From Phocaeicola plebeius (GTDB lineage: Bacteria > Bacteroidota > Bacteroidia > Bacteroidales > Bacteroidaceae): a stretch of DNA of 64,000 bases. Each line of letters starts with the position of its first letter. Position 1 is the first letter of the stretch. The notes below the pieces were generated by a model. The model saw only the letters and a program-made list of their open reading frames with translations, was not told where the DNA came from and searched no databases. The position numbers and the translations under genes are program-made. This document shows, in pieces, positions 1 to 64,000 of this stretch. The DNA lies in the NCBI GenBank assembly GCA_022767125.1, contig JALEPZ010000059.1:49080-113079 (forward strand), in the 5' to 3' direction.

Positions 1-1962
1 CTTTCCCCACGAGCCGCGGAGTTTCCATTCGTCCATCCAGTCGGCCTGGATGTGTTTCGAGAGGCGGTAGCCGAGGGTGATGGCCGGGAAGGTACCGTAG
101 CGGTTGTTACGGCCGAAGCGGGAGCTGCCGTCGCGACGGATAGTGAACGAGGCCAGTACGAGGTCTTTCCAGTTGTAGTCCACTTTCCCGAAGAACGATA
201 CCAGGGCGTAGCCTTCCTGTACGCCGGTAGAGCGGCGGGTGCCGGTGGAGGCGTCGGGCCACATGTAGTCATAGTCTTCGAGGGCGAAGTTCTCCGCATA
301 GCCCGAGAAGTCCACACTGTTCTGGCGGAAGAGTTCCATACCGGCCAGGAAGTTGAAGGTGTGTTCGTCCCAGAGGGTGGTGTTGTAGGTGGCGGTGTTC
401 GACCATGTCCATTCCAGTCTGTTGGCGTGGCTGAGGGTCACACTGGGCACGTTGTTGTTCACGATGTCCGAGTGGAAGGTCTGGTTCACCGAGTGGATGA
501 ACGACGAGGTGTGGTCAATACCGAAGTTGGAACGGAGCGTCAGTCCTTCGAGGGGCTTGATGTCGATGTAGGCGTTGCCGAACATGCGCCAGGTCTTCAG
601 GCGGTTGTTGCGGTTGTAATACAGTTCGCGAAGCGGGTTCTGGCGGTCGCTCATGCCCCCTACGGGACCGCTGAATGTCGTCCCGTCTTCTTCGTAGAGC
701 GGTACGGTGGGGGCCATCTTCAGGGCGTTCTCCATCGGATGGCTGTCCACCTGGGTGGTATAGGTCACGGTCAGGTTCTCGCCCACGGTGACCATCTTGT
801 TGACATTGTAGCTCATGTTCAGACGGGCGGAGATGTTGCTGAAGTCGGTGTACTTCAGGATGCCCTGATTGTTCTTGAAGCCCACGGAGAAGAGGGCGGA
901 ATACTTGTCGGTGGCGTTGGAGAGCGAGAGGTCATAGCTCTGCTGCAGGCCGGTGCGCGAGATGGCTTTCAGCCAGTCGGTGTCAGAGTAGCGCATGGTC
1001 TGCTTCTGGTTGATGTAGCCGCCGTAGAGGCCGTTTACTGTATATTCCTTGTACGAGCCGGTGGCAGGGTCGTAGGCCCGGATGGGCGTACCGCTGGCTG
1101 CCTGGAGATTCAGTCCGTAGTTGCCGGCGTAGGCGACAGGGTCCAGTCCGTCGTTCAGGGCGGCCTGTGCCATGGCGGTGGCATATTCCGCCGTGTTGCA
1201 GAGGTCCATGGTGGACTGCGAGGTATAGAACTGGGCGGTCAGGTTGGCCGAGAAGTCCACTTTCACCTTGTCGCCTTTCTTTCCTTTACGAGTAGTGATG
1301 ATGATGACACCGTTGGCGGCGCGCGATCCGTAGATGGAGGCCGAGGCGGCGTCCTTCAGCACCTGCATGCTTTCGATATCGTTCATGTTCAGCGAGTTCA
1401 GCGAGGCAGTCGTAGGCACACCGTCAATGATGTACAGTGGATCCTGCGAAGCGTTGAACGACCCGATACCACGGATGCGTACGGTACCCGTTCCCGAGGG
1501 AGATCCGTCGGTGGTTACGGTCATACCGGCCACTTTTCCCTGCAGGGCCCGCATCGGGTCGGTGTCGGCCGAGGTCTTCAGGTCCTTGGGTTGCACCACA
1601 GCCACCGAACCGGTCAGGTCGGCCTTGCGCTGGGTGGTATAGCCGGTCACCACCACTTCTCCCAGTGTTTGGGTGTCTTCCTGAAGGACGATGCGCAGGT
1701 TCGGTCCAGCTGTCACTTCTTGTGTCACATATCCCACATAACTGATGACCAAGGTGGCTCCTTTAGTGGCGTTGAGTTGGAAATTGCCGTCGAAGTCGGT
1801 GATGGTACCGTTCGTGGTGGCTTTTTCTTGTACGGTAGCGCCGATAATGGCCTCGCCGTTGGCGTCGGTCACTGTCCCGCTGACTTCCAGGGTTTGTGCG
1901 GCTGCGAGGGTGTAAGCCATCAGCAGCAGTGCGCTCAGCAAAAATCTTCTTACTGTTTCCAT
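1..1962 (-). CDS. SusC/RagA-family TonB-linked outer membrane protein, partial (runs off left edge)
   Basis: Minus-strand translation from ATG at 1962: METVRRFLLSALLLMAYTLAAAQTLEVSGTVTDANGEAIIGATVQEKATTNGTITDFDGNFQL...SYVGYVTQEV...GEVVVTGYTTQRKADLTGSV...plug domain; signal peptide plus CarboxypepD_reg-like domain. Absent from the ORF track because it is open to the window edge. Confidence 0.95.
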   Translation of the reverse strand, partial: METVRRFLLSALLLMAYTLAAAQTLEVSGTVTDANGEAIIGATVQEKATTNGTITDFDGNFQLNATKGATLVISYVGYVTQEVTAGPNLRIVLQEDTQTLGEVVVTGYTTQRKADLTGSVAVVQPKDLKTSADTDPMRALQGKVAGMTVTTDGSPSGTGTVRIRGIGSFNASQDPLYIIDGVPTTASLNSLNMNDIESMQVLKDAASASIYGSRAANGVIIITTRKGKKGDKVKVDFSANLTAQFYTSQSTMDLCNTAEYATAMAQAALNDGLDPVAYAGNYGLNLQAASGTPIRAYDPATGSYKEYTVNGLYGGYINQKQTMRYSDTDWLKAISRTGLQQSYDLSLSNATDKYSALFSVGFKNNQGILKYTDFSNISARLNMSYNVNKMVTVGENLTVTYTTQVDSHPMENALKMAPTVPLYEEDGTTFSGPVGGMSDRQNPLRELYYNRNNRLKTWRMFGNAYIDIKPLEGLTLRSNFGIDHTSSFIHSVNQTFHSDIVNNNVPSVTLSHANRLEWTWSNTATYNTTLWDEHTFNFLAGMELFRQNSVDFSGYAENFALEDYDYMWPDASTGTRRSTGVQEGYALVSFFGKVDYNWKDLVLASFTIRRDGSSRFGRNNRYGTFPAITLGYRLSKHIQADWMDEWKLRGSWGK

Positions 1963-2170
1963 AAGAAAAGGTTGTTTTGTTTGTTAATAATTAGGTTTTC
2001 AGAAAAGGTTCTTTTTAGTTATAACTAATCTGCCGCAAAAGTAGGGAGAAGGGGGCGGTGAGGTGGAAAAAAAACGTTCCGTGTCAGCAAAAAATGTTTC
2101 GATGTATCATTTCTTGCCGATATGGAACGAATTTTAGGGAGACGGACGATGAAAATGGGCAGAAGCAGGC

Positions 2171-3611
2171 TCATCCGAACAAGTCGTTCAGGGTGACGAC
2201 CCGCTGGAAGACACCACTGTGGATACCCTGCTTGAGGCCGTAGGTGGTCACTAAGGTCATCTGTACGGTTCTGCCGCTTGCCCATTTGTCCGCTGATCCA
2301 GTTCAGCCGCGTGCGCAGGGTCTGTTCGTAGTCGTTGCTCACGCTGAAGGGAGCGTTGACAAACTTCATCTCGCACACGTTGACCACCCGGTCCTCCCGC
2401 GAGATGATGAGGTCAATCTGCATGCCCGGGTGCTCGTCGGTGCCCTGGAGGTTCCATCCGGAGGCTTCGCAGGCGACTCCTGTGATGCCCAGCGCACGCT
2501 TGACTCCTTCCAGATGGACCAGACAGGCATTCTCGAAGGCTCTTCCCCGCCAGGTGTTCAGCTGGGGCAGGTTCTCGTGGTCCTGCCAGAAGGTGTGGCT
2601 TCTTCCCTTTCCCTCCACCTGTTCCAGGTAGAACAGGCAGAACGGGTCGGTCAGCCGGTACAGCAGCTGGCGCTTGCTGTTCCCGAAGGGGCGGTAGCAT
2701 TCGATGAAGTCGCTGGCCTCCAACGTGCGGAGCAGGGTGGTCAGTCCTTTCCCTGATTCGATGCCTGTCTGTTGGCTGATTTCCTCCCGGCTGCATCCCT
2801 GCCGGTGCCGGGCCAGTAGGGTGACGACGGTCTTGTACCGTTCCGGCGAGCTGAAGATGGAGTTGAACAAGCGGGTGAATTCCATCTTCAGCTTGGCCTT
2901 CTTCGAGAAGAACAGCTCGTCGATGGTCTGTGCCAGACTGAGTCCCGGACGCACATAGCTGATGTACATGGGAATGCCGCCGAGGGTCATGTACAGTTGC
3001 AGGATGTCGTACCGGCTCATGGTGACTCCCTGTTGGGTCAGCAGTCGTTCGGTTTCCGACAAGGTGAACGGCGATAGCTGCAGTTCGGCGTTCACCCGGT
3101 CGTACAGTCCGCCATACGAATTGATGAGGTTGTCCTTTATCCACGAGGTGGCCGAACCGCAGACAATCAACAGCAGCTGGTCTTGTTCGGCTCCCCATCC
3201 GTTCCAAAAATGCTCAAAGGCGGTGATGAAGCCCGCACGCTGGGTGTCCATCCAAGGCATTTCGTCGATGAAGACCACTTGTCGTTCGTCTGTGTCCTTT
3301 TGGAGCAGCAGCGTACGCAGGCGGTCGAAGGCTTCCTGCCAGTTCGAGGGAGGCGTGGTGGCCTCCAGTCCGTAAAGGACAAGGCTGGAGTGGAAGGCCA
3401 GTAGCTGGGCCGACAGCAGGCTTTTCCCTTTCAGCTCGACAGGCGACAGCCCTGTGTGATAGAAGGCGAAACGGTTCTTGAACACTTCCCGTACGAGGAA
3501 GGTTTTCCCCACCCGCCGGCGTCCATAGACGGCGACCAGTTGTGCCTGATGCAGGTGGAAGAGGCGCATCAGTTCCTCCTGTTCTTGCTTTCTTCCGATA
3601 ATGTTGCTCAT
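2171..3611 (-). pseudogene. AAA ATPase (archaeal-type ATPase, DUF234-like C-terminus) with a late frameshift
   Basis: MSNIIGRKQEQEELMRLFHLHQAQLVAVYGRRRVGKTFLVREVF (Walker A), VVFIDEMPWMD (Walker B). The frame reads ...KRQNRTDDLSDHLR, while the shifted frame gives the expected family ending MTLVTTYGLKQGIHSGVFQRVVTLNDLFG*. The span 2171..3611 is 1441 nt, not a multiple of 3. Confidence 0.8.
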
Positions 3612-3746
3612 ACTGTTGTCCGTTAGTGGTTGGATATGAAGCTGTAAAGTAACGGATTCTTTCGCTGACCACCAAGCGGGACGGTGCTTATTTGTCCACG
3701 AACGCACTAAATACCCGTTTCGTGGACGAATAAGGAACTTCGGAAC

Positions 3747-6020
3747 TCAGCTTCTCCACTCGCCCGGACTCTTGCCGTACTCGTCCTTGAAGCACTTGGC
3801 AAAGTAGGAGGGAGCACTGAACCCTGTGTCGTAGGCGATTTCGGAAATGGACTTGTCGGTGGTTTCCAACAGTCGGCGGGCCTTCTCCACACGCGACTTG
3901 CGCAACAGTTCCACGGGCGACAGGCCGGTCAGTGCCTTGGTCTTCCGGTAGAGCTGTACACGGCTCATGCCGATTTCTTCGCCGATGCGCTCCACGCTGA
4001 AGTCCGCGTCGGCCAGGTGCTGCTGGATGATGCCGCGCAGGCGTTCCACAAAATTGCTGTCGCGGTCGTCGGCGGCCGGAACGGCAACGGGCTTCTCCGC
4101 TGTCAGTCCTTTGCTGAACACCCGCCGCAGCGTACGCCGGGAGGCCAGCAGGTTGTCGATGCGGGCGGTCAGTACGGAGGCGGTGAATGGCTTGGTGATG
4201 TAAGCGTCCGCCCCATGGGCGTAGCCCTCCACCCGTTGTTCCTCCAGCGTGCGTGCGGTGAGCATCAGCACGGGGATGTGACAGGTCACAGGGTCCCGCT
4301 TCACTTCGCTGCACATCTCCAGTCCGTCCATGACGGGCATCATCACATCACTCACAATCAGGTCGGGGACAATCCGCCGTGCTTCTTTCAGCCCTTCCTT
4401 GCCGTCGGCGGCCAGGGTCACGTGGTGGTGTTCTTGCAATAGGGTCTTGACCAGCAGGCGCACGTCGGGATTGTCGTCCACCACCAGCACTTCAGGCAGC
4501 TCACCGTCCGGCTTGTCCGTTGCCTCGACAATTCTTCCGGCGGTGGTCGATGCGGGGGCGGCAGGCTCTTCCGGCAGGTCGCCGAGCTGTTCCGTACCGA
4601 TTTTCCGGAAGTCCAGTATCTCATCGACCAGCTGCTTCAGCCGTTCCAGGTTGCGGTGCATCATCTCCACGAGCTGCCGCTGCGGACCTTTCAGGCTCTT
4701 GTCCGCCGCCAATTGTTCGGCAGGACCGGCGATGAGGGTGAGGGGGGTGCGCAGCTTATGGCCTACGTTCGTAAAGAACACTAACCGGGCGTCGGCCATG
4801 TCCTCCAGCTGCTTGTACAGCTGTTGCAGTTCGTCGTTGCGTTGCTCCAGTTGCTGGTTCAGCTGCTGTTGTTCTACGTTGAGTTGCTGCAGCTCCTCGT
4901 TGAGGCGCGACTTGGTCACGTAGGCCCGGAAGGCGATGACCGACAGAGCCATGATGAGCACGACCAGCAGGAGGAAGAAGGTGATGACCTTCCGCTGTAC
5001 GTTTACCTGCGAGAAGTATGTGTCCAGTTTGCGATGGACCGTTTCCAGCTCCCCGCTCACCCGCTGCTGCTCGCGGTACTGCATCTTCAGCAGTTCTGCG
5101 TTGCGGATATCGACCACTGCCGAGTGCAGCAGGTTGTTGCGCTCAAAGGGTTGCCCGTTCAGGATGCGGAGTGCCAGTTGCGTCAGCTCCAGGCCTTGGG
5201 TGGGATAGATATAGGTGGCCTGCAGGATACCGTCCAGCACAAGGTCGATGCCGCCGCCGGGCGTGGGCAGTGCGTCCACCCCGTAGTAGCGGATGTCCTG
5301 TTGCCCGTGTTCCATCGCCAACTGCCGGGCGCCCATGGCCAGTCGGTCGTTGTGTCCGAACAGGCAGTCGATGTCCAGGTCGGGATGCAGCCGCAGGATC
5401 TCCTCCATGGCCGCCCGCCCGCTCAGCTCCGTCCAGTCGCCCAGTTCGGAGGAGACCAGTTGGATGTCGGGATAGTCGGCCAGTGCCTCCAGAAAGCCTC
5501 GGTGGCGCTCAATGGCGGGCGAAGACCCCTTCAGTCCTGTAATCTCCACCAAGGTCCCCTTCCGCTCCATCTGTTCGGCGATGAGGTGTCCCATGGTGTG
5601 CCCGATTTCGTAGTTGTCGGCTCCCATGTAGGCAGTGTATTTGTCGCTGTTGGTCTTCCGGTCGAAGAGGATGACGGGGATGCCCCGGTCGTAGGCCTCA
5701 TCGACGACGGCGGAGAGGGTGGAGGCCTGGTTGGGAGCCACGATGAGCAGGTCCACCTTTTCTTCGATGAAATGGCGCACCTGTTCTATCTGCCTCTGGT
5801 CGTTGTCTTCAGCCGAGAGGAACTCCAGGTACACGTTGTTGTTGGCATAGCCGCCGATGGTCAGCTCGCGGTTCTGCTTGTTGCGCCAGATGTCCTCGCT
5901 GCATTGTGAAACGCCGATGTGCCACTGCTTCTCGCTCCGATTGCACGAAAGGCAGAGGAGGGCCAGCAGTACCGTCATCAGGACGGGGAGGCGGAACGAT
6001 AGGGTAGAGTAGTGTCTCAT
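3747..6020 (-). CDS. Hybrid two-component regulator: periplasmic sugar-binding (PBP/LacI-like) sensor + TM + HisKA + REC + AraC HTH, lacking HATPase_c
   Basis: MRHYSTLSFRLPVLMTVLLALLCLSCNRSEKQWHIGVSQCSEDIWR (lipoprotein-like signal, PBP fold), TM VITFFLLLVVLIMALSVIAF, H-box FFTNVGHKLRTPLTLI, REC VLVVDDNPDVR...IVSDVMMPVMDG...KPF, AraC HTH at the C-terminus. No N/G1/G2 boxes between HisKA and REC. Confidence 0.9.
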   Translation of the reverse strand: MRHYSTLSFRLPVLMTVLLALLCLSCNRSEKQWHIGVSQCSEDIWRNKQNRELTIGGYANNNVYLEFLSAEDNDQRQIEQVRHFIEEKVDLLIVAPNQASTLSAVVDEAYDRGIPVILFDRKTNSDKYTAYMGADNYEIGHTMGHLIAEQMERKGTLVEITGLKGSSPAIERHRGFLEALADYPDIQLVSSELGDWTELSGRAAMEEILRLHPDLDIDCLFGHNDRLAMGARQLAMEHGQQDIRYYGVDALPTPGGGIDLVLDGILQATYIYPTQGLELTQLALRILNGQPFERNNLLHSAVVDIRNAELLKMQYREQQRVSGELETVHRKLDTYFSQVNVQRKVITFFLLLVVLIMALSVIAFRAYVTKSRLNEELQQLNVEQQQLNQQLEQRNDELQQLYKQLEDMADARLVFFTNVGHKLRTPLTLIAGPAEQLAADKSLKGPQRQLVEMMHRNLERLKQLVDEILDFRKIGTEQLGDLPEEPAAPASTTAGRIVEATDKPDGELPEVLVVDDNPDVRLLVKTLLQEHHHVTLAADGKEGLKEARRIVPDLIVSDVMMPVMDGLEMCSEVKRDPVTCHIPVLMLTARTLEEQRVEGYAHGADAYITKPFTASVLTARIDNLLASRRTLRRVFSKGLTAEKPVAVPAADDRDSNFVERLRGIIQQHLADADFSVERIGEEIGMSRVQLYRKTKALTGLSPVELLRKSRVEKARRLLETTDKSISEIAYDTGFSAPSYFAKCFKDEYGKSPGEWRS

Positions 6021-6033
6021 AGATAGGATAGGT

Positions 6034-6624
6034 TTACATAGTACATAATTCTTCCACTTGTTTCTCGAAATCTTCTTTTTGTCGGGCCCGGTTCTTGACG
6101 GCGCTGCGGTAATCCTGTCGGTAGTACGTGGGGGCATAGACCTGGTCGTCGGAGTATTCCGCCCACATGCTGTAGGCCCATTCATACGCCGTGTAGTAGT
6201 CCACCCGCCGTTCCAGCAGGAGGGTGGCGGAGGAGATGGCTTGCAAGTTCTGGACGGATTCGCTGAAGTAGCCGGCAGTGGCCAGCAGTACAGAGCGATG
6301 GATGCGGCAGAGGTTCTGCAGGTCAGTGTCGTTCAAGGCTTCGGCTAGTTCCGTTTCCTGCTTGACGTAGTGCATGGCGGAGTCGAACCGATAGGTATGG
6401 TATTCCTCATAGATGGACTGACACCAGCGGAAACGGTCGCGCAGGTCCATGTCCGGATGGAACTGCCGTTTCAGGCTGTCAATGCGTGCTTCTTTCTGCC
6501 GGGTGAAGACAGCACGCCGTCCCAATACCCGCTCCAGTTCGGCGAAGACCGGGTGCCGGGCGTGGGCGTCCAGAAAGCAGAAGACGCATCCCAGAAAGAT
6601 TCCTATTAACAAAGGTTGTCTCAT
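6034..6624 (-). CDS. Short DUF6377/TPR-like regulatory protein, probably truncated
   Basis: MRQPLLIGIFLGCVFCFLDAHARHPVFAELERVLGRRAVFTRQKEARIDSLKRQF...; resembles the N-terminal third of DUF6377-type proteins next to PUL regulators. Ends ...EELCTM* 13 nt before the hybrid regulator start. Confidence 0.55.
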   Translation of the reverse strand: MRQPLLIGIFLGCVFCFLDAHARHPVFAELERVLGRRAVFTRQKEARIDSLKRQFHPDMDLRDRFRWCQSIYEEYHTYRFDSAMHYVKQETELAEALNDTDLQNLCRIHRSVLLATAGYFSESVQNLQAISSATLLLERRVDYYTAYEWAYSMWAEYSDDQVYAPTYYRQDYRSAVKNRARQKEDFEKQVEELCTM

Positions 6625-6651
6625 ATCATTCAGGTCATTGTGTGTCGCTGG

Positions 6652-6659
6652 CAAAGATA
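6652..6659 (-). promoter_or_regulatory. Bacteroidetes-type -7 box (TATCTTTG) upstream of the DUF6377-like/hybrid regulator pair
   Basis: + strand caaagata = minus TATCTTTG, matching the TAnnTTTG consensus; about 30 nt upstream of the start codon. Confidence 0.45.
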
Positions 6660-6924
6660 GCAATTGTTTTGAAATTACCATCGAATGTCACGGTTTTTTT
6701 AGCATGCATTCGCATGAAACATTTTTTGTATCTACTTGGATTTATCGGAATAATATTTGTAATAGATTGTATTACAATACTATAAAATCCTTTGATTCCT
6801 ACTGGCAGCCTACCTGTATGCTACTGTCCCCTCCAAATATGCCTGTTCATTCGCAACTTTGCATCAGCGGGTCGGAAATCTCCCAGACCCCTGCGGAATA
6901 CGAGTTATGTGTGTAATAAGATAA

Positions 6925-8106
6925 GTTCAGGAAACAGGTAAGAAGGAGGCGAAAAACCTGGGGGTGGATATGTTCCTGCTCGATGACGGCTGGTTCGGCA
7001 ACGGTGAGAACGCCCGCAACCACGACCGTGCCGGACTAGGCGACTGGGAGGTGAACCACGCCAAGCTGCCCAAGGGCATCGGGGAGCTGTGCGACGCTGC
7101 CACGGAGGCTGGTGTGAAGTTCGGCATCTGGATAGAGCCGGAAATGGTGAACCCCCGTTCCGAACTCTATGCGAAACATCCCGAATGGGTCATCCGCCAG
7201 CCCAACCGGGAGACGTACTACTACCGTAACCAGTTGGTGCTGGACCTGAGCAACCCCGAGGTACAGGACTATGTGTTTTCGGTGGTGGACCGTATCCTGA
7301 CCGAGCATCCCCGCGTGGCGTACTTCAAGTGGGACTGCAACTCGCCCATTACCAATGTCTATAGTCCGTACCTGAAAGAACGGCAGGGGCAGCTGTATGT
7401 GGACCATGCCCGGGGCGTGACAGAGGTGATGCGCCGCGTGAAGGAGAAATACCCTGATGTGCCGATGATGCTCTGCTCGGGCGGTGGCGCCCGTTGCGAT
7501 TACGAGGCGTTGAAATACTTCACCGAGTTCTGGTGCAGCGACAATACCGACCCCATCGAGCGGTGCTACATCCAGTGGGGATTCTCGCAGTTCTTTCTTG
7601 CCAAGGCCATGTGCGCCCATGTGACGAGCTGGAACAAGACGGCTTCCGTGAAATTCCGTACCGATGTGGCGTCGATGTGTAAGTTGGGCTTTGACCTGGG
7701 GCTGAAGGACCTTACTCCCGATGATCTGGCGTATTGCCAGACGGCGGTCGCCAACTGGAAACGGTTGCAGCCGGTCATCCTTGACGGCTGTCAATACAGG
7801 CTGGTGTCGCCCTATGAGTCTGCCCACATGGCGGTGAGCTATGTCAGCGAGGGACGTGACCAGGCCGTACTCTTCGCCTACGACCTCCATCCGCGCTTTG
7901 CCGAGAAGACGTTGCCGGTCCGTCTGGAGGGACTGGACCCTGACGGTCACTACTTGGTGCAGGAAATCAACCTGCTGCCGTCGGCCGCTTCTTCGCTGAA
8001 GGAGAACGGTCAGGTCTTCACGGGCGATTACCTGATGAAGGTCGGTCTGAACGTGTTCCGCAGCCGGCATCTGCAAAGCCGTGTGATTGAGCTGGTAAGG
8101 CAGTGA
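6925..8106 (+). pseudogene. Alpha-galactosidase (GH36), 5'-truncated
   Basis: Open frame begins right after TAA (6922-6924): VQETGKKEAKNLGVDMFLLDDGWFGNGENARNHDRAGLGDWEVN...YFKWDCNSPITNVYSPYL...CSGGGARCDYE...; catalytic (beta/alpha)8 part and C-terminus present, N-terminal beta-sandwich (about 300 aa) missing. Confidence 0.8.
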
Positions 8107-8128
8107 TATTCCCTTTTCTCCATTGATT

Positions 8129-8166
8129 CCGCCGCCCCCGTCCCGTTCCCCGGACTGGGGCGGCGG
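8129..8166. terminator. GC-rich hairpin downstream of GH36 fragment (possible terminator, no clear U-tract)
   Basis: ccgccgcccc (8129-8138) / ggggcggcgg (8157-8166), 10-bp perfect arms, 23 nt after the GH36 stop. Confidence 0.35.
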
Positions 8167-8326
8167 GATATATCCGTAGCCGGAACTTGCATGATGTAAC
8201 CGCCTAAATATAAATAATGTTAAGGAAGGGGTATTTCGTTTGGTGCCTGCATTCATCCTACTGATTTTTTGACTATTCTTGCAGTGAGAATAATCAATAC
8301 TAGAGTTATCCACAACACTACATCCT

Positions 8327-9219
8327 ATGAGAAATGTCATCATCTTTCTATTCTTTTGTTTTTGTTACCTGAGCACGAAGGCGACAGAAAGAGAAATAAA
8401 GGTAGTCGGGACTACACTTGCCGATATGGCCAGTGCAGTGGATGTTCTCGGACAACAAGCTGGCATTGATTTCGTGAACAACAAGATAATATCGCCCGGA
8501 TGTTCGACTGTCCGGACTCCCTCATCGGCGAGTGTTGCGATGCCATCCGCATCTACAGTGTGGCGTTTTGGCTCTTCTGCCTGCTGTATCTGCTAATGGT
8601 CAACTACAAGCTGCTGCAACGCTCTGCCTTGGCCAACTTCATCTCCTTTTCGCTCAACCTGTCGGTCATTCCTGTCATTTGGACGCTGTCCGTAGTGTCA
8701 CCCGACATCATCTGGTGGAGCAATATGATTGCCTATGCTCTCGTTATGCTGGTGGTGATCGTTATGGCTGAGGCTGCACGCAGGAAGGACAAGGGACTTT
8801 CGCCGTTGACACTCCTGCCCAAATCGACGCCTTTCCCCACTTTCGAACTTTCGTTTAAGTATTCTATTGAAGACATGGGCAACTGCTTCAACGAGATAAG
8901 CCAATGGCTGAAAGAGCAGTCGTTGGACGACGACACCGTGTTCAAGGTGAGGATAATAGCCGAGGAACTGATGTCAAACGTTGCTGAGCATGGTAAAGTG
9001 AAGAGCAGGAAAGCTTTCATCGACATTCGAATCCTTCTTCAGCCCCAGAAGGTGATCCTGTCCATTGCCGACGACAGCACACCTTTCGACACGGTGGCCA
9101 ACAAGGACAAGGGGCTTGGCCTGACAGTCGCCAATGCCATCCCCTACCGCCTTGACTACAAGCACCAGTTTGGGCAGAACATCACCACCGCCACCCTTCT
9201 TTACTCTCGTCCATCCTGA
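8327..9219 (+). pseudogene. Composite/truncated region: secreted N-terminal fragment followed by MATE-like membrane fragment + RsbW-like HATPase
   Basis: Frame 1: MRNVIIFLFFCFCYLSTKATEREIKVVGTTLADMASAVDVLGQQAGIDFVNN. A different frame from about 8470: FREQQDNIARMFDCPDSLIGECCDAIRIYS + about 4 TM helices, then IIAEELMSNVAEHG...DDSTPFDT...GLGLTVANAI (RsbW/HATPase_c_2-like). Confidence 0.5.
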
Positions 9220-9264
9220 CTTCAGATGAGGGTGGACGAGAACAAAGAAGGGATATTCCGGCAC

Positions 9265-10806
9265 TCACCGGCCGGCAGGGGCAGCGCTTTCCGGCAAGGT
9301 GACCTGAAAATACGGACTCGGCGTATGCTCCCGGCGGATGATGTCCACCATCTGACGCACCAGGTCAGGATGGGCAGCGGCCACGTCGTGGTCTTCGTGA
9401 ATGTCTTCTGCCAGGTTATACAGCAACGGCCGGCCCTTCTTCACCACCATTTTCCAGTCGCCCATGCGCAGACCGATCTGATCGGTTTCCTCGAACTCCC
9501 AGTACAGGAATTCATGCTGCGGCTGTTCCCCCTGGCCCAGCAAGGTCGGGGCAAAGGAAAGTCCGTCGAACCAGTCGTGCTCTTTCTTCCGGTGGGTGTA
9601 TTTCTTCACGTAGTTCTTCACCCCCGCCAACTCACAGAACGTGGGCATGAGGTCGTAGAAGGCCAACTGATGGTCGTTCACCGTGCCGGCCTCCACCTTT
9701 CCCGGCCAACGGGCGATGAACGGGACACGGATGCCTCCCTCGTAACACTGGCGCTTCAGGCCACGCAGCCGGCCGTCGCGACCGAAGAAGGTGGGGTCGG
9801 CCCCTCCCTCCTCATGCGGGCCGTTGTCGCTCGTAAAGATGACCAGCGTATTCTCGTCCAGCCCTTTCTCCTTCAGCTTGTCCAGCACTTCCCCCACATA
9901 CGCATCCAGACGGGTAATCATGGCGGCGAACTGGGCATGGGTGTGTTCGGAAGCATTGTAGCGCGACCCTTCCTGACCTCCCCAGGTATGGTCGCGGAAG
10001 AACTGTTGCTTGTAGCCTTCCACGATGGAATCCTCGGGCTGCACCAGTTCGGCATGCGGCAGCGTGTAGGTAAAGATGCCGAAGAACGGCTGCCGGCCGT
10101 CCTGCCGGTCGAGCCAGTCCAACGCAGCCCGATGGATCAGGTCGGCGGAATACTGCGGACGCCGGGTGTATTCCTTACCGAACATGGGGTAGCGGATATT
10201 CTCGTCCATCACCACCCGTATGGTAGCCGTGTCGCCTGCCGCCCGGCTGTATCGATTCAGGAAATTGGGATAGTACAGATGGGCCTGGAACTGGCAGATG
10301 TAACCGTAGAATTCATCAATGCCCCGCTTGTCGGGCGTAGACACCGACCCTTCATACCCGCCGGCCCACTTGCCGAACATACCGGTGGTGTACCCGTTGT
10401 CTTTCAGGATCTCGGGCAGGATGACATGGTCGGGGTCATACGGATGCTGGCCGACGATGCTGAAATCGGCATTCTGCCCATACATGACCATGGGGACATT
10501 CCGCCAATACTCCTTGTTGCCCCTCACCTCACCATGGCCCGAATGCTGGCCGGTCATGAAACAGGCCCGCGAGGGCGCACTGACCGGACTGCCGGCATAG
10601 GCTTGCGTAAAGCGCATCCCTTCCTCTGCCATCCGGTCGATATGCGGCGTATGGATATACGGCTGTCCGTAGCAGGCCAGGTCGCCATATCCCATGTCGT
10701 CACACATAATGTAGATAATGTTCGGCTGCGGCTTTTTCTGTGCGGCTGCAGCGGTGAGCGAAAGCAGCAGGCTTCCGCCCAACATCCAATTCTGTCTTCT
10801 ATTCAT
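9265..10806 (-). CDS. Sulfatase (S1 family), serine-type formylglycine motif
   Basis: Signal peptide; PNIIYIMCDDMGYGDLACYG; S-A-P-S-R-ACFMTG modification motif; NTLVIFTSDNGPHEEGG. Serine-type motif implies dependence on an anSME maturase. Confidence 0.93.
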   Translation of the reverse strand: MNRRQNWMLGGSLLLSLTAAAAQKKPQPNIIYIMCDDMGYGDLACYGQPYIHTPHIDRMAEEGMRFTQAYAGSPVSAPSRACFMTGQHSGHGEVRGNKEYWRNVPMVMYGQNADFSIVGQHPYDPDHVILPEILKDNGYTTGMFGKWAGGYEGSVSTPDKRGIDEFYGYICQFQAHLYYPNFLNRYSRAAGDTATIRVVMDENIRYPMFGKEYTRRPQYSADLIHRAALDWLDRQDGRQPFFGIFTYTLPHAELVQPEDSIVEGYKQQFFRDHTWGGQEGSRYNASEHTHAQFAAMITRLDAYVGEVLDKLKEKGLDENTLVIFTSDNGPHEEGGADPTFFGRDGRLRGLKRQCYEGGIRVPFIARWPGKVEAGTVNDHQLAFYDLMPTFCELAGVKNYVKKYTHRKKEHDWFDGLSFAPTLLGQGEQPQHEFLYWEFEETDQIGLRMGDWKMVVKKGRPLLYNLAEDIHEDHDVAAAHPDLVRQMVDIIRREHTPSPYFQVTLPESAAPAGR

Positions 10807-11629
10807 AGGCTTCCTTCCGTTTTTTGCACGTCATGATAAGGTACAGCCCCAAGGCAATCAGGGGCAGGCTCAGTAGCTGTCCGATGTTGAAGGTCATGCC
10901 CACTTCTTCCGCCACCTGCGGATTCTTCATGAACTCCAGGGCGAAACGGGAACCGAAGAAAATGAGCAGCGACACACCGGTAATCAGGCCGACGTATTTC
11001 TGCAGGGCCCATTTATGATACATCACCCACGACACGGCGAGGGCAGTGAAGCAATAGAGCATTTCGTAAATCTGGGTGGGATGGCAGGGCAAGGCAGTGC
11101 CTCCCTGGTTGTAGAGTTCCTGCCATTCGCGCGAGCGGACGAACTCGAAGCCCCAGGGCAAGGTAGTGGGGAAACCGAAGATTTCGGAATTCATGAGGTT
11201 ACCGAAGCGGATGCAGGCGCAGACCACGGCCACAGCGGGAATCATGCGGTCGAACAGCCACCAGACACTTTTCTTCGTCACCGTCTTCGAGTACCACACC
11301 AGCGAGAGGATGAGGGCAAACACGCCTCCATGGCTGGCCAGCCCTCCCTTCCAGATCTTGAGGATTTCAGCCGGATGGGCACCGTAGTAGTCCCACTCAT
11401 AAAACAGGCAATGCCCCAGACGGGCACCGATGACGGTGCTGACGATGCAGTAGACAAACAACTTGTCCACCCATTCTTCGGGATATTTTTCCTTACGGAA
11501 CAGGCGGGCCACTATCTCATAGGCAAAGATGAAGCCCAGGCCCCACATCAGTCCGTACCATCGTATCTCCAACGGACCCAGATGTACCAACACCGGGTCT
11601 ACATTCCAAACAATGCTCAGCAATGACAT
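10799..11629 (-). CDS. lgt: Prolipoprotein diacylglyceryl transferase
   Basis: MSLLSIVWNVDPVLVHLGPLEIRWYGLMWGLGFIFAYEIVARLF..., HGGVFALI, RFGNLMNSEIFG; overlaps the sulfatase start by 8 bp. Confidence 0.95.
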   Translation of the reverse strand: MSLLSIVWNVDPVLVHLGPLEIRWYGLMWGLGFIFAYEIVARLFRKEKYPEEWVDKLFVYCIVSTVIGARLGHCLFYEWDYYGAHPAEILKIWKGGLASHGGVFALILSLVWYSKTVTKKSVWWLFDRMIPAVAVVCACIRFGNLMNSEIFGFPTTLPWGFEFVRSREWQELYNQGGTALPCHPTQIYEMLYCFTALAVSWVMYHKWALQKYVGLITGVSLLIFFGSRFALEFMKNPQVAEEVGMTFNIGQLLSLPLIALGLYLIMTCKKRKEAYE

Positions 11630-11847
11630 ATTCTTCTATTATCTTTAGGATTATTGTCGGCAAACTTACAAAAAATCTACGGGAAAAACGAAGGATGCCG
11701 CAGAATTCAGCACAAGAAGCTGTCCGTATTGTCCGTTACCGCTTTTCCAAGTATCTGCTCCACGCTTCACCAGGCATTGCTATCTGGCCTGTAATCGCCT
11801 TTTCCAAGCTGTCCGAGAATTGTTTTCCGCCGTTTTTCTTGCATCAC

Positions 11848-12008
11848 TCCGGAGCCTGTTCTTACACCTTAAGAATGCCTATTCTTGCACTTTAAGAATG
11901 CCTGTCGAAGCGACCTAAGAATGCCTGTCGTCAGGGTGTAAGAACTGCTGTCGTTAGAAGCTCACGATGCCTGTCGTAAGCTCCTAACGACAGCAGTCGT
12001 CATTTTTA
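11848..12008. repeat. Degenerate tandem array with 23-bp period (about 7 units)
   Basis: Units at 11848, 11871, 11894, 11917, 11940, 11963, 11986; the clearest are AAGAATGCCTGTCGAAGCGACCT, AAGAATGCCTGTCGTCAGGGTGT, AAGAACTGCTGTCGTTAGAAGCT, CACGATGCCTGTCGTAAGCTCCT. Confidence 0.8.
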
Positions 12009-14057
12009 CAAAAATTCAGATTCTGACACTTTGACAGCGATTACCGTCTCGTCCTGTACAACGTGCTTCTTGTTCCCCACCGAACACACGACGATGCGGT
12101 TTTCGCCGGGAGCCAGACGGACCTCCTTCCACTCGGCCATGGCATACTTGTCAGGGACGACGGTGCCACAGGACTTGCCGTTCACCCACAGCTCCACTTT
12201 CGGGCAGTTGGTAAAGACCTGGATGGTCTGCACGTACCGGGATGCCTGCCGCAGCCGCTTGCCGGCGATGTGCACCATCGGTTCGGGATTCCAGTTGGCC
12301 TTGTAGAAATAGAACGCATCCTTCTTCTGCTTGCGGTCGAAGGTCACCAGTCCCTTGTCGTTGATGCCCGGACGGTCGCCCTCGTGCCGGTGAGCGGCCC
12401 CGAAGTCGAACATGTTCCAGACAAACGTTCCCCAGACGAAGGGACGCTCCGACAGGATTTTCCAGTTCTCGATGTGGTAATAGGTCTGCCAGTTCTCCGG
12501 ATGCCAATAGTCGGTCGGCACCGGTTGCTTCAGGCTGTCCTGCTGGTGATAGACACTGGCCCCTGCCCCGTACTCGCTGATGGCAATGCACAGCTCCGGA
12601 TGGGCAGTATGGGTCTTGTCGAGGAAGGTGGCCAATGTGGAGGGACGGCTGCCGTACCACCCGTCGTACCGGTTCCAGGCAATGAGGTCCGTGATGAAGT
12701 TCATGTCTCCTCCCTGATTGCTGGCCGCCGTTGTGGGACGGGTCGTGTCTTCCTGGTGGGCCAGTTCATTCAGTTCTTTAATATAAGGTATCGGATTGTC
12801 CCCTTCTTCCTTCAGTTCATTGAACAATCCCCATACGCAGATGGACGGATGGTTGAAGTTCTGACGGATGAGTTCACGCAACTGCTGCTGCCCGTTCGCG
12901 CGGAAGGCCGGCAGGTCGACAAAACCTTTGTCGGCATAACCGCCGGGCCCCACGAACGGAATCTCTGCCCACACCACGATACCTTCGCGGTCGGTCAGGC
13001 GGTACATGTCTTCCGCCTGCTGGTAGTGGGCCAGCCGGGCAGCGTTCACGCCCATCTCGCGCATCAGCCGGATGTCTTCTTCGTGGTGGCGCAGGCGGAG
13101 GGCATTGCCGATTTCGGGACGGTCCTGATGCCGACAGACGCCATGCAGGGGCAAGTGCTTGCCGTTCAGGAAGAATCCTTCCGCCGGGTCAATGCGGTAG
13201 AAGCGCAGTCCCAAGGGCTGTGCCACGCGGTCGGTCTCTCGGCCGTCTGCCCAGAGCGTCACTTCCGCCCGATAGCTGAACGGGTCGGCCGTGCCGTTCC
13301 ACAGCCGTGGCTTCAAGATGCTGACAGGCAGACGGACTTCACTGTCCTGCCGGGCTGCCAGGGTCACGGTCTGCTCAGCACGCACCACTTCCCGGTCTCC
13401 GTCTTTCACACTCAGCTTCACCTGCACTTCCTGGGCGTCGCCCCGGTTGGACAACTTGACCACTGCATCCACATCTGCCTGTTCGGGAGTGACGCGGGTC
13501 TGTCGGAGATAGACGCCCGGCGAGGCATAGTCGGTCAGGGAGATGCACGCCGGTTCGGTCACCACGAGATGGACATCACGGTAGAGGCCGCCGTAGAAGT
13601 TGAAGTCGCCCACCAACGGCATGACATCCAACTGCTCGCCATTGTTCACCCGCACCCACAACTGGTTGTCGGCCCCGTAACGGACACGGTCGGTGATTTC
13701 GAAGACGAAGGCACTGTAGCCGCCCCGATGTTCGCCCACGTGCTTGCCGTTGATGAACACATCGGCCACGCTGTTGGCCCCCTCGAAACGGAGGAAGAGG
13801 CGTTTGCCTTTCCATTCGGGACGGACATAGAGCTTGCGCTGGTAATTCCCGATGCCTCGCTTATAGTCTGTCTTTCCTGAAAGGGCATCCTGTGCATTCC
13901 AGGTATGGGGCAACGAAACAGGCGACGAGGAACTTTTCTCCACCTGATGGGAGAAGCGGAACATCCAGCCGCCGTCCAACAGGAGGTCGGCACGCTGGGC
14001 AAACAGGGAGGAAGCTCCCAAGGCCATAACGGCCAGTAAGGTTTTCCGTAGTATCAT
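12006..14057 (-). CDS. Glycoside hydrolase family 2 (beta-galactosidase/glucuronidase-type)
   Basis: Signal peptide; LFLRFEGANSVADVFINGKHVGEHRGGYSAFVFEIT; FNHPSICVWGLFNELKEEGDN; AISEYGAGASVYHQQ. Confidence 0.92.
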   Translation of the reverse strand: MILRKTLLAVMALGASSLFAQRADLLLDGGWMFRFSHQVEKSSSSPVSLPHTWNAQDALSGKTDYKRGIGNYQRKLYVRPEWKGKRLFLRFEGANSVADVFINGKHVGEHRGGYSAFVFEITDRVRYGADNQLWVRVNNGEQLDVMPLVGDFNFYGGLYRDVHLVVTEPACISLTDYASPGVYLRQTRVTPEQADVDAVVKLSNRGDAQEVQVKLSVKDGDREVVRAEQTVTLAARQDSEVRLPVSILKPRLWNGTADPFSYRAEVTLWADGRETDRVAQPLGLRFYRIDPAEGFFLNGKHLPLHGVCRHQDRPEIGNALRLRHHEEDIRLMREMGVNAARLAHYQQAEDMYRLTDREGIVVWAEIPFVGPGGYADKGFVDLPAFRANGQQQLRELIRQNFNHPSICVWGLFNELKEEGDNPIPYIKELNELAHQEDTTRPTTAASNQGGDMNFITDLIAWNRYDGWYGSRPSTLATFLDKTHTAHPELCIAISEYGAGASVYHQQDSLKQPVPTDYWHPENWQTYYHIENWKILSERPFVWGTFVWNMFDFGAAHRHEGDRPGINDKGLVTFDRKQKKDAFYFYKANWNPEPMVHIAGKRLRQASRYVQTIQVFTNCPKVELWVNGKSCGTVVPDKYAMAEWKEVRLAPGENRIVVCSVGNKKHVVQDETVIAVKVSESEFL

Positions 14058-14164
14058 AACTATTCGCTTTTAATTGATTTTCGGCAAAGTTACGGCTTTC
14101 CTGCGCATCCGACCCCTTATTTTGTCCGCAAAACCCATAAAAATCGTCCATCACCGACCGAATG

Positions 14165-15481
14165 CTACATATCCGCTACCGACAGGCACCCCAACGTCAG
14201 TTCCATCTTCCGGAGTTCCTTGCACTGCTTCAGCAGTTCCTGCACCTTGGCTTCGAGCAAGGCAGGTACGTACCGCTTCGACTGTTTCTTCACCTCGTAG
14301 ATGTCAGCCGTGTTCGTCAGTTCGTTGACGGCTATCAGGTCAATCTCGTTCTCGCCGCTCCTGTCCCAGAACTTCCCGATGCGCGTATAGCGGCCCGATT
14401 CGCGCAGCTTCCGTTCGAAATAGCGTTCGAGCTGGAAACCGGAGAACACATCGTAATCGCGACGGATGACCACCGCCAGCTGGTTCAGGGCATCATTGGC
14501 GACAAACGACTGGTACTTGAAGAAGAAACGGAACCAAAGATGCAGGAAACAGTCGCTCAACGCATAGCGCACCTTCTTGGAGCTCTCCTTCGCAAAAATG
14601 GGCAGCTGTTTCTCGATGAGTCCATAGTAATTCTCCAGTTTGTGCAAGTAGCTGCCTATGTTGTCATTCTTCAATGCACTTTCTATCTCGCTGCGGCTGC
14701 GCTGCCCTTCGGCGATGCAGGTAAGGATGGAAAAATAAATGGTGTAGTCTGTTCCGAATTCTTCGATGAGGATATTCTTCCCTTCAGTGATGAACGGGGA
14801 ATTCTCCTCGGTGAGGTAAGCCAGCATACGGTCTTTGTCGGTATAGCCACGGTCTATCAACAGCGAAACATACCAGGGCACACCTCCCGTGATGCAAAAC
14901 AAGGCCAGCAGGTCCTCCCCGGTCCAGTCGGGTCGGGCATCCTGAAGAATCTGTTTCAGCACACCGGTAGTAAAAGGCTTCAGCACCAGTTGCTGGGTCG
15001 CCCTGCCGAACAGCGGTTCGTGGTAATCTTCGAATATCCGCCTCATCAGGGTAAACACGGAACCACTGATGATCAGGTTCATCCGGCTGGAATCCTTGGC
15101 CAGGTCCCATTCGCGCTGCATCTCGCTGAATACCGACGGATTAATGCGCACAAATTCCTGGAACTCGTCGATGACCAACGTGAAGGGGAGCGTAGCAGAC
15201 AGCTTGAGCAAGTAACGGAACAGTTGCGCAAACGACTCGGGCCACCCTACCGGTAGCCCCAGCTTCTCCTCTACTTCCTGAGCAAAATCCCGGCACAGCA
15301 ATGCCTCCGCCTTGCGTGCCACGAAGAAATAGAGCATCCTGTCGTCTCCGCATCGCCGGGCCAACTCGGTCTTCCCGATACGGCGACGCCCCATCAGCAC
15401 GGTCATCTGTGCCTGTTCCTTACTGACTCGCAGCCGTTCGCTCAATACAGCCAGCTCTCTCTCACGATTATAAAACTTCAT
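14165..15481 (-). CDS. AAA ATPase, DUF234-like C-terminal domain
   Basis: MKFYNRERELAVLSERLRVSKEQAQMTVLMGRRRIGKTELARR; FTLVIDEFQEFVRINPSVFSEMQREWD; C-terminal FWDRSGENEIDLIAVNELTNTADIYEVKKQ (PD-(D/E)XK-like). Confidence 0.88.
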   Translation of the reverse strand: MKFYNRERELAVLSERLRVSKEQAQMTVLMGRRRIGKTELARRCGDDRMLYFFVARKAEALLCRDFAQEVEEKLGLPVGWPESFAQLFRYLLKLSATLPFTLVIDEFQEFVRINPSVFSEMQREWDLAKDSSRMNLIISGSVFTLMRRIFEDYHEPLFGRATQQLVLKPFTTGVLKQILQDARPDWTGEDLLALFCITGGVPWYVSLLIDRGYTDKDRMLAYLTEENSPFITEGKNILIEEFGTDYTIYFSILTCIAEGQRSRSEIESALKNDNIGSYLHKLENYYGLIEKQLPIFAKESSKKVRYALSDCFLHLWFRFFFKYQSFVANDALNQLAVVIRRDYDVFSGFQLERYFERKLRESGRYTRIGKFWDRSGENEIDLIAVNELTNTADIYEVKKQSKRYVPALLEAKVQELLKQCKELRKMELTLGCLSVADM

Positions 15482-15598
15482 CTTGCCTTCCTCCTTGATT
15501 ATAGTAACAGCTATTACGGTAATAGAAATTACTATATGCAAATATAGGGATTATCAGTGAACCGTCCAACGGATTGCCGATTGTTTTCCATATGATGA

Positions 15599-16516
15599 TT
15601 ACAACCTTAAAATATCCTCCTCACTGAGCCCCGTCGCCTTCTGTATGTCGGCAATGCCAAGGCCCATTGATTTCAGATTGCGGGCAGTATCCTTTAATCC
15701 TTCCGCACGGCCTTTCTCAAGCCCTTCCGCAAGACCTTCCGCACGGCCTTTCTTCATTCCTTCCTCAAGCCCTTGTTCAAGACCTTTCGCCTGACCTTGC
15801 CTTACGCCACTGTTATAGAGCGTGGTCTCAGTCCTGATAATGTCCCAGAACTTGTCGTAGCCGAGAAGCTGTTCGGGAGAGAATGCCGACTCCTCCACCA
15901 CCTCCATCGCCTTGCTTATCTCAGGATTGTCGAGAAGCTCCTGCGGAACGGTCTCCATATAGCCGTCTATCTCCGTGAGATAGCGCAGCCAAAGAACGTG
16001 CATTTTCTTCTCTTTCATGGTATGCGGGGTGAACTTGGGCAACTCCACGAACACAAGGTGCAGTCCGTCTATCACCTTCTCCGTATGCTTCTCGTGAACC
16101 ATACGGTAGTAGTGGTAGTATTCGGGAACGTCGTTCAGGAAGACATCGTTCACGAGGTTGAGCGAATACACTGGTTCCAGCAGATGGTAGTCCTCCTGCT
16201 TGTCGAGCTGGCGGACGTATGCCTTGGCAGAGTTGAACATCACCCTCTGCATGAACTCCGGCGACCACACCATCTGCATCTCCACGATGAACTGCCTGCC
16301 ACGCAGGTCCTTGCACCGTACATCCACGATGCTGTTCTTGCGCAGTGGGTTGTCTGGCACCATCTCTGGTGTCAGATACTCCACGGACTGTATCTCCTCT
16401 TCCTGGGTCTTGAACGGGAGAAGAGCATTGAGCAGGCTGATAACAAGGTCAGGATGCTCACCGAATACCTTCTTGAACGTAAGGTCTGCCTTGGGGTCAA
16501 GATAACGTTTTGCCAT
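15599..16516 (-). CDS. Rpn family recombination-promoting nuclease / putative transposase (PD-(D/E)XK)
   Basis: MAKRYLDPKADLTFKKVFGEHPDLVISLLNALLPF...NSIVDVRCKDLRGRQFIVEMQMV...; C-terminal EGL.KGRAEGL repeats and GLGIADIQKATGLSEEDILRL. Confidence 0.9.
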   Translation of the reverse strand: MAKRYLDPKADLTFKKVFGEHPDLVISLLNALLPFKTQEEEIQSVEYLTPEMVPDNPLRKNSIVDVRCKDLRGRQFIVEMQMVWSPEFMQRVMFNSAKAYVRQLDKQEDYHLLEPVYSLNLVNDVFLNDVPEYYHYYRMVHEKHTEKVIDGLHLVFVELPKFTPHTMKEKKMHVLWLRYLTEIDGYMETVPQELLDNPEISKAMEVVEESAFSPEQLLGYDKFWDIIRTETTLYNSGVRQGQAKGLEQGLEEGMKKGRAEGLAEGLEKGRAEGLKDTARNLKSMGLGIADIQKATGLSEEDILRL

Positions 16517-16722
16517 ACTTCTATGTTTTCTTATCCTTTGCAAAAGTAGGAAATAAAAACGAACTACAAAAATTCCACCACGCTCATTTGTGTCATACGC
16601 CAACAATGTTCAGAAACGCCAGGTCGTATTTCTCATCAAGGCTACCAAAGTGGAACTATCTCATCAAACCTATCAACTGATGCAGGTTATTTTTTTACAT
16701 TACTAACCAACCATAATTGCGT

Positions 16723-16771
16723 GATAGTGGTGCGGAATGTATTAAAAAAACATAGATTCCGCACCACTATC
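16723..16771. repeat. 16-bp perfect inverted repeat / hairpin
   Basis: gatagtggtgcggaat (16723-16738) ... attccgcaccactatc (16756-16771), 17-nt loop. Confidence 0.85.
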
Positions 16772-16854
16772 GCGCATTTTTATGGGAAATGCTCTCCTCA
16801 GCATCCTTTCATAATACAAGCACAGCGGAATAAGGTGTGCTCGGACAGACACCT

Positions 16855-18162
16855 CTATACGAACTCCAGCACGAAGGTGGTGTTCCAGCCGTTCGTGCCG
16901 GGCTTCATCAGGCTGATGCTGCCATGAGAGAGCTTCATGATCTGACGCACCAGGGAGAGACCGATGCCGGTGCCTTCGGCTTTCGTGGTGAAAAAAGGAA
17001 CAAACACCTGTCCGGCTTCCGCCTCGGGAATGACAGGTCCGTTGTTGCTGACATAGATAAAGATGTGCTCGTCGGCCGAACAGAAAGCACGCAAATGGAT
17101 TCTACCCGGCTGGTCCCCTATCGCCTGGACCGCATTTTTCAACAGGTTGATGAACACCTGACGGATCAGGTTGGGGTCGGCATACAGCATCAGGTCCATC
17201 GGTTCTATCTGCTGGGACCACACGATGGAATCGGGCACCATGTGCAACTCACGAATCTGCTGCAGCAGGTCGGACAGGTAGAACGGCTCGGGCGAAGGCG
17301 GCTGCAGCGACGAGAACTTGCGATAGCTGTCAACAAAGGATATGAGACCCACTGACGTGTCGTGAATGGCCCGGATGCCGTCGTACAACGGGCCTTGCCG
17401 TACCTCCTCGCGGTGGAGAAACACGTCGCTGAGCGAGGAGATGGGTGCGATGGAGTTCATGATTTCGTGGGTCAGTACCCGCGTCAGCTTCATCCACGAC
17501 TCCAGTTCCTTGGCATCCATTTCGCTACGGATGTCGTTCAGCGAAAGGATACGCATCCAGCGGCCACCTACCTGGATGGCAGAGGCCCGCACCTGCAGGC
17601 TGACCTCTCCTCGGCGGGCCGTGAACTGTACCAGCGTGCTTTCGCCGGCCGGAAGCGAGCGGAACACCTGCGGCAGATGGTTCCCATACCGCTCCAACTG
17701 CTGCAGGGTGGCCAGTGTCGGGAGGTCCAGCAGCCGGACAGCCGCCGGATTGGTCTGCAGTATCTTCTGGTCCTCGTCCAGTACGACGATGCCCGACGTG
17801 ACATTCGCCAGAATCAGCTCGTAGAAGCGTTCGCGCTGCTCCATCCACTGTTTCTGCCGGCTCATCCATCCGCCGAACTCGTTGAGGGTGTTCTGCAAGA
17901 TGCGCTCGCTGCCCCGCAATCCGTCCACCGGCAGCCGGAAAGAATAGTCGCAGTTGCGGATGGCCTCCAGCATCAGCCAGCACTTCTCGCGCAACTCGCG
18001 CTGTCGCTGCAGGTACACCAGAAACGACAGCACACACGCGCCTCCACCCGTACCCAGCTCGAACCAGGAAGAGCGGCAGAGGCCGACGGTGAACAGGCTG
18101 ACCCCCACTACCAGCAGCAGGAGGTGGAGCCAGGCGGACGAGTAGAAGTGGTTATAGCCCAT
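16855..18162 (-). CDS. Sensor histidine kinase (NtrB-like: TM, PAS, HATPase)
   Basis: TM N-terminus; LTRVLTHEIMNSIAPISSLSDVFL (H-box); DPNLIRQVFINLLKNAVQAIGD; TKAEGTGIGLSLVRQIMKLSHGSI. Confidence 0.92.
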   Translation of the reverse strand: MGYNHFYSSAWLHLLLLVVGVSLFTVGLCRSSWFELGTGGGACVLSFLVYLQRQRELREKCWLMLEAIRNCDYSFRLPVDGLRGSERILQNTLNEFGGWMSRQKQWMEQRERFYELILANVTSGIVVLDEDQKILQTNPAAVRLLDLPTLATLQQLERYGNHLPQVFRSLPAGESTLVQFTARRGEVSLQVRASAIQVGGRWMRILSLNDIRSEMDAKELESWMKLTRVLTHEIMNSIAPISSLSDVFLHREEVRQGPLYDGIRAIHDTSVGLISFVDSYRKFSSLQPPSPEPFYLSDLLQQIRELHMVPDSIVWSQQIEPMDLMLYADPNLIRQVFINLLKNAVQAIGDQPGRIHLRAFCSADEHIFIYVSNNGPVIPEAEAGQVFVPFFTTKAEGTGIGLSLVRQIMKLSHGSISLMKPGTNGWNTTFVLEFV

Positions 18163-19510
18163 GACGTTTCATCTTGTTATAGAGGGTCTGCCGGGTGATG
18201 CCCAGCAAGGCTGCCGCCTGCGTCAGGTTGCCTTCCGACTGCTCGATGGCCCGGAGCACCAGCGTGCGCTCCATCTCGTCCAGCGTCTGGACCGGATGCT
18301 CCTCCTGCGTGTCTGCCACCACCGGCGCCTGCGAGGGAGCCAGCTGGAGCTGCTCTGCCTGGAGGGAAGGCCCCTCCGAAAGGATAACGGCTTTCTCTAC
18401 ACAGTGCTGCAGCTCGCGGATGTTTCCCCACCAAGGGTATTGCTGCAACTTCTGTTCCGCCTGAGGCGAGAAGCGGCAGGCGGCCCGTCCGTACTTGGCC
18501 GCATAGAGGCGCAGGAAGCGGTGGGCCAACGGCAGGATGTCCTCTTTCCGCTCGCGGAGCGCCGGCAGATGGAGGTGGATGGTATTGATGCGGTAGAGCA
18601 GATCCTCACGGAACTCGCCTTTCTGCACCATTTCGTTCAGGTTCCGGTTGGTGGCACAGATCAGGCGGATGTCGGTAGGCTGGGGAGTATTGGTACCGAC
18701 CTTGGTGTAACACCGCTGCTGCAGCACCGTCAGCAGCTTCGCCTGCAGGTAGTAGGGCAGGTTGGCTATCTCGTCGAGAAACAGGGTACCGCCATTGGCC
18801 GCCTCGAAACGGCCCACCCGGTCGGTACGGGCATCGGTGAACGAACCTTTTACGTGGCCGAACAGTTCGCTCTCGAACAAGGACTCGGTAATGGCTCCCA
18901 TATCCACCACGACCATCGGACCGCCCCGCCGGTTGGACAAGCGATGGATTTCGCGGGCCAGCATGTCCTTGCCGGTTCCGTTCTCACCGGTAATCAGAAT
19001 GTTGGCATCGGTCGAAGCGACCCGTTCCACCATCGTGCGCAAGGGCCGGACGGCCTTCGAGTTGCCCCAGTACATGGCCTCCTGCGCCACCGGTGGCGGC
19101 ACCGGATTCTCCTTGTGAGGTAGGTGGACCTTATTATAAGCTTCCTGCAACGTCTGTACCAGGCGGGCATTGTCCCACGGCTTCACGACAAAGTCGGCTG
19201 CTCCCTCCTTCAGGCCGTTCACCGCCAAGGTGATGTCGGCGTAGGCAGTGAACAGCACCACCTGTGTCTGAGGACGCAGGCGTTTCACCTCGCGCAACCA
19301 GTACAGCCCTTCGTTGCCGCTGTTGATGCCCGACGAGAAGTTCATGTCGAGCAAAACCACATCGGGAGCCGCCTGCTGCAAGACAGAGGGCAGCGTGACG
19401 GGCGAAGGCAGGGTGAGTACCCGTTCGAAATAGTCCGCCAGGAGGTACTGCAGCGAAGTCAGGATGTTGCGGTTGTCGTCCACCACCAAAAGAGTTCCAT
19501 GTTTTGCCAT
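18152..19510 (-). CDS. Sigma-54-dependent response regulator (REC + AAA+ + Fis HTH, NtrC-like)
   Basis: MAKHGTLLVVDDNRNILTSLQYLLADYF; ILITGENGTGKDMLAREIHRLS; ELFGHVKGSFTDARTDRVGRFEAANGGTLFLDEIANLP (GAFTGA-like = GSFTDA); C-terminal LTQAAALLGITRQTLYNKMKRHGL. Confidence 0.95.
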   Translation of the reverse strand: MAKHGTLLVVDDNRNILTSLQYLLADYFERVLTLPSPVTLPSVLQQAAPDVVLLDMNFSSGINSGNEGLYWLREVKRLRPQTQVVLFTAYADITLAVNGLKEGAADFVVKPWDNARLVQTLQEAYNKVHLPHKENPVPPPVAQEAMYWGNSKAVRPLRTMVERVASTDANILITGENGTGKDMLAREIHRLSNRRGGPMVVVDMGAITESLFESELFGHVKGSFTDARTDRVGRFEAANGGTLFLDEIANLPYYLQAKLLTVLQQRCYTKVGTNTPQPTDIRLICATNRNLNEMVQKGEFREDLLYRINTIHLHLPALRERKEDILPLAHRFLRLYAAKYGRAACRFSPQAEQKLQQYPWWGNIRELQHCVEKAVILSEGPSLQAEQLQLAPSQAPVVADTQEEHPVQTLDEMERTLVLRAIEQSEGNLTQAAALLGITRQTLYNKMKRHGL

Positions 19511-19591
19511 ACTTCTTGATTCATTACGATTCGTCTTACGGATGCAAAGGTACGCAAAGAAACACAAAGACAAGGTGTAAAGGGTGACAAA

Positions 19592-19625
19592 AAATTAGAC
19601 ACTCACTGTCTAATTTTTAGACAGT
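19592..19625. promoter_or_regulatory. Putative enhancer site for the NtrC-like regulator
   Basis: AAATTAGACA-CTCAC-TGTCTAATTT (10-bp perfect arms, 5-nt spacer) plus an extra half-site TTAGACAGT. Confidence 0.65.
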
Positions 19626-19675
19626 ACCGGAATCAGACTTCCGTATTTCCTACTCATAAACAACGCATTACGAGT

Positions 19676-19692
19676 TTGGCACGGTATTTGAT
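19676..19692 (+). promoter_or_regulatory. Sigma-54 (-24/-12) promoter of the tolC-hlyD-ftsX operon
   Basis: TTGGCACGGTATTTGAT: TGGCAC-N5-TTGA against consensus TGGCAC-N5-TTGC; 31 nt upstream of the ATG at 19723. Confidence 0.75.
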
Positions 19693-19722
19693 AGAGAAAG
19701 GGAAAAGAAAGACTGAAAGCAC

Positions 19723-21090
19723 ATGAAGACAAGCAGATTCATCCCCACCTCACTGGCTGTTCTGGCCATCGGCCTCGGCAGCCTCCCGGCCGAAGCACAG
19801 GAAACGTGGAGCATCGACCGCTGCATGGCTTACGCCGTGGAGCATAACCGCACGGTGAAGCAGCGCACCTACGAAGCCAGCAACTACCGGCTGGACCACA
19901 CGAAGGCCATCGGCAGTTTCCTGCCCTCCCTTAACGGCAGCATCGGGGTACAATACAATTACGGCCGCTCGGTAGATCCCGAAACCAATACCTATAACAA
20001 CATCTCCACCTTCAACAACGGATATGGCCTGGAAACCTCCCTCCCGGTGTTCCGGGGAGGCAGCCTCATCAACGAGGTACGGCGTTCGCGGGCCAACGTA
20101 TTGCTGGGGAAAGCCGCCTTGCAGGAAGCCCGCGACAACACGGCCCTCGAAACCTTCCAGGCATACATCAATGCCCTGTACTATTACGGTACGGCCCGCC
20201 TTGCCCGGCAGAAGCTGGCAGACAGCGACTCCCTGCTCTACAAGACCCGCCGCCAGGAGGAACTGGGACTGAAAGGGGCGGCCGACGTGGCCCAAGTGGC
20301 AGCACAGCAGGCCACCGATGCCTACCACCTGACGCACCAGGAGAACCTCTACGCCACGGCACTGCTCACCCTGAAACAGCAGATGAACCTGCCCGCCACC
20401 GACTCCCTGCTGCTCGACACCTGCCTGCTGGAAGCGACAACAATGGAACAAGTGGACCTGCAACCGGCCGATGCGGGAACGGTCTATCAGATCGCCCTCC
20501 GTACCAACCCCACACTGCGCCAGGCTGAGATGCGCAAGCAAGTGGCCAACATGGAGCGCAAGAAATCGTTGAGTGCCTTCTTCCCCAGCATCAGCTTCTA
20601 TGCCGGCATCTCCTCGTCCTACTACAAGGAGCTGCACAAGACGGGCTATCCGTCGTGGAAGAAGCAGTTGGACACGAACTTCGGTCAGTACTTCGGTTTC
20701 TCGATGAGCATTCCTTTCTTCAACCGCCTGACCGCACTCACCCACCGCCGGCAGGCCGTGAACAACTACCACATAGCCGTGGAGCAGTATGAAGCCCAGA
20801 AGGAGGAGCTGCAGAAGCTCGTCCTCCAGGCAATACAGGACCGCGAAGGCTACCTGAAGGAAAGCCTGCAGATGGAGAAGAAGGTCAGCTCGGATGCCCT
20901 GGCCTACCGCATCACCCGCCGCAAGTTCGAGGAAGGACTGATGACCTCGCTCGACGTGAAGAACAACGCCGCCACCCTGTTAGAGAGCCAGACCCTGCTG
21001 CTGCAGAGCCGGCTGACCTACCTGATGAAGTGCCGGTTAGTGGAGTACTATCAAGGGAAAGAACTGATTTTAATGAAGAATGAGGAATGA
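19723..21090 (+). CDS. TolC family outer membrane efflux protein
   Basis: Signal peptide; WSIDRCMAYAVEHNRTVKQRTYEASNYRLDHTKAIGSFLPSLNGSIGVQYNYG...; coiled-coil TolC-like repeats. Confidence 0.93.
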   Translation: MKTSRFIPTSLAVLAIGLGSLPAEAQETWSIDRCMAYAVEHNRTVKQRTYEASNYRLDHTKAIGSFLPSLNGSIGVQYNYGRSVDPETNTYNNISTFNNGYGLETSLPVFRGGSLINEVRRSRANVLLGKAALQEARDNTALETFQAYINALYYYGTARLARQKLADSDSLLYKTRRQEELGLKGAADVAQVAAQQATDAYHLTHQENLYATALLTLKQQMNLPATDSLLLDTCLLEATTMEQVDLQPADAGTVYQIALRTNPTLRQAEMRKQVANMERKKSLSAFFPSISFYAGISSSYYKELHKTGYPSWKKQLDTNFGQYFGFSMSIPFFNRLTALTHRRQAVNNYHIAVEQYEAQKEELQKLVLQAIQDREGYLKESLQMEKKVSSDALAYRITRRKFEEGLMTSLDVKNNAATLLESQTLLLQSRLTYLMKCRLVEYYQGKELILMKNEE

Positions 21091-21125
21091 AGAATGCAGC
21101 AAACGAAATTTAAAAGATACTCACT

Positions 21126-22376
21126 ATGGATATACAATTAGAAAAGAAAAAAGGGATTCAGAAGAAGCACGTGCCTTATATCGCCGGCGGAACGGCATTG
21201 CTGGTGCTGGTGCTTTGGATTATCTTCGGCAATCACGCCACTACGCTGAAGGTGAACGGGCAGTCGCTCAACATAGCCGACGTGCAGTACGGAAAGTTCA
21301 ACGACTACATCCGCGTGAACGGACAGGTGCAGCCCATCTCGGTGGTGCAGCTCAGTCCTGAAGAGGGCGGTATCGTGCAACAAAAAGTCGTGGAAGAGGG
21401 GGCGCACGTCCGCAAGGGCGATGTCATCCTGCTGCTGAGCAACTCCAACCTCGACCTGCAGATACTGAACGCGGAGTCGGAGCTGGCGGAGAAGCAGAAC
21501 CTGCTGCGCAACACGCAGGTGGCCATGCAGCAGGACCGGCTGAACAACGAGACGGAGAAGGTGCAGCTCGACATCGACACGCAGCGCAAGCGGCGCACCT
21601 ACCGGCAGTACGAACGCCTCTACGAGGAACGCCTCATCAGCCGGGAGGAATACCTGCAGGCCAAGGAAGACTTTGAGGCCTCGCAGAAGAAGCACGCCCT
21701 CATCAGCGAACGGCTGAAGCAGGACAGCCTCTACCGCACCATCCAGATGGACCAGATGGAGGACAACCTGCAGAACATGCGGAAGAACGTGATGCTCATC
21801 CGCGAACGGAAGAACAAGCTGGAGGTGCGGGCCACCATCGACGGCGAACTGGGTCTGCTGAATGCCGAACTGGGACAGAACATCACCGCCGGACAGATGG
21901 TGGGACAGATCAACGACCTCTCCGACTACAAAATCGAGGCGATGATTGACGAACACTACATCGACCGGGTGAACAACGGGCTGCCCGCTACCTTCGAACG
22001 CCAGGGTTCCGCCTTCGAGCTGAAGGTGCGCAAGGTCTATCCCGAAGTGCGCGAAGGCCGCTTCCGCACCGACTTCGTCTTCGTGGGCAAGCGGCCGGAG
22101 AACATCCGCAGCGGACAGACCTACTACATCGACCTGCAGCTGGGCGAGCCCACCGAGAGTGTCCTCATCCCGAAAGGCACCTTCTTCCAGGTGACCGGCG
22201 GCAACTGGATCTTCGTCGTCGATAAGGACGGCAAGAAAGCCTACCGCCGCAAGATCCGCATCGGACGCCAGAACCCGCAGTTCTACGAGGTGACCGAGGG
22301 GCTGGAGAAGGGCGAACGGGTCATCGTCTCCGGCTACGAAAGCTACAAGGACAACGAGGTGCTGGTACTGGACTGA
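21126..22376 (+). CDS. HlyD/RND-type periplasmic adaptor subunit
   Basis: TM near the N-terminus; VNGQVQPISVVQLSPEEGGIVQQKVVEEGAHVRKGDVILLLSN (lipoyl/hairpin) ...; C-terminal GRQNPQFYEVTEGLEKGERVIVSGYESY. Confidence 0.93.
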   Translation: MDIQLEKKKGIQKKHVPYIAGGTALLVLVLWIIFGNHATTLKVNGQSLNIADVQYGKFNDYIRVNGQVQPISVVQLSPEEGGIVQQKVVEEGAHVRKGDVILLLSNSNLDLQILNAESELAEKQNLLRNTQVAMQQDRLNNETEKVQLDIDTQRKRRTYRQYERLYEERLISREEYLQAKEDFEASQKKHALISERLKQDSLYRTIQMDQMEDNLQNMRKNVMLIRERKNKLEVRATIDGELGLLNAELGQNITAGQMVGQINDLSDYKIEAMIDEHYIDRVNNGLPATFERQGSAFELKVRKVYPEVREGRFRTDFVFVGKRPENIRSGQTYYIDLQLGEPTESVLIPKGTFFQVTGGNWIFVVDKDGKKAYRRKIRIGRQNPQFYEVTEGLEKGERVIVSGYESYKDNEVLVLD

Positions 22377-22426
22377 CCGGTGCCCCGTCATAACCCTATC
22401 ATCATCATTTTTAAACGCATACCGTC

Positions 22427-24772
22427 ATGAAAACATTCTACCGCAACTTTACCCATACCTTCCGGCGGTTCTTCACCGCCAGCATACTCAACATCGTAGG
22501 GCTGACCATCGCCTTCGCCTCCTTCCTCGTCATCCTGACACAGGTGGACTACGACTTCCACTTCAACCGCGGCTACCGCCACTGCGACCGCATCGTCCGT
22601 GCCGAGTTCTACCCCAACGCCGACTGGGGCTGGAGTCTCAACCTGCCGCGACCGTTTGCCGAACTGATAGGCAGCTGCTCGCCCCACGTGGAGGCCACTG
22701 CCATCCTACAGTCGTGGCGGCAGGAACGGGAGGTGGAAGTCGATGGACATCCCTTCTCCATCAGCTGCTGTGGCGGATTCGGGAATTTCCTGAAGATGTT
22801 CCAGCCGGAGATGCTGGCAGGCACCACCGAATCGCTCGACGAAGCCCTGAATGTCGTGATACCTGCCTCTATGGCCGAACGGCTGTTCGGCACCACTGAT
22901 GCCGTGGGCAAGACCCTCTTCCAGGGAAAGGCCGCCGACAACAAGCCCCTATACGTAGGCGGCGTGTATCGCGACTTTCCGGAAAACACCACGCTGGGCA
23001 ACCCGCTGTTCTTTGCCGTTGACAAGAATGAGAACAAGGACAACTGGCAGAACTGGAACTACGACTGCTACTTCCTGTTGGATGCGCCTGAAGCTGCGGA
23101 CGAAGTCTGCCGCACCGCTTTCCGGAAACTGAAGGAACTACCGGAGGAGCAGGACTCCACGTACGACATCGACGAGCCGCTGCACTTCACCCCCTTGGCC
23201 AACGTGCACTTCTCTCCGCTCGGGACGAAGAACCCCAGCAGTCCCGTCACCATGTATCTGCTGTTCAGCGTGTCGTTCCTCATCGTGCTCATCGCCGCCA
23301 TCAACTACATGAACTTCTCCTTGGCCGAGACCCCAATGCGCATCCGCAGCATCAACACACAGAAAGTGCTGGGAGCCCATACGCTTTCCCTCCGCATCCA
23401 CCTGCTGGCAGAGTCCGTCGTCATCAGCATCGGCAGCTTCCTGCTGTCGCTGCTCCTCATCTACGTGCTCCGTCCCCACGGCCTGCAGGAACTGGTGGCA
23501 GCCAGTCTCGACCTCACCCGTCATCCTGCCTTGCTGGCAGGCGGTTTCGGCATCAGCCTGCTCATGGGCGTACTGGCAGGGCTGTATCCTTCCTATTACG
23601 TCACTTCCTTCCCGCCTGCCCTCGCCCTGAAAGGCTCGTTCGGCCTCTCTCCCAAAGGCCGTGCCCTGCGCACCACTTTGGTCTGCTTCCAGTTTGCCGT
23701 ATCGTTCACCCTCATCATCAGCATCGGCATCATGTATGCCCAGAGCCGCTACATCCGCACCTCCGACTATGGCTACGACAAGGACGAAATCCTGGTGGGA
23801 CGCATCAATCAGGAAATGCGGCAGCAGCGCGAGGCCATCCACAGCGAGGTGACCCGTCTGTCGGGTGTGGCCGATGCCAGTTTCTCGCAGTTCCTCATCA
23901 GCAGCGGTGACAGCTACATGGGCTGGGGACGCGGCGAAGGAGACAGGTACATGCAGTACGACTGCCTGCCTGTGGATGAACATTACCTGAGCACGATGGG
24001 CATCCACATCACCGACGGGCGCGACTTCAAGGCGGGCGACAAGGGATGCCTCATCTTCAACGAGGCCGCACGCCGGAAATACAGCTGGTTGCGGGTGGAC
24101 GAACGCCCCACCGGCCCCGGAGACCTGATATGCGTCGGCTTCTGCGAGGACACCAAGTACAGCAGCTTCCGCAACGATGCCTCCGCCAGCCCCATGGCAT
24201 TCTGCATGCTCCCCGACTCGTGGGGCTTCTACCCCAACTACCTCAATGTCCGCGTGCAGAAAGACGTGGACAAGAGAGCGATGCTCCACACCCTGCAGCA
24301 AGTAGTCGGGAAGTTCTCGCCGGGCTTCGACTGCGAGTTCCGCTTCATGGACAGCGTGCTGGACAACACCTACCGGCAGGAGCTGCGCTTCACGAAGCAG
24401 ATACTGCTGTTCTCGCTCGTCGCCATCGTCCTCAGCATCATCGGCGTGTTCGGACTGACCCTGTTCGAGAGCGAGTACCGCCGCAAGGAAATCGGCATCC
24501 GCAAGATTATGGGCAGCTCCACGACGGCCATCCTCTATATGTTCAACCGCCGCTACATCTACATCCTGACGGGATGCTTCGCCGTCGCCGCCCCCTTTGG
24601 CTGGTGGATCGGCCACAGCTGGTTAGAGGGCTTTGCCGACAAAGCACCCATCCACCCGGTCATCTTCCTCGTGGCCTTCCTCAGCGTCAGCCTGCTCACC
24701 CTCTTCACCGTGACCTACCAGAGCTGGAAGAACGCCAACGAGAACCCCATCCACAGCATCAAGACGGAATAG
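22427..24772 (+). CDS. ABC transporter permease (MacB/FtsX-like)
   Basis: N-terminal TM then MacB-PCD-like domain, FtsX segments ...INYMNFSLAETPMRIRSINTQKVLGAHTLSLRIHLLAESVV... and FESEYRRKEIGIRKIMGSSTTAIL. Confidence 0.92.
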   Translation: MKTFYRNFTHTFRRFFTASILNIVGLTIAFASFLVILTQVDYDFHFNRGYRHCDRIVRAEFYPNADWGWSLNLPRPFAELIGSCSPHVEATAILQSWRQEREVEVDGHPFSISCCGGFGNFLKMFQPEMLAGTTESLDEALNVVIPASMAERLFGTTDAVGKTLFQGKAADNKPLYVGGVYRDFPENTTLGNPLFFAVDKNENKDNWQNWNYDCYFLLDAPEAADEVCRTAFRKLKELPEEQDSTYDIDEPLHFTPLANVHFSPLGTKNPSSPVTMYLLFSVSFLIVLIAAINYMNFSLAETPMRIRSINTQKVLGAHTLSLRIHLLAESVVISIGSFLLSLLLIYVLRPHGLQELVAASLDLTRHPALLAGGFGISLLMGVLAGLYPSYYVTSFPPALALKGSFGLSPKGRALRTTLVCFQFAVSFTLIISIGIMYAQSRYIRTSDYGYDKDEILVGRINQEMRQQREAIHSEVTRLSGVADASFSQFLISSGDSYMGWGRGEGDRYMQYDCLPVDEHYLSTMGIHITDGRDFKAGDKGCLIFNEAARRKYSWLRVDERPTGPGDLICVGFCEDTKYSSFRNDASASPMAFCMLPDSWGFYPNYLNVRVQKDVDKRAMLHTLQQVVGKFSPGFDCEFRFMDSVLDNTYRQELRFTKQILLFSLVAIVLSIIGVFGLTLFESEYRRKEIGIRKIMGSSTTAILYMFNRRYIYILTGCFAVAAPFGWWIGHSWLEGFADKAPIHPVIFLVAFLSVSLLTLFTVTYQSWKNANENPIHSIKTE

Positions 24773-24779
24773 TGTCTTC

Positions 24780-24834
24780 ATACCAAAACGGCACAAGGAA
24801 AGAAAGAATTCCTTTCCTTGTGCCGTTTTGGTAT
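24780..24834. terminator. Bidirectional terminator-like perfect 23-bp inverted repeat
   Basis: ataccaaaacggcacaaggaaag / ctttccttgtgccgttttggtat with 9-nt loop, between convergent ftsX-like and glsB genes. Confidence 0.85.
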
Positions 24835-24849
24835 GTGTTATATAAGAAA

Positions 24850-25839
24850 TCAGGACTGCTGTTTCGAGAATACCGGATTGGCACCCGAAGTGAGGCGCAA
24901 GGCTTCGGGATGCTCCTTGACGAAGGATTCGATGTGGCGCACCCGCTTCTCTTCCAAAATCTCATCGACAGCAATCAGGATGCCGGTTTCCTCTACATCG
25001 CCGAAACCATCGTTGATGGCCGTGCCGAACATGCGCATGGTCGGCGACAGGCCCATGTAGGCATTCACCAACGGGGGAATGTTGTATCCCAGCTTGCGGA
25101 CTTCGGTGTTCAGCACCCGATAATCTTCCTTGAACGTATCGTGACAGAACAACTGTTCCAACACCTTCACATCGGTCTCTATCCGCAGGGGATGCATGGG
25201 AGTGATCAGTCCGTCCTTATCCGAGAAATGCTTGTGGAGGAAATACAGAATCATGTCGCGTCCCAGGCGGTGATAGCTGGGATACATGGTCATCTTGCCG
25301 AAGAAATACCGCATGGTGGGCTTGATGACAGTCAGTGCCCCCAGTCCGTCCCACAGGTTGTCGAGGGCAAAGAGGCCTTTCGATCCGGCACGGGTGGACT
25401 GGTATTCCAGGGTAACGAACGAGCGTCCCAGCTCGACGGTGGTAGGAAGAAACTCGCGCAGGAAGCGTTCAGAGAACTGGAACATGTGGGCAGTGGCGAG
25501 TATCGGCCTGCCCTCTGCATCGAATTCCACCTCATCACCAAACAGATAGCGGTAGCCGCCCAAGATTTCCTCTGCATCCGGATTCCACACCACCAACTGT
25601 CGGTAAGGATGTTCCATCAAGTCGTACTCATCCAGGTCCAGTGCCTTGCCCGTCCCGCCCCCGGCAGCCCGGAAGGCGATTTCGCGCAAACGACCGATTT
25701 CCTTCAGTACGTTGGGCGCATTCTTCCAGTCGACGATGTAAATCTCGTTGTGATTCTTATTGGTGGTCCGCAAGCGTCTTTCGGCGGTCAGTTCTGATTT
25801 CAACAGCTCCCGATCAATCGGTGCAATAATCTCTTCCAT
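24850..25839 (-). CDS. glsB: N-acyltransferase of glycine/ornithine lipid synthesis (GlsB-like, GNAT)
   Basis: MEEIIAPIDRELLKSELTAERRLRTTNKNHNEIYIVDWKNAPNVLKEIGRLREIAFRAAGGGTGK...; adjacent to a GlsA-like acyltransferase and the dcw cluster. Confidence 0.8.
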   Translation of the reverse strand: MEEIIAPIDRELLKSELTAERRLRTTNKNHNEIYIVDWKNAPNVLKEIGRLREIAFRAAGGGTGKALDLDEYDLMEHPYRQLVVWNPDAEEILGGYRYLFGDEVEFDAEGRPILATAHMFQFSERFLREFLPTTVELGRSFVTLEYQSTRAGSKGLFALDNLWDGLGALTVIKPTMRYFFGKMTMYPSYHRLGRDMILYFLHKHFSDKDGLITPMHPLRIETDVKVLEQLFCHDTFKEDYRVLNTEVRKLGYNIPPLVNAYMGLSPTMRMFGTAINDGFGDVEETGILIAVDEILEEKRVRHIESFVKEHPEALRLTSGANPVFSKQQS

Positions 25840-25891
25840 ATATCGTTGTTTATTGGTTCTGCTGGACACTCCTTGCAATGTCCCTCTTATG

Positions 25892-26710
25892 TTACAAAGT
25901 ATACACTAACTCCCTCACGTAATCGGCCCATTCGGCAGCCGTCTTAGAGTGGTCGAAAGTCTGCCAGGGAATGGGTTTCCCGATAGTTACACGGAACGTC
26001 TTGTGACGGTTTTTCAACATTTCATCGGCCAGGTAGAGCATGGCCAGGTTCACCTTGAGGCCCAGCCGCTTGCAGGTATTCGCCAGGTTGTAGAAGAAAT
26101 TGGAATTCCGTCCCTCGAAATGGATGGGGACCACCCAGCGATGGGTTTCCACACTCTTGGTGACGAAGGTCTTCTTCCAGGGCAAATCCTTGATGACACC
26201 CTGCTGGCGGCGCGAGCACAGGCCGGCCGGGAACATGATGATATGATTGTCTGACCGGAAACCTTCCTCTACCATCTTAGGGAAATCGCGGCTCTGCTTG
26301 CCGGTCTTGTTGATGGGAATGCACAGCGGTGCCAGTCCGTTGAGGTTCATCAGCAGGTCATTGACCAGGTACTTCACCTTTCCGTCGTAATGGCTGCCCA
26401 GCAGGTAACCCAGCGCCACCCCGTCTTGTCCGCCGAGCGGATGGTTCGAGACAAAGGTGCACAATCCTTCTGCCGGCAAGTTTTCCTCCCCCTGCACATC
26501 GAGCGTCGCATCGAGAAACTCCATGCACTCTGCCAGGAAAGGGACTCCCACCTTACCGTCCACCCGTTTCAGAAACTCATTCAGCTCCTCCTGATGGACA
26601 ATCCGCTTGAGATAAGACACCAGGAAGCCGGGTATAAAACGAGCTTTCGGGCCCATCTTCTGTTGCAGAATTCTGTCAATATCTATTAAAAAGTTTGCAT
26701 TATCAGACAT
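25892..26710 (-). CDS. glsA: Lysophospholipid/1-acyl-glycerol-3-phosphate acyltransferase family (GlsA-like O-acyltransferase)
   Basis: MSDNANFLIDIDRILQQKMGPKARFIPGFLVSYLKRIVHQEELNEFL; FVSNHPLGGQDGVALG (H-X4-D-like motif); pairs with GlsB. Confidence 0.8.
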   Translation of the reverse strand: MSDNANFLIDIDRILQQKMGPKARFIPGFLVSYLKRIVHQEELNEFLKRVDGKVGVPFLAECMEFLDATLDVQGEENLPAEGLCTFVSNHPLGGQDGVALGYLLGSHYDGKVKYLVNDLLMNLNGLAPLCIPINKTGKQSRDFPKMVEEGFRSDNHIIMFPAGLCSRRQQGVIKDLPWKKTFVTKSVETHRWVVPIHFEGRNSNFFYNLANTCKRLGLKVNLAMLYLADEMLKNRHKTFRVTIGKPIPWQTFDHSKTAAEWADYVRELVYTL

Positions 26711-26732
26711 ACTTTTCAAAATTTTCGTCCTG

Positions 26733-26740
26733 CAAATGTA
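26733..26740 (-). promoter_or_regulatory. -7 box TACATTTG upstream of glsA
   Basis: + strand caaatgta; TAnnTTTG consensus, 23 nt upstream of the start codon. Confidence 0.45.
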
Positions 26741-27002
26741 ACGTATCTTTTTCAATTTTACCCATTCATTCCCAAAAAATGAAAGCCAACGTGTCAAAGA
26801 ACAGAAAAAAGCATAGAAGGGAGAAGCAAAAATGCACATTCTATCAGACGAATGTGCAAAAAGAGAAAAGCAAATATGGCGGCGAAAATTCCGCTACCTG
26901 TTGATAACTTTTCTGAAATGTACGTGGCGGAACCATTATTTATATGTAATTTTACCGCCTGAATCGGAAGTATGTAAAAGAACGAGCATTAGACATGAGA
27001 TT

Positions 27003-27929
27003 ATGAACGAAACAGAACAGACCTACCACGTACCCGTGTTGCTGAAGGAAAGCATCGACGGGATGAACCTCCACCCAGGGGGAACGTATGTAGACGTGAC
27101 CTTCGGCGGGGGCGGACATTCCAAGGAAATCTTACGACAGATGGATGCAGAGAGCCGCCTGTTCAGTTTCGACCAAGACGAAGATGCCGAAAAGAACATC
27201 GTCGCCGACGCCCGGTTCACCTTTGTCAGAAGCAATTTCCGGTACCTTCACAACTTCCTGCGCTATTACGGAGTAGATCAGGTCGATGCCATTCTGGCCG
27301 ACTTGGGGGTGTCTTCCCACCATTTCGACGATGCCGAACGGGGCTTTTCGTTCCGCTTTGACGGGAAGCTGGACATGCGGATGAACCGACAGGCAACCCT
27401 GACGGCAGCCGATGTGGTGAACGACTATGACGAGGAACGGCTGGCCAATGTTTTCTACCTATATGGTGAACTGAAGAACAGCCGCAAACTGGCGGCGGCC
27501 TTGGTCAAAGCCCGCAACCGGCAACGCATCGACACCATCGGTGACTTTCTGGACATCGTGAAACCGTTCTTCGGGCGGGAACGCGAGAAGAAAGAACTGG
27601 CCAAGGTGTTCCAGGCCCTGCGCATCGAAGTCAACGAGGAAATGGAGGCGCTGAAAGAGATGCTGACAGCCGCCGCACAGGTGCTGAAGCCCGGCGGACG
27701 ATTAGTGGTCATCACCTATCACTCGCTGGAAGACCGCATGGTAAAGAACATCCTGAAGACCGGAAATGCCGAAGGAAAGGCAGCGACCGACTTCTACGGC
27801 AACGTGCTGTCTCCATTCCGTCCGGTGAACAACAGGGTCATTGTCCCCGACAGCGACGAGCAGGAACGCAATCCCCGCTCACGCAGTGCCAAACTGAGGA
27901 TTGCAGAGAAAAAAGACTACGAATCATGA
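27003..27929 (+). CDS. rsmH: 16S rRNA (cytosine(1402)-N(4))-methyltransferase
   Basis: MNETEQTYHVPVLLKESIDGMNLHPGGTYVDVTFGGGGHSKEIL...DLGVSSHHFDDAERGFSFRFDGKLDMRM. Confidence 0.95.
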   Translation: MNETEQTYHVPVLLKESIDGMNLHPGGTYVDVTFGGGGHSKEILRQMDAESRLFSFDQDEDAEKNIVADARFTFVRSNFRYLHNFLRYYGVDQVDAILADLGVSSHHFDDAERGFSFRFDGKLDMRMNRQATLTAADVVNDYDEERLANVFYLYGELKNSRKLAAALVKARNRQRIDTIGDFLDIVKPFFGREREKKELAKVFQALRIEVNEEMEALKEMLTAAAQVLKPGGRLVVITYHSLEDRMVKNILKTGNAEGKAATDFYGNVLSPFRPVNNRVIVPDSDEQERNPRSRSAKLRIAEKKDYES

Positions 27930-28294
27930 AAGAGCAACAACCCTCTCACACACAAAAGAATCCGGAATACGGGCGGCTGAGCCTGAGAAGCATACTGGGC
28001 GGTGACTTTCTGGCCCATGACTTTCTGAGAAGACAGGGAAACCTGCTGATTATGATTGTCATCATGACCATCCTGTATATCGACAACCGCTATTCGTGCC
28101 AGATGGAGCTCATTGAGCTGGACCGGCTGAAGAAGCTGCTGGTCGAAACGAAATACGATGCGCTGGCCGTCTCGTCCGAACTGACCGAGAAGAGCCGCCA
28201 GTCGCGCATCGAGGAATACATTGCCACGGAGGAAAGCAGCAACCCACTGGGGACAGCTGCCACCCCGCCGTATTTAATCAAGGAGGACGAATGA
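27926..28294 (+). CDS. ftsL: FtsL-like cell division protein
   Basis: Position between rsmH and the PBP; single TM LLIMIVIMTILYIDNRY followed by a heptad-like region. Confidence 0.75.
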   Translation: MKEQQPSHTQKNPEYGRLSLRSILGGDFLAHDFLRRQGNLLIMIVIMTILYIDNRYSCQMELIELDRLKKLLVETKYDALAVSSELTEKSRQSRIEEYIATEESSNPLGTAATPPYLIKEDE

Positions 28295-28295
28295 G

Positions 28296-30422
28296 ATGAT
28301 ACCGGGACAGAAAAACATCATGTTGCGCTACACGTTCCTCGTGCTGATTTTCGCGCTGCTGGCCATTGCCATCATCGTGAAAGCCGCCGTCATCATGTTC
28401 GGCGAGCGGCAGTACTGGAAGGAAGTGGCCGACCGCTTCGTGAAGGAGAACGTGACGGTGCATCCTACGCGCGGCAACATCATCTCCTCTGACGGAAAAC
28501 TGATGGCCAGCAGCCTGCCGGAATACAAGATCTACATGGACTTCCTGGCCGGCGGCACGGAGAAAGACACGATGCTGATGAATCACCTCACGGAAATCTG
28601 CGAGGGCCTGCATGCCATCTTCCCGGACAAAAGCGCGAAGGAGTTCCGCAGCCACCTGCTGGCCGGGCGGAAGAAGAAAAGCCGCAACTACCTGATTTAC
28701 CCCAAACGCATCTCCTACCTGCAGCAGAAGGAAGTGAAGAAGCTGCCGGTCTTCAACCTGTCGGGATATAAAGGCGGGTTCCACGTACTGGCCTTCAATC
28801 AGCGCAAGAAGCCGTTCGGCTCGCTGGCCCGGCGCACGCTGGGAGACATGTTCCCCGACATGGAGCAAGGGGCCAAGAACGGACTGGAGCTGACCTACGA
28901 CTCCCTCCTGCGGGGGCAGGACGGCATCATCCACCGCCAGAAGGTGATGAACAAGTTCCTGAGCATCGTGGACAAGCCGGCCGTCGATGGCTGTGACATC
29001 ATCACGACCATCGACGTGGACATCCAAGACATTGCCGAGAAAGCCCTGACCGACCAGCTGAAGAACCTGGGCGCCGTAGACGGTGTGGCCGTGGTGATGG
29101 AAGTGGCCACCGGTGAAGTGAAGGCCAACGTGAACATGCAGCGGGCCGGCGACGGTAACTACTACGAGATGAGGAACGCCTCGGTGAGCAACCTCATGGA
29201 GCCCGGGTCGACTTTCAAGACGGCCTCCATCATGGTGGCTCTGGAAGACGGCTACATCACGCCCGATTATGAGGTGGATACGAAAAATGGTATCGTGAAC
29301 ATGCACGGCAGTCCCATGAAGGACTGGAACTGGCACCGCGGAGGCTACGGAAAGATTGATGTGACCCGCATCATGGAGGTATCGTCGAACGTAGGCGTGT
29401 CGACCATCATCGACAAGTTCTACGGCAAAGACCCGCAGAAGTTCGTGGACGGCCTACGCCGCATGAGCATCGACACGCCGCTGCACCTGGGCTTTGTGGG
29501 GGAAGCCAGTCCGCGCATCCGCGGCCCGAAAGAGCGCAGCTATTTCCCGGCCACTTCCCTGCCCTGGATGAGCATCGGCTACGAAACGCAGATACCGCCC
29601 ATCTATATACTGAACTTCTACAATGCCATCGCCAACAACGGGGTTATGGTGAAGCCGAAGTTCGTAAAGGCCATCGCCAAAGACGGCGAGATACTGGAGA
29701 AAATCCCTACCGAAGTAGTCAACCCGAAAATCTGTTCGGACTCTACCTTACACATGATACAGGACATCCTGCGGAAAGTGGTTTCGCAGGGACTGGCCAA
29801 GCCGGCCGGCAGCAAACAGTTCAGCGTGTCGGGAAAGACGGGTACGGCCCAGATTTCACAAGGGGCCGCCGGCTACAAGTCGGGAGGTGTGAGCTACTTG
29901 GTGAGCTTCTGTGGCTACTTCCCATCGGAGCACCCGAAGTACAGCTGCATCGTGCAGATCCACATTCCCCACGGACCGGCTTCGGGCGGCCTGCAGGCGG
30001 GCAGCGTATTCAGCAAGATCGCCGAAAGGGTCTATGCCAAACACCTGTTCCTCAATTTGTCGCATGCCAAGGATTCTACCTCGGTACTGATTCCCGACAT
30101 CAAGAACGGCGATGTGGGAGAAGCCGCCTACGTATTGCGTGCACTGAAGGTCAACAGCAACAGCCAGACGGTGCCCTCCGTGAACTACCCGGTATGGGGG
30201 ACGGCTACCCATTCGGACACGTTCGCCGAACTGAAGATGCGCAAGCCGGCCGAAAAGAAGGTGCCCAGCGTCATCGGTATGGGAGCCAAAGATGCCGTTT
30301 ACCTGCTGGAAAGCCTGGGACTGCGGGTACGCCTCCACGGAGTGGGACAGGTGAAGTCGCAGAGCATCTCCTCGGGAGCCGCCCTTCACAAGGGACAAAC
30401 TATTTTATTGACACTTAATTGA
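28296..30422 (+). CDS. ftsI: Penicillin-binding protein 2/FtsI-type transpeptidase with C-terminal PASTA domain
   Basis: TM; NLMEPGSTFKTASIM (SxxK); SGKTGTAQ (KTG); C-terminal KKVPSVIGMGAKDAVYLLESLGLRVRLHGVGQV (PASTA). Confidence 0.93.
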   Translation: MIPGQKNIMLRYTFLVLIFALLAIAIIVKAAVIMFGERQYWKEVADRFVKENVTVHPTRGNIISSDGKLMASSLPEYKIYMDFLAGGTEKDTMLMNHLTEICEGLHAIFPDKSAKEFRSHLLAGRKKKSRNYLIYPKRISYLQQKEVKKLPVFNLSGYKGGFHVLAFNQRKKPFGSLARRTLGDMFPDMEQGAKNGLELTYDSLLRGQDGIIHRQKVMNKFLSIVDKPAVDGCDIITTIDVDIQDIAEKALTDQLKNLGAVDGVAVVMEVATGEVKANVNMQRAGDGNYYEMRNASVSNLMEPGSTFKTASIMVALEDGYITPDYEVDTKNGIVNMHGSPMKDWNWHRGGYGKIDVTRIMEVSSNVGVSTIIDKFYGKDPQKFVDGLRRMSIDTPLHLGFVGEASPRIRGPKERSYFPATSLPWMSIGYETQIPPIYILNFYNAIANNGVMVKPKFVKAIAKDGEILEKIPTEVVNPKICSDSTLHMIQDILRKVVSQGLAKPAGSKQFSVSGKTGTAQISQGAAGYKSGGVSYLVSFCGYFPSEHPKYSCIVQIHIPHGPASGGLQAGSVFSKIAERVYAKHLFLNLSHAKDSTSVLIPDIKNGDVGEAAYVLRALKVNSNSQTVPSVNYPVWGTATHSDTFAELKMRKPAEKKVPSVIGMGAKDAVYLLESLGLRVRLHGVGQVKSQSISSGAALHKGQTILLTLN

Positions 30423-30428
30423 TGAAGT

Positions 30429-31889
30429 ATGATGACAATAGCAGAAATTCTGAAAGCGATTCGTGTAGAAAACATCGTCGGAACGACAGACCGGGAGCTG
30501 AAAGGCATCCACATGGATTCTCGTCTGATACGTGAAGGCTACCTGTTCGTGGCCGTCAAGGGAACACAAGCCGACGGCCATGCCTACATCGGCAAGGCCA
30601 TTGACAATGGTGCCACTGCCGTGGTCTGCGAAGACCTGCCTGAAGTGTTGGCGGAAGGAGTCACCTATGTACAGACGGGCGACACGGAAGAGGCTGTGGG
30701 CAAGTTGGCTACTGCCTTCTACGGGGACCCGACATCGAAACTGGACCTGGTGGGAGTGACCGGCACCAACGGGAAGACGACTATCGCTACCTTATTATAT
30801 AATATGTTCCGCCAGTTCGGCTATAAGGTCGGACTGATCTCCACTGTGTGTAACTACATTGACGGGGAAGCGATTCCGACAGACCATACGACACCCGACC
30901 CCATCACCCTGAACCAGCTGCTGGGACGGATGGCAGACGAAGGATGCAAGTATGCCTTCATGGAAGTCAGTTCCCACGCGGTCGCCCAGAAACGGATTGG
31001 CGGACTGCGGTTTGCCGGAGGTATCTTCACCAACCTGACCCGCGACCACCTGGATTACCACAAGACGGTGGAGAATTACCTGAAGGCCAAGAAGGCGTTC
31101 TTCGACGGACTGCCAAAAGATGCCTTTGCCCTGACCAATGCCGACGACAAGAACGGCCCCGTAATGGTGCAGAACACACGTGCCAAGGTGGCCAGCTACT
31201 CCCTACGCACCCTGTGCGAGTTCAAGGGGAAGGTGCTGGAAGACGGTTTCGAAGGGATGCTGATGGACATCAACAACAAGGAAGTGAACGTGCAGTTCAT
31301 CGGTCGCTTCAATGCCTCCAACCTGCTGGCAGTCTATGGAGCAGCCTGTCTGTTGGGCAAGCGGCCCGACGATGTATTGCTGATACTGAGCACTCTCCGC
31401 CCGGTCAACGGACGGTTCGACGCTCTCCGCTCGCCGAAAGGCTATACCGCCATCGTGGATTATGCCCATACCCCCGATGCACTGGTGAACGTGTTGAGCA
31501 CCATCCAGGAGGTGTTGCGCGGACAGGGCCGTATCATCACCGTGGTGGGGGCAGGCGGCAACCGCGACAAGGGCAAGCGTCCCATCATGGCACAGGAGTC
31601 GGCCCGTCTGAGCGACAAGGTCATCATCACCTCCGACAATCCGCGCTTCGAGGAGCCGCAGGACATCATCAACGACATGTTGGCCGGACTGGGCAAGGAG
31701 GAGCTGCGGAAGACCCTCTCCATCGTCGACCGCCGCGAAGCCATCCGCACGGCCTGTATGATGGCCGAAGCCGGTGATGTGATTCTCGTGGCCGGAAAAG
31801 GGCATGAGGACTATCAGGACGTAAAGGGCGTGAAGCACCATTTCGACGACAAGGAAGTGATTAGAGAACAATTTGAAAACGAAAAATAA
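30429..31889 (+). CDS. murE: UDP-N-acetylmuramoyl-L-alanyl-D-glutamate--2,6-diaminopimelate ligase
   Basis: [55 protein letters not shown] (DNPR motif). Confidence 0.95.
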
Positions 31890-31900
31890 GCCAGACTGAC

Positions 31901-33169
31901 ATGTTGTATTATTTGTTCAGATACCTGGAGGGAATGGATTTCCCCGGAGCGCGGATGTTCGGTTACGTATCGTTCCGCTCGCTCATGGCCGTCATTCTCT
32001 CCCTGCTGATTTCCGCTATCTTCGGCGAATTCTTCATCCGCCTGCTCAAGCGCAAGCAAATCACCGAAACCCAACGGGATGCCTCCATCGACCCTTTCAA
32101 TGTCAACAAGGTGGGGGTACCGACCATGGGCGGTGTCATCATCATCGTGGCCGTGCTCATCCCCTGCCTGCTGCTGGGGAAACTGGAGAACATCTACATG
32201 ATCCTGATGCTCATCACGACCGTATGGCTGGGCACGCTGGGCTTCCTCGATGACTATATCAAAGTGTTCCGCAAGGACAAGGAGGGTCTGCACGGCAAGT
32301 TCAAGATCATCGGACAGGTGGGTCTGGGACTGATTGTGGGCCTCACCCTGTACCTCAGTCCGGATGTCGTGATCCGCGAGAACGTGGAAATCCAGAAAGA
32401 CGGACGGGTGGTAGAGGTAATCCACAAGGTGCAAGACCAGAAATCCACCAAGACGACCATCCCCTTCTTCAAGAACAACAACCTGGACTATGCCGACTTC
32501 GTGGGCTTCCTGGGTGACCATGCCAAAGAAGCCGGATGGATTGTGTTCGTGCTGGTGACCATTTTCGTGGTGACAGCCGTATCGAACGGAGCCAACCTGA
32601 ACGACGGCATGGACGGCATGGCGGCGGGAAACTCGGCCATCATCGGAGTAACCCTCGGCATACTGGCCTACGTGTCCAGTCACATTGAATATGCCAGCTA
32701 CCTGAACATCATGTACATTCCCGGCAGTGAGGAACTGGTGATTTTCTGCTGTGCCCTCATCGGTGCCCTCATCGGCTTCCTGTGGTACAACGCCTTCCCG
32801 GCCCAAGTGTTCATGGGCGATACCGGCAGCCTGACCATCGGCGGCATCATCGCCGTACTGGCCATCATCATCCACAAGGAACTGCTGATTCCCATCCTCT
32901 GCGGCGTATTCCTCATCGAGAACCTGTCGGTCATCCTGCAGGTGAAGTATTTCCAGCGCGGCAAGAAGCGGGGCGTGAAGCAGCGCATCTTCAAGCGCAC
33001 GCCCATCCACGACCATTTCCGCACCACGCTGGCCCAGCTGGACCCGCAGTGCAGCTACCTCATCACCAACCCGACCAACGTGTTCCACGAATCGAAGATT
33101 ACCGTACGGTTCTGGATCGTGACCATCGTGCTGGCCGCTATCACCATCATTACGTTAAAGATAAGATAA
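31901..33169 (+). CDS. mraY: Phospho-N-acetylmuramoyl-pentapeptide transferase
   Basis: GVPTMGGVIIIVAV; FLDDYIKV; NLNDGMDGMAAG; FMGDTGSLTIGG. Confidence 0.96.
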   Translation: MLYYLFRYLEGMDFPGARMFGYVSFRSLMAVILSLLISAIFGEFFIRLLKRKQITETQRDASIDPFNVNKVGVPTMGGVIIIVAVLIPCLLLGKLENIYMILMLITTVWLGTLGFLDDYIKVFRKDKEGLHGKFKIIGQVGLGLIVGLTLYLSPDVVIRENVEIQKDGRVVEVIHKVQDQKSTKTTIPFFKNNNLDYADFVGFLGDHAKEAGWIVFVLVTIFVVTAVSNGANLNDGMDGMAAGNSAIIGVTLGILAYVSSHIEYASYLNIMYIPGSEELVIFCCALIGALIGFLWYNAFPAQVFMGDTGSLTIGGIIAVLAIIIHKELLIPILCGVFLIENLSVILQVKYFQRGKKRGVKQRIFKRTPIHDHFRTTLAQLDPQCSYLITNPTNVFHESKITVRFWIVTIVLAAITIITLKIR

Positions 33170-33188
33170 TACTTAAAGATAGAAGACC

Positions 33189-34520
33189 ATGGCAAGAATT
33201 GTCATTTTAGGAGCCGGAGAAAGCGGCGCGGGAGCAGCCGTACTGGCACAGAAGAAAGGCTTCGATACCTTTGTATCGGACATGTCATCCATCAAGGAGA
33301 ACTACAAGCAACAGCTGAACGAGAAAGGCATCCGATGGGAAGAGGGACGCCACACCGAAGAACTGATTCTGAACGCAGACGAGGTCATCAAGAGCCCAGG
33401 TATCCCCAACGATGCCCCCATGATTCTGAAAGTGAAAGAAAAAGGCATACCGGTCATCTCGGAAATCGAGTTTGCCGGACGCTATACCCATGCCAAGATG
33501 ATCTGCATCACGGGCAGCAACGGCAAGACCACGACCACTTCGCTGATCTACCATATCTTCAAGAAGGCGGGGTTCAACGTAGGACTGGCCGGCAACATCG
33601 GGCAGAGCCTGGCTTACCAGGTGGCCGAATACGACTACGACTATTATGTCATCGAACTGAGCAGTTTCCAGCTGGACAACATGTACAAGTTCCACGCCAA
33701 CATCGCCGTACTGATGAACATTACCCCTGACCATCTGGACCGCTACGACTTCCAGATGCAGAACTACGTGGACGCCAAGTTCCGGATTATCCAGAACCAG
33801 ACCGACGAGGATGCCTTCATCTTCTGGAACGACGACCCCATCATCCAGCGCGAACTGCACAAGTACGGCATCCACGGCCATTTCTATCCTTTTGCCGCCA
33901 AGAAGGAAGCCGGACTGGCGGCTTTCGTAGAAGAGAACAAGGTGTACTTCCTGGAGCCATCGGCTTTCAACATGGAGCAGGAGGACCTTGCCCTGACCGG
34001 CACACACAACCTCTTCAACTCCATGGCCGCCGGCATCTCGGCCAACATCGCCGGCATACGCAAGGAGTGTATCCGCGAAGCCCTGAGCGACTTCAAAGGC
34101 GTGGAACACCGGCTGGAGAAGGTGGCCACGGTCCGCGGCGTGGAATACATCAACGACTCGAAAGCCACCAATGTCAATTCCTGCTGGTATGCCCTGCAGA
34201 GCATGAAGACCAAGACCGTCCTGATTCTGGGCGGCAAGGACAAGGGTAATGACTACAACGAAATAGCCGACCTGGTACGCGAGAAATGCAGCGGACTCAT
34301 CTTCATGGGACTCCACAACGAGAAGCTTCATGCGTTCTTCGATGGCTTCGGACTGCCGGTACGCGACGTACAGAGCATGAAGGACTGCGTGAACGCCGCT
34401 TACGAAATGGCGCAAAAGGGCGAGACCGTGCTGCTAAGCCCCTGCTGCGCCAGCTTTGACCTTTTCAAGAGCTACGAAGACCGCGGCGACCAGTTCAAAG
34501 AGTGCGTAAGAAACCTGTAA
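33189..34520 (+). CDS. murD: UDP-N-acetylmuramoylalanine--D-glutamate ligase
   Basis: VILGAGESGAGAAVLAQKKG; CITGSNGKTTTTSLIYHI; NDSKATNVNS. Confidence 0.95.
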   Translation: MARIVILGAGESGAGAAVLAQKKGFDTFVSDMSSIKENYKQQLNEKGIRWEEGRHTEELILNADEVIKSPGIPNDAPMILKVKEKGIPVISEIEFAGRYTHAKMICITGSNGKTTTTSLIYHIFKKAGFNVGLAGNIGQSLAYQVAEYDYDYYVIELSSFQLDNMYKFHANIAVLMNITPDHLDRYDFQMQNYVDAKFRIIQNQTDEDAFIFWNDDPIIQRELHKYGIHGHFYPFAAKKEAGLAAFVEENKVYFLEPSAFNMEQEDLALTGTHNLFNSMAAGISANIAGIRKECIREALSDFKGVEHRLEKVATVRGVEYINDSKATNVNSCWYALQSMKTKTVLILGGKDKGNDYNEIADLVREKCSGLIFMGLHNEKLHAFFDGFGLPVRDVQSMKDCVNAAYEMAQKGETVLLSPCCASFDLFKSYEDRGDQFKECVRNL

Positions 34521-34535
34521 AAAAACTGCTGACAA

Positions 34536-35804
34536 ATGGATCTGTTCAAGAAATTCTTCAAAGGCGACAAGATTATCTGGATTGTCTTCCTGCTGCTCTG
34601 CCTGATTTCCGTCATCGAGGTCTTCAGTGCATCGAGTACGCTGACCTACAAAAGCGGCGACCACTGGGCCCCCATCACCAACCATCTGAAGCTGTTGCTG
34701 GGCGGTTCGTTTGTCGTGTGGCTGATTCATCTCCTGCCCTGCAAGACCTTCAAGTTGGGAGTCGTCCTGCTGGGGGTGGGATGGCTGTTGCTCATCGTTG
34801 TACTGGGCATGTCGGCCGTCAACGGAGCCAGCCGGTGGATTGACCTGGGTGCCTTCCAGTTCCAGCCCTCGGAAATCGCCAAGATGGGCAACATTTTCGT
34901 GGTGGCCAAGATTCTGTCGCTGCACCAGTCGGAAGAGGCAGGTGCAGACAAGAATGCCTTGAAATGGATTCTGCTGCTGACCTTACCGACGTTTCTGCTC
35001 ATCGGAGTGGAAAACCTGTCGACGGCTGTGCTGCTGGTCGCCAGTATCTACCTGATGATGTTCGTCGGCCGCATCCCCATGCGGCAGCTACTACTGCTGA
35101 CCGGTGTCGGCATCGGATGCCTGGTACTGGCCCTGGCCACCGTAAAACTGGTTCCGGGCCCTACCTGGAACGCCATCGGCCTGCACCGCATGGAGACCTG
35201 GCAGAACCGCATGGGCACCCACTTTGACACGGCGGCCATTCCGCCCGAGAAATTCGATACGGACAAGGACGGACAGATAGCCCATGCCAACATTGCGATT
35301 GCCACCAGCCATATTCTGGGCAAGGGACCGGGCAACAGCGTGCAGCGCGACTTCCTCTCACAGGCTTTTTCGGACTTCATCTACGCCATCATCATTGAGG
35401 AACTGGGACTGGTAGGAGGTGCGTTCGTCGCCCTGCTCTACATTATCCTGTTGATGCGCATCGGCAAGATTGCTCGAAAATGTGACAAACCGTTTTACGC
35501 TTTCCTGGTGATGGGCATCGGCATCTTGCTGGTCACGCAGGCCATGTTCAACATGCTGGTAGCCGTGGGCATCATGCCGGTGACAGGACAGCCACTGCCC
35601 CTTATCAGCAAGGGAGGCACCTCGACCGTCATCAACTGTGCCTACATCGGCATCCTGCTCAGCATCAGCCGCCACGTACAGGAACTGCAGGCCGAGGAAG
35701 AGGCCCAGCAGGCCCTTCTGACTGCTCCGGAAACAGTTGCCGAAGCTCTGCAGGAACCGGCGGCTGTCCCCGTTCTTTCCGAAGATGAACAGGAAAAGCA
35801 ATGA
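34536..35804 (+). CDS. ftsW: Cell division protein FtsW (SEDS family)
   Basis: Multi-TM SEDS; FQPSEIAKMGNIF; MPVTGQPLPLISKGGTS. Confidence 0.94.
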   Translation: MDLFKKFFKGDKIIWIVFLLLCLISVIEVFSASSTLTYKSGDHWAPITNHLKLLLGGSFVVWLIHLLPCKTFKLGVVLLGVGWLLLIVVLGMSAVNGASRWIDLGAFQFQPSEIAKMGNIFVVAKILSLHQSEEAGADKNALKWILLLTLPTFLLIGVENLSTAVLLVASIYLMMFVGRIPMRQLLLLTGVGIGCLVLALATVKLVPGPTWNAIGLHRMETWQNRMGTHFDTAAIPPEKFDTDKDGQIAHANIAIATSHILGKGPGNSVQRDFLSQAFSDFIYAIIIEELGLVGGAFVALLYIILLMRIGKIARKCDKPFYAFLVMGIGILLVTQAMFNMLVAVGIMPVTGQPLPLISKGGTSTVINCAYIGILLSISRHVQELQAEEEAQQALLTAPETVAEALQEPAAVPVLSEDEQEKQ

Positions 35805-35867
35805 AAAAAAAGTAAATAATAGGGAATTTGCAGGTTTATTCCTACCTTTGCAAAAAACAATCGACAC

Positions 35868-36998
35868 ATGAACAGACAGTTAAGAATCATCGTCAGCGGA
35901 GGAGGAACCGGAGGTCATATTTTTCCGGCCATTTCCATCGCCAATGCCATAAAAGAACAGCATCCCGATGCCGACATCCTCTTTGTAGGGGCAGAGGGAC
36001 GCATGGAGATGCAGCGCGTACCGGCTGCCGGCTATCGCATCATCGGACTGCCGGTAGCGGGGTTCGACCGCCAGCATCTCTGGAAGAACGTGGGTGTACT
36101 GATCAAGCTGGTCAAGAGCCAGTGGAAAGCCCGCAAGATTATCCGTGACTTCCGCCCCCATGCTGCCGTGGGAGTGGGAGGCTATGCCAGCGGACCGACC
36201 TTGAAGATGGCGCAGGGCATGGGCATCCCTACCCTGCTGCAGGAACAGAACTCGTATGCCGGGGTCACCAACAAGCTGCTGGCCAAGAAGGCCTGCAAGA
36301 TTTGTGTGGCCTACGAAGGCATGGAGCGTTTTTTTGCAGCCGACCGGATTATCCTGACAGGCAATCCGGTGCGACAGGGACTGACCCGTCCCACATTAGG
36401 GCATGACGAAGCCGTACGTAGTTTCGGACTGGACCCGCAAAAGAAGACCATTCTGATTGTGGGCGGCAGCCTGGGGGCCCGTACCATCAACAACTGTGTC
36501 CTGCAGGGACTCGACAAGATCAAGGAATCGGGCGTACAGTTCATCTGGCAGACCGGCAAGTTCTATTTCGAGGAGGCCAAGGCCAAGGTAGCCGAGGCCG
36601 GCCGTCTGCCCATGCTGCATACCACCGACTTCATCTCCGACATGTCTGCTGCCTACAGTGCCGCCGATCTGGTCATCAGCCGTGCGGGAGCCGGTTCCAT
36701 CTCGGAGTTCTGCCTGCTGCAGAAGCCGGTCATCCTGGTCCCCTCGCCCAACGTGGCCGAAGACCACCAGACCAAGAATGCCCTGGCACTGGTCGACAAG
36801 GAGGCAGCCCTGTATGTGAAGGACGCAGAAGCAGGCGACCGCCTGCTCGACCTGGCCATCGCCACAGTGAAACAGCCCGACACACTGAACCGATTGAGTA
36901 ACCACATCGCCCGACTGGCCTTCAAGGACTCTGCCAATGTCATTGCCCGCGAAGTCTGCCAGCTGGCCGAACAATACGCAAACGAACATGGATGTTAA
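35868..36998 (+). CDS. murG: UDP-N-acetylglucosamine--N-acetylmuramyl-(pentapeptide) pyrophosphoryl-undecaprenol GlcNAc transferase
   Basis: IIVSGGGTGGHIFPAISIANAI; GGSLGARTINNCV; SRAGAGSISEFCLLQKPVILVPSP. Confidence 0.96.
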   Translation: MNRQLRIIVSGGGTGGHIFPAISIANAIKEQHPDADILFVGAEGRMEMQRVPAAGYRIIGLPVAGFDRQHLWKNVGVLIKLVKSQWKARKIIRDFRPHAAVGVGGYASGPTLKMAQGMGIPTLLQEQNSYAGVTNKLLAKKACKICVAYEGMERFFAADRIILTGNPVRQGLTRPTLGHDEAVRSFGLDPQKKTILIVGGSLGARTINNCVLQGLDKIKESGVQFIWQTGKFYFEEAKAKVAEAGRLPMLHTTDFISDMSAAYSAADLVISRAGAGSISEFCLLQKPVILVPSPNVAEDHQTKNALALVDKEAALYVKDAEAGDRLLDLAIATVKQPDTLNRLSNHIARLAFKDSANVIAREVCQLAEQYANEHGC

Positions 36999-38364
36999 TA
37001 CGTTGAAATCCGTCTATTTTATCGGGGCCGGAGGCATCGGTATGAGTGCGCTGGTCCGCTACTTCCTGTCGAAAGGCAAGGCAGTGGGCGGCTATGACCG
37101 TACTCCCAGCGAACTGACCGGAAAACTGATAGCCGAAGGGGCAGCCATCCACTACGAGGAAGACGAGACCTTGATTCCGGAAGCCTTCCGCGACCCGAAG
37201 GTTACCTTAGTGGTCTACACTCCCGCCATACCGGCCACCCACCGGGAACTGGTATATTTCCAGACCCATGGATTCGACATACAGAAACGGGCCCAGGTAT
37301 TGGGCATGCTGACCCGTACCGAACGCGGACTGTGCGTAGCCGGTACCCACGGGAAAACCACCACATCGACCATGGCAGCCCATCTACTGCACCAGTCGCA
37401 CGTGGGTTGCAACGCCTTCCTCGGCGGTATCTCCAAAAACTACGGGACGAACCTGCTGCTGTCTGAAACCAGCGACTTCGTCGTCATCGAAGCCGATGAA
37501 TTCGACCGTTCGTTCCATTGGCTGACCCCATATGCCACCGTCATCACGGCCACCGACTCCGACCATCTGGACATCTATGGCACCCACGAAGCGTATGTGG
37601 AAAGTTTCCGCCACTACACCTCGCTCATCCGCCCCGACGGCTTCCTGATCCTGAAGCAGGGACTGGAGTTGCAGCCTGCCGTACAGGAGGGAGTCACCGT
37701 CTACACCTACAGCGTAGATGCCGGTGATTTCCATGCAGAAAACATCCGCATCGGCAATGGGGAGATTGTATTCGACTACGTTTCGCCACTGGGTAACATC
37801 CGCGACATCCGTTTGGGAGTGCCCGTCTATGTCAACATCGAGAACGGCATTGCCGCCATGGCACTGGCACAGATCGGTGGAGCCGATGCCGACGAAATCC
37901 ATCGTGCCATGGGCACCTTCCGGGGAGTAGACCGCCGGTTCGACTTCCAGTTGAAGACAGACCGCTATGTATTCCTGAGTGACTATGCCCACCATCCGGC
38001 CGAAATCCGGCAAAGCATCACGTCCCTCCGGAAACTCTATCCAGAGCGGAAGCTGACCGCTGTCTTCCAGCCCCATCTGTACACCCGTACCCGTGATTTC
38101 TATCAGGAGTTTGCCGACAGCCTCTCGCTGCTCGACGAAGTTATCCTGCTCGATATCTACCCTGCCCGAGAAGCCCCCATTCCCGGCGTGAGCAGCCAAC
38201 TGATTTACGACCACCTGCGTCCCGGCATCGAAAAATGCCAGTGCCACAAGGAAGACCTGCTGGACCTGCTGAAGGGGAAACCGCTGGAAGTACTCATCAC
38301 CCTGGGTGCCGGTGATGTGGATAACTATGTACCCCAAATCACTCAAATGCTGAAAGAAAGATGA
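36988..38364 (+). CDS. murC: UDP-N-acetylmuramate--L-alanine ligase
   Basis: VYFIGAGGIGMSALVRYFLSKG; VAGTHGKTTTSTMAAHLL; YAHHPAEIRQSI; LGAGDVDNYV. Confidence 0.95.
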   Translation: MDVNTLKSVYFIGAGGIGMSALVRYFLSKGKAVGGYDRTPSELTGKLIAEGAAIHYEEDETLIPEAFRDPKVTLVVYTPAIPATHRELVYFQTHGFDIQKRAQVLGMLTRTERGLCVAGTHGKTTTSTMAAHLLHQSHVGCNAFLGGISKNYGTNLLLSETSDFVVIEADEFDRSFHWLTPYATVITATDSDHLDIYGTHEAYVESFRHYTSLIRPDGFLILKQGLELQPAVQEGVTVYTYSVDAGDFHAENIRIGNGEIVFDYVSPLGNIRDIRLGVPVYVNIENGIAAMALAQIGGADADEIHRAMGTFRGVDRRFDFQLKTDRYVFLSDYAHHPAEIRQSITSLRKLYPERKLTAVFQPHLYTRTRDFYQEFADSLSLLDEVILLDIYPAREAPIPGVSSQLIYDHLRPGIEKCQCHKEDLLDLLKGKPLEVLITLGAGDVDNYVPQITQMLKER

Positions 38365-39101
38365 AACGGAAAATTCTCATACTCATCGTGTTGTTGCTGG
38401 CCTCCGCCTATCTGGTGGTAGCGGTCACTGTCTTTAACGACGCCCCCGCCACGCGCGAATGCGAGGGTATAGAATTGACCATCAAAGACAGCATCGACAA
38501 CGGATTCGTGACTCCGGCCGACATCCAGCAACTCATCAAAAAGAAAAAGCTGTTGCCCATTAAGAAGCAGCAGCAGGACATCGATGTCCGCCAGCTGGAG
38601 GAAATCCTGGACGAACATCCTTTCGTCAAGAAGGCGGAATGCTACCTGACCTCTGGCGGAAAGGTGGCCATCGACATCTACCAGCGCATCCCCATCCTGC
38701 GGGTCATGAGCAGCAACGGGGACGACTATTTCGTGGACAGCGAAGGGAAAATCATGTCGGCTCCCGGCCACTCCGTTCATGTAGTGGTAGCCACCGGTTC
38801 CATTGACCGTTCATTCGCACAGGACCAATTGTACGAACTCGGTACCTACTTGCATACCGACCGTTTCTGGGAGTCGCAGATTGAACAAATCCACGTTACA
38901 CCACAAAAAGAACTGGAATTGGTTCCCCGTGTAGGCAGCCACATAATATTTTTTGGAAAACCGGGCGATTATTCGGAAAAATTCGCTAAATTGCAGACCT
39001 TCTATAAAAAGGCACTCAACCAAGTAGGTTGGAACAAGTATAGCAGAATCAGCATTGAATTCACGAACCAGATTATTTGTACTAAAAAAGAGAAAAATTA
39101 A
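38361..39101 (+). CDS. ftsQ: FtsQ-like cell division protein
   Basis: N-terminal TM, POTRA-like domain (DVRQLEEILDEHPFVKKAECYLTSGGKVAIDIYQRIPILRVM), between murC and ftsA. Confidence 0.85.
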   Translation: MKRKILILIVLLLASAYLVVAVTVFNDAPATRECEGIELTIKDSIDNGFVTPADIQQLIKKKKLLPIKKQQQDIDVRQLEEILDEHPFVKKAECYLTSGGKVAIDIYQRIPILRVMSSNGDDYFVDSEGKIMSAPGHSVHVVVATGSIDRSFAQDQLYELGTYLHTDRFWESQIEQIHVTPQKELELVPRVGSHIIFFGKPGDYSEKFAKLQTFYKKALNQVGWNKYSRISIEFTNQIICTKKEKN

Positions 39102-39110
39102 ACAATATAT

Positions 39111-40730
39111 ATGGCAGTTACAGATTTTATAGTAGCCATCGAATTAGGCTCAACAAAGATAACAGGCGTAGCAGGCAAAAAGAATGCAGACGGAAGCATC
39201 CGCATTCTGGCATACGCCAGTGAGAAGTCATCCGACTGCATCAAGAAAGGTGTAATCTACAACCTGGACAAGACCACGCAACTCATCACCACTATCATCG
39301 GACGTCTGGAGGACCGTTTGGGCGCAGGCATCAAGAAAGTGTATGTGGGAATGGGTGGACAGTCCGTGCGCAGTATCCGCAACACGGAGAGCAAGCAACT
39401 GGAGGAAGATACCAAGATCTCGCAGGCCCTCATCGACGAAATGATGAAGGTCAACTGTGAGTTTCCTCTCGTTGACCAGGAAATCCTGGCCGTTGAACCG
39501 CAGGAATACAAAATGGGCAACAACCAGTTGACTACCGAACCTGTAGGCATCCCTACCGATCGTATCGAAGGCCATTACCTGAACATCATCGGGCGCAATA
39601 CCTTGAAAAGCAATATCCGCAAATGCTTCCGTGATGCAGGCAACCGTCCCGGCTACGAAATCGCCGACTACCTGCTGGCACCGGCTGCCACCGCACAGGT
39701 ATTGCTCACTCCGAGTGAGAAACGTTCGGGATGTGCCCTCATCGATTTCGGGGCCGACACCACTACTGTATCTGTCTATAAAAACAATATCCTGCGCCAT
39801 CTGGCAGTCATCCCGCTGGGCGGCAGCAACATCACGAAAGACATCGCCAGCCAGCAGGTGGAAGAAGAAGAAGCCGAACAGATTAAGCTGACCTTCGGCA
39901 GCGCCTATACCGCTCCTTCGGACGACGAAGGGGACGATGCCCGCGAATGCAGCCTCGACGGCAAGTTCTCCATCCGTGCCCGGAAACTGGAAGACATTGT
40001 GGAGGCCCGCGTCGAGGAAATCCTGCAGAACGTATGGAACCAGATCAAGCTGTCCGACTTCAGCGACAAGCTGCTGGCCGGAGCCGTCCTCACCGGCGGT
40101 GCCGCCAACCTGCCCAACCTGGAGGAAGCGTTCACCCATATTACCAAGATTGAGAAGGTACGCACCGCCCTCAATGCCAACGTGGAACTCGAAGGCTATT
40201 CCAACCTGATTCCGAAGGACGGCAGCCAGAACACCCTGCTCGGCCTGCTCGTTGCCGGCAAGGACAACTGCTGCAAGATTGATCCGCGCAAGCAGCAACT
40301 GGACTTCATCGACCTGGAGGATCAGAATGCCGAAGAGGAAAAGAAGCGCAAGGAAGAGGAAGAGGCCCAGAAAAAAGCGGCCGAGGAGAAGAAGCGCAAG
40401 GAAGAGGAAGAAGAACGCAAGAGGCAGGAAGAGGCCGAACGGCTGAGACGACTGGAAGAAGAGCGCAAGCAGCAGGAACAGGCCCGGCTCGAGAAACGGA
40501 AGAAAGACTGTGAGGCACTGATGGCCACTGCCGAAGCGCACATACAGAAGAAAGAATACAAGAAGGCACTGGCCCGTGCCATCGAGGCACAGGACATGCA
40601 CGTGTTCGAGAAGTCAGCCGAAATTGACCTCCTCATTACCAAAATCAAACGGCTGAAGAATGAGAACAATCCGTTCAAGAACTTCCTGAGCAAGCTGAAG
40701 GACGGTGCGGATGAAATCATGAAAGACTAA
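39111..40730 (+). CDS. ftsA: Cell division protein FtsA with extended charged C-terminal coil
   Basis: FIVAIELGSTKITGVAGKK; GCALIDFGADTTTVSVY; VLTGGAANLPNLEEAF; C-terminal (K/R/E)-rich region about aa 405-470; terminal amphipathic NPFKNFLSKLKDGADEIMKD. Confidence 0.94.
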   Translation: MAVTDFIVAIELGSTKITGVAGKKNADGSIRILAYASEKSSDCIKKGVIYNLDKTTQLITTIIGRLEDRLGAGIKKVYVGMGGQSVRSIRNTESKQLEEDTKISQALIDEMMKVNCEFPLVDQEILAVEPQEYKMGNNQLTTEPVGIPTDRIEGHYLNIIGRNTLKSNIRKCFRDAGNRPGYEIADYLLAPAATAQVLLTPSEKRSGCALIDFGADTTTVSVYKNNILRHLAVIPLGGSNITKDIASQQVEEEEAEQIKLTFGSAYTAPSDDEGDDARECSLDGKFSIRARKLEDIVEARVEEILQNVWNQIKLSDFSDKLLAGAVLTGGAANLPNLEEAFTHITKIEKVRTALNANVELEGYSNLIPKDGSQNTLLGLLVAGKDNCCKIDPRKQQLDFIDLEDQNAEEEKKRKEEEEAQKKAAEEKKRKEEEEERKRQEEAERLRRLEEERKQQEQARLEKRKKDCEALMATAEAHIQKKEYKKALARAIEAQDMHVFEKSAEIDLLITKIKRLKNENNPFKNFLSKLKDGADEIMKD

Positions 40731-40770
40731 GTGGAACCAAGAAACAGAAAAACAATAAAACGAATACTAT

Positions 40771-42087
40771 ATGTCAGACGAATCAACCATGCCCTTCGAC
40801 TTTCCGAAGAACTCGCCTAGCATCATCAAGGTGATTGGTGTAGGCGGTGGTGGCGGTAATGCCGTCAACCACATGTACCGAGAAGGCATACACGATGTGA
40901 CCTTCGTAGTCTGCAATACCGATAACCAGGCCCTCGAAGTATCGCCTGTCCCTATCAAACTACAATTAGGCCGCGAAGGTCTGGGTGCCGGCAACCGCCC
41001 TGAGAAGGCGCGTGCCGCTGCCGAAGAGAGTCTGGAGGAGGTGACCCAAATGCTGAACGACGGCAGTTGCCGCATGGCCTTCATCACCGCCGGTATGGGA
41101 GGCGGTACAGGTACGGGAGCCGGACCGATTGTCGCACGAACGGCCAAGGAAATGAACATCCTGACCGTAGGTATCGTCACCATCCCCTTCCTGTTCGAAG
41201 GCTACAAGAAAATTGACCAGGCCCTCGACGGAGTGGAAGAGATGAGCAAGCATGTCGATGCCCTGCTGGTCATCAACAACGAGCGCCTGCGCGATGTCTA
41301 TTCCGACCTGAGTGTCATCAATGCCTTCGGAAAGGCAGACGACACCTTGTCGATTGCCGCCAAGAGCATTGCTGAAATCATCACCCTGCGCGGTACCATC
41401 AACCTGGACTTCAACGATGTGCGCACAGTCCTGAAAGACGGGGGCGTGGCCATCATGAGTACCGGTTACGGAGAAGGGGAAGGCCGCGTCACGCAGGCTA
41501 TCAACGATGCCCTCCATTCGCCGTTGCTGAATAACAACGACATCTTCAACTCGAAAAAGGTGTTGTTCGTCATTACCTACAATCCTGCCAGCGAACTGAT
41601 GATGAACGAGATGGATGAAATCCACGAGTTCATGAGCCACTTCGGCAAAGAAGTGGAGACCAAATGGGGTCTCTATTCCGACGAGACACTGGAACAGAAA
41701 GTGAAGTTTACCATTTTGGCCACCGGCTTCGGTATCAAGGATGTACCGGGGATGGACAATGTCATCAAGAAGCGGACAGCCGAGGAACAGAAGAAGCTGG
41801 AAGAACTGGAAGAACTGGAACAGAAGAAGGACGAACGACGCAGCGAATACTATGGTTCGCAAATCAACGGACGGAGCAACCGCAAGCGCCGTCATAACCT
41901 CTATATCTTCACCCAGGAAGACCTGGACAACGACGACGTCATCAGCATGGTGGAGACGACCCCGACCTTCCAGCGCAGCAAGGCCGTACTGGAGGGCATC
42001 CAGTCGAGAGCCTTCATGGAAGAACCGGCCTCATCGACCGGAAAGACGGACACCGGTGGTACCAGTACAATGACCATCAGCTTTTAA
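40771..42087 (+). CDS. ftsZ: Cell division protein FtsZ
   Basis: IKVIGVGGGGGNAVNHMY; AGMGGGTGTGAGPIVARTAKEM; C-terminal conserved peptide region. Confidence 0.97.
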   Translation: MSDESTMPFDFPKNSPSIIKVIGVGGGGGNAVNHMYREGIHDVTFVVCNTDNQALEVSPVPIKLQLGREGLGAGNRPEKARAAAEESLEEVTQMLNDGSCRMAFITAGMGGGTGTGAGPIVARTAKEMNILTVGIVTIPFLFEGYKKIDQALDGVEEMSKHVDALLVINNERLRDVYSDLSVINAFGKADDTLSIAAKSIAEIITLRGTINLDFNDVRTVLKDGGVAIMSTGYGEGEGRVTQAINDALHSPLLNNNDIFNSKKVLFVITYNPASELMMNEMDEIHEFMSHFGKEVETKWGLYSDETLEQKVKFTILATGFGIKDVPGMDNVIKKRTAEEQKKLEELEELEQKKDERRSEYYGSQINGRSNRKRRHNLYIFTQEDLDNDDVISMVETTPTFQRSKAVLEGIQSRAFMEEPASSTGKTDTGGTSTMTISF

Positions 42088-42117
42088 CGACAATGTATAA
42101 CCCCTAAACATACAACT

Positions 42118-42567
42118 ATGGATTTGTTTGAACAGATAAGCAACGATATCAAAGAGGCCATGAAGGCCAAGGACAAGGTCCGTCTGGAGACCTTGCGCAA
42201 CATCAAGAAGTGTTTCCTCGAAGCCAAGACGGCTCCGGGTGCCAACGACACACTGACGAATGACGCCGCCCTGAAAATCATGCAGAAGCTGGTGAAGCAG
42301 GGCAAAGATTCAGCTGCCGTCTATGAAGGACAGGGACGTGCCGACTTGGCCGAAGCCGAACGGGCACAGGTACAGGTTATCGAAACCTACCTGCCCAAGC
42401 AACTCTCTGCCGAGGAGCTGGAAGCCCGGCTGAAAGACATCATCGCCCGCACAGGCGCCACATCCGCCAAAGAGATGGGCAAGGTGATGGGCGTCGCTTC
42501 CAAGGAACTGGCCGGACTGGCAGAAGGACGCGCCATTTCCGCCAAAGTGAAGGAACTGTTGGGATAA
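42118..42567 (+). CDS. GatB/YqeY domain-containing protein
   Basis: MDLFEQISNDIKEAMKAKDKVRLETLRNIKKCFLEAK...EMGKVMGVASKELAGLAEGRAISAKVKELLG. Confidence 0.93.
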   Translation: MDLFEQISNDIKEAMKAKDKVRLETLRNIKKCFLEAKTAPGANDTLTNDAALKIMQKLVKQGKDSAAVYEGQGRADLAEAERAQVQVIETYLPKQLSAEELEARLKDIIARTGATSAKEMGKVMGVASKELAGLAEGRAISAKVKELLG

Positions 42568-42655
42568 GCGGAGGTTCCCCCTCACAAGCTGTCCGAAAAA
42601 CCATCTTTCAGCCTCCCTCTTGCTCTGTCATCCTGAGCGGGAAGCTTCCTTTTGC

Positions 42656-42733
42656 TTTGGCATCCTGAACGAAGTGAAGGATCTGTGAACATAATGCGAA
42701 TGTATTCAGATGCTTCACTCTGTTCAGCATGAC
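42656..42733. repeat. Imperfect inverted-repeat element of the 'gtcatcctgaacgaagtgaaggatctg' type
   Basis: catcctgaacgaagtgaaggatctg ... cagatgcttcactctgttcagcatgac; the second arm's reverse complement (gtcatgctgaacagagtgaagcatctg) matches most positions of the first. A further partial copy gtcatcctgagcgggaagcttcc lies just upstream. Confidence 0.7.
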
Positions 42734-42740
42734 AAATATT

Positions 42741-43505
42741 TTATGCTTCCGTATCTCCTTCGATAAACTGTTCGACAAACAGGTTCTCCCCATCAAAGAC
42801 AGCATAGGAGAATTCCGTAATCCAGTCACCCAGCATCACCATCCTTGCCGAACGGCTCAACATCAGGTCCAGCAGGATGTGCCGATGGCCGTAGACAAAA
42901 AAATTGATGTCTGGATGCGTCTTCAGATACCGCTTGGTGAACAATACCAGAGGTTCCTTGTCCTCCCCCATGTAGTCGGGCTCTTTTCCGCCTTCCCGTT
43001 TGAGCCTGCTATGTTTGGCCCATTCCAGCCCCAGTTCCACGCTCCAGCGGGGATGCAACATCGAGAACAGGCGTTGCAGCACCGGGTTGTGGAACATTCT
43101 GCGCAAAATCTTGTACGTGTGGTCACCATCACCCAATCCGTCGCCGTGCGCCAGAAAGAATTCCTTTCCATAAATCTCACAGGTCAACGGCTGTCGGTGC
43201 AGAATCACTCCACATTCCTTCTCGAGGTAATCGCCACACCAGATATCATGATTCCCGATGAAGAAATGCACCTCCACTCCCCGGTCGGTCAGTTCAGACA
43301 CCTTTCCTAGAAACCGGGTATAGCCTTTCGGAACCACCAACTTGAATTCGTACCAGAAATCGAACATGTCACCCAGCAGGTACACGGCAGCCGCCTTGTC
43401 CTTGATGCTGTCCAGAAAATTCACCAGTCTCCGTTCCTGCGTCCTTCCGTGCGGAATCGCCCTGGATCCCAAATGGGCATCCGAAAGAAAATAGACATTC
43501 TTCAT
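42741..43505 (-). CDS. lpxH: UDP-2,3-diacylglucosamine diphosphatase-type metallophosphoesterase
   Basis: MKNVYFLSDAHLGS; YLLGDMFDFWYE; FIGNHDIW; LAHGDGLG; YGHRH. Confidence 0.88.
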   Translation of the reverse strand: MKNVYFLSDAHLGSRAIPHGRTQERRLVNFLDSIKDKAAAVYLLGDMFDFWYEFKLVVPKGYTRFLGKVSELTDRGVEVHFFIGNHDIWCGDYLEKECGVILHRQPLTCEIYGKEFFLAHGDGLGDGDHTYKILRRMFHNPVLQRLFSMLHPRWSVELGLEWAKHSRLKREGGKEPDYMGEDKEPLVLFTKRYLKTHPDINFFVYGHRHILLDLMLSRSARMVMLGDWITEFSYAVFDGENLFVEQFIEGDTEA

Positions 43506-43529
43506 CACTCACTCCTTCCTTTCTTCGTA

Positions 43530-43850
43530 TTACATGAATCCCAGTTCCAACTTCGCCTCATCAGTCATCATGTCCTTGTCCCATTCGGGCTCGAACACCA
43601 GATTGACCTGCGCGGATGTCACCCCATCCACCGACTCGATTTTCTGCCGGATATCCTCCATGATAAAGTCGGCAGCCGGACAATTGGGAGCCGTCAAGGT
43701 CATATCCACCGTCAATTCCCCGTTATCCTGCAGGTCGATCTTGTAAATCAGCCCCAGGTCGTACACATTAACTGGGATTTCGGGGTCATACACCGTCTTC
43801 AGCATCTCAACAATCCGTTCTTCTATTTTCAGTTTGGTCTCGTTGTCCAT
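43530..43850 (-). CDS. DUF59 / metal-sulfur cluster assembly factor
   Basis: IVEMLKTVYDPEIPVNVYDLGLIYKIDLQDNGELTVDMTLTAPNCPAADFIMEDI. Confidence 0.93.
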   Translation of the reverse strand: MDNETKLKIEERIVEMLKTVYDPEIPVNVYDLGLIYKIDLQDNGELTVDMTLTAPNCPAADFIMEDIRQKIESVDGVTSAQVNLVFEPEWDKDMMTDEAKLELGFM

Positions 43851-43925
43851 ACATCTGTCTTTCTTGATTTGGATGCAAACATACGAAAAAACGTTGGAAT
43901 AAACGAATAAAAGGACAGAATTTCC

Positions 43926-44633
43926 CTATAGCTTTCCCTCATCCACATAGCTGTAATAGCTGCCGTCGGCCACCACAATGTGATCCACCAGGCGTATGCG
44001 CACGACCTTGGCCGCCTCCGCCAATGCCTGCGTCAGCCGGTCATCGTCCGCACTGGGACGGCTATTGCCCGACGGATGGTTATGCGCCAGGGCTATCGAA
44101 GTGGCCCGTTTCAGCAGTGCCTCGCGGAGGATGCAGCGCACATCCACCTGGGTAGCCGCCAATCCCCCCTGGCTCACCCTCACCGCTTCGATGACCCTGG
44201 CGGCCTGATTGAGCAGCAAGACCCAACACTCTTCGACTGGCAAATCGCACATCAGCGGATGGAAAAACTCGTACAGGTCGAGCGAACAGCCAATGAATGT
44301 CCTCTTCTGAGGTTCTTCCTCCTTCCGCCGTTTCCCCAACTCCGATGCCGCCAGCAGGGTAACTGCCTTGGCCGGGCCGATTCCCTTGAACTGGCACAGT
44401 TCCTCCACACTGCACTTGCCCAACCGGCTCAGGCTGTTGCCGTAGCGGTCCAACACCTTGCGCATCAAGGCGACCGCCGAATCTTCCGTATTGCCCGACC
44501 CGACCAGAATCGCCAGCAATTCCGCATTGCTCAGTGCCGCTGCCCCATGGTGCATCATCTTTTCGCGCGGGCGGTCTTCCACCGCCCATTGGTTGATAGT
44601 CAATTTTTCCTCTTTTTTGTCTGCTCTATTCAT
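43926..44633 (-). CDS. radC: RadC-like JAMM/MPN+ DNA repair protein
   Basis: REKMMHHGAAALSNAELLAILVGSG; ALAHNHPSGNSRPSADDDRLTQAL; RLVDHIVVADGSYYSYVDEG. Confidence 0.95.
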   Translation of the reverse strand: MNRADKKEEKLTINQWAVEDRPREKMMHHGAAALSNAELLAILVGSGNTEDSAVALMRKVLDRYGNSLSRLGKCSVEELCQFKGIGPAKAVTLLAASELGKRRKEEEPQKRTFIGCSLDLYEFFHPLMCDLPVEECWVLLLNQAARVIEAVRVSQGGLAATQVDVRCILREALLKRATSIALAHNHPSGNSRPSADDDRLTQALAEAAKVVRIRLVDHIVVADGSYYSYVDEGKL

Positions 44634-45618
44634 AAAAGTTCTTTTCAAAGGCAGAGAAGGACCCCTTCCCCCACAGGCAACGTTTCCACCACGCCCGCAG
44701 GAAGCCGGTCCCATACCCTATCAACTGTATAAACGCAGCAAACACGGAAAGTACACCTATTTTCAAACTTTTATTTTTCAACGAAGCGTCGACAAAGATA
44801 ATCAAGGCAAAAAGAAGCAGCAAGGATAGGCTCCAGACACACCCCAGCGCAACCGCCAGCAAGACGAAGACCACACCGAGCGTAAACACCGCCGGAAGCA
44901 GGTGGACCACCTTCAGTGATTCGGGATATTTCTTGTAAAGGTCGATACGGGCAATGCCCGAATTGTGCACCTGCTTGAAGAACTTCTTCAGGTCGGTCCG
45001 CCGCTTATGCCACACCCATGCCTCCGGGAACAGGCGACAGCGGTAGCCCCCCTTGAAGATACGGATGCTGAAGTCGATATCTTCCCCAAAGCGCATCCGG
45101 GAAAAACCGCCCAGCGCACGGTACACATCGGAACGGATACCCATGTTGAAACTGCGCGGATAGAACTTGTCCATCTTGCGCTTGCCGCCCCGTATGCCTC
45201 CCGTCGTAAAGAACGAGGTCATGGCATAATTGATGGCTTTCTGCACCGGAGTGAACGAGTCATGAGCCCGGTCGGGACCGCCGAAAGCGTCGGCGGGGGC
45301 ACGGCGCAGTTCTTTCTCCACCTCCAACAGATAACCGGGCGGCAACACACAGTCAGAGTCCAGCACAATCAGGAACTCCCCCCGGCTCTTATCTGCCCCG
45401 TAATTGCGCGACTGTCCGGGCCCCGAATTAGGTTTCCTATAATAATGTATCTCCAGCCGGTCCCGGTACTTCTCTATCCTATCGTCGCACGGCAGTGAAG
45501 AACCGTCTTCCACCACCACAACTTCAAAGTCAGTGAACCGCTGGGCCACCAGGCTCTGCAACAATTCGTCCACCTCGTCGGGACGATTATAAACGGGTAT
45601 GATTATCGAATAGCGCAT
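44626..45618 (-). CDS. Glycosyltransferase family 2
   Basis: MRYSIIIPVYNRPDEVDELLQSLVAQRFTDFEVVVVEDGSS; LIVLDSDCVLPPGYL; C-terminal TM helices. Confidence 0.93.
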   Translation of the reverse strand: MRYSIIIPVYNRPDEVDELLQSLVAQRFTDFEVVVVEDGSSLPCDDRIEKYRDRLEIHYYRKPNSGPGQSRNYGADKSRGEFLIVLDSDCVLPPGYLLEVEKELRRAPADAFGGPDRAHDSFTPVQKAINYAMTSFFTTGGIRGGKRKMDKFYPRSFNMGIRSDVYRALGGFSRMRFGEDIDFSIRIFKGGYRCRLFPEAWVWHKRRTDLKKFFKQVHNSGIARIDLYKKYPESLKVVHLLPAVFTLGVVFVLLAVALGCVWSLSLLLLFALIIFVDASLKNKSLKIGVLSVFAAFIQLIGYGTGFLRAWWKRCLWGKGSFSAFEKNFYE

Positions 45619-45701
45619 ACACAGAGAAAATGAATCGATTCGCAAATGTACGGAATCTTCCCCATTTTCCCAACGGTTCCTGACAAAATAACCTCCATTC
45701 T

Positions 45702-48014
45702 TCAGAACAAGTCCCACGTACGGATGGAATCCTTCCACGCATGGTCCTTGGGGAACGGCTGTCCTCCCCACGCACGGACGCTGGTCCAGGGCTGGTCGGC
45801 ATCGCTCCAAAAGGGATGCGTAGGCGGCAGTGCCAAAGGCAGGAAGGAAAGAGAGCACATGTAGAGGCTGCCATTGTTGGTGTACCAGTCGGCCACGTTG
45901 GGCTGCTTACCGGTAAATCCAATGGTCAGGTAGCCCTTTTCATTGAAGTTATTGCCACTGGCAAACATGCGCTTCATCACGGCGGTCAGGGCACAGCGAA
46001 CGGCGGCACGGTTCACCCCTGCAGGCAGCAGGTCGTACCAAGCCATCAGTGCCAGCGGCTGCATGCAAGCCATGCGATAGGGAATGCTGCGGCCAAAGAC
46101 CGGGAAAGTACCCTCAGGCGAGATAAAACGCTCCAGGACAAGGCTGAACTTCTGCGTGCGTTGCAGGGCGCGTTCGCGATACTTGGCATAGTCGATGCGA
46201 GTGCGGGTCTTGCTGTCCACCATGGCCTGCAGGGTCTCCAGATACATCGGATGGAAAACGTAACTGCTGTAATAGTCGAAGGCGAATGTAGGCCCGTCGG
46301 CATACCAGCCATCGCCCACATACCACTCCTCCACCTTGCGGATGGCCGAATTGATACGATACTCATCGGCATCGGCACCCACCTTGGCCAGGAAACTCTC
46401 GATGGTCGAGGAGAAGAGCAGCCAGTTGGTATAGGGAGGATCGGTGCAACGCATGTGGGTGAACTCTGTGATGTAGCGCTGCTTGGTGGTTTCATCCAAA
46501 GGTTTCCACAGCTGGTCGTAGGCCCGGAGGAAGCTCTCGGCCACATACGCACCATCCACCAAAGGCTGGCCTGGGCTGCGCCACAACAGGTAGTCGGGAC
46601 TGTTGGGGTCGACGGCGTTGGCATAGCTCTTCAGGGCCAGTTCACGAAGTTCCTTGCGCATCTTTCCCTCTTCCGTGTCGTCATCGGGCAGAGAGAGCCA
46701 AGGAGCGATGCCGGCCATCAGTCGGCCGAAACACTCCATATAGGTCACCTTGATATTGCGTCCGTCCCACGTGGGGCTGACCTCCACCTGCATGTTCTTC
46801 TGCAATTCACCCTTGGCCATGTTGCTCAGTACGGGGTAAGCCATCTGCCAGGCCAAGTTGGTCCAATAAGCACGGTCGGCATTAACGTCGGCTTCCAGGT
46901 GGCGCACATACTCGCAGGCAGCCAGCAAGAAAGCACCTACCCCGAAGTCGGCCGTCGACTTGGCATCAATCACCTGACCGGGGATAGCACGGTCACCGAT
47001 GGGCTGCACATAACCTACCGAACCGTCTTTCTGCACGGCAGTCTTCGAGAGATAGGTCCAGGCTTTCTGGAAAGTGGGCATGAAAGTAGCCTTGTCCAGA
47101 TACCCATGATTGATGCCCCACATGATGCCGTAGGCAAAGAAGGCAATGCCACTGGTCTCAGCTCCGGGAGCCTGCTCCGGATCCATCATGCTGCGCGTCC
47201 AGTAGCCTTCGGGCTGTTGGATGGCGGCTACAGCCTGACAAATGTCGCGGAACTTCTGTGCAAAGAAGGGGTAATGTCTATAGTCCTTGGGCAGGTCTTG
47301 CAGCACCTTGGCCAGACCGGCTACCACCCATCCGTCGCCACGAGCCCAGAAGTCCTTCTTGCCACTGTTGGTCTGGTGCTTCGGATAGACATAGCGGGCA
47401 TCGCGATAGTAGAGGTGTGCCTCGCGGTCGTACATGATGCTGTCGGAGTAAGTGATGTACTCATACAATTTGTCGAGGTAGAGCGGATTGCGCGTAATCT
47501 TGTAGAGCTTGGTCATGACAGGCATCACCATGTAGAGTCCGTCGCTCCACCACCAATAGTCGTTGCGCGGAGTACTCATTTCATACTCCATCACTTCGCG
47601 GGCACGGCGGATGCGCTTGTCGTCGGGCAAGATGTTGTAGAGATCGGCATAGGTCTGGAAGCAAATCTGGTAGTCACCAAAGAGAACATATTCGTCCGTT
47701 TCGCCGTAGGTCATCTTCCATTGGCTCTTGTCGGTGCTCTTGGCTCCTTTCCACTCGTTGTGCTCAGCCCATGCCTCAGAGAATCGCAGGTACTCTTCGT
47801 TGCCGGTCAGGAAGTAAGCCTCCATATTGCCGGTGTGGTAGGCGGCGTGGTGCCAGAAGGAGTTGGTCTCGGGCGTGTGGGTCGATTGCCACTGCCGGTT
47901 CACTTTGTCAATCAGTTGCCTTACCTGCTGTGCTTCGGTAGGCTTCGCGGCTTGTGTACCACAGACTATCAGCCACATGGCACAGACTGCGAGGGTTCGT
48001 AGGATGTGTTTCAT
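45702..48014 (-). CDS. Bimodular enzyme: GH105 (unsaturated rhamnogalacturonyl/glucuronyl hydrolase-like) fused to DUF2264 (GH154-like)
   Basis: N-terminal GH88/105-like: FWARGDGWVVAGLAKVLQDLP...GYWTRSMMDPEQAPGAETSGIAFFAYGIMWGINHGYL. C-terminal DUF2264-like: MECFGRLMAGIAPWLSL...WYVGDGWYADGPTFAFDYYSSYVFHPMYL...PTHPFWSDADQPWTSVRAWGGQPFPKDHA. Confidence 0.85.
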   Translation of the reverse strand: MKHILRTLAVCAMWLIVCGTQAAKPTEAQQVRQLIDKVNRQWQSTHTPETNSFWHHAAYHTGNMEAYFLTGNEEYLRFSEAWAEHNEWKGAKSTDKSQWKMTYGETDEYVLFGDYQICFQTYADLYNILPDDKRIRRAREVMEYEMSTPRNDYWWWSDGLYMVMPVMTKLYKITRNPLYLDKLYEYITYSDSIMYDREAHLYYRDARYVYPKHQTNSGKKDFWARGDGWVVAGLAKVLQDLPKDYRHYPFFAQKFRDICQAVAAIQQPEGYWTRSMMDPEQAPGAETSGIAFFAYGIMWGINHGYLDKATFMPTFQKAWTYLSKTAVQKDGSVGYVQPIGDRAIPGQVIDAKSTADFGVGAFLLAACEYVRHLEADVNADRAYWTNLAWQMAYPVLSNMAKGELQKNMQVEVSPTWDGRNIKVTYMECFGRLMAGIAPWLSLPDDDTEEGKMRKELRELALKSYANAVDPNSPDYLLWRSPGQPLVDGAYVAESFLRAYDQLWKPLDETTKQRYITEFTHMRCTDPPYTNWLLFSSTIESFLAKVGADADEYRINSAIRKVEEWYVGDGWYADGPTFAFDYYSSYVFHPMYLETLQAMVDSKTRTRIDYAKYRERALQRTQKFSLVLERFISPEGTFPVFGRSIPYRMACMQPLALMAWYDLLPAGVNRAAVRCALTAVMKRMFASGNNFNEKGYLTIGFTGKQPNVADWYTNNGSLYMCSLSFLPLALPPTHPFWSDADQPWTSVRAWGGQPFPKDHAWKDSIRTWDLF

Positions 48015-48040
48015 ACTATTTGAATTAATAAGTTATTGAT

Positions 48041-49330
48041 TTATTTTACTTCCAGTACATACACGGGAGTTTCCGTTGCTTCCACCGTGTGCTCACCGTC
48101 GCCTTGATGGGAAATCTGGACAAAGAGATGGAGGCGCTGCTGCTGTTTCCACAACTCCATGTCCAGGCTCGGCTCCCACGCATCAACGCTGAAGTCGGTC
48201 AGGTCTTTTACTTTCCAGCGTCCCTTAATCAACTTCTTCGTATAGTACATGGAAACGCGGCTATCCCGCTCGGCATCGCGGAAGATGTAGTACACCTTGC
48301 CCTGATGGGCCACCTGACGTGGACGGGAGATGGGTATCATCTTCGTGCCGCCACCCTTCAGGCTGAAGGGGATGGTGCGTTGCGACACCTGGCGCTGATG
48401 CCATGCACGTCCGTCGTGCCACACCAGCCGGTACTGGGGCACCTCGCTGTCGGCATCGCGCCAGTAGGTGGCTATGTAGGGGTGTCCTTCGGCATCGGCA
48501 CTCATACTCGTCTGGTTGATCAGCTCGGAGTTCTGCGGTATGCGGCAGGCATACTCGGCATTGCCGGCACGGATGGGCAGAGTGTAAGGGGTACCATCGG
48601 CCTGTTCCCAGGTATGTCCTCCGTCGCGCGAGCGGGCATAGCAGAGGTCGTGATTGGTCTCTACCATCCATGTCTCGCGCCACACCCACGAGACGTGGAT
48701 AGTGCCTGCCGCGTCTACATAAAGCTGCCAGTAGGCGTTGCGTTGGTTCTCTCCGTCAATCAGAATATCCTGCACGCGGCTCCAGCGGCGCGTCTGGATA
48801 TCGTAGCGATTGAGCACCATGTTGCCCCTGCCCGATGCCCCAGAACGATAGGCAAAGAGCAACCCTCCGTCGGCCAATCGGTAGAACTCAGGGTAGGTGA
48901 CATCTTGCTCGTTGGTTCCTGTCATAGACTCCAGTGGACCCAGTTCGAGGGAGTCGGGAGCCACACTGCGGCAGTAGCGCAGCGGGTGTCCATGATGGTC
49001 GAAAGAGAGGTGCAGGTAGCCTGCGCCGTCCACCCCCATACTGATGACGTTGTGGGCATCGCGCACGTTCCCTTTATACGATGTGCGGCGCAAGGTCCAC
49101 CGGTCGCTGTCCAGCTGTCGTCGTCCTATCACCACATACCCCTCGGGGTCGTAGTATGTAATGTATTGCTTGTCGCCCTGGCTCACGAGTGAGCTGTTGC
49201 GGAAGACAGTGGTATTGACCGAAGTCTGGCTGTAACCCTTCCCCACCGGCACGAGCTGTTGCGCCCGAGTTTGGAGAGGAACTAAGGTCACCAACAGGCA
49301 GAGGAAGAAGCTCTTAATGAGATGTTTCAT
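48041..49330 (-). CDS. BNR_4 repeat (seven-bladed propeller-type) protein; GH145/PL27-like candidate
   Basis: Signal peptide; YVVIGRRQLDSDRWTLRRTSYKGNVRDAHNVISMGVDGAGYLHLSFDHHGHPLRYCRS; DVTYPEFYRLADGGLLFAYRSGASGRGNMVLNRYD. Confidence 0.75.
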   Translation of the reverse strand: MKHLIKSFFLCLLVTLVPLQTRAQQLVPVGKGYSQTSVNTTVFRNSSLVSQGDKQYITYYDPEGYVVIGRRQLDSDRWTLRRTSYKGNVRDAHNVISMGVDGAGYLHLSFDHHGHPLRYCRSVAPDSLELGPLESMTGTNEQDVTYPEFYRLADGGLLFAYRSGASGRGNMVLNRYDIQTRRWSRVQDILIDGENQRNAYWQLYVDAAGTIHVSWVWRETWMVETNHDLCYARSRDGGHTWEQADGTPYTLPIRAGNAEYACRIPQNSELINQTSMSADAEGHPYIATYWRDADSEVPQYRLVWHDGRAWHQRQVSQRTIPFSLKGGGTKMIPISRPRQVAHQGKVYYIFRDAERDSRVSMYYTKKLIKGRWKVKDLTDFSVDAWEPSLDMELWKQQQRLHLFVQISHQGDGEHTVEATETPVYVLEVK

Positions 49331-49354
49331 ACTATCGTTATTTTTCATACGATG

Positions 49355-49362
49355 CAAATATA
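49355..49362 (-). promoter_or_regulatory. -7 box TATATTTG of the BNR_4/GH105-DUF2264 operon
   Basis: + strand caaatata upstream of the start at 49330; TAnnTTTG. Confidence 0.5.
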
Positions 49363-49409
49363 GTGCTTTTTGCCTTGTCTAATCATTGAATAATCTTCAA
49401 ATTGGGACC

Positions 49410-49455
49410 AAAAATCGGTCATTTCAGACCTCTTGCAAGCGTCAGACCGATTTTT
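49410..49455. promoter_or_regulatory. Candidate operator: 11-bp perfect inverted repeat in the divergent CAZyme promoter region
   Basis: AAAAATCGGTC (49410-49420) ... GACCGATTTTT (49445-49455), with an internal direct repeat TCAGACC. Confidence 0.5.
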
Positions 49456-49501
49456 AACCCTATTTGGCGAGTTTTCTCCTGCATGAAAAGAGAAAACACA
49501 G

Positions 49502-49509
49502 TATATTTG
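49502..49509 (+). promoter_or_regulatory. -7 box TATATTTG upstream of GH43
   Basis: cacagTATATTTGcgtaac about 20 nt upstream of the ATG. Confidence 0.5.
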
Positions 49510-49524
49510 CGTAACTACTAAAGA

Positions 49525-50700
49525 ATGCTTATCATGAAAAAACACAGTATCTATCTTTTTGCTTTTCTGGCCGGAGCAGTGTGGCTGACAGCAGCTTGCT
49601 CGGCTCCTGCCGAGCTAAAGCCCATCTGCTCAGGGGAAATCTGGCCCGACACGGAGGGCACGCACATCAATGCCCACGGAGGAGGTGTGCTCTATCATGA
49701 CGGCACGTACTATTGGTATGGCGAACACAAGTCCGACTCGACCAGCAAGGCGCTGGTAGGGGTGATGTGCTACTCGTCCAAGAACCTCACCGACTGGAAG
49801 AACGAAGGTGCCGTACTCCCTGTGGTGGAAAACGACACCACGCACGACATTGCCAAAGGCTGCGTTCTGGAACGTCCCAAGGTCATCTATAACGCGAAAA
49901 CCAAGCGCTTCGTCATGTGGTTCCACCTGGAACTGCGCGGCCAAGGCTATGCAGCCGCCCGGGCCGGTGTGGCTGTGGCCGACCGACCCACCGGTCCGTT
50001 CCGCTTCCTACGCTCCTCGCGCGTGAATGCCGGTCAACTGCCGGCCGACTGGACGGCCGAGCAACGTGCTACCCTCGACACCCTCCAGGCTGAACACTTC
50101 CAGCAGTGGTGGACACCGGAGTGGCGCGAGGCCATCCATAAGGGACTACTGGTGAAGCGCGACCTCGAGGGAGGACAGATGGCCCGCGATATGCAACTCT
50201 TTGTCGATGACAATGGCAAGGCCTATCACATTTACTCCTCGGAAGAGAACCTGACGTTGCACATTGCCGAGCTCAACGACGATTATACCGCCCATACGGG
50301 CCACTACGTCCGCGTGGCTCCTGCCGGACACAACGAGGCGCCTTCCCTCTTCAAGAAAGACGGTGTCTACTGGATGATTACCTCCGGCTGCACCGGCTGG
50401 GACCCCAATGAGGCGCGCATGTTCTCAGCCCCCACCATCGAGGGACCCTGGACACAGCATCCCAATCCCTGCCTGGGGCCCCAGCAGGAGATTACTTTCG
50501 GCGGACAGAGCACCTACATCCTGCCGGTGGCAGGCAAAGAGAATGCCTACATCTTCATGGCGGACATCTGGCGCCCCAAGCATCCCAGCGATGCACGCTA
50601 CATCTGGCTGCCCATCGAGTTTGTCGAGGGAGTGCCCGTCATCCGCTGGCGTGAGAGCTGGACGCTCAATTGGTTTGATGAGAACCAGAAAACCCTGTAA
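49525..50700 (+). CDS. GH43 family lipoprotein (exo-galactanase-like subfamily)
   Basis: LTAACSAPAEL lipobox; SGEIWPDTEGTHINAHGGGVLYHDGTYYWYGEHK; ERPKVIYNAKTKRFVMWFH; five-bladed propeller pattern. Subfamily 24/34 suggested by N-terminal wording only. Confidence 0.85.
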   Translation: MLIMKKHSIYLFAFLAGAVWLTAACSAPAELKPICSGEIWPDTEGTHINAHGGGVLYHDGTYYWYGEHKSDSTSKALVGVMCYSSKNLTDWKNEGAVLPVVENDTTHDIAKGCVLERPKVIYNAKTKRFVMWFHLELRGQGYAAARAGVAVADRPTGPFRFLRSSRVNAGQLPADWTAEQRATLDTLQAEHFQQWWTPEWREAIHKGLLVKRDLEGGQMARDMQLFVDDNGKAYHIYSSEENLTLHIAELNDDYTAHTGHYVRVAPAGHNEAPSLFKKDGVYWMITSGCTGWDPNEARMFSAPTIEGPWTQHPNPCLGPQQEITFGGQSTYILPVAGKENAYIFMADIWRPKHPSDARYIWLPIEFVEGVPVIRWRESWTLNWFDENQKTL

Positions 50701-50713
50701 AGACAATGTTACG

Positions 50714-52768
50714 ATGAAAAAGTTGATTTTTACCCTTCTGTGCGTCGTCGGCGGAATTGCCTACGCACAGGCCACTGTGGGCAATGGCTATCCCTATACC
50801 CAGGTACCTTTCACCGCCGTCAAGATAGCACCAGCCTCCTTCTGGGGCGAGCGCATCCGGGCCGCCCGCGAGGTAACCATTCCGCTGGCTTTCAGCAAGT
50901 GCGAGAGCGAACACCGTTTCCGTAACTTCGAGATGGCTGCCTATACCCTACAGCATCCCGATCATGAGGGATTGCAGACTCCCGAGTGGGATGTGAGCAA
51001 GTTCATGGGCTTCTCCTTCAACGATACCGATGTCTACAAGACCATCGAAGGAGCCAGCTATGTGCTGCAGACCTATCCAGACAAACAGTTGGAGAACTAC
51101 ATAGACTCCGTATTGACTATCGTGGCAGCTGCCCAGGAGGCGGATGGCTACCTCTACACCGCCCGTACCATCAATCCCCGGCATCCCCATAGCTGGTCCG
51201 GACAGCAGCGCTGGACCAAGGAGGAGGACCTGAGCCATGAGCTTTACAACCTAGGGCATATGGTAGATGCCGCCTGTGCCCACTATCAGGCCACCGGCTC
51301 CCGGAAGTTCCTCGACATAGCCCGCCACTATGCCGACTGCGTAGTGCGCGAGGTTGGTCCTACCGAGGGACAGGCCTGCGTGGTGCCCGGCCATCAGATT
51401 GCCGAGATGGCCTTGGCCCGCCTCTACCTCGTCACCGGCGAGCAGAAGTATCTGGACGAGGCCCAATTCCTGCTGGCGTATCGCGGAAAGACCGGATGGA
51501 AGCGGGCCTACTCGCAGAGCCATCAGCCCGTGTGGGAACAGACGGAGGCAGTAGGCCATGCCGTGCGTGCCGGCTACATGTATGCCGGTATGGCCGATGT
51601 GGCTGCCCTGACAGGCGATACTGCCTACATCCGCGCCATCGACCGGATTTGTGAAAACATTGTCTCCAAGAAGTACTACCTGACGGGCGGCGTGGGAGCC
51701 ACCCACCGGGGCGAAGCGTTTGATGACAACTACGTGCTCCCCAATCTCACAGCCTACAACGAAACCTGTGCAGCCATCTCCATGGTCTACCTCTTCCAGC
51801 GCATGTTTCTGCTGCATGGCGATGCCCGCTACATCGACTGCCTGGAGCGCACCTTGTACAATGGTGTCATCAGTGGCATGTCGGTAGACGGAGGCCGTTT
51901 CTTCTACCCCAATCCCCTCTCGGCCGATGGTGTCTACTGCTTCAATGCCGACAATACGCGCACGCGCCAGCCTTGGTTCGGCTGCGCCTGCTGCCCCTCC
52001 AACCTCTGCCGCTTCCTCCCATCCGTGCCCGGCTATGTCTATGGCATACGTGGTCAGGAACTCTATGTCAACCTCTTCCTACCCAACAGCGCCTCACTCT
52101 CTATGGGAGGCAAGTCGGTGAAACTGACGCAGTCTACCCGCTATCCGTGGGATGGGGATGTCTCCATCCGTATCGATGAGAACCATGCCCGAGAGTGGAC
52201 AATGAAAATCCGCATTCCCGGTTGGGTGAGAGGGCAAGTGGTACCCAGCGACCTCTATCGCTATGCCGACCACCAACAGCTGGGCTACACCGTCAGCGTC
52301 AATGGTCAGGCCGTAGAGGGTACACTGGAGAAGGGCTACTTCAGCCTGTCGCGTCAGTGGCGCAAGGGCGACGAGCTGCGCATCCACTTCGACATGGAGC
52401 CCCGTCTGGTAGTGGCACACGAGCAGGTGGCTGCCGATGCCGGCCTGGTGGCTGTGGAGCGCGGCCCCTTGGTCTACTGTGCCGAGCAGGCCGACAATGC
52501 CTCCGTGGATGTGCACTACGTCTTCATGGCCCACCCCTCCTTTACTGTCAGCGACTATGACATCTCTAACACCGAGGGCGACGGCCGTACCTTCCGCGTC
52601 AAGTCCATCGAGGCCACCGGCCTTCAAGAGATTGTCGTCGGTAGCGAAGGCTGCCTATCCGGCCGCGAGGTCCGTCTCCGCCTCATCCCTTATTATGCCT
52701 GGAACCATCGCGGTGTGGGCAAGATGGATGTCTGGTTCGCCAACCGTCTGACAGGTTTGCGAAAGTAA
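50714..52768 (+). CDS. GH127 beta-L-arabinofuranosidase
   Basis: Signal peptide; FTAVKIAPASFWGERI; AYNETCAAISMVYLFQRMFLLHGD; WFGCACCPSNLCRFLPSV (Cys cluster typical of GH127). Confidence 0.92.
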   Translation: MKKLIFTLLCVVGGIAYAQATVGNGYPYTQVPFTAVKIAPASFWGERIRAAREVTIPLAFSKCESEHRFRNFEMAAYTLQHPDHEGLQTPEWDVSKFMGFSFNDTDVYKTIEGASYVLQTYPDKQLENYIDSVLTIVAAAQEADGYLYTARTINPRHPHSWSGQQRWTKEEDLSHELYNLGHMVDAACAHYQATGSRKFLDIARHYADCVVREVGPTEGQACVVPGHQIAEMALARLYLVTGEQKYLDEAQFLLAYRGKTGWKRAYSQSHQPVWEQTEAVGHAVRAGYMYAGMADVAALTGDTAYIRAIDRICENIVSKKYYLTGGVGATHRGEAFDDNYVLPNLTAYNETCAAISMVYLFQRMFLLHGDARYIDCLERTLYNGVISGMSVDGGRFFYPNPLSADGVYCFNADNTRTRQPWFGCACCPSNLCRFLPSVPGYVYGIRGQELYVNLFLPNSASLSMGGKSVKLTQSTRYPWDGDVSIRIDENHAREWTMKIRIPGWVRGQVVPSDLYRYADHQQLGYTVSVNGQAVEGTLEKGYFSLSRQWRKGDELRIHFDMEPRLVVAHEQVAADAGLVAVERGPLVYCAEQADNASVDVHYVFMAHPSFTVSDYDISNTEGDGRTFRVKSIEATGLQEIVVGSEGCLSGREVRLRLIPYYAWNHRGVGKMDVWFANRLTGLRK

Positions 52769-52871
52769 TTCTCTATCCATTCTACGTGTTTCACAAGAAG
52801 ACAGGTCGCCCTCAGAGTATGTAAAGCTTCAGCGCAAGGATAGTTGAAAACCACAGTCGGTGTGGCTGCCA

Positions 52872-54182
52872 TCAGCACCCTTGAATGAACAGCAACCCCA
52901 ACCCGATAGCCACGAGGGTGGCCACGAGTCCCGGCATCATGAACGAGTGGTTAAGGATATACTTGCCAATACGGGTAGTGCCGGTGCGGTCGAAGTTGAT
53001 GGCCGCCACGATGGTGGGATAGTTCGGAATGAAGAAATAGCCGTTCACGGCAGGGAACATAGCAATCAGCAAGTAGGGCGAAAGGCCCAGGGCAATGCCC
53101 AATGGCATCAGGGCCCGTACGGTGGCAGCCTGGCTGTAGAGCAGGATAGACATGATGAAGAGGGCGACACCGAACAGCCACGGCATCTGTCGGACAATGC
53201 CTTCAATGGCGGCCGTTAGATGCTCCATGTTGCCATTGAGGAACGTATCGCCCATCCAGGCAATGCCGAAGATGGCAATTACCGCCTGCATGCCGGCCAG
53301 GAACACAGAGCCTTGGGTAGCCTTGACACCATTGGTGCGGGTCAGCAGCAGGATGAGGGCCGCCGCCGAAAGCATGATGATTTCGATAATGGCAGCCATT
53401 CCCAGCGTAACAGACTTCCCGTCCACCTGGAAAGAGGGGCGCAACCCTTCCAATGAGCCGAACAGGATGATGAAGACCGTGGCGACGATGAAGATGATCA
53501 CCGACATCAAGGCATGGCGTCGGTTCTTCACCTCCTCCACCTGTACCTTCTCCCCGTGGAAAGAGCCATCAGCCAGCCGTTTCAGGTATTCAGGGTCGTC
53601 CGTCAGTTCCTTGCCCACACGCATGGAGCAGAAAGCACCAGCCAATACGCCGAGCAGGGTAGCAGGAACGGTAATCTTGAGGATATCGAGCAAGGTAATG
53701 TCAAATCCGGCCAGCAGTCCCAGCAAGGCTACCGTCGCTGCAGAAATGGGACTGGCCGTAATGGCCTGCTGCGAAGCGATGACCGCAATCCCCAACGGAC
53801 GCTCGGGACGAATCTTGGTTTCGGTGGCCACTTCGGCAATGACGGGCAGTACGGAGTAGGCCACATGCCCCGTTCCTGCCACGAACGTAAACAGATAGGT
53901 GACTATCGGACTAAGGAGGGTGACGTGCGACGGGTTCTTCCGCAACAGCCGCTCCGCCAACTTCACCATATAGTCGAGTCCGCCGGCCGACTGCATACAT
54001 GAGGCGGCGGAGATGACAGCGGCTATCATCAGCATCACATCAATAGGAGGCGCAGTAGGCTGCAGACCGAACACAAAGGTCAGGATAGCTAACCCCACAC
54101 CTCCCATCACTCCCAGGCCGATACCTCCCAGACGTGCGCCTACCAGAATGGCCACCAAAACGAATACAAACTGTAGAATCAT
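52872..54182 (-). CDS. Anaerobic C4-dicarboxylate transporter (DcuA/DcuB family)
   Basis: MILQFVFVLVAILVGARLGGIGLGVMGGVGLAILTFVFGLQPTAPPIDVMLMI; SPISAATVALLGLL; FIPNYPTIVAAINFDRTGTTRIG. Confidence 0.95.
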   Translation of the reverse strand: MILQFVFVLVAILVGARLGGIGLGVMGGVGLAILTFVFGLQPTAPPIDVMLMIAAVISAASCMQSAGGLDYMVKLAERLLRKNPSHVTLLSPIVTYLFTFVAGTGHVAYSVLPVIAEVATETKIRPERPLGIAVIASQQAITASPISAATVALLGLLAGFDITLLDILKITVPATLLGVLAGAFCSMRVGKELTDDPEYLKRLADGSFHGEKVQVEEVKNRRHALMSVIIFIVATVFIILFGSLEGLRPSFQVDGKSVTLGMAAIIEIIMLSAAALILLLTRTNGVKATQGSVFLAGMQAVIAIFGIAWMGDTFLNGNMEHLTAAIEGIVRQMPWLFGVALFIMSILLYSQAATVRALMPLGIALGLSPYLLIAMFPAVNGYFFIPNYPTIVAAINFDRTGTTRIGKYILNHSFMMPGLVATLVAIGLGLLFIQGC

Positions 54183-54473
54183 TTACTTCTTGTTTTTATG
54201 GAAGCGAAGGTCTGAATTATTCTGTTATCTGACAAGAAAACGGCTATTTGGATTTTCACAATTATCATCTATTAGCAAAACAAAGCAAATATTAACCAGC
54301 ATTATCATTCTTCCCGTCTACCCAACAAGAAATAACGCTACACACATAGCCGGAAAAGAGTCTGATAAGGTGGAGCCATCCGTACCGGCGGCAACGGAAG
54401 CAAGGGTATAAATCAAGTGTCATCCCCTAAAAAAAAATCCCCGTTACCGCTCATTTCCAGTTTATTTTTGTTG

Positions 54474-54481
54474 TATCTTTG
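54474..54481 (+). promoter_or_regulatory. -7 box TATCTTTG upstream of alkaline phosphatase
   Basis: gttgTATCTTTGtcgctg, 30 nt upstream of the ATG. Confidence 0.5.
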
Positions 54482-54510
54482 TCGCTGAACAAACAACTAA
54501 CATCACATAT

Positions 54511-55920
54511 ATGAAAAAGTTATCTTTATGGGTATTTTTCGTCCTTGTGGCGATTGTGACAGGCTATGCACAGCAGCCTAAATACGTATTTTACTTTATC
54601 GGTGACGGTATGGGGGTCAATCAAGTGCAAGGTACAGAACTCTATCGGGGAGAACTGGAAGGCAAACTTGGGATTGTCCCTATCTGCTTTACGCAGTTTC
54701 CCTATTCAACCGTAGCCACTACTTTCTCGGCCACGAACGGAGTAACAGACTCGGCAGCTGCAGGTACCGCCTTGTCCACGGGTAACAAGACCAAGAACGG
54801 CACAATCGGTATGCTGAAAGACCAGCAGACCGCGGTCAACAGTGTGGCCGTATGGGCCAAGAACAGCGGTTACAAGGTAGGTGTGACTACCAGTGTCAGT
54901 GTAGACCATGCGACTCCGGCTGCGTTTTATGCACACAATGGGGGACGCGGGAACTATTATGAAATCGGTACTGAACTCTACGCTGCCGGCTTCGATTTCT
55001 ATGCCGGATCGGACTTCCTGAAACCCGACAATGACGGAAAGTCGGAAAGCCTATATGACATGGCGGAAAAGCACGGTTACACCATTGCCCGAGGGTATAA
55101 AGACTATCTGAAGAAAAGCAAGAAGGCAGACAAGATGATTCTGCTGCAGACTGAAAAGGCTTCTGCCATCGACCGCTCAGCCCTTCCCTATGCCATCGAC
55201 CGCAAGAAAGGTGACATGACGCTGACAGAAGTGACCCGTTCGGCCATCAATTTCCTGAGCAAGAACAACGACAAGGGATTTTTCCTGATGGTGGAAGGCG
55301 GAAAGATTGACTGGGCTTGCCACAGCAACGATGCCGCCACTGTGTTCCATGAAGTCATGGACATGGACGATGCCATCAAAGTGGCCTACGAATTCTATTC
55401 GCAACATCCCGATGAAACCTTGATTGTGGTCACTGCCGACCATGAAACCGGCGGCATTGCCTTGGGTACCGGCCCTTATGCGCTGAACCTGCAGGTACTG
55501 AGGAACCAGAAAGTCAGCGAAAGCGGCTTCACCAAGATTGTCAACGGACTGCGGGTACAATACAACAACCAAGTTCCTTGGGAAGCCTTGCAGCAGGCAC
55601 TGAAAGACAACTTCGGCTTCTGGGATCAGGTGAAACTGAGCGAAGCACAGGAGACCCTCCTGAAAGAAACCTTCCACAAGAGTTTTGAAGGACAGGAAGT
55701 GAAAATGGAAAAGAGCGAATATGCTCAGGACGAGCCGATTGCCGGAGTGGCCAAACGCATTATCAACGAAATTGCGTTGGTAGGCTGGACCAGCGGCGGA
55801 CACTCAGCCGGTTATGTACCTGTCTTTGCCGTCGGTGCAAACGCCGAAATGTTCCAAGGCCGGATGGACAATACGGAAATTCCGGAACGGATTGCCCAAG
55901 CTGCCGGCTATACAAAGTAA
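54511..55920 (+). CDS. Alkaline phosphatase
   Basis: Signal peptide; YFIGDGMGVNQV; NGVTDSAAAGTALSTGNKTKNGTIGM (DSAA nucleophile motif); VVTADHETGG; GWTSGGHSAGYVPVFA. Confidence 0.95.
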   Translation: MKKLSLWVFFVLVAIVTGYAQQPKYVFYFIGDGMGVNQVQGTELYRGELEGKLGIVPICFTQFPYSTVATTFSATNGVTDSAAAGTALSTGNKTKNGTIGMLKDQQTAVNSVAVWAKNSGYKVGVTTSVSVDHATPAAFYAHNGGRGNYYEIGTELYAAGFDFYAGSDFLKPDNDGKSESLYDMAEKHGYTIARGYKDYLKKSKKADKMILLQTEKASAIDRSALPYAIDRKKGDMTLTEVTRSAINFLSKNNDKGFFLMVEGGKIDWACHSNDAATVFHEVMDMDDAIKVAYEFYSQHPDETLIVVTADHETGGIALGTGPYALNLQVLRNQKVSESGFTKIVNGLRVQYNNQVPWEALQQALKDNFGFWDQVKLSEAQETLLKETFHKSFEGQEVKMEKSEYAQDEPIAGVAKRIINEIALVGWTSGGHSAGYVPVFAVGANAEMFQGRMDNTEIPERIAQAAGYTK

Positions 55921-55928
55921 CTTTACCT

Positions 55929-56699
55929 TCAGTCGAACGACAGATAAGGTGACAATTTCTCAACATCTTTCTCAGAAAACTCCTTCAATAGGGAGAGCTG
56001 GGAAAGATGTTTGATTTTTCCTACCCTACGACGATAGTCTATCAGAGCTTTGGCTTTGGAGAAATTCATATAAGGATGACGGCGCAAACGCTCCAATCCG
56101 TCTGAATTGACAGACAGTTTCCGCAGCACGACAGCGGAGTCTACGCTGAACCAGCGGTTGAAAGCCGTATCAATCTTTCCGGTCTCCTGGAGCTGCCTTA
56201 CATTCGCAAATCCTCCTAACCGCTGGCGGTATGCGACAATCACCGAGGCACGGTAACTGCCGATGCCCGGTATTTTCTTCAGTTCGTTCGTATCACAGCG
56301 ATTCAAGTCGATGACAGTCCCTGCCGCATACTTCACCTGCCGCGGATAGAAATCAGTACGCACCGGAGATACCGAATCCGGAGAAACAGCAGCATCCTTC
56401 TTCTTCCCCCATGCAACTCCCGCCTTCTTTCGCACATCGCCCCTTCTTGGCGGCTGGGGGACATCAGTTGTCGAACGACTTCTCTGTACGTATCGAGGCG
56501 ACCTTACCGTATCCATCTGTTGCAAGTGAGCCAGGAAAGAGTCGATTTCGGCCGACTCTTCCCTCTCCCAGACGGGTACAGACGGCCCGTTTCCGTCCAA
56601 TGCCCAGTAACTGCCGGTCAGCGCAGCCAGCAACAGAAGGAGGAAAAGGATGGCCCTCCGTTCTGAACGAGAATAATAGAAGAAGTCCTTCCACAACAT
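55929..56699 (-). CDS. Helix-hairpin-helix (ComEA-like) domain protein
   Basis: TM near the N-terminus; VIDLNRCDTNELKKIPGIGSYRASVIVAYRQRLGGFANVRQLQETG. Confidence 0.9.
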   Translation of the reverse strand: MLWKDFFYYSRSERRAILFLLLLLAALTGSYWALDGNGPSVPVWEREESAEIDSFLAHLQQMDTVRSPRYVQRSRSTTDVPQPPRRGDVRKKAGVAWGKKKDAAVSPDSVSPVRTDFYPRQVKYAAGTVIDLNRCDTNELKKIPGIGSYRASVIVAYRQRLGGFANVRQLQETGKIDTAFNRWFSVDSAVVLRKLSVNSDGLERLRRHPYMNFSKAKALIDYRRRVGKIKHLSQLSLLKEFSEKDVEKLSPYLSFD

Positions 56700-56702
56700 G
56701 CC

Positions 56703-58067
56703 TCAGAAGCATCCCAACTCATTAAGGAAAATCGCGAGAATGCCTATCGGCGTCAGATAACGCAAAACGAAAAGGAATACACCATAGTAAGGTGCCTTCA
56801 AGACACCACCGTTCGTCACCTCATCGCGTACCACCTGCCGGTCGAGTACCCATCCTACAAAGACGGCCGCCATCATACCTCCCACCGGGAGCATGATTTT
56901 CGCCGTGAAGTAATCGAGGGCATCAAAAATATTCTTTCCAAACAATGTCACATCACTCCAGTCGCCGAGCGCTAATGAAGAAGCCGTTCCGACCACTAAA
57001 ATGCCACCAGTGACGATACGAGCCGATTTCCCTCGTGTAAAGCCGAACTTTTCATGCAGGAAAGCGGTTGGCACTTCGTGCAATGAAATCGTCGATGTCA
57101 GGGCGGCCATGGCCAACAACACATAGAAAGCCACCGCACAGACATAGGCCAACACAGGGAATCCACTGAAGGCCTGCTGGAAGACATTGGGCAACGTGAT
57201 GAAAATCAGCGAGGGCCCTGCATCGGGCTGGATGCCAACGGCAAAGGCTGCCGGGAAAATAATCAGTCCCGCCAGAATGGCTACAAACGTATCAATCAGT
57301 CCTACACTGATTGCCGTAGCTCCCAAACGGGTTTCCCGGCTGAAATAGGAGGCATATGTAGACAGACAGCCCATTCCCAAACTCATGGAAAAGAAAGCCT
57401 GTCCCATGGCACCCAAGAAAACATCCCCGTCCACTTTGGAAAAGTCCGGCTTAAGCAGAAACTCCACTCCCCGTTCGGCCCCGGGCAGGGTAATCGAACA
57501 GGCCGCCAGCAGAATCACCAGGATAAACAACAAGGGCATCAATACCTTTGAAGAACGTTCGATGCCGTTCTTCACCCCTTTGACAATGACAAAATGAGTG
57601 AACAAGACAAATACATACAACCAAATCAAGGGACGTACAGGATGCTGCGAAAAGTCAGTGAACATTCGGATAAATCCCTTTGCATCCTTCCCTGAAAATC
57701 CCCCGATGGCAGCCTGGAGAATATATTCGAGCGTCCAGCCCGCCACCACCGCATAATAGCCCAGAATCAGGAAACCGGTCAGCACTCCCATGTAGCCCAC
57801 CCATTTCCAATGGGTTTGTGGGGCCAGCACATTGTATGCTTCTCCTGTACTGGCCTTCGACCGTCGACCAATAATAAACTCCGATATCATAATCGGCAAT
57901 CCGAACGCAAACACACACGCCAAATAGATACAAATAAATGCGGCTCCTCCATGGTTACCTGCTTCATACGGGAAACGCCATACATTCCCCAATCCCACTG
58001 CCGAACCGGCAGCCGCCAATATGGCTCCTAATTTACTGCCAAAGTTTACACGATGATTTTGTTGCAT
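56703..58067 (-). CDS. Sodium-dependent transporter (NSS/SNF family)
   Basis: VNFGSKLGAILAAAGSAVGLGNVWRFPYEAGNHGGAAFICIYLACVFAFGLPIMISEFIIGRRSK. Confidence 0.95.
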   Translation of the reverse strand: MQQNHRVNFGSKLGAILAAAGSAVGLGNVWRFPYEAGNHGGAAFICIYLACVFAFGLPIMISEFIIGRRSKASTGEAYNVLAPQTHWKWVGYMGVLTGFLILGYYAVVAGWTLEYILQAAIGGFSGKDAKGFIRMFTDFSQHPVRPLIWLYVFVLFTHFVIVKGVKNGIERSSKVLMPLLFILVILLAACSITLPGAERGVEFLLKPDFSKVDGDVFLGAMGQAFFSMSLGMGCLSTYASYFSRETRLGATAISVGLIDTFVAILAGLIIFPAAFAVGIQPDAGPSLIFITLPNVFQQAFSGFPVLAYVCAVAFYVLLAMAALTSTISLHEVPTAFLHEKFGFTRGKSARIVTGGILVVGTASSLALGDWSDVTLFGKNIFDALDYFTAKIMLPVGGMMAAVFVGWVLDRQVVRDEVTNGGVLKAPYYGVFLFVLRYLTPIGILAIFLNELGCF

Positions 58068-58195
58068 ATATAAACAGAATTATTTCATGAATTTTATTTT
58101 CCCGGCAAAATTACAAAAAAAATATCAGGAACTAAGCTGTTTGCGTATTATTTTGGCAGAAATAGTTTGTGGATGGCATTCATCTGTTCCACTTG

Positions 58196-58699
58196 TCAGC
58201 GAAAGTCTTTCAGCGCTTCCTGCAGTTTCTGACGGCTAAAGAAGATACGGCTCTTCACCGTCCCCAGCGGAAGCCCGAGACGCTCGGCTATCTCGCGGTA
58301 CTTGAATCCGGCCACGAACATGGAAAAAGGCAACCGGTATTCCTTCGGCAGGGAATTGACAATGCGTCGCATTTCCTTGGCATCATAGGCGCCTTCTGTC
58401 GAATCTCCTTCCACATCCACCCCGCTGTTCAGATAGAACTGGTTGTCCGTGCGGTCTACATAGGTCTGGTCGCGCACCGTTTTCCGATAATTATTGATAA
58501 AGAGGTTACGCATGATGGTATACATCCATCCGCGGAAGTTGGTCTCGTCCGTGTACTTGTCCTCGTTATCGAGGGCTTTCAACGTGGTTTCTTGCACCAA
58601 GTCGTTGGCATCTTCATAATCGGCTGTCAACTTGAAGGCAAAGTTGCGGAGTTCCGCTTGTACATTCAAAAGATTCTGAGTAAAACTGGATGTGGTCAT
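58196..58699 (-). CDS. ECF-type RNA polymerase sigma factor
   Basis: LTADYEDANDLVQETTLKALDNEDKYTDETNFRGWMYTIMRNLFINNYRK; LPFSMFVAGFKYREIAERLGLPLGTVKSRIFFSRQKLQEAL. Confidence 0.95.
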   Translation of the reverse strand: MTTSSFTQNLLNVQAELRNFAFKLTADYEDANDLVQETTLKALDNEDKYTDETNFRGWMYTIMRNLFINNYRKTVRDQTYVDRTDNQFYLNSGVDVEGDSTEGAYDAKEMRRIVNSLPKEYRLPFSMFVAGFKYREIAERLGLPLGTVKSRIFFSRQKLQEALKDFR

Positions 58700-58790
58700 A
58701 ACGGTTAAAATGATTAGTTGGTATTCTAAGTCTTGTCACGCTGCAAGTTTACCGATTTTCCCGTTATCCCTCTTCACAAAAATAGATAAG

Positions 58791-58835
58791 AAAAGGAGTA
58801 AAAACCATCAAATGATAGTTTTTACCCCTTTTTTT
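58791..58835 (-). terminator. Terminator-like hairpin downstream of CYTH gene
   Basis: aaaaggagtaaaaaccatcaaatgatagtttttacccctttttttg: gtaaaaac/gtttttac plus flanking aaaagg/cccttttt; U-rich on both strands. Confidence 0.75.
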
Positions 58836-58861
58836 GATAATTGACAGGAGATATGGAGGCC

Positions 58862-59335
58862 TTATTTCCAGGTACAATAGGGTTCCTTCATCAGAAAGGA
58901 ATTATAGTACTTCACCTGACCTGTCACTTCCTCACCGATGAAGGAAGGCAATGACAGGGCTTCTCCTTCCTCTGCCAGTTCCACTTCAGCGACCACCAAT
59001 CCCTGATTCTCGCCATAAAACTCATCGACTTCCCAAACATGGAAACTGCAATGAACCAGATAACGGGTCTTGTCGATACGTCCCGGCTCACAAAGTGACA
59101 TCAGTTCTTCGGCCTCTGCCAACGGCAGTTCCTTCTCCCACTCATAACGACTGGTTCCGGTAGCGTTAGAAGGGCCTTTGATGGTCAGATATCCTTTCCC
59201 GTCACGAATCCGTACACGAACTGTCCTGCCACGGGCACTGCAAATATATCCCTGCCGGATTCGGCTGCTGGAGAAAGCCGACTGACGATACGAATCATCC
59301 TTCACCAAAAACTTCCGTTCGATTTCCTGTGCCAT
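58862..59335 (-). CDS. CYTH domain protein
   Basis: MAQEIERKFLVKDDSYRQSAFSSSRIRQGYICSARGRTVRVRIRDGKGYLTIKG (EXEXK motif EIERK). Confidence 0.95.
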   Translation of the reverse strand: MAQEIERKFLVKDDSYRQSAFSSSRIRQGYICSARGRTVRVRIRDGKGYLTIKGPSNATGTSRYEWEKELPLAEAEELMSLCEPGRIDKTRYLVHCSFHVWEVDEFYGENQGLVVAEVELAEEGEALSLPSFIGEEVTGQVKYYNSFLMKEPYCTWK

Positions 59336-59344
59336 CGCCGTCCG

Positions 59345-59479
59345 TCACACTGCCAATGAGTATAAGGCAATGAAAAGCAATGCCAGTACCAGCAATCCGA
59401 TACACAGATTCCGGATCACCCGTTTCGCTTTCTGCTCTTCGCGCTGGCTGATGCCTGCTGTTTTCTTCTTCTTTCCCAT
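59345..59479 (-). CDS. Small membrane protein (44 aa)
   Basis: Below the ORF-track cutoff: MGKKKKTAGISQREEQKAKRVIRNLCIGLLVLALLFIALYSLAV*; basic N-terminus plus one TM helix, tightly packed between prfB and CYTH. Confidence 0.7.
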   Translation of the reverse strand: MGKKKKTAGISQREEQKAKRVIRNLCIGLLVLALLFIALYSLAV

Positions 59480-59499
59480 AGCTGTCTATTATTGAATGA

Positions 59500-60615
59500 T
59501 TAAACTTCACTGTCCGAGAACTCCATCAGGTAGGCTTTGATGAAACCGTCAATCTTGCCGTCCATCACTCCATTCACATCAGAAGTCTGGTAGTTGGTGC
59601 GGTGGTCCTTCACGCGGCGGTCATCGAATACATAACTGCGGATCTGCGAGCCCCATTCTATTTTCTTCTTGCCAGCCTCCACTTTGGCCTGTTCCTCCAT
59701 ACGATGTTGCAGCTCCTTGTCATAAAGGATAGAGCGCAGCTGCCGCATGGCGTTTTCCTTGTTCTTGGGCTGGTCGCGTGTTTCGGTATTCTCAATCAGG
59801 ATTTCTTCTTCCTCCCCGGTATAGGGATCCTTGTACTGGTAGCGCAGGCGGACACCCGATTCCACCTTATTTACGTTCTGTCCGCCGGCACCTCCGCTTC
59901 GGAACGTGTCCCATGACAAACGGGCAGGTTCTACCACCACTTCAATCGAGTCGTCGACCAAAGGGGTAACAAAAACAGAAGCAAAAGAAGTCATACGCTT
60001 TCCCTGTGCATTGTAGGGCGACACACGCACCAGCCGGTGCACACCGTTCTCGCCTTTCAGATAGCCGTAAGCATAGGCTCCTTCGATATTCATGGTTACC
60101 GTCTTGATGCCGGCTTCATCCCCCTCTTGCAAGTTCGACACCGTCAGCTTGTAACCGTTGCTTTCTGCCCAGCGCATATACATGCGCATCAACATCGACG
60201 CCCAGTCCTGGCTTTCCGTTCCACCGGCGCCGGAATTGATTTTCAGGACACAGTCCATCTGGTCTGCTTCCGAACGCAGCATGTTCTTCAGTTCCAGTTC
60301 TTCAACAGCCTTCAGGGCCTTCGCATACGCTTCATCCACTTCCTCCTCAGTCACGAGCTCGTCCTTGCAGAAGTCGAACGCCAGTTCGAGCTCGTCCGTC
60401 AAGGTCTTTACCTCCGTGTATCCCTCTATCCATGCCTGTAGAGCCTTGACCTTCTTCATCTGCGCCTCCGCCTTCTTGGCATCATCCCAGAATCCGGGAG
60501 CTTGCGTGCGCAGCTGTTCCTCCTCTACCTGCACTTTCTTGTTCTCAATGTCCAGATAGCGGTACAAAGCCTCGGTACGTCCTTTTACATCTTTCAGTTG
60601 TTCTATCGTAATCAT
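59500..60615 (-). CDS. prfB: Peptide chain release factor 2 (no programmed frameshift)
   Basis: MITIEQLKDVKGRTEALYRYLDIENKK...; INSGAGGTESQDWASMLMRMY; RSGGAGGQNVNKVESGVRL (GGQ); reads through in a single frame. Confidence 0.95.
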   Translation of the reverse strand: MITIEQLKDVKGRTEALYRYLDIENKKVQVEEEQLRTQAPGFWDDAKKAEAQMKKVKALQAWIEGYTEVKTLTDELELAFDFCKDELVTEEEVDEAYAKALKAVEELELKNMLRSEADQMDCVLKINSGAGGTESQDWASMLMRMYMRWAESNGYKLTVSNLQEGDEAGIKTVTMNIEGAYAYGYLKGENGVHRLVRVSPYNAQGKRMTSFASVFVTPLVDDSIEVVVEPARLSWDTFRSGGAGGQNVNKVESGVRLRYQYKDPYTGEEEEILIENTETRDQPKNKENAMRQLRSILYDKELQHRMEEQAKVEAGKKKIEWGSQIRSYVFDDRRVKDHRTNYQTSDVNGVMDGKIDGFIKAYLMEFSDSEV

Positions 60616-60678
60616 ATCAACACTAATTCTTGTTTTTTGTATATATACTTCATTAGATGGTTTACTCACACATGCTGC

Positions 60679-62487
60679 TTATTCTTCATACATTTTGGCA
60701 ATCTCAGCAGCATAATTCTTGGCCAGAACGGAACGTTTTATTTTCAATGTATTGGTCAATTCTCCCTTTTCCATGCTGAATGGTTCTGGCAACAGTGTGA
60801 AGCGTTTCACCTGTTCATAATGGGCAAATTCCTGCTGGAGGGTATCTATCCGGTTACGGAACAGCTCCACGATGACCGGATGGGCCAACAGGTCGTGCAT
60901 ATCGGTATAGGGAACACCCTGTTTCTGCGCATACGCCTCTACCTGCTTGTAGTCGGGAACAATCAAGGCAGATACAAACTTACGCTGGTCTGCAATGATG
61001 GATATCTGGTCGATGTAACGGTCGACAACCAGTTTGGTTTCGATGGCCTGAGGTGCTATGTACTTGCCGTTCGATGTCTTAAACAGGTCTTTGATGCGTT
61101 CCGTCAAGAAGAGGTAACCGTCTTTGTCTAAATAACCGGCATCTCCGGTCTTGAACCAGCCATCCTCGGTATACGACTGCGCCGTAACGGCTTCCTTCTT
61201 GTAATAGCCCGGAGTGATGGTTCCCCCTTTCAGCTGGATTTCATTGTTCTCACCGATACGTACCTGCACACCCGGCAACGGAAGGCCTACGGACCCAATC
61301 CGATGCGTGCCAAACCACTCGCACGATACGGTAGCGGTAGTTTCGGTCATACCATAACCGGCAATCATATTGATGCCCACGGAATGCACGAACTCCTCGA
61401 CGGCCACAGGGATGGCAGCTCCTGCCGTGGGGAAAAAGTTACCGTTCTCTATACCGATGGCCTTCTTGAGCAGACTGTAGATGGTCCGTTCATAGAACTT
61501 ATACTTCAGATGCAGCCAGGCAGGAGGTGTCTTGCCTTTCATCAGATACTCGATATTATGCAGCCTGCCCACTTCGAGAGCATCCTGCATCAACGTCTTC
61601 TTCAGCCCCGTGGCCTGACTGATTTTTTCCTGTACCCCATCATAGACCTTTTCCCAGAAACGGGGCACACTGCACATGGCGGTTGGGCGCACTTCCTTGA
61701 TGGTCTTCTGGATATCCTGCGGATACAGGTTGACTGCCAGCTGACATCCGCGGTGAATGCACAGATAGGTCCATCCCCGCTCGAAGATGTGAGTAAAAGG
61801 CAGAAAGTTGATAACCACGTCTTCAGGGCCCAGACGGTCCAAACGGCGATCATGGCCATCAATAGCAGCCCGGTAGCACCGGTGCGTCAGCATCACTCCT
61901 TTCGGCTCACCTGTCGTGCCGGAAGTATAGAGGATATTGGCGAGGTCATCATCGCAAGTGCAGTCTGAACGGCGCTCCACTTCTGCCTGGTGATTTTCGT
62001 CGGCACCCAAAGCCAGGAAATCATCAAAATACATCGAGTGGTTGTCTCCCGGTACCAACTGCACCTTCTTGTCGAAGACAATGATACGTTTCAGCGTCTT
62101 GCACAGGTTCATTACATGGCAAGCCACATCATATTGGTATTGTTCCCCCACAAACAGATAATGGATTTCTGCGTCCTGCAAGATATAATGTACCTGAGTT
62201 TCCGAACTGGTCGCATACAGAGGTACAGTCACAGCCCGGTCTGAGAATGCCCCGAAATCAACATACAGGCATTCCGGCTTGTTCTGAGAGAAGACTCCCA
62301 GATTCTCCTGTTCAGCAACCCCCAATGCAATCAAGGCATTGGCTACCTGGCGCACATAGCTCGCAAACTGGTTCCATGATACGGGAATCCATGCCCCCGA
62401 GGTGTAATCGCGGTAGGTCAAGGCGGTCTTATCGCCATATTTCTCTGCCTGACGTTGAATCAGACGAGGCAACAAAGATTTGTCCAT
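60679..62487 (-). CDS. Long-chain fatty-acid--CoA ligase (AMP-binding)
   Basis: ILYTSGTTGEPKGVMLTHRC; GYGMTETTATVSC; DGWFKTGDAGYLDKDGYLFLTERIKDLFKTSNGKYIAPQAIE. Confidence 0.95.
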   Translation of the reverse strand: MDKSLLPRLIQRQAEKYGDKTALTYRDYTSGAWIPVSWNQFASYVRQVANALIALGVAEQENLGVFSQNKPECLYVDFGAFSDRAVTVPLYATSSETQVHYILQDAEIHYLFVGEQYQYDVACHVMNLCKTLKRIIVFDKKVQLVPGDNHSMYFDDFLALGADENHQAEVERRSDCTCDDDLANILYTSGTTGEPKGVMLTHRCYRAAIDGHDRRLDRLGPEDVVINFLPFTHIFERGWTYLCIHRGCQLAVNLYPQDIQKTIKEVRPTAMCSVPRFWEKVYDGVQEKISQATGLKKTLMQDALEVGRLHNIEYLMKGKTPPAWLHLKYKFYERTIYSLLKKAIGIENGNFFPTAGAAIPVAVEEFVHSVGINMIAGYGMTETTATVSCEWFGTHRIGSVGLPLPGVQVRIGENNEIQLKGGTITPGYYKKEAVTAQSYTEDGWFKTGDAGYLDKDGYLFLTERIKDLFKTSNGKYIAPQAIETKLVVDRYIDQISIIADQRKFVSALIVPDYKQVEAYAQKQGVPYTDMHDLLAHPVIVELFRNRIDTLQQEFAHYEQVKRFTLLPEPFSMEKGELTNTLKIKRSVLAKNYAAEIAKMYEE

Positions 62488-62516
62488 CTTATTTCTACTT
62501 TATTGTAAGTTCACTG

Positions 62517-62524
62517 CAAAGATA
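62517..62524 (-). promoter_or_regulatory. -7 box TATCTTTG upstream of acyl-CoA ligase
   Basis: + strand caaagata, 30 nt upstream of the start at 62487. Confidence 0.5.
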
Positions 62525-62618
62525 CACCTTTACCGTTTAATCTCTTGAAGCCTAAAACAAAAAAAGTGCGTTTCTACAAAAAAAATTGGCGAAACAGGAA
62601 GAAAACAGGACAAATGAA

Positions 62619-62626
62619 CTATCTTT
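62619..62626 (+). promoter_or_regulatory. -7 box TATCTTTG upstream of M20 deacetylase
   Basis: gaacTATCTTTGccccg about 24 nt upstream of the ATG at 62650. Confidence 0.5.
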
Positions 62627-62649
62627 GCCCCGACAAAATGCTTTAAATT

Positions 62650-63717
62650 ATGATAGATATAGGTTATTACACATCTGAAGCGCTCACATTACTTCAAACG
62701 CTCATTCGTATTCCGTCCATCAGCCGGGAAGAAGAACAGGCAGCTGACTTCTTGCAGAACTATATCGAGGAAACGGGGATTATGACAGGACGGTCGGGAA
62801 ACAACATCTGGTGCATCAGTCCGATGTTCGATACCCGAAAGCCTACCCTGCTGCTCAATTCGCACATCGATACAGTAAAACCTGTCAACGGTTGGCGCAA
62901 GCACCCCTTTACTCCTAAAAGTGAAAACGGAAAACTTTACGGACTGGGTAGCAACGATGCAGGTGCCAGTGTGGTATCCTTGTTCCAGGCTTACCGATAC
63001 CTGAGCAGCACCGAACAGAACTACAACCTGATTTTTCTTGCCTCGTGCGAGGAAGAGGTGTCGGGAAAGAACGGAATTGAAAGTGTACTGCCACAACTGC
63101 CTCCCATTGCGTTGGGAATCGTAGGGGAACCAACTGAGATGCAACCGGCCATTGCTGAGAAAGGATTGATGGTACTGGATGTAACGGCCCACGGAAAGGC
63201 GGGGCATGCCGCACGCAATGAAGGTGATAATGCCATTTACAAGGTAATGAAAGACATCGAATGGTTCCGTACTTACCGCTTTCCGGAAGAATCGTCATTG
63301 TTGGGACCGGTCAAGATGAGCGTCACGCAGATCAACGCCGGTACGCAACACAACGTGATTCCTGATCTCTGTACATTTGTCGTAGACATCCGCAGCAATG
63401 AGTTCTATTCCAACGAGGAACTTTTCCAAGCTATTTCCCAACAAATCAGTAGTGAGGCTAAGGCCCGCTCATTCCGACTGAATTCTTCGCGCATTGACAT
63501 TCATCACCCGTTCGTCCAACGGGCCATTTCACTTGGTAAAGTCCCCTTTGGCTCCCCGACCTTGTCTGATCAGGCACTCATGAAATTCCCGTCTGTCAAA
63601 ATTGGTCCCGGGAAGTCATCCCGCTCACATACTGCGGATGAATACATCCTTGTCAGCGAAATTGAAGATGCCATCGCCACCTACATTCAACTGTTGGACG
63701 GATTAAGAATCAGCTAA
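62650..63717 (+). CDS. M20 family deacetylase (ArgE/DapE; likely acyl-ornithine deacetylase)
   Basis: LLLNSHIDTVKPVNGW; LYGLGSNDAGASVVSLF; FLASCEEEVSGKNGIES; SPTLSDQALMKFPSVKIGPGKSSRSHTADEYI. Confidence 0.9.
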   Translation: MIDIGYYTSEALTLLQTLIRIPSISREEEQAADFLQNYIEETGIMTGRSGNNIWCISPMFDTRKPTLLLNSHIDTVKPVNGWRKHPFTPKSENGKLYGLGSNDAGASVVSLFQAYRYLSSTEQNYNLIFLASCEEEVSGKNGIESVLPQLPPIALGIVGEPTEMQPAIAEKGLMVLDVTAHGKAGHAARNEGDNAIYKVMKDIEWFRTYRFPEESSLLGPVKMSVTQINAGTQHNVIPDLCTFVVDIRSNEFYSNEELFQAISQQISSEAKARSFRLNSSRIDIHHPFVQRAISLGKVPFGSPTLSDQALMKFPSVKIGPGKSSRSHTADEYILVSEIEDAIATYIQLLDGLRIS

Positions 63718-63855
63718 TACACCGCATAACAAATCAGCGATTTATTTTTTCCATAATCGTCCTCTGATGGACATTCGGTAATCCACTCATTTCTCCTTTC
63801 TATTGTCATCCTGACGCTTGTACAGGATGATAATGGAAAGGAAGAGATTCCGCCT

Positions 63856-63894
63856 TAAAAAAGAAAGTCCCGGGAACCTTTCGGCTTCCGGGAC
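63856..63894 (-). terminator. rRNA operon terminator
   Basis: Minus strand: GTCCCGGAAgccgaaaggTTCCCGGGAC followed by TTTCTTTTTT, directly after 5S rRNA. Confidence 0.85.
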
Positions 63895-63896
63895 CA

Positions 63897-64000
<104 letters not shown>

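Follow-up and report, generated by a model that had tools for sequence, protein, structure and literature searches.

Loss of the kinase domain from a BT1754-type hybrid regulator at a Phocaeicola fructan locus, with sequence evidence for a reduced class of regulators in Bacteroidales

The window (the whole stretch of DNA analysed, 64,000 nucleotides) contains a gene for a hybrid regulator in which a phosphoacceptor histidine and a receiver domain are joined on one chain with no ATPase domain between them. Two questions are raised by this locus: whether the gap in the protein is genuine and, if it is, what the remaining parts of the relay would do in a regulator unable to phosphorylate itself. 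An earlier note had proposed phosphorylation in trans by another hybrid kinase or signalling without phosphotransfer. The features discussed are listed below, with residues numbered as in P0001 (758 residues, one extra residue upstream of the ATG at 6018-6020).

3747..6020, minus strand: gene for the kinase-less hybrid regulator, 757 amino acids, PBP-TM-DHp-REC-HTH_18 (open frame, Pfam, AlphaFold2)
5151..5819, minus strand: Peripla_BP_4 sugar-sensor domain, BT1754-like, residues 69-291 (Pfam, E 6e-43)
4923..4991, minus strand: transmembrane helix, approximate, residues ~345-367 (hydrophobic stretch in the sequence, inside the predicted helix 309-439)
4593..4784, minus strand: HisKA/DHp, residues 414-477, H-box GHKLRTP (Pfam, E 1e-13)
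4758..4760, minus strand: codon of the phosphoacceptor His422, with Lys423 at His+1 and Thr426 at His+4 (alignment of relatives)
4491..4598, minus strand: linker, residues 476-511, in the place of HATPase_c, with the deletion junction (length comparison, model)
4158..4490, minus strand: REC, residues 512-622, catalytic residues intact, lock motif CHIP (Pfam, alignment)
4347..4349, minus strand: codon of the REC phosphoacceptor Asp559 (invariant in alignment A1)
3753..3980, minus strand: HTH_18 (AraC-type) DNA-binding domain, residues 682-757 (Pfam)
2025..3707, minus strand: ATPase_2/AAA ORF between the regulator and SusC, with no part in the proposed mechanism
1..1983, minus strand: SusC gene of the fructan locus (L140), extending past the window edge

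The regulator frame runs from the ATG at 6018-6020 to the stop at 3747 with no internal stop and encodes 757 residues, all in one frame as the earlier note had stated. The domain scan proposed in that note found Peripla_BP_4, HisKA, Response_reg and HTH_18/HTH_AraC, each above its cut-off, and HATPase_c was not among the 25 families listed at E<=1. An HMM built from the CA (HATPase_c) domain of 30 full-length homologues gave no match in the regulator with all filters off. The distance from the end of HisKA to REC is 36 residues, against 195-231 in the full-length homologues. The AlphaFold2 model (mean pLDDT 84) has one long helix (309-439) spanning the membrane segment and the H-box, a second DHp helix (447-473), and intact REC and HTH domains; between the normal DHp and the normal REC lies only a disordered linker (471-506, pLDDT ~35). 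A hidden or displaced CA domain is ruled out by the filters-off search together with the model, and the clean absence of HATPase_c is confirmed. The best solved match to the sensor is PDB 2x7x (E 2e-87 over residues 34-344), which is the BT1754 sensor. In 35 aligned regulators the Cys at position 27, where the signal peptide ends, does not vary, which suggests an N-terminal lipid anchor on the sensor.

What is left of the relay is well preserved. His422 and Asp559 are both intact in the alignment of relatives, as had been claimed, and the REC domain keeps its catalytic residues and a normal predicted fold. The H-box is indeed altered, reading GHKLRTP where all 104 full-length relatives have SH[D/E]. 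The S/CHIP-DK motif, defined in HTCSs as a lock between REC and the DNA-binding domain (PMC11253607), is present, with CHIP in REC, the Asp in alpha6 and the Lys in alpha8. The periplasmic sensor, transmembrane helix, HisKA, REC and HTH_18 of an HTCS are thus found on one chain, and the HATPase_c domain and the SH[D/E]xxTP H-box are not. Since HATPase_c is missing, the regulator is a kinase-less derivative and not a standard HTCS, and the expected inability to phosphorylate itself from ATP is supported by the lack of the catalytic domain.

After the regulator, the same strand carries the ATPase_2 ORF, SusC, SusD, GH32, an MFS transporter and a PfkB-type sugar kinase, the last four outside the window (L140). 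A COG1879-like PBP sensor at a SusC/SusD/GH32/sugar-kinase locus is the arrangement of a BT1754-type fructan PUL. The ATPase_2/AAA ORF has no counterpart at the corresponding place in genome G052, and its C-terminal part reads as though frameshifted. On the other side of the regulator, a 215-residue ORF (6034-6681, minus strand) has no Pfam match, and the Melibiase match of a GH36 ORF (6964-8106, plus strand) begins only at profile position 73; these two are possibly remnants of decayed genes. Farther out, about 2.5 kb from the regulator, an ORF at 8500-9219 (plus strand) begins with hydrophobic segments and ends in a HATPase_c_2 domain, and is presumably anti-sigma-like.

We consider it very improbable that the regulator itself represents a decaying allele or an error of assembly. 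The damaged-looking neighbours (ORFs 2025-3707, 6034-6681 and 6964-8106) and the fragmentation of the genome into 125 contigs would fit such an explanation, but the identical architecture recurs in other genomes, in isolates and in a single-contig genome. The gene in G040 is 100% identical and the orthologue in G052 is 72% identical, and both lack the CA domain; apart from these two Phocaeicola genomes, about 60 other Bacteroidales regulators are without HATPase_c. The remaining matching Phocaeicola genomes carry a full-length relative of about 39-45% identity. The closest CA-bearing relative seen (L183) shares 60% identity over residues 18-477 and is ended by a contig edge. Members of the kinase-less group include the isolates Hoylesella loescheii An865, Prevotella sp. 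AGR2160 and P. ruminicola KHT3, and one lies in a single-contig genome (G202). Active sites are intact, and dN/dS is low in every domain of the CA-less regulators. For HisKA the median in pairs of kinase-less proteins is 0.09, matching the 0.08 of the PBP and HTH domains, which makes neutral decay unlikely; by this measure the regulator gene is under purifying selection. Assembly error and pseudogene were rejected on the conserved copies, the isolates, the single-contig genome and the low dN/dS, and the junction questioned in the earlier note is genuine.

From genome searches and fetched regions, 212 distinct PBP-type regulators carrying an HTH domain were collected, a sample of top matches and not a census. 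HMM classification separates them into three architectures: full-length PBP-HisKA-CA-REC-HTH (F, 104/212), kinase-less PBP-HisKA-REC-HTH (K, 62/212), and relay-less PBP-HTH with a transmembrane segment (T, 46/212); no fourth architecture was found among them. The ORF lengths of the 146 distinct matches listed for the genus of G202 are 490-640 aa in 70 cases, 720-812 aa in 43 and at least 870 aa in 33, one 640-aa frame (L183) being a truncated F. The T proteins, which have no HisKA, HATPase or REC and seem to be one-component regulators that span the membrane and stem from hybrid sensors, lie mostly beside SusC (for example L060:56-1603, L134:1063-2967 and L226:5041-6549, with 43 other loci), and two come from single-contig genomes (G906, G807). 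In loci with enough flank, SusC is within 1.5 kb of the regulator in 37/55 K loci and 15/16 T loci. Kinase-less and relay-less regulators are found close together in one locus in L215 (1447-3030 and 4003-6297) and in L248 (4938-7118 and 8476-10077).

A tree of the PBP, TM and HTH parts cannot be explained with fewer than 13-15 changes of architecture between F, K and T. When only well-supported branches are counted, the minimum is 6-8 changes for K and 9-10 for T, and trees of the PBP or HTH domain alone likewise need many changes. In the AU test a single clade is rejected both for K and T together (p 2e-106) and for T by itself (p 4e-52), and a single ancestral loss was rejected on this ground. 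The window protein groups with the K proteins L022 and L130 and the T proteins L060, L134, L184, L187 and L200, and the F members L186 and L193 stand beside this group. Taken at face value the tree implies repeated losses of the CA domain, the apparent number of which could be inflated by recombination restoring CA or by exchange of cytoplasmic domains between paralogues. As judged from the tree and the alignments, the regulator is one member of a widespread, repeatedly evolved CA-less class at fructan loci.

Traces of the relay persist in some of the T proteins. An apparent vestige of the DHp start, NEEQTLFYTDAS or a variant of it, occupies the former place of the H-box in L174, L176, L177 and L178 and in the second regulators L215:1447-3030 and L248:8476-10077, so that at least these six descend from DHp-bearing ancestors. 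In the lock, REC is contacted by an acid in alpha6, which occurs in 104/104 F and 55/62 K proteins and in only 24/46 T proteins, a frequent loss that is expected once REC is gone. These observations are consistent with a stepwise and repeated stripping of the phosphorelay from a fructan sensor of gut Bacteroidales, a two-component-to-one-component series that we propose tentatively, with a little less than even confidence. Loss of the ATPase domain would first give a phosphatase-only sensor-regulator fed by phosphate from outside, and loss of DHp and REC would then give a membrane-spanning one-component regulator. The kinase-less state is not confined to fructose-type sensors, since four propeller/Y_Y_Y-type hybrid regulators also lack CA (L101:1345-5268; L106:3247-7071, from Segatella baroniae B14; L107:3238-7128; L109:3118-7131; the domain loss checked by Pfam for L101 and L106). 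Their H-box, [S/G]HKLRTP, shares the Lys of the window protein, and the loss in this other sensor class is a parallel one.

The pattern of residues kept and lost in the K class bears on what the remaining domains may do. All 62 proteins keep the phospho-His, Thr+4 and Pro+5 and, in REC, the phospho-Asp, Lys and Pro; the remaining catalytic positions of REC are unchanged in 61/62, and the deviations are D-to-E or T-to-S. On the REC side of the S/CHIP lock, His and Pro are kept in 62/62. Within DHp the H-box and REC-docking positions (F416, T418, H422, T426, P427, L428, T429, L430, G433, P434, N458 and L462) stay above 90% conserved in the CA-less class. The hinge to the lost CA domain (LDFRK) is released at I469, D471, F472, R473, K474 and K479. 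Every F protein (104/104) has the acid at His+1, and 29/62 K proteins have it as Glu, which refutes the idea that CA loss is always accompanied by loss of the acid. In the other 33 it is replaced by Gln (27), Lys (2), His, Ser, Arg or Met (1 each); among close relatives of the window protein, His is found in the 72% orthologue (G052) and Arg in L130. The difference between K and F is strong when relatedness is ignored (Fisher 6e-18). On the tree there are 11 changes at this position and none in F lineages (rough p 2e-5, with 33 units of branch length for F against 19), and independent phylogenetic contrasts offer 3 pairs only (p 0.25).

In HisKA proteins the acid at His+1 is needed for the kinase and not for the phosphatase reaction, and the reverse holds for Thr or Asn at His+4 (PMC3510030). 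In CrdS, E-to-Q is among the kinase-dead changes and E372 mutants retain full phosphatase activity, and NtrB E140Q behaves as kinase-minus (PMC3510030); the commonest natural replacement, Gln, is the change already tested in the laboratory. Phosphatase activity was assayed and seen for the isolated DHp of HK853 (PMC5727384); a study cited there, Zhu et al. 2000, reports by its title phosphatase activity for EnvZ minus its catalytic domain. The window protein has the kinase-minus/phosphatase-plus pattern, with no acid at His+1 and Thr at His+4. Frequent loss of a kinase-only residue together with strict retention of a phosphatase-only residue predicts natural phosphatase-only sensors.

Phosphorylation in trans, in which mixed dimers with a full hybrid kinase would allow the CA domain of the latter to phosphorylate His422 and from there REC, finds some footing in the intact His and REC Asp and in the 29/62 K proteins with Glu at His+1. 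In the genome of the window there is also a PBP-type hybrid sensor of full length (L002, 37% identity), besides several other hybrid regulators. We nevertheless regard it as improbable, because the acid is gone in the window protein (Lys, with His and Arg in the relatives named above) and no kinase gene is consistently adjacent. The most common change in the class, E-to-Q, is kinase-dead elsewhere (PMC3510030), and the class no longer conserves the hinge motif between DHp and CA. We also rejected a partner kinase from a neighbouring gene, as a CA-bearing ORF is near the regulator in only two kinase-less loci; in L255 it is a kinase with its own periplasmic sensor and in L265 it is on the opposite strand. 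The HATPase_c_2 ORF at 8500-9219 was dismissed as a partner, being separated from the regulator by the unrelated GH36 ORF.

That His, Thr+4 and the catalytic residues of REC are so strictly kept argues for a continuing role of REC phosphorylation chemistry, probably through phosphatase or scaffold control of a REC that receives its phosphate from outside. The explanation we favour, with about an even chance of being right, is a fructose-gated phosphatase or scaffold acting on such a REC. The regulator would have arisen from a BT1754-type hybrid two-component sensor by a clean in-frame loss of HATPase_c. Its periplasmic domain would bind a fructan-derived sugar, probably fructose, and binding would alter how the retained DHp dimer is packed. 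This domain would no longer form phospho-His from ATP and would serve as a docking and dephosphorylating partner (kinase-minus, phosphatase-plus) of its own tethered REC, which may receive phosphate from elsewhere, such as acetyl phosphate or the phospho-His of another hybrid sensor; acetate kinase is encoded in the genome. The sugar state would then set the level of REC~P, leading to release of the AraC domain and activation of the SusC/SusD/GH32 genes. Some points speak against phosphatase control: the His+1 acid is still present in 29/62 CA-less proteins, the retention of Thr+4 and Pro+5 could be explained by helix structure, and the existence of T relatives at the same kind of locus suggests that signalling there needs neither REC nor DHp.

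The last point leads to a purely mechanical explanation, in which sugar binding would reorient the membrane-spanning dimer and thereby, directly and without phosphate, the HTH domains, with DHp and REC serving as dimerization and spacer modules. It draws on the 46 distinct PBP-TM-HTH relatives in which DHp, CA and REC are all gone, on their position (15/16 beside SusC, where flank suffices), and on the DHp fossil that marks descent of some from DHp-bearing forms. Mechanics alone, however, would not require the REC-side lock, nor the phospho-His, Thr+4 and REC Asp that are invariant in all 62 kinase-less proteins, and the regulatory role of the T forms is itself putative. For the window protein we consider this explanation the main rival of phosphatase control, though less likely. 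Of the two proposals in the earlier note, then, transfer in trans is disfavoured and signalling without phosphotransfer is possible, the retained His, Thr+4 and REC residues speaking against it.

Among the glycan regulators of gut Bacteroidales, hybrid sensors form a major class, and ATP-driven phosphotransfer is generally assumed to be how they work; common loss of the kinase questions whether such sensors need it at all. The natural series of full, kinase-less and relay-less forms, with one sensor and at one kind of locus, makes the relay steps that are needed directly testable. For annotation, genomes reported without a contiguous hybrid regulator at the inulin locus, as Segatella copri DSM18205 was (PMC11784079), may contain one in reduced form. 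Searches of open-access papers yielded no account of kinase-less or PBP-TM-HTH forms; the kinase-less class appears to be new within the HTCS, and the T class is a further step.

The closest known system is BT1754 (HTCS_Fru), the fructose-sensing hybrid two-component system of B. thetaiotaomicron (PMC3404733), described as the only HTCS of that species with a PBP-type sensor (PMC3878776). The window protein shares with it the sensor type, transmembrane helix, HisKA, REC and HTH_18 in one chain and the SusC/SusD/GH32 fructan locus, and differs in lacking HATPase_c and in having Lys in place of the His+1 acid. For BT4236 and other non-consensus HTCSs a departure from phosphorelay signalling has been proposed (PMC11253607), which makes them similar in kind; in BT4236, however, the phospho-His is reportedly lost to Gln (PMC11253607), whereas here the His is kept and CA is lost. 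Like the DHp fragments of EnvZ and HK853, the window protein has a HisKA dimerization domain without CA and with Thr or Asn at His+4, but those fragments are engineered and act on a separate regulator, while the DHp of the window protein occurs naturally without CA, on one chain with its own REC and output domain. The ToxR/CadC-type regulators are transmembrane one-component proteins, and the PBP-TM-HTH relatives resemble them in consisting of a sensor, a transmembrane segment and a DNA-binding domain only. Their sensor and HTH families are different, and the window protein itself retains DHp and REC.
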